A stretch of DNA of 64,000 nt. Origin: Oscillospiraceae bacterium. GTDB taxonomy: Bacteria; Bacillota; Clostridia; Oscillospirales; Ruminococcaceae. The notes beneath the pieces were generated by a model that was not told where the DNA came from, ran no database searches, and saw only the letters and a program-made list of their open reading frames with translations. This document shows positions 1 through 64,000 of the stretch, piece after piece. Position numbers and translations under genes: made by a program. The stretch covers positions 1 through 64,000 of the forward strand of contig JAJQGT010000011.1 of the NCBI GenBank assembly GCA_021201135.1, read 5' to 3'. How positions within the stretch are numbered: position 1 is the first letter of the stretch; each line of letters begins with the position of its first letter.

Positions 1-5
1 TGTTT

Positions 6-34
6 ATTATATCATGTCTTCCCGAGTTTGTCAA
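6..34 (-). promoter_or_regulatory. Consensus sigma-A promoter reading leftward out of the window (downstream of a tandem pair)
   Basis: On the minus strand TTGACA (29-34) and TATAAT (6-11) are separated by exactly 17 bp, a full match to the vegetative consensus. T-tracts on the plus strand at 38-43, 49-55 and 61-65, spaced about 11 bp apart, give A-tracts just upstream of the -35 on the transcribed orientation, like an UP element. The controlled gene lies beyond position 1, so its identity is unknown. Confidence 0.85.
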
Positions 35-121
35 GCCTTTTTTGAAACTTTTTTTGAAAGTTTTTCGAGGCTTTGAAGGGCATTTTTTATCCGCTCGGTT
101 TCCCTCGCGGACAGTGATACT

Positions 122-150
122 AATATACCACATGTCGCGAACGTTGTCAA
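122..150 (-). promoter_or_regulatory. Second consensus-like promoter upstream of the first
   Basis: Minus-strand TTGACA (145-150), 17 bp spacer and TATATT (122-127). It lies 116 bp upstream of the promoter at 6-34 and points the same way. Two strong vegetative promoters in tandem are typical of stable RNA operons, but the gene served is outside the window. No ORF in 1-250 looks real. Confidence 0.75.
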
Positions 151-252
151 GAGGGATTTTGCAAAAAATTCGAGGAAATTTTTAGCCGGATTTTGCCTAT
201 GTAAATTCGATGTGAATATCGACACATTCCGACCGATTCCGTTGGTTTTCGT

Positions 253-280
253 CAAAAAAAGAAGCCCATCGCTGAGCTTC
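253..280 (-). terminator. Rho-independent terminator of rplS
   Basis: On the minus strand GAAGCTC and GGGCTTC form a 7-bp stem (one G-U pair) with a 6-nt loop, followed by a run of seven T. It lies 16 nt past the rplS stop and separates rplS from the leftward tandem promoters. Confidence 0.85.
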
Positions 281-295
281 TCTCTTGAGTCGATT

Positions 296-640
296 TTATC
301 TGATAGCGTCCTTGGTCTTGGCTGCCTTACCAACTCTGTCTCTGAGGTAATAGAGCTTAGCTCTTCTGACCTTAGCGAGTCTGACGACCTCAACCTTTTC
401 GACGACGGGAGAATGGAGAGGAAATACTCTCTCAACGCCGCAACCATGGGAAAGTCTGCGAACCGTGAAGGTTTCGCTGATTCCACCGTGCTTGCGAGCG
501 ATTACAGTTCCTTCGAAGACCTGAACTCTCGACTTGTCACCTTCCTGAATTCTGACGTGTACTCTTACGGTATCACCGACAGAAAACTGAGGGACTTCTG
601 TTTTCATGCTCGACTGAGCGATTGTTTTTAAAGCGTCCAC
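296..640 (-). CDS. rplS: 50S ribosomal protein L19
   Basis: L19 sits at the interface of the 30S and 50S ribosomal subunits. The 114-residue product has the family's usual length and shows its core ([36 protein letters not shown]). The start is the GTG at 638-640, giving [17 protein letters not shown] lies 7 nt upstream on the transcribed strand. A longer reading from an ATG at 679 has no Shine-Dalgarno site and adds residues absent from the family. The gene is monocistronic here, with its own promoter and terminator; the usual neighbours rimM and trmD are not in the window. Confidence 0.96.
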
Positions 641-796
641 CTTAAAACTCCTCCTGTTTGATTTCAGACATTCATACACTTCTATCGGTGATTTTGACCG
701 CGTAACGAAGTCAGAGGACTATCCGCTTTAATGTCATGTTATAAAACCGGCATTAACCCCCATTTGCGCTCGGAACACGCAACGGAATTCAAATGC
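641..796 (-). promoter_or_regulatory. rplS 5' leader
   Basis: About 155 nt separate the rplS promoter from its start codon. The leader contains a small hairpin (TTGCG at 764-768 paired with CGCAA at 778-782 on the plus strand) and a strong Shine-Dalgarno site at the end. Ribosomal protein leaders of this length often carry autoregulatory sites, but I do not recognise a known motif. Confidence 0.4.
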
Positions 797-802
797 TTTA
801 AT

Positions 803-831
803 ATTATATCACATCAGGTCTGGTGTTTCAA
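803..831 (-). promoter_or_regulatory. rplS promoter
   Basis: Minus-strand TTGAAA (826-831), 17-bp spacer and TATAAT (803-808). It lies upstream of the rplS leader and just downstream of the M50 protease gene. The rest of 832-898 shows nothing I can assign. Confidence 0.75.
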
Positions 832-898
832 TAGTGAGATTCGTAAAAATCATGTTCTCTAAAATCACTTAGTATGTGCAAATTGTACAACATAGTGC

Positions 899-1447
899 TT
901 ATACTTCCCTGTCTATCAGCTCAGATGCGATTATTACGAACAATGTCATTATTTGAGATATTGAAATTCCCGCCGGTGCAGTCAGTGCAGATGCGAAAAA
1001 TACGAGTATAAGCGCTATTATAGTAACTCCCGATACTATACTAAGATTCTTCTCACTGTTTGGGAAAAGTAGCCGCAGTATCATCCCACCATCAAAATAG
1101 CTCACCGGCATAAGATTGAAAATGGCTATGGCGAGATTTATCGGATCTTTCAAAACCAATGCAAACACAAGGTTTGTCAGACATCCCGCAGAATAGATGA
1201 GAAGTCTTGACGGCTTGCTCAGCTCTTCTATGTCTGCCGAGATGCCGATTCCTCCACCGTAAAAGCGGATGGCGGTCACCTCTGCACCGGTAATCTTCAT
1301 TGCAAACAGGTGCCCGAGCTCGTGCATAAAGCAGAAGAACAGGCATGCGCCCGTTATGGCGTTCGGCTCCAGAAAGCTTACGGCGGTTACAAGTAAAAAT
1401 CCGAAACCGATATGGATGTCTGTTTTTAGAATTCTGAATGATAGCAT
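899..1447 (-). CDS. M50-family (SpoIVFB/site-2-protease-like) membrane metalloprotease
   Basis: This 182-residue membrane protein has the zinc-protease motif HELGH at residues 42-46 in the first hydrophobic segments and a second-site motif NLMPVSYFDGG near 111-121, with the third zinc ligand expected at Asp119. That pairing defines peptidase family M50, which cuts substrates inside the membrane. It is short, lacking CBS or PDZ domains, like SpoIVFB, the protease that activates sigma-K during sporulation. It follows spoVM, which fits a sporulation role, but this is inference. No Shine-Dalgarno site is evident before the ATG, so the start is less certain. Confidence 0.8.
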   Translation of the reverse strand: MLSFRILKTDIHIGFGFLLVTAVSFLEPNAITGACLFFCFMHELGHLFAMKITGAEVTAIRFYGGGIGISADIEELSKPSRLLIYSAGCLTNLVFALVLKDPINLAIAIFNLMPVSYFDGGMILRLLFPNSEKNLSIVSGVTIIALILVFFASALTAPAGISISQIMTLFVIIASELIDREV

Positions 1448-1478
1448 ACTGAATTCTATTACGGATTTTATGAAAAGA

Positions 1479-1504
1479 TGTCCCTTACACTAAGGCAAGG
1501 GACA
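1479..1504 (-). terminator. Hairpin between spoVM and the M50 gene
   Basis: TGTCCCTT (1479-1486) and AAGGGACA (1497-1504) are perfect 8-bp complements around a 10-nt loop. On the minus strand the hairpin is followed by a short T-rich stretch (TCTTTTC). It probably ends or attenuates the long operon after spoVM. Confidence 0.6.
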
Positions 1505-1512
1505 AATTAATC

Positions 1513-1599
1513 TTAGCAGCCGGCTTCTTTTTTAATTCCGAAGATAGCCCGAAGAATACCTCTTATAGGCTTCGACGGCTTGACGATAACAACTTTCAT
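1513..1599 (-). CDS. spoVM: Stage V sporulation protein M, a 28-residue membrane-curvature peptide
   Basis: SpoVM is a tiny amphipathic peptide that recognises the convex forespore membrane and anchors the SpoIVA coat basement layer. The 28-residue product begins MKVVIVKPSKP and continues IRGILRAIFG, matching the SpoVM pattern of a conserved proline and a GI-RA--G helix (B. subtilis: MKFYTIKLPKF). It has an excellent Shine-Dalgarno site, GGGAGG, 7 nt upstream. Its place directly after rsgA mirrors the B. subtilis prpC-prkC-cpgA-rpe-thiN-spoVM order, here without rpe and thiN. The C-terminal tail KKEAGC is slightly longer than in Bacillus. The gene is easily missed because of its size. Confidence 0.9.
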   Translation of the reverse strand: MKVVIVKPSKPIRGILRAIFGIKKEAGC

Positions 1600-1655
1600 G
1601 CTGATTCCTCCCATACATATGTATTTGTACATAATATTCGGGAAATCGAAAATTG

Positions 1656-2555
1656 CTAACGCTTCTGTTTGTCCTTGAGCTCCCACGGCTTAATTAAAGA
1701 CGCTTCGCGATACATCTCGCAATAGCTTCTGTGGCGGCTTTCGGAGATTTTGCCGTTCTTAACAGCTTCCAAAATAGCGCAACCGGTTTCTTTCGTATGA
1801 GAACAATCCTGAAAACGGCACTCACCGAGATATTCACGGAATTCAGGGAAGCAATCGGCAAGCTCGCCCTTGAGAATGGTGTCATACTTCCCGGTCTCGA
1901 AGGTCGAGAATCCGGGCGTGTCTGCTATGTAGCCGCCGCAGTCAAGCTCGAAGATGTCGACACGACGTGTTGTGTGCTTACCTCTGCCGAGGCTTTTGCT
2001 TATCTCGGCTGTTGCGAGTCCGAGCTCGGGACAGATATTATTAATAGTAGAGGACTTCCCTGCTCCGGAGTTGCCGCAGAAGGCGGAAAACTTGCCCTTG
2101 AGGGCTTCCTTGACCTTATCACAGCCCTCACCGGTTTCGTTATTCACCTCGAAAACGGGATAGACGCCCTGATATATCTTAATATATTCGTCTGCGGGCT
2201 GTTTGTCTGTCTTCGTGAAGACGATAACCGATTCAATGCCCTTATACTGCGCCACTGCGGAGAACTTGTCGAGCATCAGAAGATTCGGCGGAGGTTCGCA
2301 GGTCGACATTATAAAGACCATCTGGTCGAGGTTCGAAAGGGGCGGTCTTATAATCTCGTTGCGCCGGGGATGAATTTCGGTTATAAGCGGCTCAGAATTA
2401 TCTGATATCTCAACAGTCACCCTATCGCCGCAACAAGGGGAAATATCCCGATTACGGAATATTCCCTTTGCTTTGCAGATGTAAGTTGTTCCGTCGTATG
2501 CGGCTACCTTATAGCCGGAGCCGAACGCGCTTATTATTACTCCTTCAAACGTCAT
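1656..2555 (-). CDS. rsgA: Small ribosomal subunit biogenesis GTPase RsgA
   Basis: RsgA (YloQ/CpgA) is a circularly permuted GTPase that checks late 30S subunit maturation. The 299-residue product has an N-terminal OB fold (about 1-70), then the permuted G motifs in order G4 (FTKTD, 113-117), G1 (GNSGAGKSS, 161-169) and G3 (DTPGF, 212-216). A C-terminal zinc site includes Cys246, Cys251, His253 and Cys259. Its ATG overlaps the prkC stop by one base (TGATG), indicating translational coupling. In Firmicutes this GTPase is a known phosphorylation target of PrkC, encoded just upstream. Confidence 0.96.
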   Translation of the reverse strand: MTFEGVIISAFGSGYKVAAYDGTTYICKAKGIFRNRDISPCCGDRVTVEISDNSEPLITEIHPRRNEIIRPPLSNLDQMVFIMSTCEPPPNLLMLDKFSAVAQYKGIESVIVFTKTDKQPADEYIKIYQGVYPVFEVNNETGEGCDKVKEALKGKFSAFCGNSGAGKSSTINNICPELGLATAEISKSLGRGKHTTRRVDIFELDCGGYIADTPGFSTFETGKYDTILKGELADCFPEFREYLGECRFQDCSHTKETGCAILEAVKNGKISESRHRSYCEMYREASLIKPWELKDKQKR

Positions 2556-4735
2556 CAGGAATCAATAATTGTGAATGCGGACGACCAGTAATTCGAACGG
2601 TAGTATGTGCCGGTCGTGAAGTCAATCTCGTACTCGGCAAACGTCATCTGGAGACCCGTTCTCGGGCTCTTTGCCATGACATATACGGTCATCGAGCCTT
2701 CGCCGGTCAGCATTATTGACAACGTTCCGCCTGCATACTCGGAGCCGTTCATAGTGATGGTGCTCGTCAGAGCTTCGCCGTTTTCGCTGTTGTAAACGGT
2801 TACATAGTAGGTGTTTGTAGCCTTGGATGGGATGTCGATATTGAGGATAACCGTGTTGCCGTCCAATTCCGTGTTGTCGGTTGAGTTGGTTGTTCCGCCA
2901 TTGTTGATGACGGTTGTTGTTGATGTATCATCTTCATCGGTTATTCCGTCGCCCAAATCCACTTCCTCTTCCTCGGTAACGGTACCGTCAGAGACGTAAA
3001 TGGTGACAGTGGTATTTCTCGTTACGGTTTCACCGGCTTCAACGCTCTGGTCGATGACTGTGCCGGCTTCCTCGCTCGATTCGACATACTGTGTCTTTGG
3101 TACGAGATAGTTATCTTCGAGGAGACTCTGAGCCTCAGAAGCTGTCTTGCCGACCAATGAAGGAACCGTAGTGTCCTCGGTTGAAGGACCGATACTTACA
3201 TAGACCTTGACGGTCGTACCTTCCTCAACGGTTGAATATGCAACGGGGTCGGTCTTGACGACGTAGCCTGACGAAATATCGTCGCTTTCTATTTCAACTC
3301 GCTGAACCGTGAGAGATTCACCCGTCAAAGCGGCATATGCGGACGAATAGTGATAGTTGACGACATCCGGAATCGTGACGGTTCTCGTGCCCTTGCTTAC
3401 GGTTACCTTGATAGCGTCGCCAACCTTGACGATTCTTCCCTCCGCCTTTTCCTGCTCCATGATTATGCCCGATTCATATTCGGAGCTATATTCCTCGGAA
3501 GCGACGAGCTGAATTTCGGAATAGAGCGAACGCGCCTCATAGTAGTTAAGTCCTATCAGATTCGGCATGGTGTAGTCGTTCGAAGACGATGCCGTCGTCT
3601 GGAAAGCCCCCAGAATGACGTTTGCCATGAAAAGTGTCGAGACGATTATCGCCGTCACGGTCATAGCCGCAAGAATCGGAAGGATGAAATTGTGACGTGG
3701 ACGCTCTTCCTCTTCTTCGTCATCGTCGTCATAATCCTCTTCGGGATATTCCTCGGGCTCCTCCTCAGGCTCGGGCTTAGGTTTTTCTTTCTTGACCTTC
3801 GGCTTTGCGGCACGTTTTTTGGAGACAGTAGTCTTGATGCCGTCCAAAAGTCCCGCCTGCTGTTCGGGCTTCTTGACAGGCTCGTCGAAGTAACCAAATG
3901 TGACGCTCTGGTCATTCTTGAAGGCTTCGATGTCGCGAATCATGCCGGATGCCGACTGATATCTCTTGGTGGGGTCCTTTTCCATAGCCCGGAGGACTAT
4001 TTCCTCAAGACCCTTATAGATGTTGGAGTTATATTCGGAAGGTCTTACCGGCTCCTCGTTCATGTGCTTCAACGCTACCGCAACAGGAGTGTCGCCGTCA
4101 AAGGGCTTTCTGCCGGTCAGCATTTCGTACATCATGGCACCGACGGAATAGATGTCTCCTCGTTCGTCGGTGCGCTCGCCTCTCGCCTGTTCGGGAGAGA
4201 CATAGTGAACGGAGCCCATAGTGCGCTCGGTATTCGTTCCTGCGTTCTGGTGGGAGAAGCATGCGATTCCGAAATCCATCACCTTGATGGTGCCGTCCGC
4301 CAGAAGCATTACGTTCTGGGGCTTGATGTCGCGGTGGATGATTCCCCTGTCATGGGCAAGCTGAAGGGCTCTTAAAATCTGTATTGTATAGTGGACACAC
4401 TCGCGCCACTGGAGCATCCCCTTCTGCTCGATGCACTCTTTAAGTGTGATGCCGTTGATATACTCCATAACGATATACTGGAGGTCATGTTCATAACCAA
4501 CATCGAAAATCTTGACTATATTCGGATGAGACAGAACGGCAATGGCTCTGCTCTCGTTTCTGAAATATCTGACGAATTCCTCGTTCTCGGCGAATTCGCT
4601 CTTGAGTATCTTTACGGCAACGGTTCTGTTTTCCATTATGTCTATGCCCTTGTAGACATCAGACATTCCGCCGACGCCGATGAGCTCGGTAATCTGGTAT
4701 CTTCCGTCGAGCTTCAAGCCGATGAATTTGTCCAT
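2555..4735 (-). CDS. prkC: PASTA-domain serine/threonine protein kinase PrkC (Stk1 type)
   Basis: This 726-residue membrane kinase senses peptidoglycan fragments. The N-terminal kinase domain (about 1-270) shows the glycine loop GVGGMSDVYKG, the lysine in VAVKIL, catalytic HRDIKPQN and DFG. A Lys/Pro/Glu/Asp-rich juxtamembrane linker follows, then one transmembrane helix (about 348-372) and three extracellular PASTA repeats. After the third repeat, a linker rich in Thr, Asp and Asn leads to a further beta-rich domain of roughly 100 residues, beyond the usual PASTA end. The start is the ATG preceded by AAAGGAGAAGTGATT. It is paired with prpC 20 nt upstream. Confidence 0.96.
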   Translation of the reverse strand: MDKFIGLKLDGRYQITELIGVGGMSDVYKGIDIMENRTVAVKILKSEFAENEEFVRYFRNESRAIAVLSHPNIVKIFDVGYEHDLQYIVMEYINGITLKECIEQKGMLQWRECVHYTIQILRALQLAHDRGIIHRDIKPQNVMLLADGTIKVMDFGIACFSHQNAGTNTERTMGSVHYVSPEQARGERTDERGDIYSVGAMMYEMLTGRKPFDGDTPVAVALKHMNEEPVRPSEYNSNIYKGLEEIVLRAMEKDPTKRYQSASGMIRDIEAFKNDQSVTFGYFDEPVKKPEQQAGLLDGIKTTVSKKRAAKPKVKKEKPKPEPEEEPEEYPEEDYDDDDEEEEERPRHNFILPILAAMTVTAIIVSTLFMANVILGAFQTTASSSNDYTMPNLIGLNYYEARSLYSEIQLVASEEYSSEYESGIIMEQEKAEGRIVKVGDAIKVTVSKGTRTVTIPDVVNYHYSSAYAALTGESLTVQRVEIESDDISSGYVVKTDPVAYSTVEEGTTVKVYVSIGPSTEDTTVPSLVGKTASEAQSLLEDNYLVPKTQYVESSEEAGTVIDQSVEAGETVTRNTTVTIYVSDGTVTEEEEVDLGDGITDEDDTSTTTVINNGGTTNSTDNTELDGNTVILNIDIPSKATNTYYVTVYNSENGEALTSTITMNGSEYAGGTLSIMLTGEGSMTVYVMAKSPRTGLQMTFAEYEIDFTTGTYYRSNYWSSAFTIIDS

Positions 4736-4754
4736 AATCACTTCTCCTTTCCTT

Positions 4755-5483
4755 TTAAACCGATATGAGTACGGCTGTAATGTTGTCCTTGCCGCCCCGG
4801 GCATTTGCCGTGTCGATCAGCTCATTCACGGCATGCTCTATTGGCTGTTTGTAAGCCATTTCATATATCTGCTCGTTCGTGAGGTAGTTCGTAAGTCCGT
4901 CGGTGCAGATTAGGATGTATTCCCCACCGGTCAGGTCAACCTCGAAATAATCCGGCTCAACGATTTTGTCGACCCCGACCGCCCGGGTGATGACATTTTT
5001 CATCTTGTGGTTCTTCATCTCTTCCTCACTTATCATGCCGTTCGAGAAGAGGTACTCCACAACCGTGTGATCGTTTGTTATCTGCCTGATTCCCTTGTCA
5101 TCCATGAGGTATGCTCTCGAGTCACCGACGCTCGTTATACTTAAGAGATTCTTATGTACAAGAGCGGAGACGCAGGTTGTTCCCATTCCGGCATTACTCG
5201 GGTCTTCGACGGCTTTGTTATAGACAATGGCGTTTGCCGCTTCGACAGCGGAAACAAGAAGCGACTTGACGCTCTTCGGCTCCATATCGCCGCGATAGCT
5301 GAGCTGAATCCGCTCATAGATGGCATTCGAGGTCATTTCACTGGCAAGACCGCCCGATGCCGCTCCGCCCATACCGTCGCAAACAACGGAAAAGACGGTT
5401 TCGTCGTCTATCACGCATATTCTGAACTTGTCCTGATTTTCAGTTCTGAGTTTTCCTATATCGGTTTTTCCGGCTGCAAACAC
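4755..5483 (-). CDS. prpC: PP2C-type serine/threonine phosphatase PrpC (Stp)
   Basis: A manganese-dependent PP2C phosphatase of 242 residues that reverses PrkC phosphorylation. It starts FAAGKTDIGKLRTENQD, typical of bacterial Stp proteins, and shows the metal-binding motif VCDGMGG, GDSRAYL and the late motifs ICTDGLTN and GGKDNIT that provide metal-ligand aspartates. GGAGG precedes the ATG by about 6 nt. It lies in an operon between rlmN and prkC. Confidence 0.96.
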   Translation of the reverse strand: MFAAGKTDIGKLRTENQDKFRICVIDDETVFSVVCDGMGGAASGGLASEMTSNAIYERIQLSYRGDMEPKSVKSLLVSAVEAANAIVYNKAVEDPSNAGMGTTCVSALVHKNLLSITSVGDSRAYLMDDKGIRQITNDHTVVEYLFSNGMISEEEMKNHKMKNVITRAVGVDKIVEPDYFEVDLTGGEYILICTDGLTNYLTNEQIYEMAYKQPIEHAVNELIDTANARGGKDNITAVLISV

Positions 5484-5510
5484 ATTGTCACCTCCAAATT
5501 GATTTTGTGT

Positions 5511-6557
5511 TTATATTTCATATTCCCGCCTTAACTGTCCGCAGGCGGCGTCTATATCCGCACCAAGAGTGCGTCGGACCGTTGCGTTCACGCCGAGACC
5601 CTGAAGCTTTTTGCAGAAGCTTTCGGCGGCGGTGCGGGAAGAGTGATAGTCGCGCTCTTTGATTTTGTTTATCGGTATTACATTTATATGCGACGGCATT
5701 CCGCTTACCAGCTTTGCGAGCTCTTTTGCGTCCTCCATTGTATCGTTGGTGCCGTCTATCAGGGAGTATTCAAACGAGATTCTTCTGCCCGTAGTTGCGA
5801 AATAGTCACGGCATGCCTTCATTAACTCGCTTATATTGTATCTCTTATTCACCGGCATCAATGCGCTTCGCTTTTCGTCGGTGGTCGCATGGAGAGAAAT
5901 AGAAAGCGTGAGTCCGAGATTCAGCTCCGCAAGCTCATAAATCTTGTCGACAAGCCCGCAGGTTGAAAGCGAGACATGCCTCAGGCTCATGTTGGTGCCC
6001 TTTTCGCTTGACAGAAGCTCGAGAAATCTCACGACATTATCGAAATTATCAAGCGGTTCGCCGATGCCCATAAGGACTATGCTCGAGACTTTCCTGCCTG
6101 AAATCCTCTCTGCTTCGTAAAGCTGCAAAAGAATTTCGGAGGGCTTGAGGCTTCGTTTGAAACCGGCTATGGTCGAAGCGCAGAATCTGCATCCCATTTT
6201 ACAACCAACCTGAGTTGAAACACACAAGGAATCGCCGTGCTCATAGCTCATAAGGACCGTTTCTATATGGTTGCCGTCTGACAGCTCAAAAAGGAACTTC
6301 TCGGTTTCGTCAAGGCTTGACTTGAGGTTTCGGACGCAGGAAAGCTTTTCGATATAAAACTCATTCGAGAGCTTATTTCTCAATGCAAGCGAGAGATTCG
6401 TCATTTCCGAGAAATCTCCTACCCGCTTCCCATGGAGCCATTCGTAAATCTGAGATGCCCGGAAGCTCTTTTCGCCAGACTCCCGCATCTTGTCCGTCAG
6501 TTCTTCAAGGCTCATTGACAGTATATCAAGTCTTGCGTTATCAGTCAAGATGTTCAC
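5511..6557 (-). CDS. rlmN: Dual-specificity RNA methyltransferase RlmN (23S rRNA A2503 and tRNA A37)
   Basis: A radical SAM enzyme that makes C2-methyladenosine at 23S rRNA A2503 and in some tRNAs. The 348-residue product carries the 4Fe-4S motif C119-x3-C123-x2-C126 and, near the end, the conserved cysteine (about 339, DAACGQL) that forms the methyl-transfer intermediate. The start is a GTG overlapping the rsmB TGA (GTGA). The N-terminus after it, DILSMSLEEL, matches the family. Confidence 0.95.
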   Translation of the reverse strand: MNILTDNARLDILSMSLEELTDKMRESGEKSFRASQIYEWLHGKRVGDFSEMTNLSLALRNKLSNEFYIEKLSCVRNLKSSLDETEKFLFELSDGNHIETVLMSYEHGDSLCVSTQVGCKMGCRFCASTIAGFKRSLKPSEILLQLYEAERISGRKVSSIVLMGIGEPLDNFDNVVRFLELLSSEKGTNMSLRHVSLSTCGLVDKIYELAELNLGLTLSISLHATTDEKRSALMPVNKRYNISELMKACRDYFATTGRRISFEYSLIDGTNDTMEDAKELAKLVSGMPSHINVIPINKIKERDYHSSRTAAESFCKKLQGLGVNATVRRTLGADIDAACGQLRREYEI

Positions 6558-7852
6558 CCGATTCTTAAGAATTTCGCCATGAAGAACCCGTCTCCGCCAT
6601 ATTGGCAGGTCGCAGGCGTTACGGTTGCTTTGTAATCATCAAAGTGGGACAGCTTTGAGCCCTCGAAATCGGGATTTTCTTTTAAAAATCTCTCGGCTAT
6701 GTTGTCGTTTTCGTTGCGGTTCAGAGTGCATGTTGAATATACAAGAGTTCCGCCCGGCTTTACATACTGGGATGATGTCTTCAATATTTCATACTGAACT
6801 ATCGGGAACTGCCCCAAATCGTCCTCACATGAATAATTATATTTAATCTCCGGCTTGCGCCCGATTACTCCGAGACCGGAGCACGGAACGTCGCAAAGGA
6901 CCCTGTCCGCCATCGGGAGCTCGCTGTTGAAGATTTTTGCGTTATTGGTGGATGCCGAAATAATGCTCAAGTTGAGCCTCTTCGCGCCCTCTGTGATGAG
7001 CTTTGCTCGGTTTGCGTGCAGGTCAAAAGCAAAGACATTTCCGACATCGTCCATAATTTCCGCAATCGTAAACGCCTTGCCTCCGGGAGCGGAGCATACG
7101 TCGAGGACTGTTTCGCCCTCTTTTGCGCCCAATTCTGAGGCACAAATCTGGCAGGAGGCATCCTGAACGTGGAACATGCCCTCTTTGTATGCCGAAAGCC
7201 TCTCGGCGGAACCGCAATTCTTCAGGTCGTAGCAGTCGGGAATCACTTCGTTCGAAACGGCTTCTATATTATCTTTTGCGAGTTCTGAGAGTATGTCCGA
7301 ACTTGCGAATTTAGCAGTGTTGAAGCGGACTGTTGTCGGCGGTCTTCCAAGGGAAGCTTTGAGAATAGAAAGCGCAATCTCCTCGCCATAATCCCGAAGC
7401 CACATGTCTGCGAGCCATTCGGGGCAGGAATACTTAAGAGACAGGTTGTCAAACGGAAGCTTTTTGCCGTCACGGATGAAGCTTCGAAGGACCGCATTCA
7501 CGAAGCCGGATGCCGACTGATTATTGCGTTTTGTGAGTTTGACGCTCTCGTCGACTGCGGCGCTGTCGGGAACGGAATCCATATAGAGAAGCTGATAGAT
7601 TCCCATTCGGAGAATTTCCCGGATTTCTAAAGAAAGCTTTTCTATCGGTCTTTTCGAATATTTTCCGATAACGGCGTCAAGGGTGATTCTTCTTTCGATG
7701 ACGCCGTAGTAGAGAGCGGAGATAAACCGCCGGTCGACGTCCGAAAGACCCGAGTTTCTTGAAAGCGTATTGTCGAGCGCAATGCTCGAAAAGCTTGAAT
7801 TTTTCTCGACTTTCAGGAGTAGTCCCAAACAAATCTCTCTCGGTGTCTGCAT
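6554..7852 (-). CDS. rsmB: 16S rRNA (cytosine-967-C5) methyltransferase
   Basis: RsmB methylates C967 of 16S rRNA with SAM. The 432-residue protein has the expected N-terminal NusB-like RNA-binding domain (about 1-140) and a C-terminal Rossmann methyltransferase domain with DVCSAPGGKAF (SAM binding), the PCSG cysteine motif (CDVPCSGLGV) and the second catalytic cysteine in STCTL. It lies between fmt and rlmN as in B. subtilis. Confidence 0.95.
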   Translation of the reverse strand: MQTPREICLGLLLKVEKNSSFSSIALDNTLSRNSGLSDVDRRFISALYYGVIERRITLDAVIGKYSKRPIEKLSLEIREILRMGIYQLLYMDSVPDSAAVDESVKLTKRNNQSASGFVNAVLRSFIRDGKKLPFDNLSLKYSCPEWLADMWLRDYGEEIALSILKASLGRPPTTVRFNTAKFASSDILSELAKDNIEAVSNEVIPDCYDLKNCGSAERLSAYKEGMFHVQDASCQICASELGAKEGETVLDVCSAPGGKAFTIAEIMDDVGNVFAFDLHANRAKLITEGAKRLNLSIISASTNNAKIFNSELPMADRVLCDVPCSGLGVIGRKPEIKYNYSCEDDLGQFPIVQYEILKTSSQYVKPGGTLVYSTCTLNRNENDNIAERFLKENPDFEGSKLSHFDDYKATVTPATCQYGGDGFFMAKFLRIG

Positions 7853-7881
7853 TTATATTTCTACTTTCGTCTGTTATTGGA

Positions 7882-8823
7882 TTATTGAGCGGAGGTCAGG
7901 CGCGTGCCCTTTTTTACGGGTCTGCCTCTTAAATAGTCGGAAACGCTCATCCGCTTGGAGCCTTCCGCCTGGATTTCCGTAAATCTTATCGAGCCGACAC
8001 CGCAAGAAACGGTGAAATCGTGCTCATTTATAATTATTCCCGCTTCGGGATTTGCATTCTCGGTCGAAACGAGCTCACTTCTGTAAACCTTCAGGCGTTT
8101 GCCGTCGAGATAGCAACAAGCCCCGGGAGAATCGGACAACCCAAGAATCTTGTGATGAACCTCGGTTGCGGGCTTTGTGAAATCTATTGCGCACATGTCT
8201 TTTGTGAGCATCGGGGCATAGGAAGATTCGGCTTCGTTCTGTTTGACAGGCGTTATCTCGCCTTTGACAAGCCCGTCTATTGTCTTTATAAGAAGCGTTG
8301 CGCCGATATAGGAAAGGCGGTCGTAGAGCTCCGATGCGGTTTCGTTTTCCCTGACGGCTACTTTTTCAGATAAGAGCATGTCGCCGGTGTCGAGACCCTC
8401 CGCCATCTGCATGGTGGTTATCCCGGCGAACTCGTCGCCGTTAAGAACCGTCCACTGAATCGGGGCGGCTCCGCGATATTTCGGGAGAAGCGAGCCGTGA
8501 ACGTTGATACAGCCATACTTCGGGAGATTCAGAATCTCAACCGGAAGAATCTTCCCGTAAGCCGCAACGACTATCATGTCGGGGTTCAGCTCTTCGAGAA
8601 TCGGCAGATACTCCGAAATCTCTTTTTTGAGGGAATTCGGTTGATAAACAGGCATATCATGTGCGAGCGCATATTCCTTGACGGGAGAAAAAGCTATCTT
8701 GTTTCCCCTGCCCTTCGGCTTGTCGGTCTGGGTAAAGACCGCAGAGACGGTGTGCCCGTTCTCAATCAAGGCTTCAAGCGACGGAATCGCAAAGCTCGGC
8801 GTTCCCATGAAAACAATTCTCAT
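7882..8823 (-). CDS. fmt: Methionyl-tRNA formyltransferase
   Basis: Transfers a formyl group from 10-formyl-tetrahydrofolate to initiator Met-tRNA. The 313-residue protein has the Rossmann formyltransferase domain with GTPSFAIPSLE, and the signature HGSLLPKYRGAAPIQW with its catalytic Asn/His/Asp set, followed by the C-terminal OB domain. It is next to def, which removes the formyl group after translation; the two genes are 8 nt apart. Confidence 0.97.
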   Translation of the reverse strand: MRIVFMGTPSFAIPSLEALIENGHTVSAVFTQTDKPKGRGNKIAFSPVKEYALAHDMPVYQPNSLKKEISEYLPILEELNPDMIVVAAYGKILPVEILNLPKYGCINVHGSLLPKYRGAAPIQWTVLNGDEFAGITTMQMAEGLDTGDMLLSEKVAVRENETASELYDRLSYIGATLLIKTIDGLVKGEITPVKQNEAESSYAPMLTKDMCAIDFTKPATEVHHKILGLSDSPGACCYLDGKRLKVYRSELVSTENANPEAGIIINEHDFTVSCGVGSIRFTEIQAEGSKRMSVSDYLRGRPVKKGTRLTSAQ

Positions 8824-8831
8824 AAACTGAG

Positions 8832-9299
8832 TTATTCCTCCTCGGGCTCTTCGTAAATCTCTTCGATATTCTGTGGGAGCGTTACGCCGTCAAGATGGTC
8901 GAGCTCGTGGCAGACGCATCTTGCAAACAGGTCGCTGACCTCCTTTTCGTACCACTCGCCGAGGCGGTTCTGTGCCTTGAACTTAACGGTTTTCGGACGG
9001 GTGACATAGCCGGCGATATCGGGATAGGAAAGACAAGCCTCGACTTCGCGCTGGGTCTCCTCGGAACGGTAGGTTATCTCGGGGTTGACAAGTTCGAAAA
9101 GCCCCTCACCTGTATCTATGACAACCGCACGTCTTATTATGCCAACCTGAGGTGCGGCAAGTCCGACGCCTTCGGCTTTGTACATGGTGTCCTTCATGTC
9201 GTCAAGGAGCTCTCCGAGACGTTGGTCGAATTTTTCCACCGGCTTGCAGGTCTTAAGAAGCACCGGATCTCCGTCGATTACTATTTTTCTCAGTGCCAA
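8832..9299 (-). CDS. def: Peptide deformylase
   Basis: A metalloenzyme that removes the N-formyl group from nascent proteins. The 155-residue product shows all three motifs: GVGLAAPQVG, EACLS (usually EGCLS, with the metal-binding cysteine retained) and HELDHLDG (HExxH). A short acidic C-terminus (YEEPEEE) is typical of type 1 enzymes. It lies between priA and fmt. Confidence 0.97.
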   Translation of the reverse strand: MALRKIVIDGDPVLLKTCKPVEKFDQRLGELLDDMKDTMYKAEGVGLAAPQVGIIRRAVVIDTGEGLFELVNPEITYRSEETQREVEACLSYPDIAGYVTRPKTVKFKAQNRLGEWYEKEVSDLFARCVCHELDHLDGVTLPQNIEEIYEEPEEE

Positions 9300-9318
9300 G
9301 TGGCATTCCTCCTATGTT

Positions 9319-11793
9319 TTATGAATCGCCGTTTATGTCGGCGTAGACTTTTACGTTGGAAAAGCTTTTATTCTTGTATGTCTCCTTGAGAAGCCCGGAC
9401 ATATAGCTCCGGAAAGCATTTGAGAGCCGGCATTTTATCGTCAGCGCATATTTGTACTTGCCGCCGATTCTGCCGTAGCCGGATTTTGCGGGTCCGAGAA
9501 CCCTTAGCGGAAACTTCTTATCCACGGCATCAAGATTATGGCGCATCATCGAGACAAACTCGTTTGCGGCTCGGAGTGCGTCCGATTCTATCGTCGACGA
9601 GAATGAAACCGTGCAGATATCACAGAATGGCGGGTAGATGAGCTCTTTACGGAGCGAAACCTCCTGCTCATAAAAGCCCTTGTAGTCCTGCTCGGAAGCG
9701 AGCTTGATGATATGGTGGTCGGGGAAGAAGGTCTGTATATAGGCGACAGCCTCCGAATCTCCCCTGCCGCCTCTGCCGCATACCTGCGTGAGAAGCGAGA
9801 AGGTTCTTTCGTAGCTCCGATAGTCCCCCGCATTGAGGGAATTGTCAAGCGAGATGACGCCAACTGTTGTGACGTTCGGGAAGTCGAGACCCTTTGCAAT
9901 CATCTGGGTGCCGAGCATTATGTCATACTTGCCCGCCTCGAAATCCGCAAACTTCTCTTCATAAGCATATCTTGAATAGGTTGTGTCGGCATCCATCCTT
10001 AAAACTCTTGCGTCGGGAAAAGCGTTCGTGAGCTCTTCCTCGAGACGTTGGGTGCCGAGTCCCGTGAGCCTTACCCTGTCGCTTCCACATTCGGGGCATT
10101 TGCCGGTGAACGAGACGTAATAGCCGCAATAGTGGCAGATGAGCTTTCCGCTCGATTTATGATAAGTCAGCGGGACCTGACAGCGAGGGCACTTGACAGC
10201 CGTCCTGCAATCAAGGCAGGTGGCATTGGTGTTGAAGCCTCGGCGATTGAGAAGAAGAATAGTCTGCTTGCCCTTTTTCGTCTCCTCCGAGATTCTTCTG
10301 ACCATGTCGGTGCAGAAGACGCCGCCATTTCCCTCCTCGGCTTCGAGGAGCATATCGGCAACCACCACCTGAGGGAGCTTTGAGCCGCTGTAGCGGTGGT
10401 TGAGCTCGAATAAGTGATATCTGCCGCTTTTTGCATAGTAGTAGCTTTCGAGCGAGGGCGTCGCCGACGCCATAAGAAGAAGCGCGTTATGGTTACCGCA
10501 TCTTTTGATTGCTACGTCGCGGGCGTGATAGCGGGGTGAAGCGTCGGATTTATAACTGCTCTCGCCCTCTTCGTCCATGATTATGAGCCCAATATCGGGC
10601 ATCGGGGCGAAGACGGCGCTTCTCGTGCCGATGACTATTTTCACGTCTCCGCGAGAAATGCGTTTGAATTCATCCATTCTTTGTCCCAAAGACAGGCTCG
10701 AATGAACCACTGCGACTGTGTCGCCGAAGTAGGCGCAGAATTTCGAAACCATCTGAGGGGTCAATGATATTTCGGGCAAAAGCAGAATACAGCCTTTGCC
10801 GGATTTTATCGTTCTTTCAATCAGCTTTATGAATACCGCGGTTTTGCCGCTTCCGGTGACTCCGTGAAGGAGTGCTCCCGCCGGTTTCCCCTCGTCCAGG
10901 AGCCTTGAGATGCCGTCATAGACTTCTTTCTGCTCGTCCGAAAGGACCACGCTATCCAAAGAAAGCTTCTGCTCGGTTATGTTTTTGGGTGTCCGAAGGG
11001 ACTCGTATCTGTATTCCTCAAGGATGCCCTTTTTGAGCATCGAGGTGATTATTGTCTGGGTTACGCTAAGAATATAGCAAAGCTCTTTTATTGAAGCCGA
11101 CGAGTTTTCCTCAAGAAAATCGACGACGAGCTGTTGCTTCGGGGTGAAGGCTTTGCCGTCCGGCTGATAATCCGGGGAAAGCCTGACCATTCTGACCGTT
11201 TCGTCTCCAACGCGGCGCTTGAATTCGTCCTCCTCTTCGAGGATGCCCTTATCCGAAAGGGACTGAATCAAAGACTCCTTTTCGGCATTTGCGGTGTCAT
11301 CTAAAATCCTGTCAAACTCTTTTTGGGACTGTGCGCCGAGTAGTGCCTGATAGAGCTTCGATTCTTCATCTGTCAGCTGGACATCCGGCTTGTGATTCGA
11401 AAGAGTATAGACGCTCTTACGAATGACGGTGTAGCCCGCCGGCACTATGGTCCTGTATGCCTCAAAATAGGTGCAGAAGGTGTGCTCCTTGAGCCAAAAA
11501 ACCATGTCAAGAAGCTCGTCATTTATCAGAGGCTCACGGTCGATAAGGCTGATTATAGGCTTTATAGTGATGCCCTCGGTGAGCTCCTTTTCGTAGACCC
11601 GGGTGACAAGACCGATTCGCTTAGTATTGGCTCTGCCGAACGGGACGAGGACACGCATGCCGGCACGAACCGTCCCGAAAAGAATATCGGGATAGCGATA
11701 GGTATATTCGTTATCATAGCCATAGTCGGCTCCCGACATGACTACCTTTGCCGCATGGACGGACGTGGCCGCGTGGACGGACGTGCCGCTCAT
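9319..11793 (-). CDS. priA: Primosomal replication restart helicase PriA
   Basis: PriA recognises stalled forks and reloads the replisome. The 824-residue protein contains the N-terminal 3' DNA-binding domain, a winged helix, Walker A GVTGSGKT, and eight cysteines in paired CxxC zinc sites between the two helicase lobes. Helicase motif II reads DEEG where the family normally has DEEH. The first ATG overlaps the rpoZ stop (ATGA), but a later start closer to SGADYGYDNEYTY is possible because the first 20 residues (repeated SVHAA) are not conserved. Confidence 0.95.
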   Translation of the reverse strand: MSGTSVHAATSVHAAKVVMSGADYGYDNEYTYRYPDILFGTVRAGMRVLVPFGRANTKRIGLVTRVYEKELTEGITIKPIISLIDREPLINDELLDMVFWLKEHTFCTYFEAYRTIVPAGYTVIRKSVYTLSNHKPDVQLTDEESKLYQALLGAQSQKEFDRILDDTANAEKESLIQSLSDKGILEEEDEFKRRVGDETVRMVRLSPDYQPDGKAFTPKQQLVVDFLEENSSASIKELCYILSVTQTIITSMLKKGILEEYRYESLRTPKNITEQKLSLDSVVLSDEQKEVYDGISRLLDEGKPAGALLHGVTGSGKTAVFIKLIERTIKSGKGCILLLPEISLTPQMVSKFCAYFGDTVAVVHSSLSLGQRMDEFKRISRGDVKIVIGTRSAVFAPMPDIGLIIMDEEGESSYKSDASPRYHARDVAIKRCGNHNALLLMASATPSLESYYYAKSGRYHLFELNHRYSGSKLPQVVVADMLLEAEEGNGGVFCTDMVRRISEETKKGKQTILLLNRRGFNTNATCLDCRTAVKCPRCQVPLTYHKSSGKLICHYCGYYVSFTGKCPECGSDRVRLTGLGTQRLEEELTNAFPDARVLRMDADTTYSRYAYEEKFADFEAGKYDIMLGTQMIAKGLDFPNVTTVGVISLDNSLNAGDYRSYERTFSLLTQVCGRGGRGDSEAVAYIQTFFPDHHIIKLASEQDYKGFYEQEVSLRKELIYPPFCDICTVSFSSTIESDALRAANEFVSMMRHNLDAVDKKFPLRVLGPAKSGYGRIGGKYKYALTIKCRLSNAFRSYMSGLLKETYKNKSFSNVKVYADINGDS

Positions 11794-12008
11794 CTCTTGA
11801 GAGTTTTCTTGAGGGACGGATCTTCAATGAGCTTGTACTCGCCGTTTGCGAACTGGTCGACGGCGGTCTTGACAGGCTTTACGTCGATTACTTCCTTGTT
11901 TTCATAGGCGGTGTCGATAATCTCTCTTGCACGCTTTGCAACCGCAACTACCAGAGAGTATACACTCTCGCCGCTTTTTAAAATCTGTGAGCTTGAAGGT
12001 CTCAACAT
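11790..12008 (-). CDS. rpoZ: DNA-directed RNA polymerase omega subunit
   Basis: Omega assists folding and assembly of the beta-prime subunit. The 72-residue product starts MLRPSSSQIL and has the core SVYSLVVAVAKRAREI, equivalent to the family's R--L---AAKRAR segment, then KPVKTAVDQFANGEYKL, a well-conserved C-terminal half. It overlaps the gmk stop by 7 nt and the priA start by 4 nt, in the standard gmk-rpoZ-priA order. Confidence 0.93.
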   Translation of the reverse strand: MLRPSSSQILKSGESVYSLVVAVAKRAREIIDTAYENKEVIDVKPVKTAVDQFANGEYKLIEDPSLKKTLKR

Positions 12009-12610
12009 TTGTCTAACACTCCTTTTATTAGATCTTGGTTTATCTTAACTAAATTCTTTGATACTGTCATTATCCGATAGAGGGTTTCAACCGCTTCCGA
12101 AACATCGTCGTTTACAAACACATAATCGTAATTCTCGGCGACGGCGATTTCTCTTGCCGCTTCTTTTACTCTGCCGTTGATTACTTCTTCGGTTTCGGAA
12201 TGACGGTTTTCGAGGCGGCGACGGAGTTCGCCGATTGACGGCGGAAGCATGAATATCATCACAGCTTCGGGATAGGACTCCTTAACCATCATGGCGCCCT
12301 TGGTCTCTATCTCTAAGATTACGTCGATTCCGTTATCAAGGCACTCGAAAACCTTTTCCTTCGGTGTGCCGTAGGAATTGCCGCAGAAGGTCGCATGCTC
12401 GAGCATTCCACCGGTTTTGACCAGCTCGTCGAAGCGTTCTCTTGTAACGAAATAATAATGCACTCCGTCGACTTCGCCGTCTCTCGGTGCCCGGGTGGTT
12501 GCCGAGACGGAGTATTTAAGCTCCGGCATCCGTTTTCTCAGTTCCGTAAGCACTGTTCCCTTACCGCAACCGGACGGTGCGGAGAAGACGTACAGCACGC
12601 CTTTATTCAT
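12002..12610 (-). CDS. gmk: Guanylate kinase
   Basis: Phosphorylates GMP to GDP with ATP. The 202-residue product has the P-loop SAPSGCGKGT, the GMP-binding TTRAPR motif and DGVHYYFV, and ends with the lid and C-terminal helices. The ATG at 12608-12610 is preceded by AGGGGA about 9 nt away; a TTG two codons upstream is possible. It overlaps the end of remA by 8 nt. Confidence 0.96.
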   Translation of the reverse strand: MNKGVLYVFSAPSGCGKGTVLTELRKRMPELKYSVSATTRAPRDGEVDGVHYYFVTRERFDELVKTGGMLEHATFCGNSYGTPKEKVFECLDNGIDVILEIETKGAMMVKESYPEAVMIFMLPPSIGELRRRLENRHSETEEVINGRVKEAAREIAVAENYDYVFVNDDVSEAVETLYRIMTVSKNLVKINQDLIKGVLDKC

Positions 12611-12851
12611 TTTCAACGTCCCCTTTGTCTGTCCCTAAAATGTATTCGGCTGTCCTTGAAGAGAGTATGACGTGGTCGCTGACGGTGATGATGACCGACT
12701 TGTTCTTCTTGCCGAAGGTGCAGTCGATGAGCGAGCCACGATCCTTTGCCTCCTGAATGATTCGCTTTATCGGGGAGGTGTCGGGAGAGGCTACCGCCAC
12801 AATCTTGTCCGTCGAGACGTAGCAGGAATAGCCGATATCAACTACGTTCAT
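12603..12851 (-). CDS. remA: RemA/DUF370-family extracellular matrix regulator
   Basis: RemA is a small DNA-binding protein that activates biofilm matrix operons in B. subtilis. This 82-residue homologue begins NVVDIGYSCYVSTDKIVAVASPDTSPIKRI, with the typical SPIKRII segment, followed by GKKNKSVIITVSDHVILS. Its place between yicC and gmk is the standard Firmicutes arrangement. The downstream targets in this organism are unknown. Confidence 0.93.
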   Translation of the reverse strand: MNVVDIGYSCYVSTDKIVAVASPDTSPIKRIIQEAKDRGSLIDCTFGKKNKSVIITVSDHVILSSRTAEYILGTDKGDVENE

Positions 12852-12861
12852 ATTATCTCTC

Positions 12862-13740
12862 CTATTCGATATTCTGAATCTGTTCTCTTATCTTTTCGAC
12901 CGCACTCTTGAGCTCGACGACGATTTTTGTTATCGTAAGGTCGGAGCACTTGGAGCCGGTGGTATTTATCTCTCTGTTTATCTCCTGAACGAGGAAGTCA
13001 AGCTTCTTGCCGATTGGCTCGGTTTCGTCAAGCAGTTCGCGGAATGCGGCGATATGGCTGTGGAGCCTTACCGTCTCTTCATCGACAGCTGTTTTGTCGG
13101 CGAAGATTGCGGTTTCGGTGAGGATTCTCGCCTCGTCGATATTCTTGCCGTCAAGGACCTCCTGAAGCCTCTGATAGAGCCTCTTCTGATACTCTTCCGT
13201 AACAGTGGGAGAACGCTTTTCTATCTCGCATACCATTGCTTCGATACTGTCAAGCTTCACCAAAATATCGGCTTTCAGGCGTGCGCCCTCGGCTTCTCTC
13301 ATAGCTACAAAGCCGTTCAGAGCTTCCGTTGCCACCTCGGAGACCTCCTGCCAGATTTCGTTTTCGTCGGTTTCCTGCTTGGTAACGGTGAAGATATCCG
13401 GAATTCTGAAAAGCTGAGAAAGTGTCAAATCGTCGCGGAGCCCGAGCTCTGTTCCCGCAGTGCGAAGAGCATTGATATAATTCTTTGCAAGTTCACTGTT
13501 TACGTTTACGTTCACATCGGAGCCGTCGGTTGTATTGATTGTTATATATGATTCAACCTTGCCGCGGTTGATTTCTGCGGCATAAAGGGCTTTCAGCTTG
13601 TCCTCGATAAAGGCGTACTGACGAGGGTATTTTGCGCTGAACTCGAAAAATCTGTGATTGACGGCACGAAGCTCAACGGTTATCTCGCGATTTCCGAATG
13701 TCTTCTTGGCTCGTCCGTAGCCGGTCATGCTTCTCGGCAT
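12862..13740 (-). CDS. yicC: YicC-family endoribonuclease
   Basis: YicC proteins are RNA-cleaving, stress-associated enzymes; the B. subtilis homologue is YloC. The 292-residue product starts PRSMTGYGRAK, the family hallmark, contains ELRAVNHRF and ends with KLDFLVQEINREINTTGSK and the terminal IREQIQNIE. It heads the long operon that ends at spoVM and has a promoter about 60 bp upstream. Confidence 0.95.
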   Translation of the reverse strand: MPRSMTGYGRAKKTFGNREITVELRAVNHRFFEFSAKYPRQYAFIEDKLKALYAAEINRGKVESYITINTTDGSDVNVNVNSELAKNYINALRTAGTELGLRDDLTLSQLFRIPDIFTVTKQETDENEIWQEVSEVATEALNGFVAMREAEGARLKADILVKLDSIEAMVCEIEKRSPTVTEEYQKRLYQRLQEVLDGKNIDEARILTETAIFADKTAVDEETVRLHSHIAAFRELLDETEPIGKKLDFLVQEINREINTTGSKCSDLTITKIVVELKSAVEKIREQIQNIE

Positions 13741-13802
13741 CCATATTACCTCTTTTCGTTTATATTACAGTAGGCACACTGCGCTACATTACTATCTATG
13801 CT

Positions 13803-13831
13803 ATTATAGCACCTTTTGCGATTTAGTGCAA
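13803..13831 (-). promoter_or_regulatory. Promoter of the yicC-to-spoVM operon
   Basis: Minus-strand TATAAT (13803-13808) has an extended -10 TG one base upstream; the -35 at 13826-13831 is a poor TTGCAC at 17 bp. It is divergent from the promoter of the HD gene. Confidence 0.65.
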
Positions 13832-13872
13832 GGTCTTTGGGCTCGAAAATCTATTACAGTTTGGAAACATAG

Positions 13873-13901
13873 TTGAAATCGTCGGGAATTTATGATACAA
13901 T
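13873..13901 (+). promoter_or_regulatory. Promoter of the HD-domain gene
   Basis: TTGAAA (13873-13878), 17-bp spacer, TACAAT (13896-13901), about 33 bp before the GTG start. Confidence 0.75.
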
Positions 13902-13933
13902 CAGGATAGCGAAATTACGGGAGGAAAGCAAAA

Positions 13934-14545
13934 GTGACTTTAGATGCACAGGAATATAAGAACAGATTCATAGAGATTTACACCGGAAATATCAAGCGCG
14001 AGGGCTCGGAGAAGCTTCTTGAATATCTTCAATCAAAAAACTGCGACTTCTTCACTGCTCCGGCTTCGACGAGGTTTCACAACTCCTTCGAGGGTGGACT
14101 CTGCGAGCACTCCATCAACGTTTATGAGTGCCTGAAATCCTATCTCGAGACGGACAGAGCGAAAAGCTTCGGGCTTTCGTTCAGCGACGAGTCGATTGCT
14201 ATCGTTGCGCTTCTGCACGATGTATGCAAGACGAATACATACGTCGTAAGCATGCGAAACGTCAAGAACGACAAGACGGGACAATGGGAGAAGGTTCCCT
14301 ATTACGAATATAACGACACCCTCCCCTATGGTCACGGCGAGAAGTCGGTATATATCGTTTCGGGGTTTATGAAGCTCACCCGGGACGAGGCTATGGCTAT
14401 CAGATGGCACATGGGCTTCTCGATGGGTGAGGACACAAGGCTTGTCGGAAATGCTCTCCGGGATTATCCGTTGGCACAGGCTCTCAACATTGCTGACGCC
14501 GAGGCGACGAACTTTATCGAGGAGAAGCGAAACAAGTCGAAATAA
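13934..14545 (+). CDS. HD-domain phosphohydrolase of unknown substrate
   Basis: A 203-residue soluble protein with the HD metal-binding pattern: a histidine in LCEHSINVYE (about 57-66) and HD in LLHDVCKTN (about 94-102), plus later H and D residues (YGHGEKS and DAEA). HD hydrolases act on nucleotides or phosphodiesters; the arrangement resembles the HD half of YhaM-like proteins, but there is no nucleic-acid-binding OB domain. It starts at a GTG with GGGAGGAAAG upstream. It is a lone plus-strand gene with its own promoter and terminator, so the context gives no pathway. Confidence 0.8.
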   Translation: MTLDAQEYKNRFIEIYTGNIKREGSEKLLEYLQSKNCDFFTAPASTRFHNSFEGGLCEHSINVYECLKSYLETDRAKSFGLSFSDESIAIVALLHDVCKTNTYVVSMRNVKNDKTGQWEKVPYYEYNDTLPYGHGEKSVYIVSGFMKLTRDEAMAIRWHMGFSMGEDTRLVGNALRDYPLAQALNIADAEATNFIEEKRNKSK

Positions 14546-14550
14546 AAAAC

Positions 14551-14573
14551 AGCGGAGTGGTTTTCACTCCGCT
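14551..14573. terminator. Bidirectional terminator between the HD gene and degV
   Basis: AGCGGAGT and ACTCCGCT form an 8-bp perfect stem with a short loop. It is followed by TTAATTTTTT on the plus strand and preceded by AAAAAA, so it can stop both convergent transcripts. Confidence 0.85.
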
Positions 14574-14585
14574 TTAATTTTTTAT

Positions 14586-15467
14586 TCAGTGTCTGTCTCC
14601 CCAATGGATGACCACTGTCATTCCGGGTCCGACATGAGCGCCGATTACCGGTCCGATGTCGGTGATTCCGATGGTGAAATTAGGATAGAGCTCTTTCAGC
14701 TCGTTGCGGATTTCCTCGGCGGCTGTCAGGTTGTCGGCATGTCCGATGAGGATAAATGTGCCGATATCGGGACGAATCGACTTCTTGACGTCCTCGATGA
14801 GAGCGGCGGTTGCCTGCTTGCGTCCGCGGGGCTTGGCTATTGTCTGGAGCTTGCCTTCGTCGTCGAGCGTGAGAAGTGGCTTGACCTGCAGGACTGTACC
14901 CATTGCGGCGGTTGCACCCGAAACTCTTCCGCCACGCTTGAGATGCTCGAAGGTATCGACGGTTAACCAGTGGCAGACATGGTATTTATGCTCTTCAATC
15001 CATGCAAGGAACTCGTCCATGCTCAGTCCTGTTCTCATCTCTTTAATCGCCTCGTAAAGGAGGAAGCCCTGACCGAGAGAAGCGTCGAACGGGTCTACTA
15101 TCTCAATTCTGCGGTCGGGATACTGCTCCGAAAGATTCCTTGCGGCAACCCTTGAAGCGTTCAAGGTCTGCGAAAGACCGGATGTAATACCTATGTAGAC
15201 AATATCGTTGCCTTTTTGAAGCTCCGGCTCGAAAAACTCTTCGTAGACCTCGGGGTTAATCTGGGAAGTCGAAGCGAAAAGTCCGCTCCTCAGCTTTTGG
15301 TAAAACTCTTCGATGGTTATTGTTCCGTCGCCGTTGTAGCTGTAGACATAGCCTTCGTCACCAACAGTGATGTTCATGGGGACGAAGGTGACCTCGGAAA
15401 GCTCCTCAATCATCTCTTTGGTTATATCACAGGTGACGTCTGAAAATACTTTATAATTGTTTGCCAT
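14586..15467 (-). CDS. DegV-family fatty-acid-binding protein
   Basis: DegV/FakB proteins bind a fatty acid and present it to fatty acid kinase FakA. The 293-residue product shows SDVTCDIT at the start, the binding loop GITSGLSQT, DTFEHLKRGGR (family DNL-YLKKGGR) and near the end GPVIGAHVGPGM. It follows asnS by 14 nt and has AAGGAGG before the ATG. No fakA is present in the window; the lipid substrate cannot be read from sequence. Confidence 0.93.
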   Translation of the reverse strand: MANNYKVFSDVTCDITKEMIEELSEVTFVPMNITVGDEGYVYSYNGDGTITIEEFYQKLRSGLFASTSQINPEVYEEFFEPELQKGNDIVYIGITSGLSQTLNASRVAARNLSEQYPDRRIEIVDPFDASLGQGFLLYEAIKEMRTGLSMDEFLAWIEEHKYHVCHWLTVDTFEHLKRGGRVSGATAAMGTVLQVKPLLTLDDEGKLQTIAKPRGRKQATAALIEDVKKSIRPDIGTFILIGHADNLTAAEEIRNELKELYPNFTIGITDIGPVIGAHVGPGMTVVIHWGDRH

Positions 15468-15481
15468 TGTTTCCTCCTTGT

Positions 15482-16873
15482 TCAGAATTTAAGACTCTTG
15501 GGTGTTCTTGCGTATGGGATGACGTCGCGGATGTTCGAGACGCCGGTTATATACATAAGGATTCTTTCGAGACCGAGACCGAAGCCGGAATGAACGACTC
15601 CGCCGTATTTACGAAGATCCAAATACCACTCGAGGGTGCTTCTGTCCATGTTCATGTCTTCCATCTTCTTGACAAGAACATCGAAGTTCTCTTCACGCTG
15701 AGAGCCGCCCATGAGCTCTCCTACGCCCGGAGCAAGCAAATCGCATGCCGCAACCGTCTTGCCGTCGGGGTTGAGCTTCATATAGAACGCCTTGATGTCC
15801 TTCGGGAAATCTATCAGGAAGACGGGACCCTTTGCGACTTTATCGCAGATATAGACCTCGTGCTCCTTGAAGAAGTCCATGCCCCACTCGACGGGGTTCT
15901 CAAACTGAACATCCGCATGCTGGAGATAGTCGACCGCCTCGGTGTAGGTGATGACCTTGAAGTCGGAGTTCATGACGTGCTCAAGCTTATCAATCAGATC
16001 ATGCTTTTCGGAGACGAAATCGTTCAGGAACTTCATTTCGTCGGGACAGCTTTCCAGAACATCTTTTATGATATACTTGACGAGAGCTTCCATAACTGCC
16101 ATATCGCCCTTGAGGTCGCAGAATGCCATCTCAGGCTCTACCATCCAGAACTCATTGAGGTGATAGGGGGTGTTGGAGTTCTCGGCGCGGAAGGTCGGTC
16201 CGAAGGTATATACCTTGCCGAGAGCCAATGCGAACGGCTCGACATGGAGCTGACCCGAAACGGTCAGGCAGGCGTGCTTGCCGAAGAAATCGTTCTGATA
16301 ATCGCCATCCTCACGGGTGGTGACGGTGAAGGTCTCGCCGGCACCCTCGGCATCATTGCCGGTGATGAGGGGCGTATGGATATAGCTGAAGCCGTTCTCG
16401 CGGAAGAACTGGTGAATCGACTGGGAGACTATCGAGCGGATTTTGAAGACCGCCATGAATGTATTTGTTCTGGGTCTGAGGTGCGGAATCTCTCTTAAGA
16501 ATTCGAGAGAATGGCGCTTTTTCTGCAAGGGATAGCTCGCATCGCAGGCGCCGAGAAGAGCAATCTCGCTCGCGTTAATCTCGAAGGGCTGTTTTGCCTC
16601 GGGAGTGTGGATAAGCTTGCCGGTGACGCTGACGGCACAGCCGGTCAGGAGCTTCGAAATCTCGGCATAGTTCGGAAGCTTTTCAGCCTCATAGACCACC
16701 TGGCAATTAGTGAAGCAGGAGCCGTCGTTAAGAGAAATGAAGCCGATGTTATTATTCGAGCGGTTGGTTCTCATCCAGCCCTCGACGGTGACAGTCGCCC
16801 CATCGGCGGCGTTATCATTCGGCAAAAGCCCCTTCACGCTCTTATATATCTCATCAATCAGAAGTTTTGGCAT
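15482..16873 (-). CDS. asnS: Asparaginyl-tRNA synthetase
   Basis: Class II synthetase that charges tRNA-Asn. The 463-residue protein has the N-terminal OB anticodon-binding domain (about 1-120), motif 2 FRAENSNTPYHLNEF and motif 3 GFGLGLERILMYITG, with the AsnRS-type end IRDVIPYARTP. There is no room for a T-box leader; a plain promoter lies about 40 bp upstream. Confidence 0.97.
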   Translation of the reverse strand: MPKLLIDEIYKSVKGLLPNDNAADGATVTVEGWMRTNRSNNNIGFISLNDGSCFTNCQVVYEAEKLPNYAEISKLLTGCAVSVTGKLIHTPEAKQPFEINASEIALLGACDASYPLQKKRHSLEFLREIPHLRPRTNTFMAVFKIRSIVSQSIHQFFRENGFSYIHTPLITGNDAEGAGETFTVTTREDGDYQNDFFGKHACLTVSGQLHVEPFALALGKVYTFGPTFRAENSNTPYHLNEFWMVEPEMAFCDLKGDMAVMEALVKYIIKDVLESCPDEMKFLNDFVSEKHDLIDKLEHVMNSDFKVITYTEAVDYLQHADVQFENPVEWGMDFFKEHEVYICDKVAKGPVFLIDFPKDIKAFYMKLNPDGKTVAACDLLAPGVGELMGGSQREENFDVLVKKMEDMNMDRSTLEWYLDLRKYGGVVHSGFGLGLERILMYITGVSNIRDVIPYARTPKSLKF

Positions 16874-16908
16874 AGCATGCGTCCCCTTTGTAAATTATAA
16901 CTCTGTTT

Positions 16909-16937
16909 ATGATAAACCTTTTAGGGGAAATTGTCAA
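16909..16937 (-). promoter_or_regulatory. asnS promoter
   Basis: Minus-strand TTGACA (16932-16937), 17-bp spacer, TATCAT (16909-16914). It begins just after the terminator of the first surface-protein gene. Confidence 0.8.
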
Positions 16938-16953
16938 GAGCTTGGACAGAAAA

Positions 16954-16980
16954 AGACCGCAAGCGGTTAGCTCACGGTCT
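16954..16980 (-). terminator. Terminator of surface-protein gene 1
   Basis: On the minus strand AGACCGTGAGC pairs with GCTTGCGGTCT (11 bp with two G-U pairs), then TTTTTC. The same AAGACCGC arm recurs in the terminators of the next three transcription units. Confidence 0.85.
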
Positions 16981-17002
16981 TGGTCGGTGAATTCGTGTGG
17001 AA

Positions 17003-17713
17003 TTATCTTCTCTTAGAAGAAACTACAGCGATGCCAGCGATTGCCATCGGAACGAGAGCAAGTGCAACACCGGTGTCAGGAGAAGAAGCGGTAGAAGTCT
17101 CAGTAGACTCAGAAGCCTCCTCAGTGGTCTCCTCAGAAGCGTTGACATCCTCAACAGCCTCTTCCTCAGTAGTCTCAGGAACTACGATAGAAACATTAAT
17201 TATGTTGTAAGCCTTGTCCTCAGAGCAGTTATTAACGATGATAACATTAGCTCCGTCAACATTGAAGCCGCCAGCAACCAAAGCTTCTGCAACTTCTGCG
17301 CCATCCCACATAACAGTCATGCCGTCGTCATAGACACAGTCAATAATACCATTGCCTGTCTCCATTTCACTAGTATGACCAGCAGTACCAAGGAAGACAA
17401 ACTGCAAGCCGCTTTCAACGTCAACTCCCTGCCACCAAGAATTGAGAACTGCGAACTTCTCATAAGCTCCGCCATCTTCGTACTGGATATGAGTCTCAGT
17501 ATCCTTTGTGATTACAAGACGAGCACCCTCAGTCTGAAGAGCTTCGATGAACTCAGTCATAGTGCCAGACTCGAGTTCATACTGCTGCCAACCATCGAGA
17601 GGATAGAAGAATACAGTATCTTCATCCCAAAGATACAGGTCATCAGCAAAAGCGACAACGCTGACAGAAAGAACCATGACTATCGCCAAAGCGATTGACA
17701 ATACTTTTTTCAT
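17003..17713 (-). CDS. Secreted surface protein 1 with C-terminal SPDTG sorting signal
   Basis: The 236-residue product has a signal peptide (about 1-23, cleavage after AFA), a globular part (about 24-180), a Thr/Glu/Ser-rich stalk (about 183-210) and a C-terminal sorting-type signal: SPDTG, a hydrophobic stretch and KRR. The layout is that of a sortase-anchored wall protein, although SPDTG differs from LPxTG and no sortase is in the window. The ectodomain (GWQQYELESG, EALQTEGARLVI) is distantly similar to that of surface protein 3. I do not recognise the domain. It has a consensus promoter and a palindromic leader shared with two paralogues. Confidence 0.85.
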   Translation of the reverse strand: MKKVLSIALAIVMVLSVSVVAFADDLYLWDEDTVFFYPLDGWQQYELESGTMTEFIEALQTEGARLVITKDTETHIQYEDGGAYEKFAVLNSWWQGVDVESGLQFVFLGTAGHTSEMETGNGIIDCVYDDGMTVMWDGAEVAEALVAGGFNVDGANVIIVNNCSEDKAYNIINVSIVVPETTEEEAVEDVNASEETTEEASESTETSTASSPDTGVALALVPMAIAGIAVVSSKRR

Positions 17714-17725
17714 TTGTGAATTCCT

Positions 17726-17741
17726 CCAAAATATATTTTGG
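17726..17741 (-). promoter_or_regulatory. Leader palindrome CCAAAATATATTTTGG, copy 1
   Basis: A perfect 16-bp inverted repeat whose final GG is the first part of the GGAGG ribosome-binding site of surface protein 1. Identical copies lie before surface proteins 2 and 3. Confidence 0.8.
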
Positions 17742-17757
17742 TGTTAAAACCATATCT

Positions 17758-17786
17758 ATGATAACACACCAACTCGGATTTGTCAA
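17758..17786 (-). promoter_or_regulatory. Promoter of surface-protein gene 1
   Basis: Minus-strand TTGACA (17781-17786), 17-bp spacer, TATCAT (17758-17763). Confidence 0.85.
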
Positions 17787-17830
17787 TAAATATCCGGGCT
17801 TTTGGAAAAATTTTTTTGGTGGGAAAGAAA

Positions 17831-17857
17831 AAGACCGCAGGGTCAGTTTGCGGTCTT
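17831..17857. terminator. Terminator at the end of the PIN/antitoxin pair, overlapping the coding end
   Basis: AAGACCGCA (17831-17839) pairs with TGCGGTCTT (17849-17857). T-runs flank both sides, so it can act in both directions. The promoter-proximal arm on the minus strand encodes the last residues (KTAN) of the 71-residue protein. Confidence 0.8.
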
Positions 17858-18058
17858 TTTTCTGTTTGCCATAATCCTTGCTATTATTTCTTCACGACTC
17901 GGTTCGGGCTTTTCGTATTTTTCTTTGGTATAATCACCTGAACCCTGACAACACTCCTGCATGAAACGAATTGCGTTATCTACACCGAGAGCTTCCTTCA
18001 AAGCTGTATAACCTGCAATTCTAAGTTCTACAGTATCACTATAATTTACCTTTGCCAT
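17843..18058 (-). CDS. Small 71-residue protein coupled to a PIN toxin, probable antitoxin
   Basis: The product begins MAKVNYSDTVELRIAGY and continues with a helical region containing EALGVDNAIRFMQECCQG, then a charged tail rich in Lys and Glu (EKYEKPEPSREEIIARIM). The ATG shares one base with the stop of the upstream PIN gene (TGATG) and has GGAGGAG upstream, so the two are translationally coupled. A longer start at 18079 has no support. I do not recognise a DNA-binding fold with confidence; the antitoxin role is inferred from the partner. Confidence 0.7.
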   Translation of the reverse strand: MAKVNYSDTVELRIAGYTALKEALGVDNAIRFMQECCQGSGDYTKEKYEKPEPSREEIIARIMANRKKTAN

Positions 18059-18510
18059 CACGAATCTCCTCCATTCCAATATCGGTTAATATAATCCGTT
18101 GGATTCATAACTTTTACTCTTAAATCTATCCTCGAAGCCATCTTTATGAGCCTGTAATCAGTAGTCAACATAACCTCTGCACTCGTTTCCTCGGCACATG
18201 CAATATGAAAACTATCATAGACATGGATATTTGATTGTGCTTGAATTTGAGCTGAGCGCAAATCCACACTATCATTAAATTTGACTATTTCATCAACAAC
18301 GTAATAGTCATCAAGAATCCGCCTTCTTTTAGCAGAATCACTTATACAACCTATTTCATCATTTAACGCTTCGCTACCTACTATAGATATGAGTCCCAGA
18401 CCATGCAACTCATAAATAGTTAAAATTGCATCAATCTCCGCTCGCACTTGTTCTTGGGTGGAATCATCGAACAACCGACAATAGCAACAACAATCCAGAT
18501 AGACTTTCAC
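18058..18510 (-). CDS. PIN-domain ribonuclease, probable VapC-like toxin
   Basis: PIN domains are small RNases held by an acidic cluster. The 150-residue protein shows the pattern at Asp6 (VYLDCCCYCR), Glu47, Asp99 (VYDSFHIACA) and Asp118 (LTTDYRLI). It begins at GTG. Unlike most VapBC modules, the toxin gene comes first and the putative antitoxin second. The coding DNA is visibly richer in A and T than the flanking core genes, suggesting acquisition. A palindromic operator candidate sits between its -10 and start. Confidence 0.8.
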   Translation of the reverse strand: MKVYLDCCCYCRLFDDSTQEQVRAEIDAILTIYELHGLGLISIVGSEALNDEIGCISDSAKRRRILDDYYVVDEIVKFNDSVDLRSAQIQAQSNIHVYDSFHIACAEETSAEVMLTTDYRLIKMASRIDLRVKVMNPTDYINRYWNGGDS

Positions 18511-18520
18511 AACAACACCG

Positions 18521-18538
18521 CCTATAAATTTATATAGG
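18521..18538 (-). promoter_or_regulatory. Candidate operator of the PIN/antitoxin pair
   Basis: The inverted repeat CCTATA-N6-TATAGG lies between the -10 box and the GTG start, the usual place for autorepression by a toxin-antitoxin complex. Confidence 0.5.
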
Positions 18539-18557
18539 TGAAACTAACTCTGATAGT

Positions 18558-18586
18558 ATTATATCACAAAATTCACGGAATGGCAA
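18558..18586 (-). promoter_or_regulatory. Promoter of the PIN/antitoxin pair
   Basis: Minus-strand TTGCCA (18581-18586), 17-bp spacer, TATAAT (18558-18563) with an extended -10 TG. Confidence 0.8.
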
Positions 18587-18604
18587 TAGCCAATTTAAAG
18601 AAAA

Positions 18605-18630
18605 AGACCGCAGGCATGCACCTACGGTCT
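18605..18630 (-). terminator. Terminator of surface-protein gene 2
   Basis: AGACCG and CGGTCT arms with an extended imperfect stem (AGGCAUGCACCU region), followed by TTTTT on the minus strand; same outer stem as the neighbouring terminators. Confidence 0.8.
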
Positions 18631-18649
18631 TTTGGAAATCAATCAGTGA

Positions 18650-19276
18650 TTATCTCTTCTTGGAACCTACAACAGCGATACCTGCGATTGCCATCGGAAC
18701 GAGGGCAAGTGCAACACCGGTGGAAGGAGAAGTGGTAGTGGTGGCAGTGGTCTCTTCAGCTTCCTCGGTGGTCTCCTCGGTAGCTTCCTCAGTAGCCTCA
18801 GCCTCTTCGGTCTCATCAGTGGTCTCTTCGGTCTCAGCAGCAGCTGCATCAGCAGAAGTGGAAACTACAGCAACACCGGTAAGAGTTGCATCCCAACCAT
18901 CAGCCCACCAGTTAAGAACGATACCGTCAGCAACATCGTAACCAGCAGCAGTGAAAGCATCAGCAATTACAGTAAGCGGAATGCTGATAACGCCATCTTC
19001 GTTAAGAGCGTAGGAAGCATCTGTTTCATTGGATATGATATTAGTCCAACCGGCATCGCAGAGAGCGAAAGGTCCCCAACCAACATAGCTGGAATCACCC
19101 AAGGTGAAGTAGATTTCGAGAGAAAGGCTCTCATCGGTGAAATCAACACCATCGGTGCAAGTAAGGGTTGCGGAAGCTGAGATAGACTCAGAAGCGATTG
19201 TAGTGTCAGCAAATGCAACGACGCTCAAGGAGAGAACCATTACAAGTGCAACAGCGATTGATAAGAATTTCTTCAT
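18650..19276 (-). CDS. Secreted surface protein 2 with C-terminal SPSTG sorting signal
   Basis: The 208-residue product starts MKKFLSIAVALVM with a signal peptide ending at about residue 24 (VVAFA). A beta-rich domain of about 120 residues with WGPFALCDAGW and NWWADGWDATLTG follows; tryptophans in such strands are reminiscent of carbohydrate-binding modules, but I cannot name a family. A long Glu/Thr/Ala stalk leads to SPSTG, a hydrophobic segment and SKKR. The start is fixed by GGAGG after the shared palindrome; an upstream ATG at 19402 lies before the promoter and is not used. The ectodomain differs from those of surface proteins 1 and 3. Confidence 0.85.
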   Translation of the reverse strand: MKKFLSIAVALVMVLSLSVVAFADTTIASESISASATLTCTDGVDFTDESLSLEIYFTLGDSSYVGWGPFALCDAGWTNIISNETDASYALNEDGVISIPLTVIADAFTAAGYDVADGIVLNWWADGWDATLTGVAVVSTSADAAAAETEETTDETEEAEATEEATEETTEEAEETTATTTTSPSTGVALALVPMAIAGIAVVGSKKR

Positions 19277-19287
19277 TTCGAATTCCT

Positions 19288-19303
19288 CCAAAATATATTT
19301 TGG
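19288..19303 (-). promoter_or_regulatory. Leader palindrome CCAAAATATATTTTGG, copy 2
   Basis: Identical to copies 1 and 3 and again fused to the GGAGG site. Confidence 0.8.
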
Positions 19304-19318
19304 TTTAAAACCTCTATT

Positions 19319-19347
19319 ATCATACCACCATATCTCGTGTTTGTCAA
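19319..19347 (-). promoter_or_regulatory. Promoter of surface-protein gene 2
   Basis: Minus-strand TTGACA (19342-19347), 17-bp spacer, TATGAT (19319-19324). Confidence 0.85.
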
Positions 19348-19413
19348 CCGAAAAATCGAAATTTACCTCAAATTTACACAAACCCCTCCCCCACCGGCTC
19401 ACGCCAAAGAAAA

Positions 19414-19439
19414 AGACCGCAAGCAGAAGCTCACGGTCT
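19414..19439 (-). terminator. Terminator of surface-protein gene 3
   Basis: On the minus strand AGACCGTGAGC pairs with GCTTGCGGTCT around a four-base loop, then TTTTTC; nearly the same stem as at 16954-16980. Confidence 0.85.
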
Positions 19440-19460
19440 TAATCTATGACAGAAAAGTGA

Positions 19461-20195
19461 TTATCTTCTCTTGGAAGAAACTACAGCGATACCTGCGATT
19501 GCCATCGGAACGAGGGCAAGTGCAACACCGGTGTCAGGAGAAGAAGCAGTGGTGGTCTCGGTGGACTCAGTGGTCTCTTCAGTAGCATCGGAAGCATCCT
19601 CAGCCTCCTCGGTGGTCTCTTCGGTGGTCTCTTCTGCTACAGCAGTAGTGATTACATAAACGCCATAGGTCTTAGCGCCAGAGCAAGCACCGTTGATCCA
19701 CTTCCAAGTGCAGGTGGTGATGTCGTCGCCATGCTCAGCCATAAGAGCTACGAACTCAGCAGCATCAATGATGATGTAAGAATAGTCGCCTTCGACGACA
19801 ACATCCTCAGCAGCCATCAAGTAGGTGGTGTCTGAAGAAGGCTCTTCGTCAGGATAGTTGAAGTGTGCAAGGTAGAGCTGCCATGAATCGTTGGTCTGAA
19901 TACCATACTGATAGCCATAGCCATCCTCGTCAGAACCCGCGATAGCATCTGCCTTGACAATAATCTTAGCACCTTCAGTAGTAATAGCTTCTACGAAAGC
20001 AACGCCATCATCAGTAGAGCTGGAAAGATCCGCATCTTCATTCCACCAGCCGTTGTCCATCGGGAAGAGAACGGTATACTCAGAAAGGACCTCAGAAGCT
20101 ACGCTATTGATATAATCATCATCAACAGCAAAAACGGAAATGCTTACAGAAAGCATCATGACAATCGCCAAAGCGATTGATACAAATTTTTTCAT
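19461..20195 (-). CDS. Secreted surface protein 3 with C-terminal SPDTG sorting signal
   Basis: The 244-residue product has a signal peptide (MKKFVSIALAIVM to about residue 23), an ectodomain of about 160 residues that resembles surface protein 1 (GWWNEDADLSSS, EAITTEGAKIIVK, a Trp-containing SWQLYL strand), a Thr/Glu stalk and the C-terminal SPDTG-hydrophobic-KRR signal. The last 26 residues are identical to those of surface protein 1, and the DNA there is nearly identical too, while the ectodomains have diverged strongly. The function is unknown. Confidence 0.85.
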   Translation of the reverse strand: MKKFVSIALAIVMMLSVSISVFAVDDDYINSVASEVLSEYTVLFPMDNGWWNEDADLSSSTDDGVAFVEAITTEGAKIIVKADAIAGSDEDGYGYQYGIQTNDSWQLYLAHFNYPDEEPSSDTTYLMAAEDVVVEGDYSYIIIDAAEFVALMAEHGDDITTCTWKWINGACSGAKTYGVYVITTAVAEETTEETTEEAEDASDATEETTESTETTTASSPDTGVALALVPMAIAGIAVVSSKRR

Positions 20196-20205
20196 TTGAA
20201 TTCCT

Positions 20206-20221
20206 CCAAAATATATTTTGG
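20206..20221 (-). promoter_or_regulatory. Leader palindrome CCAAAATATATTTTGG, copy 3
   Basis: Identical to the other two copies, directly before the ribosome-binding site of surface protein 3. Confidence 0.8.
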
Positions 20222-20236
20222 TATAAAACCATATCT

Positions 20237-20265
20237 ATCATAGCACCAAATCGCTGATTTGTCAA
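20237..20265 (-). promoter_or_regulatory. Promoter of surface-protein gene 3
   Basis: Minus-strand TTGACA (20260-20265), 17-bp spacer, TATGAT (20237-20242). Confidence 0.85.
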
Positions 20266-20306
20266 CCGGCATGGACATTATTTTTGGAGAAAAGATTTCC
20301 GGGGAG

Positions 20307-20335
20307 TTGATTTTTTATTGGGAATGAAGTATAAT
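20307..20335 (+). promoter_or_regulatory. Promoter of the brnT-brnA pair
   Basis: TTGATT (20307-20312), 17-bp spacer, TATAAT (20330-20335), about 27 bp before the first ATG. Confidence 0.75.
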
Positions 20336-20361
20336 ATAAATACAAAGATATTCAGGGGCTT

Positions 20362-20646
20362 ATGACTATGAGATTTGTATGGGACGAGAACAAAAACATG
20401 ATAAACAAAGAGAAGCATGGCATCTCGTTTGAGGTAGCTTCACTTGTTTTTAACGACCCCTACTACATTGAGATGTACGACTTCGAGCACAGTATAGATG
20501 AAGACAGATATATGGCAATCGGCAAAGTGGAAGAAATACTCTTTGTCGTATTCACCGAGCGAAAGGAATCAATAAGATTGATTTCCGCCAGAATTGCAAA
20601 CCCAACCGAAAGGAGACTTTATTATGACCAGAACAGTAACTCTTGA
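20362..20646 (+). CDS. brnT: BrnT-family (DUF497) ribonuclease toxin
   Basis: BrnT is a RelE-like ribonuclease toxin. The 94-residue product has the family opening FVWDENKNMINKEKHGISFE (W-D--KN--N--KHG-SF), the central DEDRYMAIG and the late segment IRLISARIANPTERR, where the catalytic Arg and the RR--Y motif lie (ERRLYY). Either ATG at 20362 or 20368 could start it. The antitoxin gene overlaps its end. Confidence 0.9.
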   Translation: MTMRFVWDENKNMINKEKHGISFEVASLVFNDPYYIEMYDFEHSIDEDRYMAIGKVEEILFVVFTERKESIRLISARIANPTERRLYYDQNSNS

Positions 20647-20815
20647 AGAACTACCGCCGTTGACTGACGAGCAGAGAGAGGAAATCAGGGCGGCGGCAAA
20701 GAAGCCGATTACGTTCGATGAAGACTGCCCGGAGCTTTCGCCGGCAATGATAAAGGCTTTTGAGTGCTCTGTGGCGCAGAGAAACAGACGGATGGCACCG
20801 AGAAAACAAGCATGA
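20624..20815 (+). CDS. brnA: BrnA-like antitoxin
   Basis: The 63-residue product starts MTRTVTLEELPPLTDEQ and contains ITFDEDCPELSPAMIKAF, the P-D-D-x-P-LS pattern seen in BrnA-type antitoxins encoded after BrnT. The ATG at 20624 has AAAGGAGA upstream and lies inside the toxin gene, giving a 23-nt overlap. The longer upstream ATG at 20594 lacks a ribosome-binding site. DNA-binding by a ribbon-helix-helix fold is the family expectation, not visible directly here. Confidence 0.8.
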   Translation: MTRTVTLEELPPLTDEQREEIRAAAKKPITFDEDCPELSPAMIKAFECSVAQRNRRMAPRKQA

Positions 20816-20826
20816 ATAATAAAACT

Positions 20827-20849
20827 GACCCGACAGATATTGCCGGGTC
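20827..20849. terminator. Terminator after brnA, probably shared with the convergent xylanase gene
   Basis: GACCCG and CGGGTC form a 6-bp stem with an 11-nt loop; the plus strand continues GTTTTTT. On the minus strand a weaker T-stretch (AGTTTTATT) follows. Confidence 0.8.
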
Positions 20850-20859
20850 GTTTTTTATG

Positions 20860-22014
20860 CTATGACTTCGAAGCCGCAAGGTCGATGAGGCTCCAGTAGG
20901 CGGATTTGAGCTTATAGTCGCGGTCGATGAGCAAGGGGTAGTTTACTCTGCCGGAGACGGGGTAGCCGTTGAGCCATGACATGCCGTCGTTGTAGCCCCA
21001 CATTACAACCGAATCGAGATAGCCCGCCTCGGAGAACTCGATGAACATCTCGAAGATGTCCGAATAGAGGCTGTCGAACTTTTCGACAAACTCGTCAGTG
21101 AGCTCAATGTCGGTGGATGAATCGCTCCACGAATAACAGCTGACGTCAAGCTCGGTGATTTCGATGACGAAGTCGGGGTCGATTTCTTTTAATCTCATGA
21201 GGATTTCGACGTTATTTTTGCAGGTCTCGACGTCGAAGTCGATGTCGATGTGCATCTGAAGTCCTATGCCGTCAATCGGAACCCCCTCTTCGAGCATGCT
21301 CTTGACCATCATGTACATGGTGATGGTGCGGTCCTCCGACCATTCGAGGTTGTAATCGTTGATGATGAGACGGGCGTCGGGGTCGGCTTCGTGAGCTGTT
21401 TCAAAGGCGATTTCGATGTAGTCGTATTTGTCGCCGTCGCCGTCATAGTCGCCGATAATCTGGTACCACATGGAATCGCGGAGCCCGCCGTTGTCGCCGA
21501 GAACTTCGTTGACGACGTCCCAGACATCGACTTCGCCCTTGTAGTGGCTGACGATGGTGGTGATGTGCTCTTTCATCCGCTCGACAAGGACGTCCGCTGA
21601 AACGGTGTTGCCATCTTCGTCGTAGAAGAACCAGTCAGGGCACTGTGAGTGCCAGACGAGGACGTGCCCACGGACTGTTTTGTCGTACTCATTGGCGAAT
21701 TCGACGAGCTTGTCCAGAGCTTCGAAGTTATAAACATCCTCGGAAGGATGAATATTCTCGGGCTTTGACTCGTTCTCGAGGGTGAAAACGTTGTACTGCT
21801 TGATAAGGATTTCCATCTCCTCGGAGCCTTCCACAAGGTCGCTCGTGTTCATGGCAGTTCCGACCTTGAACCACTCGGAAAAGGCTTCATATAGCGAAGG
21901 GGCTTCCTCGTCATAGGCGTACAGGTCGGGATGCGAAGTGCTTCCGCATGATGTCAAAGCCGTTGCCGATATAGCAAACGCTATGACTGCGGAAAGGATT
22001 CTTTTCAGCTTCAT
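20860..22014 (-). CDS. Lipoprotein endo-1,4-beta-xylanase, GH10
   Basis: Cleaves internal bonds in xylan. The 384-residue product has a lipoprotein signal with a lipobox ending at Cys23 (ALTSC), so it is probably tethered to the outer face of the membrane. The GH10 barrel shows the WHSQ motif (121-124), the acid/base Glu170 in WDVVNE and the nucleophile Glu288 in ITELDV; the WGYNDG segment near the end is also typical. No carbohydrate-binding module or dockerin is attached. It is the last gene of the run that begins with pcrA and sits 26 nt after the DUF3810 gene. Confidence 0.95.
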   Translation of the reverse strand: MKLKRILSAVIAFAISATALTSCGSTSHPDLYAYDEEAPSLYEAFSEWFKVGTAMNTSDLVEGSEEMEILIKQYNVFTLENESKPENIHPSEDVYNFEALDKLVEFANEYDKTVRGHVLVWHSQCPDWFFYDEDGNTVSADVLVERMKEHITTIVSHYKGEVDVWDVVNEVLGDNGGLRDSMWYQIIGDYDGDGDKYDYIEIAFETAHEADPDARLIINDYNLEWSEDRTITMYMMVKSMLEEGVPIDGIGLQMHIDIDFDVETCKNNVEILMRLKEIDPDFVIEITELDVSCYSWSDSSTDIELTDEFVEKFDSLYSDIFEMFIEFSEAGYLDSVVMWGYNDGMSWLNGYPVSGRVNYPLLIDRDYKLKSAYWSLIDLAASKS

Positions 22015-22040
22015 TATAATGTTCCTCCCGTATATCTTGC

Positions 22041-23180
22041 TCAGATGGTGCCTCCCGCGGCGTAGTAGTCCATCAGGAGCTTGGTGACTTTGTAATAGAT
22101 TTCGATGCCCTCTTCGACATCGTTGAACTTAAGGCTAGCCTCCGTCAAGGCTTCCGAGACAGCCTGAACCGTTTCGGTCGGGATTATCTCTTTATCTTCA
22201 TTCTCTTCCCAATAGGTGGATTTGAAGGAGTAGAGGTCGTAGTCCCAGACCTCCGACGGGACGTTTGCGATGGCTTCGCGAAGGGCGTCTTCATAGGAGG
22301 TGCCGATGAGCTCCTTGGCGTCTGAATAGAGATAGTAGAAAGCATCCACAAGCCCGCTGTAGCGGACGGCGGCGCAGTCGGAGTTGAAGCAGGCGACCAT
22401 GGCGACAAAGCTCGCTTCGTCCTCCTGAATTATGCCCTTGAGGTGGGCAAGCTCGTGGCAGATGGTCGATGGCTTCGAGATGTCCTGCGGGTCACGGTTG
22501 TATGTGGCCTCAAATGCAAACGGGATATACAAGCCGATGATGCTCTCCTGAGACATGAAGTAGGAGAAAAAGATGCCCTTGGGATTCGGGTAATATCCCG
22601 AAAGCTGAGAATAATCTTCGGAGATTGACGTGAGAGCTTCCTTGCATTCGTCTATGTAATCATCATCAAGCACTATGTAGCCGTCGTCTCCCCTGTCGAA
22701 CTCCGAGCATAAATCCGCCAAACCGTCAGCAACGGCTCCGATTGTCTCGATAAGTAATTCTTCTGTGTGCTCTGTCTCTTCGAAATATCTTTCCGAGAAC
22801 GGTGTGCACTGGTACATTATGAAGCAGTTTGTGGTTTCGGTCATCAGGACATAAGCAACTATCCATGCGACAAACCGGAGCGAAAAGCCGCTGATTTTTG
22901 AAGTGAGCTTCTTATCCTTGCGCTTCACTATCATAAAGATTATGTATACCGGCAAGCCGATGAGGACGAGAAGCACGGCAAGAACAATCATGACCTCGCC
23001 GACCGAGAACGGGAAGAGTCCCGACAGCCAGATGAACGGCGTCGAGATTACGGGATAGATTTTCTGAACGTAGAAGTCGGATATGGTCGTCGATAGTCGG
23101 GCGATTACGTTAAATAAAATCGCCAGAACAAAAGCGGCTATCAGTGCAATGTCGGATTTTTTGAGTTTACGTTTTTTCAT
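22041..23180 (-). CDS. DUF3810 membrane protein with a zinc-peptidase-like HExxH motif
   Basis: The 379-residue protein has three predicted N-terminal membrane segments (within about 10-120), then a soluble domain containing TICHELAHLKG followed by a downstream Glu-rich EDEASF. The HExxH plus glutamate pattern suggests a metallopeptidase fold; the family is uncharacterised. Its start shares one base with the stop of the cation-efflux gene (TGATG). The link with the neighbouring xylanase is position only. Confidence 0.85.
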   Translation of the reverse strand: MKKRKLKKSDIALIAAFVLAILFNVIARLSTTISDFYVQKIYPVISTPFIWLSGLFPFSVGEVMIVLAVLLVLIGLPVYIIFMIVKRKDKKLTSKISGFSLRFVAWIVAYVLMTETTNCFIMYQCTPFSERYFEETEHTEELLIETIGAVADGLADLCSEFDRGDDGYIVLDDDYIDECKEALTSISEDYSQLSGYYPNPKGIFFSYFMSQESIIGLYIPFAFEATYNRDPQDISKPSTICHELAHLKGIIQEDEASFVAMVACFNSDCAAVRYSGLVDAFYYLYSDAKELIGTSYEDALREAIANVPSEVWDYDLYSFKSTYWEENEDKEIIPTETVQAVSEALTEASLKFNDVEEGIEIYYKVTKLLMDYYAAGGTI

Positions 23181-24373
23181 CAGTCCATCTTCTTATCAAC
23201 GTTGATGACGAAGTAATATTGTGTGGGGTCGTGAACCTCAAGATACTTCTCCGTCAAAAGGGCTTCGATGCGGGTTAAGTCATAGTGTTCTCCGAACGGC
23301 TCTACAATGTCAAAAAGTATATTTGTGTGAGTGGGACCGGCGACGATACGGAAATCATGAATGCCGAGGTCGCTCCCGAATTCCTCGCGGAGGGCTTCCA
23401 CGGTGATGTCGTGAAGCTTGGCTCTGAGCGGGTCGTGCATGTCGACCGGGTCCATATGGATGGTCAGGAGTATTCCAAGCTCTTCGTGCGCCTCGCGTTC
23501 GATGGTGTCTATCATGTCGTGAAGAAGGAAGATGTCCTGCGAGGCGTCGACCTCGATGTGAAGGGAGGCATAGCACTTCCCTGCCCCGTAGCTGTGAACT
23601 ATCAGGTCGTGATAGCCGACGACGTTTTCCCTGCCACGGACGAGCGAGTAGATGGACTCGACAATCTTCTCGTCGGGATGCTCGCCAAGCATCGGGCTGA
23701 TGACCTCGGAAAGGGTTCTTATGGCGGAGATTATCACGAATACAGAAATTATGAGTCCGAACCAGCCGTCAAGGTTGACCTTGAAAATCTGCATGACCGC
23801 CATGCTGAGGATTACCGAGCCGGTCGTGATGATGTCGTTTCTCGAATCTACCGCATCGGCTTTAAGGGCGTCCGAGTCGATAGCCTTCGAGAAGTCAAGA
23901 TAGGTGAAATACTGTCAGAGCTTGACGGCAACAGCCGCTATCAGAACGATATAGGTTACGACACTGATTTCAAGATCACTTGGTGTGATTATTTTGTCGA
24001 TGGAGCTTTTCGCAAAGAGAACTCCGACGCAAAGAACAAGAAGCGCAACTATCAGTGCTGTTATCTCTTCGTACCTTGCGTGACCATAGGGGTGGTCTTT
24101 ATCTGCGGGACGGCTTGAAAGCTTGAAGCCCACCATCGTGAAGACGGACGAGCATGCGTCGGACAGGTTGTTGACAGCGTCGGCGATGACGGTGATACTA
24201 TTGGACATCAGTCCCACCAGAAGCTTGAAGAGGAACAGAACGACGTTTGTCAGCACACCGAAAACTCCGGCGGCGATGCCGTATCTGATTCTGACTTGAG
24301 GGTCGGAGGTATTTTGATAATCCTTGATAAAAAGCTTTTTAAGCAATATAATCACCCTTGTGGATATAGTCAA
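23180..24373 (-). pseudogene. Cation diffusion facilitator transporter gene interrupted by an in-frame TGA
   Basis: CDF transporters export zinc, iron or manganese. The first part (24373 to 23915, 152 residues) carries LFIKDYQNTSDPQVRIRYG, the membrane domain with the metal site NSITVIADAVNNLSDA and DHPYGHAR. It ends at TGA (23915-23917) in VKL-stop-QYFTYL. The same frame then runs open to 23180, giving KADAVDSRNDI and the cytoplasmic domain with a conserved HMDPVD. Read through, it would be 397 residues, normal for the family. CDF homologues I recall often have tryptophan (TGG) at this spot, so one G-to-A change explains the stop. The start may be TTG at 24373 or GTG at 24355. Whether this is a dead gene, readthrough or a sequencing error cannot be settled here. 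Confidence 0.85.
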
Positions 24374-24948
24374 GCCTGCTCGTCGAGAGTGAGCTCATAT
24401 GCGGGAAGGAATTCGTCAAGGAACATGTCAGCCTCGGGGATTCCCATTGCCCTGATTGATTCGTAGGTTTGTTTTTCAGCTTCCTCGAAATCACGATTGC
24501 CGGATTTTCGCTCCTCGATGCACTTTATAAGTGCCGAAATCTTGTCGGCGGCTTTGACGAGCTGAAGAAGCTCCTTGTCCTCACTCTTGAAAATTCCGTC
24601 GTACTCCCCTCTTATATCTTCGGGAATACAGCCGAGGAGCTTTTCGACTGCGGCGGCTTCGACGTCTTTGTAGGCGGTTCTGATTTCGGGGTTGAGATAT
24701 TTTACGGGTGTCGGAAGATCGCCGGTTATAATCTCGGTTGTGTCATGGAAGATGGCGAGAACTGCCGCTCTGTCCGGATCGACATTTCCGCCGAAGCGGT
24801 CGTTCCGTAGAACACAAAGAAGATGCGCTATTATCGCCGTGTCGAGAGAGTGCTCGGCGATGTTTTCGTTGCGGATATTGCGCATGAGTCCCCAGCGGTT
24901 TATGTACTTCATACGGGACGTAAGCGCAAAGAAGCTGTTGTTTTCCAT
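24370..24948 (-). CDS. yfbR: YfbR-like HD-domain 5'-deoxynucleotidase
   Basis: YfbR removes the phosphate from deoxyribonucleoside 5'-monophosphates. The 192-residue product has the family start MKYINRWGLMRN, the metal-binding ENIAEHSLDTA and IFHDTTEIITGDLPTPVKY motifs and the late LVKAADKISALIKC aspartate. Its 3' end overlaps the cation-efflux gene by 4 nt and its start touches the DUF4364 gene stop. Confidence 0.9.
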   Translation of the reverse strand: MENNSFFALTSRMKYINRWGLMRNIRNENIAEHSLDTAIIAHLLCVLRNDRFGGNVDPDRAAVLAIFHDTTEIITGDLPTPVKYLNPEIRTAYKDVEAAAVEKLLGCIPEDIRGEYDGIFKSEDKELLQLVKAADKISALIKCIEERKSGNRDFEEAEKQTYESIRAMGIPEADMFLDEFLPAYELTLDEQA

Positions 24949-25547
24949 CAGAGATCGTCGACCTCCTTTACTTCGGGTTGGTATTCTTCGTTTTCAGTCG
25001 CAAAGTCAATTACTTTTGCGTAAAAGTCTGTTGGATTCAACCTGATTTTCTCGGCAAGAAGATTCGCCTGCTCTTCATCGGGAGCGAAGAGCTTTAAATC
25101 CATCAGGACCGTTCCCGAGTCCTGACATGTGACTCCGACAAGGTAGCCCTTTTCCTGTTCGGAAACCGAGACCCTGACGTCGTTGTCGTTCTTGAGCTTG
25201 GCGAAGAACTTTAAGCCTGAGGAGAGAATCTTGTTGCGGAAGCGAGCCGGAACCTGCTGTTTGAAGCTGTCGGCTCCTGCTCTTGCCGCATCGGAAAGAA
25301 CATAGTATTCCTCGTCGCCGTTATTTTCGAGCGAAAGCATCCCGCTTTCAAACATACTCTCGACAACCGAGGAATAGACGAAATAGTTCACCGTGCCGTC
25401 GGTAGTTGCGATTTCCGCAAGCTGGGTCGGTGTTATCGGGCGGTTGATCTGCCTTAAGAAATAGCACAGAAGAATCTTCACCGCCATTTCGTCGTGGAGG
25501 CTCAGCATATCCTCTGTCAGGTAATCATCATATGTATAGTTAGCCAT
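24948..25547 (-). CDS. DUF4364 family protein
   Basis: A 199-residue soluble protein of a family common in Clostridia. The N-terminal part (about 20-100: KILLCYFLRQINRPITPTQL, FVYSSVVESMFESGML) looks like a winged-helix domain, suggesting a regulator, and the C-terminal part (LKLFAPDEEQANLLAEKI) resembles an alpha/beta sensor domain. No target is known. It is 27 nt after pcrA. Confidence 0.8.
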   Translation of the reverse strand: MANYTYDDYLTEDMLSLHDEMAVKILLCYFLRQINRPITPTQLAEIATTDGTVNYFVYSSVVESMFESGMLSLENNGDEEYYVLSDAARAGADSFKQQVPARFRNKILSSGLKFFAKLKNDNDVRVSVSEQEKGYLVGVTCQDSGTVLMDLKLFAPDEEQANLLAEKIRLNPTDFYAKVIDFATENEEYQPEVKEVDDL

Positions 25548-25573
25548 AGTTTATTATCCTTAAATCTGCAAGT

Positions 25574-27925
25574 TTACAACTTGGATATTTTCGCGAATGC
25601 CGCCATTATCTTCTTGGTGCCGACGCTGTCGAATGCAACCTCAAGAAGCATGTCGTTGGACATTTTGGTGGTTTTCAGAACCGTTCCGTCGCCAAAGACA
25701 TTGTGATGCACTCTGTCGCCGACTGAGAAGTCGATATCCGCAGTTTTTGCGGTCTGGGGTTTCTTTGTCGCCTGCTGTAAATACGACGGAGCGGTTGACG
25801 TATGCGACTGCGGAACGGGTCTTCTTTGATAATCGTCCGAGGTTCGTTCCGTGTGCTTTTCGATTGCTTCTTCGGGAAGCTCGGAAATGAACCTTGACGG
25901 GTGGTTGAAGTTGGTCGAGCCGAAGAGAAGGCGCTGGCGGGCGTAGCTGAGGCTCAGATGCTTTCTTGCCCGGGTTATCGCAACATAGGCAAGGCGGCGC
26001 TCTTCTTCGATATCCTCTTCAGTATCCATACTGCGGGAGCTCGGAAAGATGTTTTCTTCCATACCGACTACGAAAACGTTGTTGAATTCGAGACCCTTCG
26101 CCGAATGAACGGTCATAAGAGTTACGCTGTCGGACGAATCCATCGAGTCGATATCGGCGTAGAGGGCGACGTCCTCAAGGAATCCGGAAAGCGAGGGCTC
26201 TTCAGCTTCCTCAAGATAGCTCACCATCGAGGATTTGAGCTCGTTGATGTTTTCGAGCCTTGTTGCGCCCTCGTCGCCTTGGGTTTCAAGAAATGCTCTG
26301 TAGCCGGATTTGTCCATGAGTTCGTCTAAGAGCTCTGGAAGTGGAATCAGTTCTGAGTGTTCTCTCAGCTCGTCGAACATATCGGCTAAACTCATGAGTT
26401 TAGGAGCAGAACGGGAAAGAATCGGGTAATCACGAGCCATACGCATCACCTGCAAGGGCGATTCGCCGAGGTCTCTTGAAATGCTTTCGAGGGCGTCGAC
26501 CGTTGCGGCTCCTATTCCGCGCTTCGGCTCGTTGATGATACGCTTGAGGCGCAGGAGGTCGTTCTCATTGTTGATGACCGACAAGTAGGCGATGATGTCC
26601 TTGACCTCCTTCCGGTCGAAAAACTTCAAGCCCCCGATAACCTTATACGGGATTCCGCTTCGCATGAAGGCGTTTTCGATTGAGTTTGACTGGGCATTCA
26701 TTCGGTAGAGAACAGCATTATCGGAATATTTGCCGCCGTCCTTGATATAGTTCAGAACCGTTTCGGCGACGTATTTCGACTCGCCCTGCTCGGTTGCGGC
26801 GCCGTAGACGGTGACCTTTTCGCCGTCGCCCGCAGATGTCCAGAGCTTCTTGCCCTTGCGGCTACGGTTGTTTTTGATTACTTCATTGGCACAGGTCAGT
26901 ATATTCTGAGTTGAGCGATAATTCTGCTCGAGGCGGATGACCTTGGCGTTTTCGTACTGATGCTCGAACGAGAGAATATTCTCGATTGTTGCGCCGCGGA
27001 ATTTATAGATTGACTGGTCGTCATCGCCCACAACGCAGAGATTCTTCCGCTTGGCGCTGAGCATCGAAATCAGACGATACTGCACCATGTTGGTGTCCTG
27101 ATATTCGTCGACCAATATGTATTTATATAGGTTCTGATAGTGCTCGAGTACATCGGGGAAATCCTCGAAGAGCTTAACCGTCAGGAGAATTATATCGTCG
27201 AAGTCGAGGGCGTTTGCATTTCGGAGCCTGTGCTGATATTCGGAATAAATCTTTGCGATTGTCTGCTTGCGGTAGTCGCCCATCGAGAGCTTTTCATACT
27301 CTTTTTCATCGACCTGAGACTCCTTTGCGGACGAAATCTCACGCATAATCTCCTTTGGCGGAAATCTCTTGTCTGAAATATTATAGTCCTGCAAGCAGGC
27401 TTTTATCACTCTCTGGGTGTCGTCGGTGTCGTAAATCGTGAAGCTCGAAGCATAGCCGAGCTTATCAATTTCACGCCTGAGTATTCTTACGCAAGCCGAG
27501 TGAAATGTTGCGGCTGTGATGCCGTCGGCGACGGTGCCAAGCATCTGGTGAAGTCGGTCCTTGAGCTCGCCTGCGGCTTTGTTTGTGAATGTGATTGCAA
27601 GGATGTTCCAAGGGTTGACGCAGTTGACGGCGGTGATGGTTCTGAGACGCTCGCTGTCGTCAACTCTTCCGGCGGCGTAATCCTCGAGAAACTTCTCGTC
27701 GTCGGGGGTTACTCCGGAATATCTGAATGTATCGTTGTAGGCATTGCCAAAATAAATCATGTTGGCAACACGATTTACGAGCACCGTCGTTTTGCCGCTT
27801 CCGGCTCCCGCCAATATCAGAACTGGTCCGTCAACCGTGAAGACTGCCTCTCTCTGCATATCATTGAGATTTGAAAAATATTTTGTAAGAGCTTTTCTTT
27901 TTAGCTCGGTAAAGTTATCTGCCAC
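25574..27925 (-). CDS. pcrA: UvrD/PcrA ATP-dependent DNA helicase
   Basis: A 3'-5' SF1A helicase for repair and replication-conflict resolution. The 783-residue protein shows Walker A GAGSGKTT near the start, DEYQDTN, the QNYRST motif and MTVHSAKGLEFNNVFV. The C-terminal SVGDRVHHNVFGDGTV domain is the PcrA RNA-polymerase-binding tail. The start is GTG with GGAGGAAAG upstream. It heads a same-strand run ending with the xylanase. Confidence 0.96.
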   Translation of the reverse strand: MADNFTELKRKALTKYFSNLNDMQREAVFTVDGPVLILAGAGSGKTTVLVNRVANMIYFGNAYNDTFRYSGVTPDDEKFLEDYAAGRVDDSERLRTITAVNCVNPWNILAITFTNKAAGELKDRLHQMLGTVADGITAATFHSACVRILRREIDKLGYASSFTIYDTDDTQRVIKACLQDYNISDKRFPPKEIMREISSAKESQVDEKEYEKLSMGDYRKQTIAKIYSEYQHRLRNANALDFDDIILLTVKLFEDFPDVLEHYQNLYKYILVDEYQDTNMVQYRLISMLSAKRKNLCVVGDDDQSIYKFRGATIENILSFEHQYENAKVIRLEQNYRSTQNILTCANEVIKNNRSRKGKKLWTSAGDGEKVTVYGAATEQGESKYVAETVLNYIKDGGKYSDNAVLYRMNAQSNSIENAFMRSGIPYKVIGGLKFFDRKEVKDIIAYLSVINNENDLLRLKRIINEPKRGIGAATVDALESISRDLGESPLQVMRMARDYPILSRSAPKLMSLADMFDELREHSELIPLPELLDELMDKSGYRAFLETQGDEGATRLENINELKSSMVSYLEEAEEPSLSGFLEDVALYADIDSMDSSDSVTLMTVHSAKGLEFNNVFVVGMEENIFPSSRSMDTEEDIEEERRLAYVAITRARKHLSLSYARQRLLFGSTNFNHPSRFISELPEEAIEKHTERTSDDYQRRPVPQSHTSTAPSYLQQATKKPQTAKTADIDFSVGDRVHHNVFGDGTVLKTTKMSNDMLLEVAFDSVGTKKIMAAFAKISKL

Positions 27926-27960
27926 TTTCTTTCCTCCGTGTTTTCAATTTGCACCTGTTA

Positions 27961-27966
27961 AGTATA
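27961..27966 (-). promoter_or_regulatory. Extended -10 promoter of pcrA
   Basis: Minus-strand TATACT with TG one base upstream (TGGTATACT), about 35 bp before the GTG start; the -35 is weak. Confidence 0.5.
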
Positions 27967-28038
27967 CCACAAACGGTCGAAAAAGAAAATACCGGGGAGA
28001 CGATTTTTATCTTTTTCTAAAAATTTCACTTTTGGGTA

Positions 28039-28068
28039 TGGACTTTTCACCCTGATATAGTTTATACT
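28039..28068 (+). promoter_or_regulatory. Weak candidate promoter of the AI-2E-family gene
   Basis: TGGACT (28039-28044) and TATACT (28063-28068) with an 18-bp spacer. Confidence 0.4.
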
Positions 28069-28115
28069 ATAAGCAAGAGCTTCGCTTTGATACTAATACT
28101 TGGGGGTATATTTAA

Positions 28116-29396
28116 TTGAGATTCTTTGACGATAAAAAATACAATAAGATTTTCGGCTATTGCTTTGCGTTTATTACAGTGGTTCTGTTGGTGGTGCTGG
28201 CTCTGTTCCAATGGGACACAGTGAGCTCCTTCTTCGGAAACATTCTCAGTGTTCTTGAGCCGGTAATCTGGGGACTGGTCATAGCCTTCATCATGAATTC
28301 GATGGTGAAGAGAACCGAGACTATTCTCGGGAAAACCGTCTTCAGAAAAAAAGCTCATCCAAAGATTTCAAGAGCCATCGGCATTGCTGTAGCTTCCATA
28401 ATCATAATCGCAGTCATTACCTTGGTCATCATGGCGGTTATCCCGCAGATTATTTCGAGCATTCCGGGAATTTATGACGGTCTTGTAAACGAAGTCTATC
28501 CGGCGGTTGAAAGCTGGATCACGAAGCTTTTGGACGACTATCCGAGCATTGCGACCACCGTCAATAACGAGCTCGACAACATAACGTCCTATTTGAGTTC
28601 GTTTATATCGAACCTCGCTTCTCAGCTCTCGACGCTTCTGACAAGTCTCTTAAGTTTTGCAAACTCGATCAAAAACTTTATCCTCGGGTTCTTCGTCGCC
28701 ATCTATTTCCTTGCAAGTAAGGAAATTCTGCAGATGCAGGCTAAGAAGCTCATCGTCGGTATCTTCCCCGAAAGGATTTACCATCCGCTGTTTACCTTCA
28801 CCTCGAGCACAAATCATGCTTTGCTCGGGTTTATCTACGGCAAGATTCTCGACTCCATAATAATCGGCTGTCTCTGTGCCGTCGGTATGCTGATTCTCAA
28901 CATGCCGTATGTAATGATTATCTCAATCATCATCGGCATCACGAACATAATCCCGATATTCGGTCCGTTCATCGGAGCTATTCCTTCGGCAATACTGGTG
29001 CTCATTGCCGAGCCGAGAAAGGTCATCTGGTTCGTTATATTCATCCTCGTTCTTCAGCAGATTGACGGCAACATCATCGGTCCGAAGATTCTCGGAAACA
29101 GAATCGGCATTTCGTCCTTCTGGGTTCTTATTTCGATTATCGTCTGCGGAAATCTGTTCGGAATTGTCGGCATGATTATCGGAGTTCCACTCTTTGCGGT
29201 TATATTCGACATTCTGTCGGCGATTGTCAAGCGAAATCTCACGCGAAAGAACATGCCGACCGAAATGAGCTACTATTCCATGGCGGGAGTCAACATCGGT
29301 CCCGAGGGCACCACTATCCCCTCGGTTGAGACGAACGATAGCTCTTCCGAAAGCACAACAGAAAGTATCTCAACTGAAATTTCCGGTAAGGATTAA
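28116..29396 (+). CDS. AI-2E family transporter (PerM/YdiK-like permease)
   Basis: A 426-residue polytopic membrane protein of the AI-2E family, whose members move small molecules or ions; the substrate cannot be read from sequence. It has an N-terminal pair of helices, a long soluble loop (about 110-185: SIPGIYDGLVNEVYP, LDDYPSIATTVNNEL), then five to six helices containing GITNIIPIFGPFIGAIP and the family motif QQIDGNIIGPKILGN. The Ser/Thr/Glu-rich C-terminal tail is cytoplasmic. The start is TTG with GGGGGT upstream. Confidence 0.9.
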   Translation: MRFFDDKKYNKIFGYCFAFITVVLLVVLALFQWDTVSSFFGNILSVLEPVIWGLVIAFIMNSMVKRTETILGKTVFRKKAHPKISRAIGIAVASIIIIAVITLVIMAVIPQIISSIPGIYDGLVNEVYPAVESWITKLLDDYPSIATTVNNELDNITSYLSSFISNLASQLSTLLTSLLSFANSIKNFILGFFVAIYFLASKEILQMQAKKLIVGIFPERIYHPLFTFTSSTNHALLGFIYGKILDSIIIGCLCAVGMLILNMPYVMIISIIIGITNIIPIFGPFIGAIPSAILVLIAEPRKVIWFVIFILVLQQIDGNIIGPKILGNRIGISSFWVLISIIVCGNLFGIVGMIIGVPLFAVIFDILSAIVKRNLTRKNMPTEMSYYSMAGVNIGPEGTTIPSVETNDSSSESTTESISTEISGKD

Positions 29397-29437
29397 AAGT
29401 TAATATCGGGATTCTCAAAAAAATTTCAAAAAAGGTC

Positions 29438-29466
29438 TTGACAAATCGGCTCGAGTAGTCTATAAT
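29438..29466 (+). promoter_or_regulatory. Consensus promoter of tRNA-Thr
   Basis: TTGACA (29438-29443), 17-bp spacer, TATAAT (29461-29466), a perfect vegetative promoter 36 bp before the mature tRNA. Confidence 0.9.
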
Positions 29467-29502
29467 ATCAAATCGTGGCACGGATGAATCGTGTCAGATG
29501 GT

Positions 29503-29578
<76 letters not shown>

Positions 29579-29610
29579 CTTTTTATCTTGAAGAGTCTCC
29601 TAAGCATTAC

Positions 29611-29645
29611 AAAATCGCCCTTTCACTTCTGTGAAAGAGCGATTT
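29611..29645. terminator. Terminator after tRNA-Thr, facing comEA
   Basis: AAATCGC/GCGATTT outer stem and TTTCAC/GTGAAA inner stem with a 4-nt loop, followed by TTGTTTTT on the plus strand. It may also end the minus-strand comEA transcript. Confidence 0.85.
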
Positions 29646-29659
29646 TTGTTTTTACTTTA

Positions 29660-30106
29660 TTATTCCGCCGTTTGCGACGTCGCCTGCGACTCGTCGCCAT
29701 AGAAATATTTGATTATCTTCTCGAGAGTCGTATCTGAAATGCCATCGATATATGTAATCTGGTTGATATCCGTGAAACCGCCTATAGATTCACGGAAGTT
29801 GACAATGGCATTCGCCTTGACCTCGCCGATGCCGTTAATCTCCATGAAGTCCTCGACTGTGGCGGAGTTGATGATACTGAGGTCATACTGCTCGGTCTCA
29901 TCCGCAAGAAGAAGGCTGAACGAGTCCGACTTATGATATCTCACGGCGAATATTCCCGCCGCCGAGGCGATAAAAATCACTATGACGACCGCTAAGAATA
30001 TCTTCTCGCGGAGCTTAAGCGACTTGTCCTCATCCGGCGAATTTACGCTCAAATCTACTGCTTCAACGCCTGAAGAAGAGCCGAAGTCTTGTCTGTTCTT
30101 TCCCAA
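29660..30106 (-). CDS. ComEA-like helix-hairpin-helix DNA-binding membrane protein
   Basis: A single transmembrane helix ([21 protein letters not shown]) is followed by an extracytoplasmic part ending in a tandem helix-hairpin-helix: [22 protein letters not shown] and [18 protein letters not shown]. This is the ComEA DNA-uptake architecture, without the usual SLBB domain. The start is uncertain: TTG at 30106 overlaps metK by 52 nt, while TTG at 30052 begins 3 nt after its stop. No other competence gene but dprA is in the window. Confidence 0.8.
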
Positions 30107-31227
30107 GGCAAATCCAAATCCTCCCTGCCCATGTGACCATAGGCTGAAATACTGCGATAAATCGGCTTGCGAAGATCCAAGTCGCCTATGATATGCGACG
30201 GTCTGAAATCGAAGACTTCGCCGATGACTTTGGCGAGGATATCGTCGCTGACCTTGCCTGTGCCGAAGGTGTCAACAAGGAGCGAAACTGGACGGGCAAC
30301 GCCGATTGCATAAGCAAGCTGGATTTCGCACTTTGATGCCAAGCCTGCCGCAACGACGTTCTTGGCGGCGTATCTTGCGGCATATGCCGCCGAGCGGTCG
30401 ACCTTGGTCGGGTCCTTGCCGCTGAAGCAACCGCCGCCGTGGCGGGAGTAGCCGCCGTAGGTGTCGACGATAATCTTTCTGCCGGTGAGACCGCTGTCGC
30501 CGCAGGGTCCGCCGATTACAAATCTTCCGGTCGGGTTGACATAGAAAACGGTTTTATCGTCCATAAGCGACTCGGGGATTACGGCTTTTATGCACTTCTC
30601 GATTATATCTTGGTGAATTGTCTCCTGCGAAACGTCGGGGTCGTGCTGGGTGGAGATGACGACGGTGTGGATTCTCACGGGTCTGCCGTCCTCGTATTCG
30701 ACTGTTACCTGACTCTTGCCGTCCGGTCTTAAATAGCCGAGCTCGCCGGACTTTCTCAGATCCGCAAGCTTGCGGGTGAGCTTATGTGCGTAGTAAATCG
30801 GCATCGGCATGAGGACGGGGGTTTCGTCGCAGGCATAGCCGAACATCATGCCCTGGTCGCCGGCGCCGATGTCGCCTTCGTTCTGGTCTCTTCCCTCGAG
30901 GGAGTTGTCGACGCCCATCGCTATATCCGGGGACTGCTTGCGGATTGAGGTCAGGATTGTGCAGCCTTCGGAATCAAAGCCGTATTCCGGCTTGTCATAG
31001 CCGATATCCTTGATGACATCGCGGGCAATGCTCTGGATGTCGATTGTAGCTTTTGTGGTTATTTCGCCTATGCACATAACAAGGCTTGATGCGCATGTAG
31101 TTTCGCAGGCGACCCTTGACATCGGGTCCTGCTTGAGGCACTCGTCGAGAACGGCATCGGAAATCTGATCACAGACCTTGTCGGGATGCCCCTCGGTAAC
31201 TGATTCGGAAGTGAATAAACTTCTCAT
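30055..31227 (-). CDS. metK: S-adenosylmethionine synthetase
   Basis: Makes SAM from methionine and ATP. The 390-residue protein begins with [18 protein letters not shown], and shows [12 protein letters not shown], the phosphate loop [18 protein letters not shown] and the C-terminal DLPWERTD. It is preceded by a SAM-I riboswitch with terminator, giving feedback control by its product. Confidence 0.98.
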
Positions 31228-31252
31228 TTCTATTGTCCTTTCATATAGTTAT

Positions 31253-31281
31253 AAAAACCGCACTCGGATAACCGGGTGCGG
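31253..31281 (-). terminator. Riboswitch-controlled terminator of metK
   Basis: On the minus strand CCGCACCCGG pairs with CCGAGTGCGG (one G-U pair) and is followed by TTTTT, about 26 nt before the metK ATG. It is the OFF-state hairpin of the SAM riboswitch. Confidence 0.85.
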
Positions 31282-31317
31282 AAAAATCTCAATTTCCTCA
31301 TCTTTCGGTTAAACCGC

Positions 31318-31404
31318 TGGATTTAGCACCTTGAAAACAGGTTGCCGGGCATCATAGGGCCAGTTCCCCAGGAGCCGAAGACTCCTGTTGCCTCTCTTGA
31401 TAAG
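31318..31404 (-). promoter_or_regulatory. SAM-I (S-box) riboswitch aptamer upstream of metK
   Basis: The minus strand carries the conserved S-box elements in order: CTTATCAAGAG, AGGCAAC, GAACTGGCCC-TATGATGCCCGGCAACC, and AAGGTGCTAAATCC closing the P1 side. These form the four-way junction that binds SAM. High SAM should favour the downstream terminator at 31253-31281. Confidence 0.93.
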
Positions 31405-31422
31405 GGTTTTTATTATGCTTTG

Positions 31423-31451
31423 ATTATAGCAAGTCACACACGGCTTGTCAA
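31423..31451 (-). promoter_or_regulatory. metK promoter
   Basis: Minus-strand TTGACA (31446-31451), 17-bp spacer, TATAAT (31423-31428), just upstream of the riboswitch. Confidence 0.9.
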
Positions 31452-31489
31452 GCCTTATGGCACGGACAAACTCGCAAATATGACTAAAT

Positions 31490-32701
31490 TTACAGATTAG
31501 GGGTGATAACCTTCGGGTTGAAGCCGCTCTCTTCGAGAGCCTTGACGATTCTTTGCTTGTGGTCGGTGCCGAAGGCTTCCATAGTAATCTTCAGCTCAAC
31601 AGCCGCATTGCGGTTGGTGCTAACGAACTGGTTATGGTCAAGCTTGATGACGTTGCCCTGCTCGTTTGCGATGACGGTTGCAACTCTTACGAGCTCGCCA
31701 GCTCTGTCAGGCAAGAGAACAGAAACTGTGAAGATTCTGTCTCTCTGGATGAGACCGTGCTGGACAACAGAGGACATTGTGATAACGTCCATGTTGCCGC
31801 CGCTCAGGACGGATACGACCTTCTTGCCCTTGAAGTCAAGATGATTGAGTGCCGCAACGGACAGAAGTCCCGAATTCTCGACTATCATCTTGTGGTTTTC
31901 GACCATGTCGAGGAACGCGACGATAAGCTCGTCGTCCTCGACTGTGATGATGTCGTCAAGGTTCTTCTGGAGGTACGGGAATATATTCTTGCCGGGGGTC
32001 TTGACGGCGGTGCCGTCGGCGATTGTGCTGACGTTCGGAAGAGTTACGACTTCTCCCGCTTTGAAGGAAGCAGTCAGGCAAGCCGCACCGGCAGGTTCAA
32101 CGCCTACAACATGAATATTCGGGTTCAAAAGCTTTGCGAGGACGGAAACGCCGGTTGCAAGTCCGCCGCCACCGACGGGAACCAGAATATAGTCAACGAG
32201 AGGAAGCTCCTTGAAGATTTCCATCGCTATTGTTCCCTGCCCTGTCGCAACAGTCAGGTCATCGAACGGGTGGATGAAGGTATAGCCTTCCTCTTCTGCG
32301 AGCTTGAGAGCATATTCGCATGCTTCGTCGTATACATCTCCGTGGAGAACGACTTCGGCACCGTAGCTCTTGGTTCTGTTTACCTTGATAAGCGGAGTGG
32401 TGGTCGGCATGACGATAACAGCCTTTGCGCCGTATGCCTTGGCGGCATATGCAACGCCCTGGGCATGGTTACCTGCAGAGGCGGTAATGAGACCTCTGTC
32501 CCGCTCCTCCTGAGAGAGTGTGCTGATTGTGTAATAAGCACCTCTAACCTTGTAGGCACCTGTAACCTGCATATTCTCGGGCTTTAAATAAACCTTGTTG
32601 CCGGTTCTGTCGCTGAAATACTTACTGTAAATCAGCTTGGTTTCCTGTGTCGCCTGTTTTACTACTTCAGACGCTTCTTCAAACTTATCAAGTGTAAGCA
32701 T
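31490..32701 (-). CDS. ilvA: Threonine ammonia-lyase with C-terminal ACT domain
   Basis: A PLP enzyme converting threonine to 2-oxobutanoate for isoleucine synthesis or threonine breakdown. The 403-residue product has the PLP lysine in VTGAYKVRGA, ASAGNHAQGVA, the glycine-rich VPVGGGGLATG, and an ACT domain (about 330-403: FTVSVLLPDRAGELVRV). That length matches the short biosynthetic/catabolic clade. AAGGTGA precedes the ATG. It follows ribU with hairpin repeats between. Confidence 0.93.
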   Translation of the reverse strand: MLTLDKFEEASEVVKQATQETKLIYSKYFSDRTGNKVYLKPENMQVTGAYKVRGAYYTISTLSQEERDRGLITASAGNHAQGVAYAAKAYGAKAVIVMPTTTPLIKVNRTKSYGAEVVLHGDVYDEACEYALKLAEEEGYTFIHPFDDLTVATGQGTIAMEIFKELPLVDYILVPVGGGGLATGVSVLAKLLNPNIHVVGVEPAGAACLTASFKAGEVVTLPNVSTIADGTAVKTPGKNIFPYLQKNLDDIITVEDDELIVAFLDMVENHKMIVENSGLLSVAALNHLDFKGKKVVSVLSGGNMDVITMSSVVQHGLIQRDRIFTVSVLLPDRAGELVRVATVIANEQGNVIKLDHNQFVSTNRNAAVELKITMEAFGTDHKQRIVKALEESGFNPKVITPNL

Positions 32702-32731
32702 TATGTATCACCTTGTCTATCTATTTTTATC

Positions 32732-32811
32732 CAGCACCAAGCACTAGTAGCACTTGGTACTGTTAGCATTCAGTGCTGTCAGCACTTTGTGCTGTTAGCC
32801 CCTTGTGCTGA
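32732..32811. repeat. Five imperfect 16-bp tandem units, each able to form a small hairpin
   Basis: Units at 32732, 32748, 32764, 32780 and 32796 resemble TAGCACTTTGTGCTGT. Each has AGCAC-like and GTGCT-like arms around three bases; AGTAC/GTGCT keeps pairing through a G-U. The last unit lies within the 3' end of ribU and the rest in the ribU-ilvA gap. Confidence 0.75.
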
Positions 32812-33478
32812 ACCAGATTGCGATTCCGAGGGCGCATGCGAGGACACCGATTACAGCTATGTTGATGGCGACGGCTGTTCCCTTCTTGGGTGCGCTTCCC
32901 GAAGATGCGGGCAGAACCTTTGCGTGTCTTAATGCGTTCATTACCGGCTTATAGAGGATGAACGTGAGGCAGGCATTAATCAAGCCCTTGATGAAATTGA
33001 ACGGGAAGAACGCCGGCATCAGCAGAGCCGCCACAGCTTCCCTCGAAACGCCCATATATAGGGGCGTGATGAAGTAGTTCCAGAGGAGCATACAACCGGT
33101 CATGAAGACGACGCCGATGGAGAGCCCAAGAACCGCTCCCGAAACCTTGCGGTTGTACTTATAAATAACGGTTGCCGGAATTACGAACGAGAGCGTTGAA
33201 ATAACGTTCATCAGTGCTCCGATGATTCCGGTTGTGCCGACGGTTGCCATTTCGATGAGTGAAACGATAACGGAGGTTGCGACGGAATACCACGGTCCCA
33301 AAATAAAGCCCTCGAGAGCGATTACGACATCCTTGGCTTCATACTTAAGGAAGCTTACGGACGGGACAAAGGGTATTCTCAATACCAGAGTTACTATGTA
33401 CGCGAGCGCAGAGAAAAGCGCCGCCAGAACAAGCTTTTTAGTGTCGAATTTCTTGCCGGATGTTGACGATGTTGACAT
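32795..33478 (-). CDS. ribU: Riboflavin ECF transporter substrate-binding component
   Basis: RibU is the membrane S-component that binds riboflavin and works with the shared EcfAA'T module. The 227-residue protein has six hydrophobic segments, the helix-1 region VLAALFSALAYIVTLVLRIP, FLKYEAKDVVIALEGFILGP (the family's K-E/D--D-P segment) and LIEMATVGTTGIIGALMN. The SxxSxKK-type N-terminus is charged. No FMN riboswitch is visible upstream, unlike many ribU genes. Confidence 0.9.
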   Translation of the reverse strand: MSTSSTSGKKFDTKKLVLAALFSALAYIVTLVLRIPFVPSVSFLKYEAKDVVIALEGFILGPWYSVATSVIVSLIEMATVGTTGIIGALMNVISTLSFVIPATVIYKYNRKVSGAVLGLSIGVVFMTGCMLLWNYFITPLYMGVSREAVAALLMPAFFPFNFIKGLINACLTFILYKPVMNALRHAKVLPASSGSAPKKGTAVAINIAVIGVLACALGIAIWFSTRG

Positions 33479-33537
33479 ATGTCACCTATATTCTTTCCAT
33501 AATCAAAATACTGTAATGTTCCAATGTAGCAAACTGT

Positions 33538-33567
33538 GCTCTCCCGTAAGAACTCGTACGGGAGAGC
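33538..33567. other. Perfect 11-bp hairpin between efp and ribU
   Basis: GCTCTCCCGTA and TACGGGAGAGC form a perfect stem with an 8-nt loop. No T-run follows on either strand. It may be a terminator-like or RNA-processing hairpin after efp. Confidence 0.5.
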
Positions 33568-33617
33568 CTGGTTACGTTATTGCCGGGTCTATCGGGAAGG
33601 CTTTATGCTCGGAGCCT

Positions 33618-34175
33618 TTAGGCTCTTCCCATGTATTCACCCGTTCTGGTATCGATTCTGATGGTCTCGCCTTCGTTGATGAAGAGCGGAACCTTGATCT
33701 CGGCGCCGGTTTCGAGAGTTGCGGGCTTCTGGGCGTTGGTTGCGGTGTTGCCTGCAAAGCCGGGGTCGGTCTGGGTTACTACGAGGTCTACAAAGAACGG
33801 AGGCTCTACGCCGAATACCTTGCCCTTGTAGGAAAGGATTGTGCAAACCATGTTCTCCTTGACGAACTTGAAGTTGTCGCCAACGTCGTTAGGGCTTACG
33901 GGAATTTGCTCGTAGGTCTCAGCGTCCATGAAGTAGTAGAGCTCACCGTCGGAGTAGGAATACTCCATGTCTCTTCTCTCGATATACGCTGTCGGGAACT
34001 TTGCGGTGGGGTTGTAGGACTTCTCAACAACCGCGCCCGTGAGAACATTCTTTGTCTTTGTTCTGACGAACGCCGCACCCTTGCCGGGCTTGACGTGCTG
34101 GAACTCTATAACCTGCATGACGTTGCCGTCCTCTTCAAAAGTTACACCGTTTCTGAAATCACCTGCTGAAATCAT
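33618..34175 (-). CDS. efp: Translation elongation factor P
   Basis: EF-P rescues ribosomes stalled at polyproline. The 185-residue protein starts [11 protein letters not shown] with GGAGGA upstream. The modified-loop lysine is in KPGKGAAF; three beta-barrel domains follow and the end [10 protein letters not shown] is conserved. A longer reading from 34202 adds nine residues absent from the family. Confidence 0.97.
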
Positions 34176-34237
34176 ATATTGTCCTCCATTTTCTTTCGGC
34201 ATACAATAGCATCCGAAGAATGTCTTTTAGTATTCCT

Positions 34238-34266
34238 ATTTTAACCGATAATCGTGAATAATGCAA
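34238..34266 (-). promoter_or_regulatory. efp promoter
   Basis: Minus-strand TTGCAT (34261-34266), 17-bp spacer, TAAAAT (34238-34243). Confidence 0.6.
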
Positions 34267-34332
34267 GGGGTAATTCGAAATATTAGCTATTTCCAAGCGA
34301 AATATGTGCAATTTGCACCGAATTTTTCACTC

Positions 34333-35400
34333 TCAGAGCACTATAAGCGACTTTTCTGCCTCGGCCATGTCTATGCAACCGTCATTCTTGACGATTACAA
34401 AGTCTTCGATTCTGACTCCGAACTCACCGGGAAGATAAATTCCGGGCTCGTCGGTGACAATCATATTCTCTTTGAGCACAGTTTTACTTGAGGGAGCCGC
34501 CGCCGGAGCTTCGTGAATTTCGAGTCCCACGCCGTGTCCCAAGCTGTGTCCGAATTTATCGCCGTAGCCGGCTTCCGTGATGATGTCACGGGCGACTTTG
34601 TCAACATCGCCTGCGCTTACGCCAGCCTTGATGTGCTTCATAGCTTCAAGCTGAGCCTTGAGAACGACGTTATAGACCTCCGCCATCTTGTCGGTAGGTG
34701 TTCCGACGCAGACAGTACGGGTCATGTCGCTGTGGTAACCGTCGTATGTAGCGCCGTAGTCCATGAGGACGAAGCTGTGCTCGGTGACCTTGGTGTCGCC
34801 GCCAACGCCGTGAGGGCGGGAGGTGTTTGCACCGGTCAGGGCGATGGTCTCGAAGGACAAATCCTCTGCGCCGTTATTCAGCATGTAATAGTCGAGGCAA
34901 AGACCGATTTCTCTCTCGGTGACGCCGACCTTGATGAAGTTCAGGACGTTCTCGAAAGCCTTTTCAGCGATTCTCTGAGCCTTAATCATCTTGTCGATTT
35001 CGTCCTGGGTCTTGACGATTCGAAGCTCGCCGATTGCCTTGCTCAAATCGTTCGAAGAGACAACCTCGGCGGCTGTAATTCTCTCCTTGAAGGCGTTGAG
35101 CTGGGAAACGGTTACATAGTCGCTCTCGATTGCAACGTTCTTCGCACCATGCTTTGTAAGTAACTCGTTAATCTGCTCGAAGAGCTTGCCCTGAAGGATT
35201 ACCTCGGCATCCTTGACGGTCAAAGAAGCTACCTCAAAATATCTTGAGTCGATGATGAGATAAGCCTTATCCTTGAAGGCGACGATGGTGCCGGCGGATG
35301 ATTTCATGCCGGTGAAGTATCTTCTGTTGACGTCCGCAGTGATAAGCGCACAGTCAATGCCTTCGGGCATTACTTCAAACAGTTTTTCAAATTTGCTCAT
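34333..35400 (-). CDS. M24-family Xaa-Pro aminopeptidase/dipeptidase
   Basis: A dimetal peptidase releasing residues next to proline. The 355-residue product has a creatinase-type N-terminal domain (about 1-120) and the pita-bread domain with metal ligands in LMDYGATYDG, HSDMTRT, GHSLGHGVGLEIHE, IVTDEPGIYLPG and GVRIEDFV. Its partner efp lies downstream, a common Clostridia pairing linked by proline biology. It overlaps the next gene upstream by 14 nt. Confidence 0.93.
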   Translation of the reverse strand: MSKFEKLFEVMPEGIDCALITADVNRRYFTGMKSSAGTIVAFKDKAYLIIDSRYFEVASLTVKDAEVILQGKLFEQINELLTKHGAKNVAIESDYVTVSQLNAFKERITAAEVVSSNDLSKAIGELRIVKTQDEIDKMIKAQRIAEKAFENVLNFIKVGVTEREIGLCLDYYMLNNGAEDLSFETIALTGANTSRPHGVGGDTKVTEHSFVLMDYGATYDGYHSDMTRTVCVGTPTDKMAEVYNVVLKAQLEAMKHIKAGVSAGDVDKVARDIITEAGYGDKFGHSLGHGVGLEIHEAPAAAPSSKTVLKENMIVTDEPGIYLPGEFGVRIEDFVIVKNDGCIDMAEAEKSLIVL

Positions 35401-36265
35401 TTGTATTTCCTCCCGATAAATAATTATTATAGACTTGTTTCATGGTGAGCGCATCTTTGTCCTGAGTTCCCGCACTCTCACAGATGAAGGTCGGCGTCAG
35501 GTTGCGCTTGGCGATGAGCTCCATAAGCGGCTCGCACTTGGGACCGTAGGTTGTGTCCTCGAATGTTAAGTGCTTCTTTTCGCCGCCCGGGGTTGTGTAT
35601 TCGATTTTTGAGAAGTGGGAATGGAAGACCTTCAGTCGGTCGCTTCCAAGCTCGTTTTCTATTTTGTCAAGAATCTCCGCAAACGCTTCGCTTGAATTGA
35701 CGGCTCCGAAGGTTCTTGCGTTCAGATGTCCGAAATCGACCGTCGGCAGGAAGGTGTCGTCAAGCTTGCAAAGCGTCAAAACCTCATCAAGAGTTCCGAG
35801 CTGATTTACCTTGCCCATAGTTTCGGGGCAGAAGTGAATGTCTTCGAATCCTTCCGAAATCGCCGCTTGCCTTGCCCGGGAAAGAGTCTCGCATGCAAGC
35901 TCAAGGGCGTATTCTCTTGAGATTTTAGCGCAGGAGCCGGAATGGATTACTATTCTGTCGGCACCTATAAGCCTTGCCGCACGGCAGGACTGCAATATGT
36001 AGTCGATGCTCTTGTCACGCTTCTCGGGCTCGACACTCGACAGCGAGATGAAATAGGGCGAATGAAGCGAGAGCTTTATCCCCCACTTCTCGGCTTCGGA
36101 TCTGAGAGCCAATCCTGTGGCTTCCGTTACTCTGACTCCCTGCCCGCACTGGTATTCGAAGGCATCGAGACCCATTTCACTCAGGTACTTCGGCATATCC
36201 GAGGATTTCTTATATATCTTCGAGAACGCTTCGGAGCTTCCGGCAGGTCCGAATTTAGCTGTCAT
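35387..36265 (-). CDS. TIM-barrel AP-endonuclease-family protein (endonuclease IV-like)
   Basis: The 292-residue product has the xylose-isomerase/endonuclease IV barrel signature: LSLHSPYFISL, RIVIHSGSC, ICPETMGK-type metal glutamate (HFCPETMGK), TVDFGHLNA and FHSHFSKIEYT. These give the histidine, glutamate and aspartate ligands of the trinuclear zinc site, so an AP-endonuclease (Nfo) role is likely; a sugar isomerase is the alternative. Its start overlaps yqeG by 4 nt. Confidence 0.8.
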   Translation of the reverse strand: MTAKFGPAGSSEAFSKIYKKSSDMPKYLSEMGLDAFEYQCGQGVRVTEATGLALRSEAEKWGIKLSLHSPYFISLSSVEPEKRDKSIDYILQSCRAARLIGADRIVIHSGSCAKISREYALELACETLSRARQAAISEGFEDIHFCPETMGKVNQLGTLDEVLTLCKLDDTFLPTVDFGHLNARTFGAVNSSEAFAEILDKIENELGSDRLKVFHSHFSKIEYTTPGGEKKHLTFEDTTYGPKCEPLMELIAKRNLTPTFICESAGTQDKDALTMKQVYNNYLSGGNTNEQI

Positions 36266-36756
36266 TTAAGTGCCCTCTCTTTCTTTGGTAGTAAAGGCTT
36301 TTCGAGGGTTCTTTTTACTCTGAACCAGAAGCCGGTTTCGTAGACGATGGGAAACGTGAAAATACAACGGATTCCGTGGAGATTTGAGCCGAGGACATCG
36401 GTGTAAATCTGGTCTCCGACCGTGGCGACCTCTTTCTTCGACAATCCAAGGTGCTCGACAGCCTCGCGATAGCCTTTGCCGAGGGGCTTACCGGCATCGC
36501 AGACGAAATCCAAGCCAAGAGACTCCGAAAACGGCTTTACACGCTCATAATGATTATTCGACATTATAAGCATTGACAAACCCTCAGCTTTCATGCCCTC
36601 GAGCCACTGCCCTATTCTTTCGTTCGGAATCGGATTGTTGTGGGTCGTCAGGGTATTGTCCAGATCCAGAATCAGAGCCTTTATATTTTCCTGCTTCAGA
36701 AAGCCGATGTCGATATCGGCGATGGAATTAAAAACGTATTTCGGCTTGAAAAGCAT
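36262..36756 (-). CDS. yqeG: YqeG-family HAD-IIIA phosphatase
   Basis: A small haloacid-dehalogenase phosphatase, usual length (164 residues). It shows the nucleophile motif LILDLDNTLTTH, MSNNHYERV, and KPLGKGYREAV with VGDQIYTDVLGSN, which ends with the metal aspartates. In B. subtilis the homologue lies near yqeH; the substrate is unknown. TTGGAGGA upstream overlaps the T-run of the rpsU terminator. Confidence 0.9.
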   Translation of the reverse strand: MLFKPKYVFNSIADIDIGFLKQENIKALILDLDNTLTTHNNPIPNERIGQWLEGMKAEGLSMLIMSNNHYERVKPFSESLGLDFVCDAGKPLGKGYREAVEHLGLSKKEVATVGDQIYTDVLGSNLHGIRCIFTFPIVYETGFWFRVKRTLEKPLLPKKERALK

Positions 36757-36764
36757 TTTTCCTC

Positions 36765-36814
36765 CAAAAAAACAAAGGCGAACAGTCCGACGATATCGCC
36801 GTCTGCTCGCCTTT
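36765..36814 (-). terminator. Terminator of rpsU
   Basis: On the minus strand AAAGGCGAGCAG and CTGTTCGCCTTT form a long stem, followed by TTTTTTT; it lies 14 nt past the rpsU stop and just before yqeG. Confidence 0.85.
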
Positions 36815-36827
36815 GATTTTAAGTTAA

Positions 36828-37001
36828 TCAGTACTTACGCTTACGAGCAGCTTCCGACTTCTTCTTACGCTTTACAGAAGGCTTTTCGTAGTGTTCTCTT
36901 TTGCGTACCTCGGCGATAACACCGTCACGAGCGCAAGATCTCTTAAAGCGCTTAAGGGCGGTATCCAATGATTCGTTTTTGCCGACGTGTATTTCTGCCA
37001 T
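36828..37001 (-). CDS. rpsU: 30S ribosomal protein S21
   Basis: A 57-residue basic protein of the small subunit. It starts [20 protein letters not shown] and has the typical [20 protein letters not shown] and the Lys/Arg-rich tail [21 protein letters not shown] precedes the ATG by about 7 nt. The gene is too short for many ORF callers. It has its own promoter and terminator. Confidence 0.96.
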
Positions 37002-37091
37002 TTTTGTTCCCTCCCTTTGTCACTGGGACAGAGGATTTATGCGGTCATAGCTGATACAGTTATACCACTTTCGCACAATGCGACTAAGTAC

Positions 37092-37120
37092 ATTATAGAA
37101 CAAACGAGAATAGAAGTCAA
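37092..37120 (-). promoter_or_regulatory. rpsU promoter
   Basis: Minus-strand TTGACT (37115-37120), 17-bp spacer, TATAAT (37092-37097), just downstream of leuS. Confidence 0.85.
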
Positions 37121-37143
37121 GAGAAATTTGCAACTTTCAGAAA

Positions 37144-39549
37144 TTATTTTGCTACGATGTTGACGAGTTTGCCCTTGACGTAGATTTCCTTGACGATTGT
37201 CTTGCCTGCCAGTTCTGCCACTATCTTGTCCATGCCCTTGACCTGCGACAAAACTTCCTCTTGCGTGGCTTCGGTCTGAACCATAGCTTTGTCCTTAATC
37301 TTGCCGTTAATCTGAACGGCGATTTCGACTTCCGAATCCTTGCAGAGGGCTTCGTCATAGGTGCACCACTTGGCATCATGGATATAGCCGCCGAAGTTGC
37401 AATTCAAGTACATCTCCTCGGTAATATGAGGAGCGAACGGATAAAGCATGATGAGGAAATCTCTCAGCTCGGCACGGTTGATTGAGCCTGCCGCCGCAAA
37501 GTCGTTAAGAATCGTCATCATAGCGGCGATTGCAGTGTTATATTTCATCGTGTCGATGTCGCCACTGACCTTCTTGATGAGCTTGTGCATCTTCGAAGTG
37601 AATTCGGGACGATAGCTGTCGCCGTCGATAAGGGTGTCCTGCAACGCCCAGACTCTTTCTAAGAATCTCTTGCATCCACGGATGCTCGACTCGCTCCAGG
37701 GAGCCGCCTTTTCGTAGTCGCCCATGAAGAGGGTGTAAACTCTTAAGACATCTGCACCGTACTCGTTGATTACGTCGAGCGGGTCGACAACGTTGCCCTT
37801 TGATTTACTCATCTTCTCGCCGTCAAGACCTAAGACCAAGCCCTGAGCTGTACGCTTGATATACGGCTCGGAGGTGTTTACGGCTCCGATGTCATAGAGG
37901 AACTTATGCCAGAATCTTGAATAAATCAGGTGGCGGGTGACGTGCTCCATGCCGCCGTTATACCAGTCGACAGGCATCCAGTAGTCGAGTGCTTCCTTCG
38001 AAGCAAGTGCCTCGCTGTTATGCGGGTCGCAATAGCGGAGATAGTACCACGACGAACCTGCCCACTGAGGCATGGTGTCGGTTTCTCTCTTTGCGGGACG
38101 TCCACACTTAGGACATGTGCAATTTACGAAGCTGTCAATCTTGGCAAGCGGGCTTTCGCCGTCGGATCCGGGAACGAAGTTCTCGACTTCCGGGAGCTTG
38201 AGAGGAAGCTCTTCGTAAGGAACGGCAACCATTCCGCAGTGCTCGCAGTATACAATCGGGATAGGCTCGCCCCAGTAACGCTGACGGTTGAACGCCCAGT
38301 CCTTCATCTTGTACTGAACGCCCTTCTCACCCACGCCCTTCTGTTCGAGGACTTCTATCATCTTTTCGATGGAATCCTTCTTGTTCGTAAGACCGTTGAG
38401 CTCACCCGAGTTGACCATCTCGCCGTCGCCGGTGTAGGCTTCCTTCGAGATATCGCCGCCCTTGATGACTTCGATTATGTCGATGCCGAACTTCTTGGCA
38501 AACTCATAGTCTCTCTGGTCATGTGCGGGAACCGCCATGATTGCGCCGGTGCCGTAGCCCATCATTACATAATCGGATATGTAGACGGGGATTTCGGTGC
38601 CATTTACGGGATTGATTGCGCTTATGCCCTCAAGCTTGACGCCGGTCTTGTCCTTGACGAGCTGGGTTCTTTCGAACTCGGTCTTCTTGGCACACTCGTC
38701 ACGATAGGTCTTGACAGCGTCGAAGTTGGTGATCTTGTCTGCGTACTGGTCGATAATCGGGTGCTCGGGTGCCATTACCATGAAGGTGACGCCATAGAGG
38801 GTGTCGGGTCTGGTGGTGTATATTCTTAGTTTCTCAGGAATATTCTTAAGTTCAAAATTGACGAAGGCACCTGTCGACTTGCCGATCCAGTTCTGCTGTT
38901 GAAGCTTGATGTTCGGGAGATAATCCACTTCCTCAAGTCCCTCAAGAAGCTTGTCGCAATAGTCGGTAATTCTTAGGTACCAGACATCCTTCGGCTTCTG
39001 GATTACGTCGCTGTGGCAGACGTCGCACTTGCCGCCCTGGGAGTCCTCGTTCGAGAGAACAACCTTACAGCTCGGGCAATAGTTGACGAGGGTCTTGTCT
39101 CTGAAAGCAAGACCGTTTTCGAACATCTTGAGGAATATCCACTGTGTCCACTTGTAGTAGTCCTCGTCGGTGGTGTCGACGGTACGGGACCAGTCGAAGG
39201 AGAAGCCGACTTTCTTTAACTGTTCGGAGAAGTGGTGGATATTCTGGTCGGTGGAGATTCTCGGATGGACGCCGGTTTTGATGGCGTAGTTCTCAGCCGG
39301 AAGTCCGAAGGCGTCGAAGCCTATCGGGAAGAGGACATTATAGCCCTCGAGCCTCTTCTTGCGGCAGACAACCTCAAGACCGGAAAAAGCCTTGACATGT
39401 CCGACGTGAAGTCCTGCTCCCGAAGGATAAGGGAACTCGACGAGGGCATAAAACTTCTTCTTCGAATGGTCTATCTTAGCATCGAAGGTGTGGTTTTCTT
39501 CCCAATAATCCTGCCATTTTTTCTCGACAGCCGCGAAATCATATTTCAT
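37144..39549 (-). CDS. leuS: Leucyl-tRNA synthetase
   Basis: Class I synthetase for leucine with an editing domain. The 801-residue protein has the HIGH-type motif GLHVGHVKAF, the connective peptide editing region TTRPDTLYGVTFMVMAPEHP, KMSKS (EKMSKSKGN) and a zinc knuckle. AAGGA precedes the ATG. No T-box leader fits in the 60-nt gap from rsfS, so it is probably cotranscribed with the upstream genes. Confidence 0.97.
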   Translation of the reverse strand: MKYDFAAVEKKWQDYWEENHTFDAKIDHSKKKFYALVEFPYPSGAGLHVGHVKAFSGLEVVCRKKRLEGYNVLFPIGFDAFGLPAENYAIKTGVHPRISTDQNIHHFSEQLKKVGFSFDWSRTVDTTDEDYYKWTQWIFLKMFENGLAFRDKTLVNYCPSCKVVLSNEDSQGGKCDVCHSDVIQKPKDVWYLRITDYCDKLLEGLEEVDYLPNIKLQQQNWIGKSTGAFVNFELKNIPEKLRIYTTRPDTLYGVTFMVMAPEHPIIDQYADKITNFDAVKTYRDECAKKTEFERTQLVKDKTGVKLEGISAINPVNGTEIPVYISDYVMMGYGTGAIMAVPAHDQRDYEFAKKFGIDIIEVIKGGDISKEAYTGDGEMVNSGELNGLTNKKDSIEKMIEVLEQKGVGEKGVQYKMKDWAFNRQRYWGEPIPIVYCEHCGMVAVPYEELPLKLPEVENFVPGSDGESPLAKIDSFVNCTCPKCGRPAKRETDTMPQWAGSSWYYLRYCDPHNSEALASKEALDYWMPVDWYNGGMEHVTRHLIYSRFWHKFLYDIGAVNTSEPYIKRTAQGLVLGLDGEKMSKSKGNVVDPLDVINEYGADVLRVYTLFMGDYEKAAPWSESSIRGCKRFLERVWALQDTLIDGDSYRPEFTSKMHKLIKKVSGDIDTMKYNTAIAAMMTILNDFAAAGSINRAELRDFLIMLYPFAPHITEEMYLNCNFGGYIHDAKWCTYDEALCKDSEVEIAVQINGKIKDKAMVQTEATQEEVLSQVKGMDKIVAELAGKTIVKEIYVKGKLVNIVAK

Positions 39550-39608
39550 GTGTATCAGTCCTTATAATTTACTTGGGTGACCCTTTTGTTAATCTACTGC
39601 GCTATATT

Positions 39609-39962
39609 TTAGCACAGCATTTCCGATATGTCAATAACTTCGCCGTCGCTCCAGAGCTTTTCGAGCGAATATTGCACACGGGTATCTTTACAAAAGACGT
39701 GAACGATAATATCGCCGAAGTCCATAGCTATCCAGCTTGCGCCGTCGACGCCCTCGATGTGGTCGGGCTTTACTCCGAGCTCGCCAAGCTTGAATTCCGT
39801 CTCGTCGGCAAGAGCCTTGGTGTGGGTTGTCGAAGTGCCGCCGGCGATAACGAAGTAATCAGCTATTATCGTCAGGTCGGTTATCTTGATTACCCGGATG
39901 TCCTCAGCTTTCTTTGAGTCGAGTGCTTTTACGATTGCCGTGATTTTTTCTTGTTCTGTCAT
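39609..39962 (-). CDS. rsfS: Ribosomal silencing factor RsfS
   Basis: RsfS binds ribosomal protein L14 and blocks subunit joining in starvation. The 117-residue product has the DUF143/Iojap core: KADIRVIKITDLTIIADYFVIAGG-type segment, ALADETEFKLGELGVKPDHIEGVDGASWIAMDFGDIIVHVF. It lies between the LCP-like gene and leuS, in the usual nadD-yqeK-LCP-rsfS cluster. Confidence 0.95.
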   Translation of the reverse strand: MTEQEKITAIVKALDSKKAEDIRVIKITDLTIIADYFVIAGGTSTTHTKALADETEFKLGELGVKPDHIEGVDGASWIAMDFGDIIVHVFCKDTRVQYSLEKLWSDGEVIDISEMLC

Positions 39963-39973
39963 TTCTGTCTCCT

Positions 39974-40837
39974 TTACCTTGAATTTTCTGTTGTTATCAA
40001 ATTGATATTAATGTTCTTTGTATTTGTCTCGTTCAGGAGATTTATAAGCTCTATAATCTCGCTGACGGTCATGTCGGTTTCGACATGATTTACCAGCAAA
40101 TCTATTGTGAGGCTTACCCACTCGACTGCACCTTTTTCCTTCAAAGTCGAGATAAACGAGATGAGAAGTTGGTGATAGGCATCAATTCTGTCCGCATCTC
40201 CGTCGGTATATGAGTCGCTGTCCGAAAGGATAATTTTTGCAACACTCCCCATCACGGTTCTTTCGCCCTTACTGATTATATTTTCGCCGATTTTCAGCTC
40301 TTTGTCAAGAGTCAGTTTCACTCCGCCGAGAAGATTTACAGAATCTGCAACGGTTTCCGTGCTCACAGACATGCTTCCGTCAATGCGCAAATTTAGCGCC
40401 ATCGAGACTATTTCCGTATAAACTTCGGTTTCGTATGCTTCAGCAAGTGTCCCTTCAAAGCCTCCGCAGGATACGAGAGTATCAGACGGGATATCTGAGA
40501 TGTCGAGAGTGTGCTTGTCCTCGTCGAAAGTGAGAATGTGGATTCGGCAAAGTTCTTCTTCATCTGTTACCGACAAGAGAATATTTCGCTTGGTGGTGGC
40601 GGGCTCATAGGAGTAGCCCTGAAGCTCATAGCTTGGGCTTTCAGGTGTTATAGCTCGCAATGCCACAAGCTTTTTTGCATATGCCGCAGTGCCGCTTAAG
40701 ACCATATAGGTCGCCGCCGCTGTTATGATGCAAGCTATTGTCATCATCAGGGGAAGCTTTTCCCCACGGTGGAACTTAAGCCTCGGGCGTTCTTCTCTTT
40801 CGAATTTAGAAAGTATTTTCTTCAATCGCTCTTTCAT
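39974..40837 (-). CDS. Degenerate LytR-CpsA-Psr (LCP) family membrane protein
   Basis: LCP enzymes attach wall polymers to peptidoglycan. The 287-residue protein has a basic cytoplasmic N-terminus, a transmembrane helix (about 29-52) and an extracellular domain with the LCP layout, including LLGGVKLTLDKEL. The lipid-phosphate-binding arginines look lost: the usual SIPRDT reads DIPSDT (115-120) and the RSDT region reads ELCRIHI. It may therefore be a non-catalytic member. The position between nadD-yqeK and rsfS is where an LCP gene sits in many Clostridia. Confidence 0.7.
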   Translation of the reverse strand: MKERLKKILSKFEREERPRLKFHRGEKLPLMMTIACIITAAATYMVLSGTAAYAKKLVALRAITPESPSYELQGYSYEPATTKRNILLSVTDEEELCRIHILTFDEDKHTLDISDIPSDTLVSCGGFEGTLAEAYETEVYTEIVSMALNLRIDGSMSVSTETVADSVNLLGGVKLTLDKELKIGENIISKGERTVMGSVAKIILSDSDSYTDGDADRIDAYHQLLISFISTLKEKGAVEWVSLTIDLLVNHVETDMTVSEIIELINLLNETNTKNININLITTENSR

Positions 40838-40872
40838 AGCTTACTACAAAAGGGCGTTGAATCCTTTGGTTC

Positions 40873-42066
40873 CTACTTTTTCGTCTCGCCTTTGAGGCTC
40901 TGCTTATAGAGGGTGTATTCGTTGTAGGCGTCGAGCGTAAGGGTCGGAATTGTGCGGGTCTTCGAGATGGAATCCTCAATCGAGAACTTCATCGCTTCAT
41001 ACAGTCCCAAATCCAAATCCTTATGGGTAACATCACGGTAGTATTCGACATCCTGATAGTGGCGTTCCTTCGAGATTAAATCCGCCATGTAGATTATCTT
41101 TTCGAGGAGGTTCATGCCGCCCTTAGCGACGGTGTGATATCTCACTGCTGAGAGAATGTCCGGGTCGGTGATTCCGAAATGCTCTTTTAAGAAAACCGAG
41201 CCGGCGATACCGTGATATGTTTTCGGGGCGTGAAGCTCGACTTCTGTAACATTGAGAGGGCACCTGAGAACGAGTTCGTACTGCTCCTCTATCGGAATCT
41301 CCTTGCAGATGTCATGGACAAGCCCCGCAAAATAGGCTTTCTCACGGTCGCAATCATTCAAAACCGCAAGCTTCAGAGCCTCGTCGGCGACGTTAAGTGA
41401 GTGATTGAACCGCTTTTCGGAAAGAATCCCTTCAAGATATTCCCTGTAGCTATTATACTTCGTTTTGTCAAAATTATAAAGCCCGTTTTCCAGAATGTAG
41501 TGCTCAACAGATTCGGGAATCCGTCCGAAGGAGGCATCATACGCTATCAGGTCAGCACGGATTTCGGTTGATGAAGCCTCGACGGCTTCGCAATCTATGA
41601 GAATACATCTGCCGCCACGAGTGCGAATCTCTTCAGCTTTAGCTTCGGACTGCTTTCTGTCACTTTCCGAACGGCAGACACAGACGAGAGTGCAAAGCTC
41701 CATGATTCTATCCGGCTTGACCCAACTGAGGAAAGTATTAAGCATATCGCTTCCCATGACAAAGTAGAGCTCGTCATCAGGATAGATACTGTGAAGATGC
41801 TCCATTGTGTTGACGGTGTAGCTCTTGCCCTCGGATTTAATCTCGAAGTCGCTGACTTCGACGCTTGGATATTGCGAAGCTACAAGCCGGCACATTTCGA
41901 GCCTTGCCTCGTCAGATGCCAGGTCCTTCACCGCCTTGTGTGGCGGGATGTGGGTCGGCATCAGGATGAGCTTGTCCGGATTCAGTTCCTTCAGGACGTT
42001 CTCTATTACGTTCAGGTGTCCGTTATGAATGGGGTTGAAGGTTCCCCCGAATATCGCTATTTTCAT
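40873..42066 (-). CDS. nadD: Fusion of nicotinate-nucleotide adenylyltransferase and YqeK HD phosphatase
   Basis: The N-terminal part (about 1-195) is NadD, with the nucleotidyltransferase motif GGTFNPIHNGHL and SSTEIRADL. It makes deamido-NAD. The C-terminal part (about 205-397) is YqeK, an HD-domain diadenosine tetraphosphatase (HSLNVADEALKLA, LVHDICKE, HTVAKGGM, MADLIS). In B. subtilis they are separate adjacent genes (yqeJ-yqeK); here they are one 397-residue chain without a stop. It overlaps the next gene upstream by ATGA. Confidence 0.92.
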   Translation of the reverse strand: MKIAIFGGTFNPIHNGHLNVIENVLKELNPDKLILMPTHIPPHKAVKDLASDEARLEMCRLVASQYPSVEVSDFEIKSEGKSYTVNTMEHLHSIYPDDELYFVMGSDMLNTFLSWVKPDRIMELCTLVCVCRSESDRKQSEAKAEEIRTRGGRCILIDCEAVEASSTEIRADLIAYDASFGRIPESVEHYILENGLYNFDKTKYNSYREYLEGILSEKRFNHSLNVADEALKLAVLNDCDREKAYFAGLVHDICKEIPIEEQYELVLRCPLNVTEVELHAPKTYHGIAGSVFLKEHFGITDPDILSAVRYHTVAKGGMNLLEKIIYMADLISKERHYQDVEYYRDVTHKDLDLGLYEAMKFSIEDSISKTRTIPTLTLDAYNEYTLYKQSLKGETKK

Positions 42067-42956
42067 GATTTAAAATCAATTACAGGTTTCTTCGGGTTTC
42101 TGCGGTATAAAACCGCCTTCGAGCCGATGGTGATTACTACTTCGGAATCGGTCTTGTCGGCGAGCTCCTCTGCCGCTTCACGGGCAGTGTAGAGGCTGTT
42201 TTCAAGGCACTTGATTTTGATTATCTCGTGAGCCGTGAGGTAGTCGTCGATTGACTTGACCTGTGCTTCACTGATTCCGCCTTTTCCTATCTGGAACGAG
42301 GGCTCGATATTTGCGGCGTAGGCTTTCAAATAGCTTCTCTGTTTTGAATTTAGCTTTGAAGCTCTCTTCGGCTTCTGGTTGTCTTTCAGGTAAGCCTCAA
42401 GCTTGCGAAGAGAGTTGCCGCGGTGGCTGACGCTGTTCTTTTCTTCGTCGGTGTACTGGGCGAGTGAACGGTCGCCGACCATGAAAAGCGGGTCGTAACC
42501 GAAGCCGTTCGAGCCTATCATTTCATATCCGATTTTGCCCTCGATTTTTCCATCGAACTGACGCTTTGTGCCGCTTTCGTCGAAGTAGGTTATGACGCAG
42601 ACAAACCGGGCGGTTCTCTCTTCATCTGGAACGCCTTCCATATTCTTCAAGAGAAGATGGCACCTGTCGACGTCGTCGAGACCTTCGCCGCCGTATCTGG
42701 CGGAATAGATTCCCGGCTCGCCGTTAAGAGCGTCAACTGCGATTCCCGAATCATCGGCGATTACGGGCATGTGGGTCAAATCATATACGGCTCGTGCTTT
42801 GAGTTCGGAGTTCTCGGCAAAAGTGGTGCCGGTTTCCTCGACTTCGAGCCTTATTCCGGCTTCTGACTGAGATATAACCGTAATTCCGTAAGGCGTCAGA
42901 ATCTCTTTGACCTCGCGGAGCTTTTCCGGGTTATTTGAAGCAAGTATCATCTTCAT
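42063..42956 (-). CDS. Fusion of XTP/dITP pyrophosphatase (RdgB) and YhbY/CRM RNA-binding domain
   Basis: Residues about 1-190 are a Ham1/RdgB house-cleaning pyrophosphatase: ILASNNPEKLREVKEIL, TFAENSELKARA, VIADDSGIAVDALNGEPGIYSARYGG, GSNGFGYDPLF and SHRGNSLRK. From about 200 the chain is a CRM domain like YhbY, a 50S-associated protein: LNSKQRSYLKAYAANIEPSFQIGKGGIS, and KIKCLEN. The two halves are in one frame with no internal ribosome-binding site. Nucleotide hygiene joined to ribosome biogenesis in one protein is unusual. It is flanked by ftsY and nadD with ATGA overlaps. Confidence 0.9.
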   Translation of the reverse strand: MKMILASNNPEKLREVKEILTPYGITVISQSEAGIRLEVEETGTTFAENSELKARAVYDLTHMPVIADDSGIAVDALNGEPGIYSARYGGEGLDDVDRCHLLLKNMEGVPDEERTARFVCVITYFDESGTKRQFDGKIEGKIGYEMIGSNGFGYDPLFMVGDRSLAQYTDEEKNSVSHRGNSLRKLEAYLKDNQKPKRASKLNSKQRSYLKAYAANIEPSFQIGKGGISEAQVKSIDDYLTAHEIIKIKCLENSLYTAREAAEELADKTDSEVVITIGSKAVLYRRNPKKPVIDFKS

Positions 42957-43873
42957 TGCGAGTCCCCTCCCTCATCGAACAGCGCATCTACGAAGTCCTT
43001 GGCGACAAACGGCTGGATGTCGTCAATCTTCTCGCCGACGGTTACTATCTTTACAGGCACCTTGAGCTCGTTTACTATCGGGATGACGATTCCGCCCTTG
43101 GCGGTGCTGTCAAGCTTCGTAAGAATTATTCCGGTGATATCTGCGGCTTCGTTAAATTCCCGAGCCTGATTTACGGCGTTCTGACCGGTGGTGGCGTCAA
43201 GAGCTATCAGCACCTCGAGAGCGCAGTCCTCCGCCTTGGAGTGGACGATTCTTGAAATCTTCGAAAGCTCCGCCATGAGATTTTTCTTGGTCTGGAGCCT
43301 TCCTGCGGTGTCGACAATTACAACGTCGACGTTACGAGCTTTTGCGGCATCCATTGCGTCGAAGACCACAGCCGCAGGGTCACTTCCCTCGGCGTGCTTG
43401 ATGATATCGACTCCGGCACGGTCGCACCACACCTGAAGCTGGTCGACCGCCGCGGCTCTGAACGTGTCAGCCGCCGCAACGAGAACCTTCTTGCCATCGT
43501 TCTTTAACTGATAGGAAAGCTTGCCGATGGTGGTGGTTTTACCCGCACCGTTTACGCCGATTACGAGGATTACCGACGGCTTTGTCGAAAGATTGAGCGG
43601 CACGTCCTCGCCGAGCATTTCGGTGATGATGTCCTTCAAAGCCTGCCTTGCCTCCATCGGGTCTTTGATTTTATTCTCTTTTACTCTTTCTCTGAGCGAC
43701 TCGACGATTTCCTCCGAGGTCTTGCCTCCTAAATCGGACAGGATTAAGAGCTCTTCGAGCTCGTCGTAGAAGTCGTCATCGAGGTTTCCCCTTCTGAACA
43801 GACTGTTTATCCCGCTCATGAGACCGTTTTTGGTCTTTGAAAGTCCTGCTTTCAGCTTATCAAAAAAGCCCAT
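42953..43873 (-). CDS. ftsY: Signal recognition particle receptor FtsY
   Basis: SRP receptor GTPase for membrane protein targeting. The 306-residue product has the N-terminal helical domain and the NG domain with VNGAGKTTTIGKL, AADTFRAAAVDQL, DTAGRLQTKKNLM and LTKLDSTAKGG. It lacks a long acidic A domain. The start follows smc by 21 nt. Confidence 0.97.
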   Translation of the reverse strand: MGFFDKLKAGLSKTKNGLMSGINSLFRRGNLDDDFYDELEELLILSDLGGKTSEEIVESLRERVKENKIKDPMEARQALKDIITEMLGEDVPLNLSTKPSVILVIGVNGAGKTTTIGKLSYQLKNDGKKVLVAAADTFRAAAVDQLQVWCDRAGVDIIKHAEGSDPAAVVFDAMDAAKARNVDVVIVDTAGRLQTKKNLMAELSKISRIVHSKAEDCALEVLIALDATTGQNAVNQAREFNEAADITGIILTKLDSTAKGGIVIPIVNELKVPVKIVTVGEKIDDIQPFVAKDFVDALFDEGGDSQ

Positions 43874-43894
43874 ATAATTCTCCTTTGTTTTGTA

Positions 43895-46800
43895 TTAGTT
43901 AATCTCGTCGTCGCTGAAGGATACGTCACTTACATCCATCTTCAGGAGCTTTGAAACGCCCTTTTCCTGCATGGTGACGCCATAGAGGACGTCAGCTTCT
44001 TCCATAGTGCCGCGACGGTGAGTGATAAGTATAAACTGGGTTGTGTCGGTAAAGTGCCGTAGGTATTGCGCATACTTCGTTACGTTGACGTCGTCAAGCG
44101 CCGCTTCTATCTCATCGAGGATGCAGAAGGGCGAAGGACGAAGCATGAGTATTGCGAAGTAGATGGCGATTGCCACGAAAGCCTGCTCACCGCCGGAAAG
44201 TAACGAAAGGTTCTTGATGACCTTTCCGGGAGGTGCAACATTTATCTCGATTCCCGATTCAAGGACGTTGTCTGGGTCGGTTAATCTCAGTTCTCCCCTG
44301 CCGCCGCCGAAGAGTTCGGAGAACGTTACTTTGAAGTTCTCGTTAATCTTCTCGAAGCTTTCCGAGAACATCCTCTTCATGTTGACGGTGAGGTCGTCAA
44401 TGAGGGCTTCGAGCTCGGTCTTCGACTTCATGACGTCCGCTAATTGCTTCGACAAGAACTCGTAACGTTCGGAGACTTCCTTATATTCGTCCACCGCGTC
44501 GGTATTGACCGAGCCGAGAGCCCGGATTTTGTTCCTGATTTCGGTCAGATGCTTGTTGGCTTCGGCGACGTCCTCAAGCTTTTCAGCCTGAGATGCCGCT
44601 TCGTCGGCAGTCATTGAGTAGGACTCCCAGAGGCTTCCGATGATGTCGGAGCTGTCACGGCGGATGGTTTCGAGCCTTTCCGAAAGCCTCGAAATCTCGC
44701 TCATAACGGATTCTTTAAGACCCGAGGTTTCTTTGGATTTAGCCCTTGCCAGATTCTCCTGACGCTCGTATTCAAGTGAGCCATCGGTTTCCTGACGGAT
44801 TCGCTCGGAATATCTTTCGGCTGTGATTTTCGATTCCTCGGCTTCGTGCTGACGCTCGGCGATATTCTCGTTTTCCTGAGCAATCTGGCGCTCAAGCTCG
44901 GCTTTTCTGTCGAGGTATTCCGTAGCCGAAGCGTGTGAGCTTTCGATTCCGGTCTTGAGCTGTTCTATGAACTGGTTCGCCGCTTCGATGTCCTTGGCGA
45001 GTTCCGTCGAGCGAAGACGCTTCTGGGAAATATCGTTTGAAATCTCCTCACGTCGGTTCTTAAGGGCGGCACTCTCCTCGCCGGCTGTGCTGATTTTGCC
45101 CTCAATTACCGAGATTTCGGCTTCGAGCTCGGCAAGCTTTATCTCCGATGAGGTCTTGGTCTCCTCGGACGTTGCGATTTTGTTTTTGTTCCAGAGAACC
45201 GATTTCTCAATATCCGAGACACGGTCCTTGAGCTGTTCCGATGACAGCCTCAGTCTTTCCGCTTCGGTCTCGAATCTGAGCTTGTCGGACTCCATCGAAG
45301 AGATGGCGTCCTTCTCGCCTTCAACATCAAAGCCCAACTTTTCGGCTTCGGCGTTGGCGGCTTGGAGCCTTTCCCTGAGTCTTGACAGGTCGGATTCCAG
45401 CTTGTCAAGCTGTGCCCCTATCTTTGCGATTTCGTTCTTTCTTGAGAGCACGCCCGAATTCTTTGAGGAGCTTCCTCCGGTGAAGGAGCCGCCGGAATTG
45501 ATGACCTGACCGTCAAGGGTTACTATCTTGAAGCGATAACCGTGCTTCTTTGCGATATTTGCCGCAAGGTCGATATTTTCGGCAACTGCTGTTCTGCCGA
45601 GAAGGGATTTTATGATGCCGGAATATTCCTCGTCGCAGTCAAGGAGCTCATAAGCCATTGCGACGAAGCCCTCTTCCATGTCGAGACCACGCTCGTTAAG
45701 GACGTTGCCCTTGACGGAAGTTATCGGCAGGAAGGTTGCTCTGCCGCCGTTGGTTTCTTTCAAGTAGCGGATGCAAGCCTTTGCCGACTCTTCGTTTGAG
45801 ACGACGACGTTCTGCATCGCCCCACCGAGAGCCGTTTCGATTGCAAGGCTGTATTTCGGGTCTGCCGAAACGAGCTGAGAGACGGTTCCCCGAACGCCCT
45901 GAAGTCTTCCCGATTTGCCTGCTTTTACGACGCTCTTGACGCTTCCGGCGAAGCCTTCCATGCTGTTCTCGAGATCTATAAGCATCTGTCTGCGGGATTC
46001 AAGCGAGCGCTTATTGAGTTCAGCGTCGTTAAATTCCTGCGACAGCTTCTTTTGCTGTTCGGTTTTCTTCTGGTAGAGCATGTTGAAGCCGGAAAGGCGG
46101 TTCTGGTGCTCGGAAATTTGCTTTAAGATGTCCGAAACGCCGTCGAGTGCCGACTGCTCGTCGTTTTCGGTCTTGGTTATCTGGAGCTTCATGGTATCAA
46201 TCTGTGCGGACGCATCTTTAAGTTCGTTTTCGGCGTCGCTCTTGTCCCGAAGGGCATTTGCGATTGCGAACTTGAGCTCTGAGCGCTCGACATAGGCGCG
46301 ATTAAGCGATTCTCGGGAGGTGTTCAGGTCGCTCTCGTGTTCATTCTCTTCAACGTTCAAGCCGGTGAGTTCCTTCTCAAGCGCCGCGACCTCTTCATTA
46401 AGTGACTTCAAATCAGCCTTGATTCGCTCAGAGTCGGAAAGGCGTTGAGAAATGCTCTTCTCGACCTCTTTTTCGGCGTCAAGGAGTTCCTGACGCTTTT
46501 TCTCGGCTTCGGCAATCTCGCTCTCGTAGTGCATGATGTTGTTCTTGTACACGGCGATATCCGAAGCGGCTTCGGAGCTCTTCTCGGTGAGCTCGGCGAT
46601 TTTAGCTCTGTATTCCTCCGCCGCGGCGGCTGACTGTCTGCGCTTTGCGGCAAGCTCTTCTATTTCGGCTTCACACTGGGAGATTTCGTTCGTGAGATGC
46701 TCATATTCGCCCTGAGACAAAAGAAGAAGATTTCCGGTGTCAGATTCGCTTGACTTGAGCTCTTCGAGCTTGTTTGTCCAGACGGAGATTTCGAGGTGCT

Positions 46801-47467
46801 TTCTCTCGTCGGCAAGCTTGAGATACTTCTTTGCTTTTTCGGACTGGATTCGAAGGGGCTCCACTCTGCCCTCCAATTCCGAAAGGATGTCTTTTAATCT
46901 TAGGATATTTTCTTCCGCCGAAGCAAGTCTGCGCTCAGACTCGGCTTTTTTATAGCGGAACTTCGAGATTCCGGCGGCTTCGTTGAAAATCTCTCTGCGG
47001 TCGCCCGACTTTGAGCTTATGATGTCTGCGACCTTGCCCTGACCGATTATCGAGTAGCCGTCACGACCGAGACCGGTGTCCATGAAGAGCTCGAGGACGT
47101 CCTTGAGACGTACCTGAGCGCCATTTAGCATGTACTCGCTCTCGCCGCTTCTCCAAAGCCTGCGCATGACGCTGACTTCATCGGAATCTATCTCGAGGGT
47201 GCGGTCTTCGTTTGATATATTAAGTGTGACAGAGGCGAAGCTCATGGGACTGCGCTTTTCGGTTCCACCGAAAATTACGTCCTCCATTTTTCCGCCACGA
47301 AGAGTCTTGGAGGACTGCTCCCCCAAAACCCATCTGACTGCGTCGCCTATATTGCTTTTTCCGCTTCCGTTGGGACCTACAACGGCTGTCAGACCTTTTC
47401 CGAATTCAAGCTTGACCTTATCGGGAAAGGATTTGAAGCCGTGAAGCTCAATAGATTTCAAATACAC
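43895..47467 (-). CDS. smc: Chromosome segregation protein SMC
   Basis: A condensin ATPase. The 1190-residue protein has Walker A GPNGSGKSN (31-39), two long coiled coils with high Glu/Lys/Ala content, a hinge near 510-640 (VRGTVSQLVSADPKYSLAIETALGG), the signature LSGGEQAFVAIAIYFAIL and Walker B FCILDEIEAALDD near the end. The rnc-radical SAM-smc-ftsY order is found in Clostridia. No scpA or scpB is in the window. Confidence 0.98.
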   Translation of the reverse strand: MYLKSIELHGFKSFPDKVKLEFGKGLTAVVGPNGSGKSNIGDAVRWVLGEQSSKTLRGGKMEDVIFGGTEKRSPMSFASVTLNISNEDRTLEIDSDEVSVMRRLWRSGESEYMLNGAQVRLKDVLELFMDTGLGRDGYSIIGQGKVADIISSKSGDRREIFNEAAGISKFRYKKAESERRLASAEENILRLKDILSELEGRVEPLRIQSEKAKKYLKLADERKHLEISVWTNKLEELKSSESDTGNLLLLSQGEYEHLTNEISQCEAEIEELAAKRRQSAAAAEEYRAKIAELTEKSSEAASDIAVYKNNIMHYESEIAEAEKKRQELLDAEKEVEKSISQRLSDSERIKADLKSLNEEVAALEKELTGLNVEENEHESDLNTSRESLNRAYVERSELKFAIANALRDKSDAENELKDASAQIDTMKLQITKTENDEQSALDGVSDILKQISEHQNRLSGFNMLYQKKTEQQKKLSQEFNDAELNKRSLESRRQMLIDLENSMEGFAGSVKSVVKAGKSGRLQGVRGTVSQLVSADPKYSLAIETALGGAMQNVVVSNEESAKACIRYLKETNGGRATFLPITSVKGNVLNERGLDMEEGFVAMAYELLDCDEEYSGIIKSLLGRTAVAENIDLAANIAKKHGYRFKIVTLDGQVINSGGSFTGGSSSKNSGVLSRKNEIAKIGAQLDKLESDLSRLRERLQAANAEAEKLGFDVEGEKDAISSMESDKLRFETEAERLRLSSEQLKDRVSDIEKSVLWNKNKIATSEETKTSSEIKLAELEAEISVIEGKISTAGEESAALKNRREEISNDISQKRLRSTELAKDIEAANQFIEQLKTGIESSHASATEYLDRKAELERQIAQENENIAERQHEAEESKITAERYSERIRQETDGSLEYERQENLARAKSKETSGLKESVMSEISRLSERLETIRRDSSDIIGSLWESYSMTADEAASQAEKLEDVAEANKHLTEIRNKIRALGSVNTDAVDEYKEVSERYEFLSKQLADVMKSKTELEALIDDLTVNMKRMFSESFEKINENFKVTFSELFGGGRGELRLTDPDNVLESGIEINVAPPGKVIKNLSLLSGGEQAFVAIAIYFAILMLRPSPFCILDEIEAALDDVNVTKYAQYLRHFTDTTQFILITHRRGTMEEADVLYGVTMQEKGVSKLLKMDVSDVSFSDDEIN

Positions 47468-47474
47468 GCTTTTA

Positions 47475-48461
47475 TCATTCCTTAATGAGAATATTTTCCG
47501 TCTGGGAAGGCTCCGGTTTTATCGTGACCTCTATCCCCTTCGAACGGAAATATTCGATATTGCTTTTTTTGTGACCGAGTGCTTTCGACAGGTAGTCGGG
47601 GCGGACGGTGAAGGTATAGGACAGACCGCCGTTCATAAGCTTCTCCATAGTGTTTCGTGCCCTGACATTCTCGCAGAGCTCACGGAACGCCGGATGATAG
47701 ATTCCCCCGAGCATGGAGCCTTCGACGTCGGTTGACGAATGGAGTCCAAGCTTGATAACGGTTATATCTCTTTGCTCAAACAAGTCCAGAAGCTTCGCTG
47801 AGAGCTCGACGGCTTCGGACAATTCATACGTCCTGTATTTGCCCTCTGTGTATAGCTCGCCGAGCTTTGTGTCCTTCAGGACTACAGTCGGGTAGATTCT
47901 AACCTCCGAAGGCTCCAAATCGGCGATTCTAAGGGCGGTTTCATAATCTTTTTCGATTGTCGAGCCGTAGAGACCGAGCATCATCTGCAGTCCCAAAGTG
48001 AAACCGTGCTGTTTTATCAAGTGCGAAGCATTTTTGACGTCTTTTGCCGTATGCCCACGCTCGTTGAGCTCAAGGACATCGTCGAACATCGACTGCGCGC
48101 CGAGCTCTATTGTGGTGACACCGTAGCTCCCGAGTATTGACAGAATTTCTTCGTCGATGGCGTCGGGTCTGGTCGAGAGGCGGATGCCCCTGAATCCCAT
48201 ATCGACATACCTCTTCGCCGGCTCAAGGAGCTCGAGCATGTAGCTTCGGGGAATTGCGGTGAAGCTCCCGCCGAAGAAGGCGATTTCGGTGTTCGTTATA
48301 TCCACGCCGTCGGAAAGCGCCTTTTCGCAGGTCTCCACGACGTTTTTTGCATGAGGGATAAATGTCTGCCCGGTGATGGTGTTCTGGTTGCAGAATGAAC
48401 ACTTATGCGGGCAACCGATATGCGGGACGAAGATGCTTAGGTTTGCGTGCTTATTTGGCAT
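47475..48461 (-). CDS. Elp3-like radical SAM protein
   Basis: A 328-residue radical SAM protein of the family usually encoded between rnc and smc in Clostridia. The 4Fe-4S motif is IGCPHKCSFCNQ (Cx3Cx2C); FGGSFTAIP, GIRLSTRPDAID and TTIELGAQSMFDDVL are the Elp3-like strand motifs. It lacks the acetyltransferase domain of Elp3, so its substrate is unknown. The ATG at 48459-48461 is within the end of rnc, with GGGAG upstream; the longer start at 48626 lies deep in rnc and is not credible. Confidence 0.88.
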   Translation of the reverse strand: MPNKHANLSIFVPHIGCPHKCSFCNQNTITGQTFIPHAKNVVETCEKALSDGVDITNTEIAFFGGSFTAIPRSYMLELLEPAKRYVDMGFRGIRLSTRPDAIDEEILSILGSYGVTTIELGAQSMFDDVLELNERGHTAKDVKNASHLIKQHGFTLGLQMMLGLYGSTIEKDYETALRIADLEPSEVRIYPTVVLKDTKLGELYTEGKYRTYELSEAVELSAKLLDLFEQRDITVIKLGLHSSTDVEGSMLGGIYHPAFRELCENVRARNTMEKLMNGGLSYTFTVRPDYLSKALGHKKSNIEYFRSKGIEVTIKPEPSQTENILIKE

Positions 48462-49155
48462 CGGGCAGTGCTCCCATAAGCTTGAGGGCTTCCTTTGCGG
48501 CGAGCTGTTCGGCGCGCTTTTTGGAGCTTGCAGTACCGGTGCCGATAACGTTTGAGTTGAGCATAACGTCAACGGTAAACGAGCGTCTGTGAGCCGGTCC
48601 CGACTCGGAAACGAGCTCATATTCAACCGATTCCTCGGGGTTCTTCTGGATTATCTCCTGCAGGACGGTCTTGTAGTCGTCGTATTCCTTTGCGGCGGCT
48701 TCCTCAACGTTCTCGGGGATGAACCGAAGGACATATTTCTTTGCCGCTTCAAAGCCGCCATCGAGATACACCGCGGCGATTACCGCTTCAAATGCATCGG
48801 AGATTATCGAGGGACGGTTTTTGCCGCCGTTCGAAAGCTCGCCCTTGCCAAGGTAAATGTATTCCTTCAAGTCAATCTGCTCGGCGAACTTGGCGAGGGA
48901 TTTCTCGCAGACGAGGGTCGCACGGGTCTTGCTCAGCTCACCCTCGGGATAGTCCTGACATTCTTCAAACAGATACTCAGAGACAACTATCGACAGAACG
49001 GAGTCTCCAAGAAATTCGAGACGTTCGTTGGAATTTCTCGTGTGATGAGATTCGTTTGCATAGGACGAGTGCGTCAATGCCTCGATAAGCAGGTCTTTGT
49101 CTTTGAAAGTATAGCCTAATTTTTGCTCAAATTCTTCTAATTTCGTAAGTTCCAT
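48451..49155 (-). CDS. rnc: Ribonuclease III
   Basis: Double-strand RNA endonuclease for rRNA processing. The 234-residue protein has the catalytic signature NERLEFLGDSVLSIVVSEYLF, DAFEAVIAAVYLDGG and a C-terminal dsRNA-binding domain (about 155-228: DYKTVLQEIIQ, GTGTASSKKRAEQLAAKEAL). It follows plsX by a 1-nt overlap; acpP, often between them, is absent. Confidence 0.97.
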   Translation of the reverse strand: MELTKLEEFEQKLGYTFKDKDLLIEALTHSSYANESHHTRNSNERLEFLGDSVLSIVVSEYLFEECQDYPEGELSKTRATLVCEKSLAKFAEQIDLKEYIYLGKGELSNGGKNRPSIISDAFEAVIAAVYLDGGFEAAKKYVLRFIPENVEEAAAKEYDDYKTVLQEIIQKNPEESVEYELVSESGPAHRRSFTVDVMLNSNVIGTGTASSKKRAEQLAAKEALKLMGALPDAK

Positions 49156-50177
49156 TACTTCTCCTCTGTCTCTTTTTGCTTCATCTCTTCAAGAGCTGTG
49201 GCTATTTCTTCGGTTACGTTGTTCTCGATATAAAGCTTTGCCTGACGGATGGCGTTATAGAAGGCTTTTGCGTTCGAAGAGCCGTGAGCCTTGATTACAG
49301 GCTTCGCGGCACCCAAAAGCGGCGCTCCGCCATATTCCGAATAGTCGAGCCTCTTTTTCATGGCATTGATTCTCTTGAGGACGAACAGCCCGGCGATTTT
49401 ACCGGTTACTCCGCTGAATACATCCTTCACATATGCCGAGATGAGCTTGCCCATGCCTTCGTAGGTTTTAAGTACAAGGTTTCCGGAGAATCCGTCGGTT
49501 ACGGCGACATCTGCGCCGCCCAATGGAATCTCACGGGCTTCTATGTTTCCGATAAAGTTGACCGGGGCGTTGCCGAGTTGCTTATATGTCTCGACCTCCT
49601 GGTCTCTTCCCTTGGTCGGCTCTGCGCCTATGTTTATGAGTGCGGTTCTCGGGTTTTCGACGCCTTGGAGCTTGTTCATATAGGCGGAGCCCATTATTGC
49701 GAACTGGACGAGCATATCGGGGCGACATTCGGAATTGGCGCCGATGTCAAGAACCATGCAGGGTGCCGCCGTTGTCGGGAGAACCATGCCGATGGCGCAA
49801 CGCTTGATGCCTTTCATGCGCTTGACTATGAAGGTGGCACCGACTGTCAGAGCTCCCGTTGAACCGGCAGAAACGAAGGCGTCGCCCTCGTCGTCATGGA
49901 GCATCTTTAAGCCCACCGCCATTGAGCTTTCGGAGCATTCCTTAAGAATCTTTGTGGGCTCGGTTTCGACCGCCATGACCAAAGGGGCGTGGTGAATGGC
50001 AATATTCGAAATATCGAGCTCGTTTTCCTTGGCGCAAGCTTTTATCTTTTCCTCGTCGCCGACAAGGGTTATGTCGACACCCAGGCCGTTTACGGCGTCG
50101 ATTGCGCCCTTGATTACCTCGAGCGGAGCATTGTCACCGCCGAAAGCGTCAACTATTACACGGATTTTATCAGCCAT
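49155..50177 (-). CDS. plsX: Phosphate acyltransferase PlsX
   Basis: Makes acyl-phosphate from acyl-ACP for phospholipid synthesis. The 340-residue protein shows VDAFGGDNAPLEVIKGAI, HDDEGDAFVSAGSTGALTVGA, LPTTAAPCMVLDIGANSECRPDML and the later VTDGFSGNLVLKTYEGMG. Its usual length and motif order leave little doubt. There is no acpP or fabD/fabH neighbour here. Confidence 0.97.
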   Translation of the reverse strand: MADKIRVIVDAFGGDNAPLEVIKGAIDAVNGLGVDITLVGDEEKIKACAKENELDISNIAIHHAPLVMAVETEPTKILKECSESSMAVGLKMLHDDEGDAFVSAGSTGALTVGATFIVKRMKGIKRCAIGMVLPTTAAPCMVLDIGANSECRPDMLVQFAIMGSAYMNKLQGVENPRTALINIGAEPTKGRDQEVETYKQLGNAPVNFIGNIEAREIPLGGADVAVTDGFSGNLVLKTYEGMGKLISAYVKDVFSGVTGKIAGLFVLKRINAMKKRLDYSEYGGAPLLGAAKPVIKAHGSSNAKAFYNAIRQAKLYIENNVTEEIATALEEMKQKETEEK

Positions 50178-50179
50178 TT

Positions 50180-51523
50180 TTATGCCTCCTCAGTCTCGGT
50201 CAGTGCCTTCTCGAGAGCGTTCATTGCACGCTCGGAAAGCATCTGATATTTAAGTTGTTTGTTTTTGATTCTTTTGGGAAGCAAGAGCTCGTCGAGCTCC
50301 GGCAGTATTCCCATATTCGCGCCCATCGGCTGGAAGCCGGATGGTGAACCGGTTTCGACATAGTTCGAAAGTGCGCCTATCATTGTTTCGACGGGAAGAG
50401 TTATCTCGGGAAGATTAAGAATCCTTCTTCCGAGGCTCATGGCGGCATAGATTCCGCTTGCCGCCGATTCGGTGTAGCCCTCGACACCCGTCATCTGACC
50501 GGCGAAGTAAATCCGTGGGTCTTTTTTAAGGCAGAAATGCCTGTCGAGTAGCATCGGTGAATTCAGGTATGTGTTTCTGTGCATGACGCCGTAGCGCATG
50601 AATTCGGCATCCTTGAGCCCCGGAATCATCGAGAAGACTCGCTTTTGCTCGCCGAACTTGAGATTTGTCTGGAAGCCGACAAGATTGAACATCGTTCCCT
50701 CGACGTTCTCCTTCCGGAGCTGAACCACGGCGTAGGGTCTTCTGCCAGTATTCGGGTCGATTAAAACCACCGGCTTCATGGGTCCGAAGCGCATTGTGTC
50801 CTCACCACGCTTGGCGAGAGCTTCAATCGGCATACAGCCCTCATAAACTTTATAATTGTCACTGCCGGACTTTTCAAATTCATGTAACGGCGCGGTTTCG
50901 GCATTGATGAGCTCGTTATAGAAGGCGAGATATTCGTCCTTGTTCATGGGGCAGTTGAGATAGTCCGCTTCGCCCTTGTCATATCTCGAAGCCGCGAAAA
51001 CTCTTGACATATCAAGGCTGTCACGGGTCACAATCGGTGCGGCGGCATCATGGAAATAGAGATAATCCTCGCCGATAAGAGCTTTTATACTCTCCGAAAG
51101 GGCGTCGCTCGTGAGCGGTCCTGTAGCTATTATAACATAGCCGTCGGGGATTTCGGTTATCTCTTCGGTTATAAATTCTATATTCGGATGGTTAAGAATT
51201 TTCTCGGTGACCTTGTCGGAGAAGTCCTGTCTCGAAACCGCCAGAGCTCCTCCCGCCGGAACTCGGGTTTCGTCCGCCACGGGCATCGTGACCGAGCCGA
51301 GACGGCGCATTTCAAGCTTCAAAAGTCCCGCCGCTGAATCCGGTCTTTCGGCTTTCAGGGAATTTGAGCAGACGAGCTCGCAGAGCCCGTTATATTTGTG
51401 GGCTGGGGTGAATTTATTCGGCTTCATGTTGTAAAGCCGGACATGAATCCCCATATTTGCGAGGCACCACGCCGCTTCACAGCCGGCAAGACCGGCACCT
51501 ATTACACTGACGATATTATTCAC
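50180..51523 (-). CDS. trmFO: tRNA (uracil-54-C5) methyltransferase TrmFO (folate-dependent)
   Basis: A flavin and folate enzyme making m5U54 in tRNA. The 447-residue protein starts IVSVIGAGLAGCEAAWCLANMG (FAD fold), and shows ELVCSNSLKAE, ATGPLTSDALSES and QMTGVEGYTESAASG. It follows topA as in Firmicutes; starts overlap by 8 nt. Confidence 0.97.
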   Translation of the reverse strand: MNNIVSVIGAGLAGCEAAWCLANMGIHVRLYNMKPNKFTPAHKYNGLCELVCSNSLKAERPDSAAGLLKLEMRRLGSVTMPVADETRVPAGGALAVSRQDFSDKVTEKILNHPNIEFITEEITEIPDGYVIIATGPLTSDALSESIKALIGEDYLYFHDAAAPIVTRDSLDMSRVFAASRYDKGEADYLNCPMNKDEYLAFYNELINAETAPLHEFEKSGSDNYKVYEGCMPIEALAKRGEDTMRFGPMKPVVLIDPNTGRRPYAVVQLRKENVEGTMFNLVGFQTNLKFGEQKRVFSMIPGLKDAEFMRYGVMHRNTYLNSPMLLDRHFCLKKDPRIYFAGQMTGVEGYTESAASGIYAAMSLGRRILNLPEITLPVETMIGALSNYVETGSPSGFQPMGANMGILPELDELLLPKRIKNKQLKYQMLSERAMNALEKALTETEEA

Positions 51524-53597
51524 CGCTCAAATCCTTCTCGTAGTCGCAATTTCTTTGATGACAGAGGAGCTTGCCCGTCTTCGCTCCACCTTTCTGGAAG
51601 AGGGTCGAGCCGCACTTGGGGCAGACTTCGTTTGTCGGGGTGTCCCATGTCATAAATTCGCACTTCGGGTTATCCTCACAGCCGAAATATTTCTTGCCCT
51701 TCTGGGTCTTCTTCTGGAGGATTTTCTTGCCGCAATAGGGGCACTTGCCGGGGGCTTCTATGACAATGGTCTTTGTGTTCTTGCAATCCGGGAAGCCGGA
51801 GCATGCGAGGAACTTGCCGTATTTGCCGATTTTAATCACCATCGGCTTGCCGCAGAGCTCGCAGATCTGGTCGGTAGGCTCATCCGGGACTTTCACACGC
51901 TTGCCGTCAAGATCGATTTCAGCCTGCTTGAGGGACTTGTCGAAGCCCTCATAAAACACTCCGAGCGTTTCTCGCCAGTCGGCTTTGCCGAGCTCGATAT
52001 CGTCAAGATTCGATTCCATCTGAGCAGTGAACTGGACGTCGACGATATCCTCAAAGTGATCCTTCATCAGCTGAGTTGTGACCTCGCCCAATGCTGTCGG
52101 CTTTAGCTGTTTGCCCTCGCGTTCGACATAGGAACGCTGAAGAATGGTTGTTATGGTCGTTGCATATGTTGACGGACGGGCTATGCCGTACTCCTTGAAT
52201 GCTTTGATAAGCGTCGCCTCGGTGTATCTCGCCGGAGGCTGGGTGAAGTGCTGGATTCCGTCTACGGACCTGACTTTCAGAACGTCGCCCTTTGCAAGAA
52301 TCGGTATATTCTCCGAGTCGTCGTCCTTCGATTCCTCGTACAGAACAGTGAAGCCGTCGAACTTGACAGCAAAGCCGGAAGCCTTGAAGGTGCAACCGTT
52401 GACCTCTGCGGTGACGCTCTGGGTGTCCATAAGGCAGTCCGCCATCTGGCTCGCTAAGAATCTTGACCAGATAAGCTTATAGAGCTTGTATTGGTCATTT
52501 GTCAAAGACGGTCTCGCCTTTTCGGGGGTGAGTTCAATCATTGTGGGTCGTATTGCTTCATGAGCGTCCTGAACGTTGTTGCCGCCGGATTTATAGTTGC
52601 GGGGCTTTTCGGGGAGGTACTGAGTGCCGAAGTTGTCGGTGATGAACTGAGCGGCTGAGGCTTTCGCTTCATCGGAAATTCTCAGAGAGTCGGTACGCAT
52701 ATAGGTAATCAAGCCCACTGCTCCCAAGCCTTCTATTTCGACGCCCTCATAGAGCTCCTGAGCGATATTCATGGTTCTTCTTGAGTTGAAATTATAGCGC
52801 TGTGCGGTGTCCTGCAAGAGCGATGCCGTCGAGAACGGTGCGGCGGGAGCCTTTGAGCGTGTGCCCTTTCTCAGGGCTGTTACGACGAAGTCGCCGCCGT
52901 CTATCTTGGCTAATACCGCATCGGTTTCCTCTTTGGTCTTAAGCTCCGCCTTTTTGCCGTCGACGGCTGTGAGACGGGCTGTAAAAGCCTTGCGGGAGGA
53001 CTTGCCCAGAAGCTTCGCCTCGATAGACCAATACTCCTCGGGGACGAATTTTTTGATTTCCTCCTCACGGTCGACTATCATTCTGACGGCGACCGACTGG
53101 ACACGTCCGGCGGAGAGACCCTTGCGGACCTTTCTCCAAAGGAACGGAGAGAGCTTGTAGCCGACGATTCGGTCAAGGATTCTTCTTGCCTGCTGGGCGT
53201 TTACTATGTTCATATCTATACAGCGCGGAGCGGCGATTCCCGCCTCTACGCCGGTTCTTGTTATCTCATTGAAGGTTATTCTGTTTTTCTCGTTCGGGTC
53301 AAAGCCGAGTATTGTGGCGAGGTGCCACGAAATCGCTTCGCCCTCACGGTCGGGGTCGGTTGCAAAATAAACGTGGTCGGCTTTCTTGGCACGCTTTTTG
53401 ATGTCGTCGATGACCTTCTCCTTGCCTTTGATGTCGACATAGGTCGGTTCGAAACCGTGCTCTATATCAACACCAAGCTTGGACTTGGGGAGGTCTCTTA
53501 CATGACCGACGCATGCAACCACATCGTAGCCGCTTCCCAAGGTTCCCTTGACGGTATGAATCTTCGAGGGCGACTCTACTATAATTAAATCTGACAT
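51516..53597 (-). CDS. topA: DNA topoisomerase I
   Basis: Type IA topoisomerase relaxing negative supercoils. The 693-residue protein has the Toprim domain (IVESPSKIHTVKGTLG, ATDPDREGEAISWHL), the catalytic tyrosine motif GLITYMRTDSLRIS and three C-terminal zinc-ribbon segments, the last starting CPKCGSTLFQKGG. It sits between dprA and trmFO as in many Firmicutes. Confidence 0.98.
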   Translation of the reverse strand: MSDLIIVESPSKIHTVKGTLGSGYDVVACVGHVRDLPKSKLGVDIEHGFEPTYVDIKGKEKVIDDIKKRAKKADHVYFATDPDREGEAISWHLATILGFDPNEKNRITFNEITRTGVEAGIAAPRCIDMNIVNAQQARRILDRIVGYKLSPFLWRKVRKGLSAGRVQSVAVRMIVDREEEIKKFVPEEYWSIEAKLLGKSSRKAFTARLTAVDGKKAELKTKEETDAVLAKIDGGDFVVTALRKGTRSKAPAAPFSTASLLQDTAQRYNFNSRRTMNIAQELYEGVEIEGLGAVGLITYMRTDSLRISDEAKASAAQFITDNFGTQYLPEKPRNYKSGGNNVQDAHEAIRPTMIELTPEKARPSLTNDQYKLYKLIWSRFLASQMADCLMDTQSVTAEVNGCTFKASGFAVKFDGFTVLYEESKDDDSENIPILAKGDVLKVRSVDGIQHFTQPPARYTEATLIKAFKEYGIARPSTYATTITTILQRSYVEREGKQLKPTALGEVTTQLMKDHFEDIVDVQFTAQMESNLDDIELGKADWRETLGVFYEGFDKSLKQAEIDLDGKRVKVPDEPTDQICELCGKPMVIKIGKYGKFLACSGFPDCKNTKTIVIEAPGKCPYCGKKILQKKTQKGKKYFGCEDNPKCEFMTWDTPTNEVCPKCGSTLFQKGGAKTGKLLCHQRNCDYEKDLSGE

Positions 53598-53633
53598 TAC
53601 TTAGTTGCCTTTCTTCTTTCAATCCGGGATATG

Positions 53634-54863
53634 TTAGACAGTGTAGCGGTTTCCCGAAAGCGAACGGATTATTCCGTCCAATTCGAGCTCCGTTAGAGTC
53701 ATTTCGAGGTCGACAATTCCGTCGACGTTCTCGGCTATCTCGTCAAACAACACGACTCCGTTCGAAAGGATATATTCGACTATCCTGCGCCTGCCGTCGG
53801 AAAGCCCGGACAGGTCGGGAGCGGGTCTTGGCTCTATTATCGGCTCCGCCGGCTCTTCGTTTCGCGTTGCTTGGCGGGTTTTCTTTCGGGACCGTCTTAT
53901 GGGCGTCGGTTCCTGATTGCGATTGACGCCGAAAATGCCGCTTTCGCTTCTCTGGGAGAAGACATCCGCACTGTAGTTAAGTCTGTGCGCATAGACGCTG
54001 TAATACTCATTCAGGATATCTCTCGAGTCGAACACGGGGATTGCGCCGTCCCGAAGGAGCGAAACAACGCCCGAATAGGAATCATCATACAAATTATGCG
54101 GTGGAACACAGAAAATGTCCTTGCCCTGAGAGAGGGCGAATGCGGCTGTGCTCAATGAGCCGCTCGATGAACCCGCCTGCAAAATCAGGGTTCCCAAGCC
54201 GATTGCCGAGAGGATTCTGTTTCTCATTCTGAAATTCAAAGCGGTCGAGCCGGAATGCGGAAGATATTCGCTGATGACGGCTCCGTGTGCGGAAACCGCC
54301 TTTTTCATGGCGCCCGAGTTCTTCGGATAGTCATAGAGAAGTCCGCATGGCATGACGGTATAGACCCTGCCGCCGCCCTTTATTGCGGAGACCAGGGACA
54401 CCGAATCAAGCCCCGATGCGCAACCGCTCGCTATCGTCACTCCGGCGTGTGCAAGCTCGCCGATGAGCTTTGAAGCGATGGCTCTTGAATAGTCGTCGGG
54501 GTTTCTTGTTCCGACGGCGGTGATTATGACGCTCTCGTCTATCTGGTCGAGCTTGCCGAGGGTGAACAGCACCGACGGCGGATTGTAGATTTCACGAAGT
54601 CTGTCGGGAAAATCGGGGTCATCGTGGGAATAGATGTTGATTCTATGTTTCTCACATTCCGAGATCAAGTCTTCGACCTTCTCCATGGTTGCGAGCCTGA
54701 ATGAATTCCTGTCCTGAGGCAGGACATTCCGGAAATCGCCCGAGGAGACGTGCTCATAAGCATCCGCAACGGAATTATAGTGGGACAGAAAGTTCCACTT
54801 TCTTGAGTTTGCGGGTCCGTAGGCTAACGTGAGCCAGAGCCAATATTTCGTCGATTCCGTCAT
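53634..54863 (-). CDS. dprA: DNA-processing protein DprA
   Basis: Loads RecA on incoming single-stranded DNA during transformation. The protein (409 residues from the ATG at 54861-54863) has the Rossmann core with IITAVGTRNPDDYSRAIASKLIGELA, SGCASGLDSVSLVSAI and SGSLSTAAFALSQGKDIFCVP. A winged-helix-like domain (about 340-409) closes it, after a basic linker. The upstream start at 54890 adds nine residues. With comEA-like it suggests competence genes. Confidence 0.93.
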   Translation of the reverse strand: MTESTKYWLWLTLAYGPANSRKWNFLSHYNSVADAYEHVSSGDFRNVLPQDRNSFRLATMEKVEDLISECEKHRINIYSHDDPDFPDRLREIYNPPSVLFTLGKLDQIDESVIITAVGTRNPDDYSRAIASKLIGELAHAGVTIASGCASGLDSVSLVSAIKGGGRVYTVMPCGLLYDYPKNSGAMKKAVSAHGAVISEYLPHSGSTALNFRMRNRILSAIGLGTLILQAGSSSGSLSTAAFALSQGKDIFCVPPHNLYDDSYSGVVSLLRDGAIPVFDSRDILNEYYSVYAHRLNYSADVFSQRSESGIFGVNRNQEPTPIRRSRKKTRQATRNEEPAEPIIEPRPAPDLSGLSDGRRRIVEYILSNGVVLFDEIAENVDGIVDLEMTLTELELDGIIRSLSGNRYTV

Positions 54864-54893
54864 GGTGCATTCCCCTCTCGCATTTATCATAAT

Positions 54894-55688
54894 TTATTTT
54901 GTCATTTCCCAGAGTGTTATTGCGGCGGCTGTTGCCGCATTCAAGGATTCTATACTGCCGTTCATCTTGATTGTGATGCGCTTATTACAAAGGGCTACAT
55001 CCTCATCGCTTAGACCGTTACCCTCATTACCGATTACGACGCATGAGCTTCCGCAGAATATAGTCTCACGGATGCTTTCGGCATCAGGGTCGACCACTGT
55101 TGCATAGAGAACGACTCCGCAGTCGTGAAGAAGCTGTGCCGCTTCGGGAAAGCTCAGGTCGTCTCTGAACGGAACTCTGAAAATCGAGCCCATTGTCGAA
55201 CGGATTGTCTTGGGATTATAGACATCACAGCAGTCGCAGAGGAAAACGCCGTCCAATCCGACAGCATCCGAAACTCTCAGGATTGTACCCACGTTGCCGG
55301 GGTCCTGAAGTCCGTCAAGAACCGCAAAACGACTTCCTGTTTTTATTTTACCGACTCCGAGATTTTTGTCAAGTACCCCTACGACAGAAAAGATGCCTTG
55401 GGAGTTTTTTGTATCCTCCATCATGCCGGCGAGTTTATCCGAAATCAGATATATTCTTTCATTTGAGCTTGTTTTCAGAAGTTCTATATCGTCGAAATAT
55501 TTCTCAAGAGCCTCTTCGGTTATGAAGACGCCTTCGAGCGCGACTCCCGACTTTGCGGCGTCAACGGTGAGCCTTGCGCCCTCGAGAACAAACTTCTGCT
55601 CCTTGGTACGGTATTTCTTGTTATCACGCAGTTTAATATATTCTTTTATCAGTGGGTTATCCCTGCTTGTTATAAACTTAAATTCCAT
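54894..55688 (-). CDS. TrmH/SpoU-family 23S rRNA 2'-O-methyltransferase
   Basis: A SAM-dependent 2'-O-ribose methyltransferase with a trefoil-knot (SPOUT) fold. The 264-residue product has an N-terminal L30e-like substrate domain (EFKFITSRDNPLIKEYIKLRD), DGLQDPGNVGTILRVSDAVGL, and the knot motifs VVIGNEGNGLSDE and SIESLNAATAAAITLWEM. Likely an RlmB-type enzyme; the exact target nucleotide cannot be read. Confidence 0.9.
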   Translation of the reverse strand: MEFKFITSRDNPLIKEYIKLRDNKKYRTKEQKFVLEGARLTVDAAKSGVALEGVFITEEALEKYFDDIELLKTSSNERIYLISDKLAGMMEDTKNSQGIFSVVGVLDKNLGVGKIKTGSRFAVLDGLQDPGNVGTILRVSDAVGLDGVFLCDCCDVYNPKTIRSTMGSIFRVPFRDDLSFPEAAQLLHDCGVVLYATVVDPDAESIRETIFCGSSCVVIGNEGNGLSDEDVALCNKRITIKMNGSIESLNAATAAAITLWEMTK

Positions 55689-55738
55689 TTTCGTAAAAAT
55701 TTTCAGCGTCCGTAATTACTTTGCCTAAATGCAAATAT

Positions 55739-55763
55739 AACCACGCCCGCGTGGAGCGTGGTT
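55739..55763 (-). terminator. Terminator of the infC-rpmI-rplT operon
   Basis: On the minus strand AACCACGC and GCGTGGTT form an 8-bp stem with a 9-nt loop, followed by ATATTTGCATTT; it lies after the rplT stop. Confidence 0.7.
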
Positions 55764-55774
55764 ACCTTATTTTA

Positions 55775-56131
55775 TTAGTTGAGTGCTGCCTTTGCCTTTT
55801 CGGTGATTGCGGTGAAGCCTGCGGGATCGTTGATTGCGATTTCGGAAAGCATCTTTCTGTTGATGGTGATGCCCGCCTTCTTGAGACCATTCATAAGTGT
55901 TGAATAGTTCATTCCGTTTGCCTTGGCGGCGGCGGAGATTCTTGCGATCCAGAGCTGTCTGAACTGACGCTTCTTCTGCTTTCTTCCGATATATGCGTAG
56001 TTGCCGGACTTCATGACAGCCTGCTTAGCCATCTTGAAGTGAGTGCTCTTTGAACCCCAGTAGCCCTTGGCGAGCTTCAAGGTTGCGTTTCTTCTCTTAC
56101 GAGTCATCATTGCGCCCTTAACACGAGCCAT
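55775..56131 (-). CDS. rplT: 50S ribosomal protein L20
   Basis: L20 is a 23S-binding assembly protein and in Firmicutes the repressor of the infC operon. The 118-residue product starts [25 protein letters not shown] and has the [28 protein letters not shown] core; family length and motif order are normal. It follows rpmI by 18 nt. Confidence 0.97.
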
Positions 56132-56149
56132 AATTTGTTACCTCCCCTA

Positions 56150-56353
56150 TTATTTGTATGGAATTGTCTTCTTGAGTGCCTCGACGTTTGCGCTTGAAGC
56201 GTAAGCCGTGCCTCTGGCGATTCTCTTTGCCTTGCGGTCCTTGGATACGAGACGATGTCTCTTGTTAGCGTGCTGGAACTTAACCTTGCCGGTGCCGGTG
56301 AGGCTGAAACGCTTCTTGGTGCCGGAATGGGTCTTGATCTTATTCTTTGCCAT
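56150..56353 (-). CDS. rpmI: 50S ribosomal protein L35
   Basis: A 67-residue basic protein. It starts AKNKIKTHSGTKKRFSLTGTGKVKFQHANKRH, the L35 signature, and continues with a Lys/Arg-rich helix. It is 26 nt downstream of infC in the conserved infC-rpmI-rplT order. Confidence 0.97.
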   Translation of the reverse strand: MAKNKIKTHSGTKKRFSLTGTGKVKFQHANKRHRLVSKDRKAKRIARGTAYASSANVEALKKTIPYK

Positions 56354-56379
56354 TTGGATATCCTCCTTAAATTATATAC

Positions 56380-56904
56380 TTACTTGGATGCCTTCGGGGA
56401 AATCATAAGTGTAATGTTTCTCCCCTCGACCTTGCTGGGCTTGTCGAATGTGCCATATTCGGCGACTGCCTCTTTGAATTGATCCAAAAGCTTGTCGCTG
56501 AGCTCTGAATGAAGCGGGACTCCCTTGCGGAACTGGAGCCTGATGGAAACTTTGACCTTGTCTCCGCCTTTCAAGAACTTTATTGCCTGATTAACCTTGG
56601 TATTGAAATCGCCATCGTCAATCTTCGAGGTCATTCTGACTTCCTTGATTTCGACGACCTTCTGGTTCTTTCTGGCTTCCTTTTCACGCTTGGACTGCTC
56701 GAAGCAGTACTTGCCGTAATCCATGATTTTGCATACCGGCGGATTTGCCGTGGGCGCAATCTTAACAAGATCAAGTTCCTTTTCGGCAGCAATCTTCAAT
56801 GCTTCCTTCGAGGAGATAATCCCAAGCTGTGTGCCGTCCGAGTCGATGATACGGATTTCCTTGTCACGGATTTCTTCATTGATTTGATGAGCTACGTTGG
56901 CTAT
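56380..56904 (-). CDS. infC: Translation initiation factor IF-3, starting at an ATA codon
   Basis: IF-3 keeps subunits apart and rejects non-canonical starts. Read from the ATA at 56902-56904, the product is 174 residues: (ATA)ANVAHQINEEIRDKEIRIIDSDGTQLGI, the normal N-terminus, and the C-terminal domain with VKVSIRLQFRKGVPLHSE. No ATG, GTG or TTG is in frame near the start, and GGAGG lies 9 nt upstream of the ATA. A callers' reading from the TTG at 56799 would drop the 35-residue N-terminal segment. IF-3 genes commonly use rare starts (AUU in E. coli) so that IF-3 represses its own translation. Confidence 0.9.
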   Translation of the reverse strand: MANVAHQINEEIRDKEIRIIDSDGTQLGIISSKEALKIAAEKELDLVKIAPTANPPVCKIMDYGKYCFEQSKREKEARKNQKVVEIKEVRMTSKIDDGDFNTKVNQAIKFLKGGDKVKVSIRLQFRKGVPLHSELSDKLLDQFKEAVAEYGTFDKPSKVEGRNITLMISPKASK

Positions 56905-57083
56905 GGCGCAACACCTCCGAAAAAATATATTGGTTCAAACCCAACAAAAAAGCGCAAACACACAGTTTACGCTCATAAAATCACTCACGGCATGGCAAAG
57001 CCCGCCGAAAACAAACCTTATTGACCTCTTCGCAAAAGCTTGAGGTGAGAACGCAAACGTTGCTACTTTCTTTACGGTTGACA
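56905..57083 (-). promoter_or_regulatory. infC leader with attenuator, candidate L20-binding leader
   Basis: The ~170-nt leader contains a terminator-type hairpin at 56951-56973 (AGCGTAAAC paired with GTTTGCGCT on the minus strand, one G-U) followed by TTTTTTG (56945-56950). In B. subtilis and relatives L20 binds the infC leader and causes premature termination. The L20 site itself was not identified here. Confidence 0.7.
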
Positions 57084-57112
57084 TTATATACCGTGAGTGT
57101 GGATTTGTCAAG
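57084..57112 (-). promoter_or_regulatory. infC-rpmI-rplT promoter
   Basis: Minus-strand TTGACA (57107-57112), 17-bp spacer, TATAAT (57084-57089), a perfect match. Confidence 0.9.
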
Positions 57113-57130
57113 GGGTTTTCAAAAAAATTT

Positions 57131-60100
57131 TTAAACTGCGATTTCCGAGCCCTTGGCGAGCCTGAGAGAATAGATATAGCAGGATTTGACCGGCTTATCC
57201 AACAGCACATCGAATGCCGCCTTATAGAGAGACAACTGCATGGGATATCTTTCGGCGAGCTCTTCGACAGTCTTGACTTTGTCGGTCTTGTAATCGACGA
57301 TGACATAGCCGTCCGGTTCCTCGAAAATGCAGTCGGCGATTCCCTGCATCATGCCGTCGGTGTTACCATAAACGGCTTTTATCTCCTCAGGTTCCTCTAT
57401 ATCGGAGAACTTTACGATAAAGCTTCTTTCGCGGCTGACGTTGGGGCTTTCGCTCATGCGGCGGTAGATATCGCTGTCGAAGAACGCCGAGAGTGAAGCC
57501 GTGTCAAGGGACTTCGCCTCGTGCTCGCTGAAAATGCCCGAGTCGGTAAGCCTTTTTATCTCTCCCGCCACATCTTTGGCGGCAAGCGAGTAGTCGGCGC
57601 ACTGCATGAAGCGGTGCATAAGGGTGCCCTTCTGGGCGGCGGTGAGCTCAGAGACGGTTTCCTTGAGCCTTGGAACCTTCGGGAAGAAGCTGACGGGGTC
57701 GTCGGCGGCGAGCTCGGAAACGGAGACCTTTGCCTCGGTCGAAGTCAGGACAGGGTCATTCTTAAATTCAAAAGCGTGGAGAAGCATGGATTTGAGGTCT
57801 TCGTCGGGTTGAATCTCACCTGAAAGCTTTTCGGAAGCTTCGAGCTGACTTAATTCGAGGGGCATTTCCTCGGAAATATCGGGGGTATGGGCCGTGTCGG
57901 CATAGGCGTCGTCGGGCAGAGCTTCGCGAAGAAGCTTAAACCTCGGATGTTTACAAAGAGCCATAGTGAGCCAGTCCTGCATGCACTGGGCTCGGCTTGA
58001 GAGCGAAGATGGAATCTTCGAGCCGTCAATCTCATAAGAGAACCCGACCGCCCGCTCGGCGGTTTTCTCGTCGATATCATAGACGATGAAGAGCTGTTCT
58101 TTCGCTCGGGTCATGGCGACATAGAGAAGGCGAAGCTCTTCCGAAAGCATCTCGGAGAGGTTCTTCGACTCGACATACTCGGAGAATATGGTTTTGCGCT
58201 TGGTGAGGCTTCCGTAGTCAAGGAAGCTCATGCCGACACCGGCATCGGTGTTTAAGATAAGTCTGCCGTAGAGGTCTTTTTTATTGAACTTCTTCGAAAG
58301 GCGGCAGATGAAGACAAACGGGTATTCGAGACCCTTCGACTTGTGGATGGTCTTGAAGCTGACGGCGTCCTGTGACTCGGTGACGGTTACGGCTTCGTTG
58401 AAATCGCCGCCGTTCTGGGAGATGTAATCTATGTACCGCAAGAAACCGTTCAGACCGTCTTTCGAGGACTCCTCATAGCTCTTTGCATATTCGAGCATGA
58501 GATAGAGGTTTGCGGTCTTCTTGTCGCCGTCCTCGTATGAGGCGGCAAGGCTGATTAAATCCGTGACGTCATATATCTTCTTGATAAGACGTGTAAGGGT
58601 CATGCTCGAGGAATAGAGGCGAAGCTTTTTTATGAGAGCTACCGCCGCTTGGCACTTGTCACGAAGATTTATGTCGGAGTTGTCCTCCGAAATGTCGAGC
58701 ATGTTGCGATAAAGGCGGTGCTTCTTGCTATAGAGCTTGACCCGGGCGAGCTCATCGTCAGTAAATCCCATTATCGGCGAAAGCATGATGCTTGACATCG
58801 GGATATCCCGCATCGGGCTTACGGTGATTGAGAGAAGATTTATAAGTAGCGAGATTTCACGGGAACCTAGATATCCGGAAACGCTTGTCGAGGCGATTTT
58901 CAATCCCTCGGCTTCGAAGCATTCTACCGCAAGTTCGCCGTCGGGATTGTTACGGGACAGGACGCAAAAATCGCCGGCTCGGCAGGGTCTCTGCGCTCCC
59001 CCGTCGGTGACGGTTACGCCGTCGTTAATCATCTTGCGGATGCGTCTTGCGATGGCGGTGTATTCGAGCTCTTCCGTTTCGGCGGAGTTTTTGCCCTCGC
59101 AGTCGACCTCGATTATCGTGCATAGTTCGTCCTCGCCCTGATACTCTGCTCCGCAGACGAGCTCTTCCTCATGAGTGTACTCCACTTCTCCCAAATCTCG
59201 GGTCATGAGCGAGGAGAAGACATAATTCGAGAAGTCGAGAACGGCGTTGCGGCTTCGGAAGTTGCGAGAGAGTATTATTTCACGGACGGGGCTGTCTGGG
59301 GATTTGCCCTGCAAGCGGGTGTTCATGAAAATCATCGGGTTAGCTTGTCGGAAGCGATATATTGCCTGTTTGACATCGCCGACGGCGAAGACGTTCGAGC
59401 CTATCTCACCGAGATTGTCGGTATCCGAAATAGCCTTGAAGATTACCTCCTGCAGGTTGTTGACATCCTGAAACTCGTCGATAAGAATCAAAGCGTATCT
59501 GCCGCTGTTTCGAATCTCTTCCGACAGTTTGGTTCTGTGAATTCTCCCGTCCGAATCACATTCGGCAAGCAAGCGAACGGTGATAAGCTCGGTATCAGCG
59601 AAGTCGACGGCGTTCTTCTCGACCTTCATGCGCATAACCTCGTCCCAGAGCTCGTTTGTGAGCTTCATGAGAGACGAGAAGCACTCGGCGGAAAGCTCGG
59701 CGTCCTTTTCGGCATCGGCGACCGTACAGAAGTAAATCCCCGCAATTTCGGCGGCGACGTCCTTGAGCCGATTATAGCAGTCCTTTGCGGACTCATAGAG
59801 CTCGTCCTCGGCGGCTGTGGATTCGGCTTTTTCAGCCTTGGTCTGGCGTGCGGACTGCAAGCCCTTCCACGAAACGATTGAGAAAATTTCTCTGCATTCG
59901 TCCCAGTCGTGGCTTTCGGGAATGTCGCAGAGCGATTCGGCTTGGTCACAGGAGGCTATGAAAATGTCCTGAGCGGATTTATGGTATTCTAAGCTCTCTG
60001 CCAGATTGCGAAGTCGAAGGCTGACGGTTCTTAAATTTTTGCAGAGATTGACTGAATCGGCGGTTCTGCCTCTGATAACGCTATCAAGAGCGGTGCCGTC

Positions 60101-60694
60101 CCGGAAGGAAGTCAGGATTTTATCCGCCCAAACATCCTTAAACGGCAAAGTCCGCAGGAAGCTGTAGAGCTTCAGAATCATGTCCCGGAGAGTGGCATCA
60201 TTTTCTTTGCAGAAAAGCGAGATGAGCCGCTCAGTTTCTTCACGACGGTCGCGATAGGCGTTTTCTAAAACTGCCGTCAGGGCTCGTTCAGTGAGCATCC
60301 CCGACTCGTTTTCCTCCATGATCCTGACGCCGCTTTGGAAATCGGTTTCTTCGAGGTGATTTCTTACCATATCAAAACAAAATGAATTGATGGTGCAGAT
60401 GTCGGCGAGTTTGAGTAGCGATTGCTGTTTCTGAATCCATGCGTTGTCGGGTTCGTCCGTTGCCTTCTTTTCAAGAGCATCCGAGAGCTTTTCACGCATC
60501 TGGGAGGCGGCATCGTTGGTAAATGTGACCGCAAGAAGCCTGTCGGCGGGGATGCGCTTTTTTTCGTCGCAGAGAAGGCGGATGGTGCGCTCGACCAGGA
60601 CCGCAGTCTTGCCGCTTCCCGCCGCCGCGGAGACTATAACGGGTTCATCTATGGCGTTTATCGCTTCAAGCTGTTCATTCGTCCAGTTCGGCAT
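57131..60694 (-). CDS. addA: ATP-dependent helicase/nuclease subunit A
   Basis: AddA is the helicase-nuclease subunit that, with AddB, resects double-strand breaks for recombination. The 1187-residue product has Walker A SAAAGSGKTAVLVERT, motif II LIDEFQDVNNLQE, QAIYRFRQANP, KTIHKSKGLEYPFVFI and the C-terminal RecB-type nuclease site (IADCIFEEPDGYVIVDYKTDK). The ATG at 60692-60694 has GGAGGTGAG upstream and lies within the last 20 nt of addB. Confidence 0.97.
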   Translation of the reverse strand: MPNWTNEQLEAINAIDEPVIVSAAAGSGKTAVLVERTIRLLCDEKKRIPADRLLAVTFTNDAASQMREKLSDALEKKATDEPDNAWIQKQQSLLKLADICTINSFCFDMVRNHLEETDFQSGVRIMEENESGMLTERALTAVLENAYRDRREETERLISLFCKENDATLRDMILKLYSFLRTLPFKDVWADKILTSFRDGTALDSVIRGRTADSVNLCKNLRTVSLRLRNLAESLEYHKSAQDIFIASCDQAESLCDIPESHDWDECREIFSIVSWKGLQSARQTKAEKAESTAAEDELYESAKDCYNRLKDVAAEIAGIYFCTVADAEKDAELSAECFSSLMKLTNELWDEVMRMKVEKNAVDFADTELITVRLLAECDSDGRIHRTKLSEEIRNSGRYALILIDEFQDVNNLQEVIFKAISDTDNLGEIGSNVFAVGDVKQAIYRFRQANPMIFMNTRLQGKSPDSPVREIILSRNFRSRNAVLDFSNYVFSSLMTRDLGEVEYTHEEELVCGAEYQGEDELCTIIEVDCEGKNSAETEELEYTAIARRIRKMINDGVTVTDGGAQRPCRAGDFCVLSRNNPDGELAVECFEAEGLKIASTSVSGYLGSREISLLINLLSITVSPMRDIPMSSIMLSPIMGFTDDELARVKLYSKKHRLYRNMLDISEDNSDINLRDKCQAAVALIKKLRLYSSSMTLTRLIKKIYDVTDLISLAASYEDGDKKTANLYLMLEYAKSYEESSKDGLNGFLRYIDYISQNGGDFNEAVTVTESQDAVSFKTIHKSKGLEYPFVFICRLSKKFNKKDLYGRLILNTDAGVGMSFLDYGSLTKRKTIFSEYVESKNLSEMLSEELRLLYVAMTRAKEQLFIVYDIDEKTAERAVGFSYEIDGSKIPSSLSSRAQCMQDWLTMALCKHPRFKLLREALPDDAYADTAHTPDISEEMPLELSQLEASEKLSGEIQPDEDLKSMLLHAFEFKNDPVLTSTEAKVSVSELAADDPVSFFPKVPRLKETVSELTAAQKGTLMHRFMQCADYSLAAKDVAGEIKRLTDSGIFSEHEAKSLDTASLSAFFDSDIYRRMSESPNVSRERSFIVKFSDIEEPEEIKAVYGNTDGMMQGIADCIFEEPDGYVIVDYKTDKVKTVEELAERYPMQLSLYKAAFDVLLDKPVKSCYIYSLRLAKGSEIAV

Positions 60695-63600
60695 CTTGCT
60701 CACCTCCATAGTTTATCGCTTTTTTGAATGCTTCGCCGTCTTCGGCTGTCACAGGCTTATAGATGTATCCCGCACGGGCACAAACCGACTGATAACCGCA
60801 ATTCGAGCACCTGACATGAATGGAATCGGGTCCTGCCGGGACGGCATCAATCTTGCCGTTAAGCAGGTCGTTGCCGAACTGCACTGTTTTGTTCTTTGCA
60901 AAATCCCGAAGAAGCTTGAAGCTCTCCTCCGAAATCACGCTTGATTGTTTGGTGTAGGTTCCGTCGCGCTTCTTTTTGACGGGGACGTATTTCCCGGAAA
61001 TATTTTCGTCCATGGCGGCGACAGCCTCGGCGTTCTCAAGGATAAGCCCCGAGCGCTTGAGCTGTTCGGCACGGCGTTTGAGGCGATTTTCCGCATCGTC
61101 TGACAGCGGCGAGTAGTCATCTTCACACTCGAGAAATCCCGCTTTCATATAGAAGATTCCGGCGGGGGTGCAGTTACGGAAGCTCTCGTCCGTGCCCTCG
61201 GTCAGGGCAACCATGTAGAGAAGAAGCTGGAGATTGAGACCGTTATAGATGTCCTCGAATCTGAACGCCTTACTGCCGGTCTTATAGTCTACGACTCGGA
61301 TATATTTTTTGCCGTCCTCCGACTCGTAGGCGTCGATTCTGTCGACAATGCCACGGATGTTGATTTTCAGGTTACTGTTTATGGGTATCGAAAGAACGCT
61401 TTCGCCGTTTTCACGGGAAAGGTCGTACTCGAAACGTACAGGTCGGAACCTTGACACTTGGTACTCTTCACGGATATTGAATAGAATCTCACAGCAAGCC
61501 GAGGCGAGGCGGTCATAGTCGGCTTTGAACTTGTAATTCTTGCCGAAGTCACCGCCGAGGTTTTCGCTCTCGTAGATTTCCAGAAGCTCGTCGACTGCGG
61601 ATTTTATCTCGTCGTCGGTTGCCGCATCGAATCTGTTGCCGAAGCGCTCGAGAATATTCTCGAAGACGAAGTGCATGACCGAGCCTCTGTTAGCGGGGTT
61701 GACGGTCATCGGCTCGACCGGCTCGATTCCCAAGCCGTAGCGGATGAAGTAGCTGAACGGGCAGTGATTGTATGTGTCGATTCGGCTGGCGGTGACATTG
61801 ATGTCGTGCGAGGCGAAGACCGACTTTGCAACGGTCGGCGAAAGGCGGTGACCCTGTTTGTTCCCAGAGCTTCCGAGGCGAGTAAGACGATTCTCGAATT
61901 CAGGCAGAGTTTGCAATGATTCTCTGACCGCTTCGAGGGCGCTTTCGTCTTCGGATTCGCCGACACAGTAGCGATAAAATGCCGCTTCAGGCGCGGAGCA
62001 GTAAAATGATAGTGGCAAGCTGTCAGCCTTGACAGGCTCGATGCCGAGACGCTTGATTGCTCTTGTAACGGTTATAGACGGGCGAAGGTGCCTGCCGGTG
62101 GTGTCGGAGACGGTGTAGGAAATTATCTGAAGCTCGCTCGGGCAGGTCAGGACGGAGAAGCAGTCGAACCTGCCGCCGGAGAGACGGCGATTGTCGCTGA
62201 CCTCAAACCGAAGTCCTTCCCTTTCGAGGAGTTCGGCGTCGCGTCCGCTGAAAATGCCGGTTTTCTTCGAATCGTTCGGGAAGATGCCGTCGTTTGTGCC
62301 CATGGTGAAGGCGACCTTGGGAGAAGTGATGACAGAACGTGATAAGTCCGAAATTACCACGCAGGAGAGCTTTTGCGGAGGGTTCGAGATTCCGCTGTCT
62401 GAAAGCGAGAGCTTCAATAGCTCGCCGAATTCCTTGAGGGTGAGCTTGTCGTCGCCGATGGTGTTATATACTGCGGCGACCGAGTTCATAAGGGCGTTCC
62501 ATAGCTGTTTGAACTGCCTTGCGGCTTCAAGCTTTTCGTCCTCGTCATAGTAGCTGTCGATGATGTCACGGGCACGTCTGGTCAGGTGGCTTTCCTCGAG
62601 ACAGTCGCTGAATGACGTTGCCACCGTCTTTGCGTCGGCTGACTTGCAGGCGTCGTGAAGCTTTCGGAGCGGCTCGATTATCTTACGGCGAATCGAGTTG
62701 AGGCGTTCGAGCTCTCTTTCCTCGCCGACGGTGAAGTCACTGAGCCACATATCGCCGTCAACGTTCCAGCGGACGGTATAGTCCTCTATCAGCGAGGTTT
62801 CGAGCTCGTCGAAGTCGGAGAAGGGCGAACGCACATACTTCATAATCCTGTCGGTATCGGGCTTTCTCGTCGATGCGGCGTCGATAAGTGCAAAGGCAAA
62901 GAGCATTACAGACATGTCCGAAGCCTTGTGCTTCTGGTCGAGGAAGTACGGGATATCGTATTTTTCGAAGGACGCTTCGATTGCGTCTTCATAGGTCGAA
63001 ATATCGCTTGCTATAACCGAGATGTCGTTATATGTATATCTGCCGTTCGAGACTAAATCCCGTATGCTCGCGGCGACGAAATCCGCTTCGTCGTAAATCG
63101 AACGACAGGAATAGATTCTGACACTGCCGTCCGGTTCGGAGAAAATACGATTTTTACCGGCAACGAAGTTGCCGTTGACGCAATCAGCGAGCTCTGTAAT
63201 GCCTTTGCACTTTACAGGAGTACTTGTACATGCGGCGTAACGATAGCTCTTATTCAGGGTTTTGCACAAATTTATAAGGCTATCTTCAGTCTCAAAGGAT
63301 TGAGAGTAAACGGAAGTCGGGGTGCGCTTCTCACCCACGGGAAGAGTCACGGAAACGCTGACCTCAACCGAGTCGCGAACCATCGAACGAATCATCGAGA
63401 GCTCATCCTGAGAAAAGTTATTGAAGCGGTCGATGTATATGTATTTATCTTTGAACGTTTCGGAAGCATCCGCCGAAACCGCTCCGGCAGAGATTACCGA
63501 GCTTTCGTCTCGGAGTCCCCTCTCAGAAAGCTTCCTGAGATACTCCTCAAAAATCACGGCGATATCGAAAAGCTTGTCGCCGGCGGTGCCTTCTATTCTT

Positions 63601-64000
63601 TCTGCTCCCAAATATAGCTGTTCTACTGTTGTTTCCGAACGTATCAGGGATTCGAGAACCGTCCCGATTTCGGCGATGAAGGCGGGCTTGTCGAGGAATC
63701 TTGTCAGAGCCTTGAGAATCTTCTTGCGGCGAACTTCTTTAAGCGTCAGATAAATTATCGGGATTTTCTCTTCGTTACGCATGAGTGAGCCGCCGTTCTG
63801 CGAGCTTTTGGAGAGAACCTCCTCAGAAAGGCGACGGAAGCTCTTGACTTCGACCCGGTTGAAGTCCTTCGCACCAAGCTCGTTATAGAGCATCTTGTCG
63901 AACTCAAAAGAAAACTGGTCTGGGATGACGCACAGGACGTCCTTGCCATCCTGCAAAAGTGTCCTGATTTCTTTAGCGTACATGACCATTTTTTCGTCCG
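60675..64000 (-). CDS. addB: ATP-dependent helicase/nuclease subunit B, 5' end cut by the window edge
   Basis: AddB (1104 or more residues visible) is the second nuclease subunit of AddAB. The frame is open to the right edge, upstream of an internal ATG at 63989, so the N-terminus (including the normal GRAGSGKT-type P-loop) is outside. Visible motifs are VIPDQFSFEFD near the start, SRIDTYNHCPFSYFIRYGLG with the first cluster cysteine, the nuclease motif RVVDYKTGSKAF, and the C-terminal CSNCGYQSVC of the 4Fe-4S site. addA overlaps its end. Confidence 0.96.
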   Translation of the reverse strand, partial: DEKMVMYAKEIRTLLQDGKDVLCVIPDQFSFEFDKMLYNELGAKDFNRVEVKSFRRLSEEVLSKSSQNGGSLMRNEEKIPIIYLTLKEVRRKKILKALTRFLDKPAFIAEIGTVLESLIRSETTVEQLYLGAERIEGTAGDKLFDIAVIFEEYLRKLSERGLRDESSVISAGAVSADASETFKDKYIYIDRFNNFSQDELSMIRSMVRDSVEVSVSVTLPVGEKRTPTSVYSQSFETEDSLINLCKTLNKSYRYAACTSTPVKCKGITELADCVNGNFVAGKNRIFSEPDGSVRIYSCRSIYDEADFVAASIRDLVSNGRYTYNDISVIASDISTYEDAIEASFEKYDIPYFLDQKHKASDMSVMLFAFALIDAASTRKPDTDRIMKYVRSPFSDFDELETSLIEDYTVRWNVDGDMWLSDFTVGEERELERLNSIRRKIIEPLRKLHDACKSADAKTVATSFSDCLEESHLTRRARDIIDSYYDEDEKLEAARQFKQLWNALMNSVAAVYNTIGDDKLTLKEFGELLKLSLSDSGISNPPQKLSCVVISDLSRSVITSPKVAFTMGTNDGIFPNDSKKTGIFSGRDAELLEREGLRFEVSDNRRLSGGRFDCFSVLTCPSELQIISYTVSDTTGRHLRPSITVTRAIKRLGIEPVKADSLPLSFYCSAPEAAFYRYCVGESEDESALEAVRESLQTLPEFENRLTRLGSSGNKQGHRLSPTVAKSVFASHDINVTASRIDTYNHCPFSYFIRYGLGIEPVEPMTVNPANRGSVMHFVFENILERFGNRFDAATDDEIKSAVDELLEIYESENLGGDFGKNYKFKADYDRLASACCEILFNIREEYQVSRFRPVRFEYDLSRENGESVLSIPINSNLKINIRGIVDRIDAYESEDGKKYIRVVDYKTGSKAFRFEDIYNGLNLQLLLYMVALTEGTDESFRNCTPAGIFYMKAGFLECEDDYSPLSDDAENRLKRRAEQLKRSGLILENAEAVAAMDENISGKYVPVKKKRDGTYTKQSSVISEESFKLLRDFAKNKTVQFGNDLLNGKIDAVPAGPDSIHVRCSNCGYQSVCARAGYIYKPVTAEDGEAFKKAINYGGEQDAELDE

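Follow-up and report, generated by a model that had tools for sequence, protein, structure and literature searches.

Three genes in the window (the whole stretch of 64,000 nucleotides analysed here) appear, with a probability of roughly three in four, to be one example of a hypervariable and probably sortase-anchored display locus that occupies a fixed place and whose outer domains, or heads, pass between lineages by homologous recombination via conserved ends. Comparison with related genomes establishes the gene frame, the discrete head types and the fixed locus, and shows that heads have been replaced between flanks of about 95% identity. Each gene consists of a fixed frame (a strong promoter, a palindromic leader and a signal peptide, and then a stalk, an SPxTG tail and a terminator) around an exchangeable head. 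The heads represent discrete conserved types that probably move between lineages and positions, with the conserved ends as the likely route of homologous exchange. Frequency-dependent pressure might maintain their diversity, with phages, protozoa, host immunity and differences in substrate as candidate agents.

The three genes and their sorting signals

All three genes lie on the minus strand. P1 (17003..17713) encodes a protein of 236 aa with a signal peptide, an M1-type head, a Thr/Glu stalk and an SPDTG sorting tail; P2 (18650..19276) encodes a signal peptide, an M2-type head, a Thr/Glu stalk and an SPSTG tail in 208 aa, counted from the MKKF start (the ORF list has a GTG start farther upstream); and P3 (19461..20195) encodes 244 aa comprising a signal peptide, an M3-type head, a stalk and an SPDTG tail. 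The translations bear out an earlier note, made from the sequence, in which the genes at these positions were described as encoding signal peptides, Thr/Glu stalks and SPxTG tails. As that note had also observed, the last 26 residues of the first and third proteins are identical (SPDTGVALALVPMAIAGIAVVSSKRR), and their tail DNA is nearly so, with 95% identity over the final 81 coding bases before the stop; the corresponding values are 89% for the second and third genes and 84% for the first and second, the second protein ending in SPSTGVALALVPMAIAGIAVVGSKKR. The tail, for which the note had suggested a search, was sought in the 2.33 Mb genome with a degenerate pattern of 29 bases, and this gave three matches and no more. 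The ectodomains of P1 and P3, described in the note as diverged, proved to be remote homologues (two-sequence blastp E 3e-6, 34% over 70 aa), the M3-type head thus being a distant relative of M1, and that of P2, described as different, has no sequence relation to the others (blastp E 1.7). The likeness among the three genes, beyond what the note had remarked on, takes in the promoter as well as a palindrome of 16 bp that is joined directly to the Shine-Dalgarno sequence.

Each of the three translations opens with a signal sequence and closes with a PxTG motif, a hydrophobic stretch and basic residues, an arrangement shared with the NPXTG-anchored proteins of NF033846 and with the substrates of the Clostridioides difficile sortase SrtB. 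However, they score below the NF033846 cut-off of 23.5 bits (P2 18.9, P1 and P3 16.4 each). The note had envisaged a matching sortase, and the genome contains eight Pfam Sortase matches above the cut-off, two of which are class B-like; SrtB, itself a class B enzyme, is described in PMC4155245 as cleaving (S/P)PXTG peptides, including SPSTG. Surface exposure is predicted from the signal peptide and tail, and the proteins are probably anchored covalently to the wall, perhaps via a class B-like sortase. Among the 47 ORFs of the window, P3, P2 and P1 rank 7th, 9th and 13th in codon adaptation, which suggests fair expression; these ranks are merely suggestive because the reference set (31 ORFs of a ribosomal-protein region) includes some that are spurious or not ribosomal.

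A shared promoter and palindromic leader

A motif search recovered promoter-like elements on the minus strand upstream of each gene (coordinates counted on the sequence), namely TTGACA-17-TATCAT for P1 (17758..17786) and TTGACA-17-TATGAT for both P2 (19319..19347) and P3 (20237..20265). Between promoter and gene lies the palindrome CCAAAATATATTTTGG, on the same strand, at 17726..17741 (joined to the P1 Shine-Dalgarno sequence), 19288..19303 (before P2) and 20206..20221 (before P3). Terminator-like elements, likewise on the minus strand and read from the sequence with approximate ends, are GACCGTGAGC..GCGGTC followed by a T run for P1 (16949..16981), and inverted repeats for P2 (18600..18634) and P3 (19408..19442).

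The same leader typifies a set of 34 family genes, which was used for the head trees, the nearest-head list and the promoter and palindrome counts (the gene of one genome, L092, passed neither of the filters and lies outside all counts). A promoter of the form TTGAC(A/T)-17-TANNAT is present in 34/34, with a spacer of 17 bp throughout in a search that allowed 16-18 bp. The palindrome is likewise found in all 34, in 29 cases exactly and in five with one change, and its information content is 1.95 bits per base as against 0.82 for the spacer. The combination of this promoter with the near-invariant palindromic leader is absent elsewhere in this genome. The palindrome was considered as a genus-wide element and rejected as such: of 31 genomes searched from the genus, 11 have it as a mark of the locus; stray matches with one or two mismatches occur in seven further genomes, two of which belong to the genus. 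It may act as an RNA hairpin or as a DNA operator. When the three leaders were folded at 25, 37 and 42 C, the two leading bases of the Shine-Dalgarno sequence came out mostly paired in 9/9 foldings, and the few variants among the 34 leaders are of three kinds, two of which retain the RNA pair as G-U and one of which breaks it.

Neighborhood of the locus

The locus is bordered at lower coordinates by a putative AsnS-like gene (15482..16873, minus strand) and at higher coordinates by a GH10 gene with a lipobox-like signal (20860..22014, minus strand; PF00331, E 1.3e-87). Each border gene recurs in nine of ten related loci; the exceptions are L083, whose contig stops before AsnS, and L081, which has no GH10 gene. 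Between them the related loci carry two to four such surface genes, often interleaved with toxin-antitoxin genes. In the window, a PIN-domain toxin-like gene (18058-18510, minus strand; PF01850, E 9.4e-6, 26.7 bits against a cut-off of 23.6) and its partner ORF (17843-18079, minus strand) together occupy 17843..18510 between P1 and P2, and this pair has relatives at the same locus in related genomes. Beside P3, on the plus strand, a second pair (20362..20815) comprises a BrnT toxin (20362-20646; PF04365, E 1.4e-26) and a partner ORF with no Pfam match (20594-20815), called BrnA by its position.

Replacement of heads between genomes

The replacement of a head is seen in the comparison with the close relative L089. 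Blastn aligns the window with it at 95.4% over 13501-17182, leaves a gap at the P1 head (17183..17638, minus strand) and resumes at 17639, so that the exchanged segment lies between the conserved signal and stalk; by segment, the identity is 96% upstream, 94% in the signal, 58% in the head, 95% in the stalk and 96% in the tail. The same pattern holds across four close genomes, in which the flanking DNA is 93-96% identical with an AsnS dS of 0.12-0.23, whereas their AsnS-proximal heads have a DNA identity of only 57-70% and a dS of 0.93-1.51. Signal, stalk and tail are 94-99% identical among these genomes where readable (stalk, tail and downstream values for L088 pairs being left out). For 11 of the 12 genes of the four genomes the nearest head belongs to a distant genome, whose flanks are no more than 83-87% identical, and certain heads (e.g. 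L089 g1, g2 and g3, and L088 g3) are 86-93% DNA-identical across flanks of about 84-85%. A single clade for the four AsnS-proximal heads is rejected by the AU test (p 2.9e-7, for genomes chosen by the flank tree after their heads had been inspected), and vertical descent of the heads is therefore rejected. Among ten type-sharing head pairs, hand-picked from the nearest-head list, dN/dS is 0.02-0.29, and in the eight with AsnS data the head dS is 0.26-0.66 as against an AsnS dS of 0.90-1.13; selection within a head type is purifying.

These observations bear on two alternatives. One is a plain paralogous family, in which the genes mutate fast at a fixed place with no exchange between lineages. 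The tandem arrangement of paralogues, the remote homology of the P1 and P3 heads and the within-genome tail test described below would agree with it, but the sharp breaks in identity at the head borders, the sharing of similar heads by genomes with more divergent flanks, the AU test and the within-type dN/dS values far under 1 all speak against it, making it improbable. The other, that chimeric metagenome assembly or binning has produced the mosaic, takes its force from the fact that the relatives are metagenome assemblies. Against this, the reading frames are intact and the frame logic is alike in 11 genomes, the related loci sit within contigs 57-454 kb in length and 10/11 of them have both flanks, and the breakpoints fall at the signal and stalk borders; we regard such an artefact as very improbable.

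The earlier suggestion of a recombining family draws strong support from the comparison between genomes and none from the identity of tails within the genome. Across 29 genes (with one false window match, the AsnS-proximal gene of L088 and the G029 genes left out) within-genome homogenization of tails is not significant, the excess of 0.025 being reached by 128/2000 permutations, and in-genome gene conversion of tails was rejected as the main process on this ground. M1-M1 tails share a smaller fraction of third positions within genomes (0.765 in three pairs) than they do between genomes (0.821 in 63 pairs).

Structure and potential functions of the heads

In agreement with the note, which recognized no named family in the ectodomains, none of the three proteins matches a Pfam family above the cut-off. 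Pfam searches with 20 and 44 module copies yielded scattered matches alone, with CBM_5_12 hit by a single copy of the 44 (E 0.068). Assignment to carbohydrate-binding modules (CBMs) by sequence was accordingly rejected, there being no match above the Pfam cut-off and none significant in the PDB; at the level of sequence the heads are novel. AlphaFold models the heads of P1 (pLDDT 90.0) and P2 (pLDDT 96.7) as mainly beta, each a beta-sandwich domain, and for both the top structural matches among those listed include CBM86, CBM30, CBM65 and the R. flavefaciens Cel5A module (5fu2, 5aot); the comparison has no bearing on families outside that listing. The modelled heads appear to resemble these small beta-sandwich modules, and at the fold level only. 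The note's proposal of host or substrate recognition fits this predicted fold together with the neighboring GH10 gene, and on the same two considerations we judge the chances that the heads bind glycans to be about even.

Two special cases of the display-locus explanation may be considered. In the first, CBM-like heads would hold the cell on plant polysaccharide next to the GH10 enzyme, and the exchange of heads would reflect partition of polysaccharide niches and not evasion of phage or immunity. The CBM folds among the best structural matches and the GH10 gene at the border of nearly all related loci lend this a real, if somewhat less than even, chance. In the second, the heads would be, or would mask, receptors for phages or bacteriocins, with type switching under predation. 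Discrete types, horizontal replacement and purifying selection within types are what such variation might produce, and the SlpA cassettes of C. difficile offer a precedent (PMC10100898); the codon ranks would also agree, but are suggestive at most given the mixed quality of their reference set. We entertain this possibility tentatively.

Relationship to known variable surface loci

The genes of the emm locus are adjacent and have conserved ends, and M proteins are coiled coils. The mrp-emm-enn region of Streptococcus pyogenes has up to three surface-protein genes of variable types, and PMC9993116 reports gene flow among strains as well as recombination of emm with enn. The locus described here is reminiscent of that region in that its tandem paralogues keep their ends while the outer parts vary and are exchanged between lineages, but differs from it in the modelled beta-sandwich rather than coiled-coil heads of P1 and P2, in its occurrence in gut bacteria, in the interleaved toxin-antitoxin genes and in the palindromic leader. 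SlpA of C. difficile, an S-layer protein, is not known to carry a sorting tail, and its cassette types switch horizontally. PMC10100898 describes slpA S-layer cassette types as determining phage susceptibility. Discrete surface-protein types are common to both systems; however, there is one gene per type there, as opposed to several small genes here, which encode a sorting tail. The locus is best read as a row of discrete binding heads, exchanged by homologous recombination, that would operate in the manner of the emm and SlpA-cassette loci.

Pathogens are well known to exchange surface-protein types; for these uncultured Ruminococcus-like gut bacteria no report of such exchange was found among the titles and abstract openings listed in searches of open-licence PMC papers. 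The locus offers an easily typed marker and sequence-novel heads for ligand screening, and, because differing heads sit in near-identical backgrounds, it allows one to ask directly whether phage, substrate or host drives variation of a commensal surface. Heads of the P2 type (M2) also recur in Ser/Thr kinases, as part of their outer region. A broader modular display system of the gut genus, which we consider doubtful, may be envisaged, in which cassettes of sequence-novel binding heads would circulate between lineages, toxin-antitoxin pairs would guard the repeat-rich array against deletion, the leader would set a common dose or switch, and M2 would double as an outer kinase sensor; display and sensing by transmembrane Ser/Thr kinases would then use one common set of heads.

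Architecture of the locus and its expression frame

The locus comprising the surface-protein genes P1 (17003-17713), P2 (18650-19276) and P3 (19461-20195) is a variable display locus with exchangeable heads and probable wall anchoring. It operates in the manner of the emm and SlpA-cassette loci but belongs to neither. The three genes claimed in the earlier note were borne out as described; all lie on the minus strand and display the same order of elements, namely a promoter-like site (TTGACA-17-TATSAT, one for each gene), a leader, a signal peptide, the outer head, a stalk rich in Thr and Glu, a sorting tail with SPxTG and a terminator-like repeat (GACCG..CGGTC). Their heads define the types M1, M2 and M3, respectively, with M3 being a remote homolog of M1. 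Within each leader, the Shine-Dalgarno sequence directly continues a perfect palindrome, CCAAAATATATTTTGG. This palindrome followed by AGG, allowing up to 2 mismatches, occurs at 3 sites in the 2.33 Mb genome, one ahead of each gene (a fourth listed match is the P1 palindrome on the opposite strand).

A search for relatives, as proposed in the earlier note, recovered 34 tail genes from 11 genomes including the window, with 2-4 per genome between the bordering AsnS-like (15482..16873) and GH10 (20860..22014) genes; the L083 contig stops within the locus and L092 was left out of this count. The named relatives are metagenome assemblies labeled Oscillospiraceae or Ruminococcus sp., and their loci retain the neighboring genes, two of which we take to be AsnS and DegV (AsnS 9/10, DegV 8/10, GH10 9/10, homolog of 22041-23180 10/10). 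Across the 34 genes the palindrome carries 1.95 bits/base (promoter spacer 0.82, signal third positions 1.01), and 33 of them have TTGACA as their -35 box, with TTGACT in the remaining one; therefore, the leader and promoter are under strong selection. The palindrome may function as an operator or an mRNA hairpin.

Toxin-antitoxin-like genes, whose number varies among relatives, are interleaved with the surface genes at 17843-18510 and 20362-20815, and may stabilize the array. PIN relatives, in one to three copies, occur in 7/10 related loci, partner-like ORFs in 8/10, BrnA-position relatives in 5/10 and BrnT in 1/10. Within the window's own genome, a single further relative of the PIN gene exists (45% identity).

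Exchange of heads

AsnS, DegV and the 22041-23180 homolog place the window together with L081, L088 and L089 in a single group (support 94/100), whose flank identity is 93.4-96.0%. In their AsnS-proximal gene, head DNA identity is 57-70%, while upstream regions are 88-98%, signals 94-99%, stalks 94-99% and tails 96-99% identical (the last two from three pairs free of masked bases). Pairwise, AsnS dS is 0.12-0.23 versus 0.93-1.51 for the heads. In the tree of the 14 M1 heads found among the 34 genes, grouping these four heads into a single clade was rejected (lnL difference 277, AU p 2.9e-7): those of L081 and L089 belong to a larger clade with L082 and G029, and those of the window and L088 fall outside it.

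For 11 of the 12 genes of these four genomes the nearest head belongs to a genome whose flanks are 83-87% identical, and for 5/12 the DNA identity of that head exceeds flank identity. Examples of nearest heads outside the group are those of the third genes of L089 (G029, 88% aa), L088 (L087, 90%) and L081 (L082, 75%), and the first gene of L089 (L084, 93% DNA versus 84.5% flank); for the second gene of L088 the distant head leads that of a close genome by a small margin (74 versus 72% aa). The exception is P1, whose nearest head is only 59% identical (aa) and at a different position in L081, implying a donor outside the sample.

In ten hand-picked type-sharing head pairs dN/dS is 0.02-0.29, and in the eight for which AsnS could be compared, the heads have a lower dS (0.26-0.66) than AsnS (0.90-1.13). 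Codon bias could lower head dS; however, codon adaptation is alike in P1-P3 (0.68-0.73) and AsnS (0.72). The head types thus look old, constrained and mobile.

Anchoring and sortases

The search for a matching sortase, also suggested earlier, recovered eight matches in the genome: four proteins score as class C, two score under every class cut-off, and two tandem sortases are class B-like, scoring under the class B model's cut-off. C. difficile SrtB cleaves SPSTG and other (S/P)PXTG peptides (PMC4155245), which makes SPxTG a credible class B-type signal. By this analogy a class B-like sortase may serve these tails. Two closely similar sortase-gene pairs, each with one class C and one unclassed member, lie on different contigs (L006/L008 on C9, L007/L009 on C10), an arrangement suggestive of either locus duplication or the presence of a second strain among the assembled sequences.

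Distribution and alternative contexts of the heads

P1-like matches occur in 29/30 other same-genus genomes versus 0/29 of other genera, many being to the tail or signal only. The M2 head was detected in 7 of 41 genomes searched, a set including 24 of the 30 same-genus genomes. Elsewhere in the genus, both M1 and M2 heads are also found within longer proteins (~300-3050 aa), several of which end in NPTTG tails; two M1 copies in the window's own genome are of this kind. In a 1053-aa protein of that genome (L160:2479-5637, C20), a Ser/Thr protein kinase domain (E 8.8e-33) precedes a hydrophobic stretch, and the outer part carries two M2-like heads. Proteins joining a kinase domain to M2 were confirmed in two further genomes (G002, G020), and a G006 protein is a candidate of this kind judging from its sequence. 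These kinases are possibly glycan- or wall-sensing. One similar kinase of another genome (L163) has BspA-like/DUF285 repeats.

Very large NPTTG/NPKTG-tailed proteins (1033-3053 aa) occur in L071, L073, L059 and L061, with Cna-B repeats in that of L059 and BspA-type LRR and InlB-B repeats in that of L061. In the multi-module proteins L098, L094 and L112 the M1 module is preceded by a linker like IYVNEEYH..HTVDSNGYCTVCKEYIG, apparently a small hinge resembling a zinc ribbon. The third genes of L084 and L087 and the second of L165 carry heads of a fourth type (VSVDVSGIDTASSWDTYG... and related sequences), which is absent from the window.
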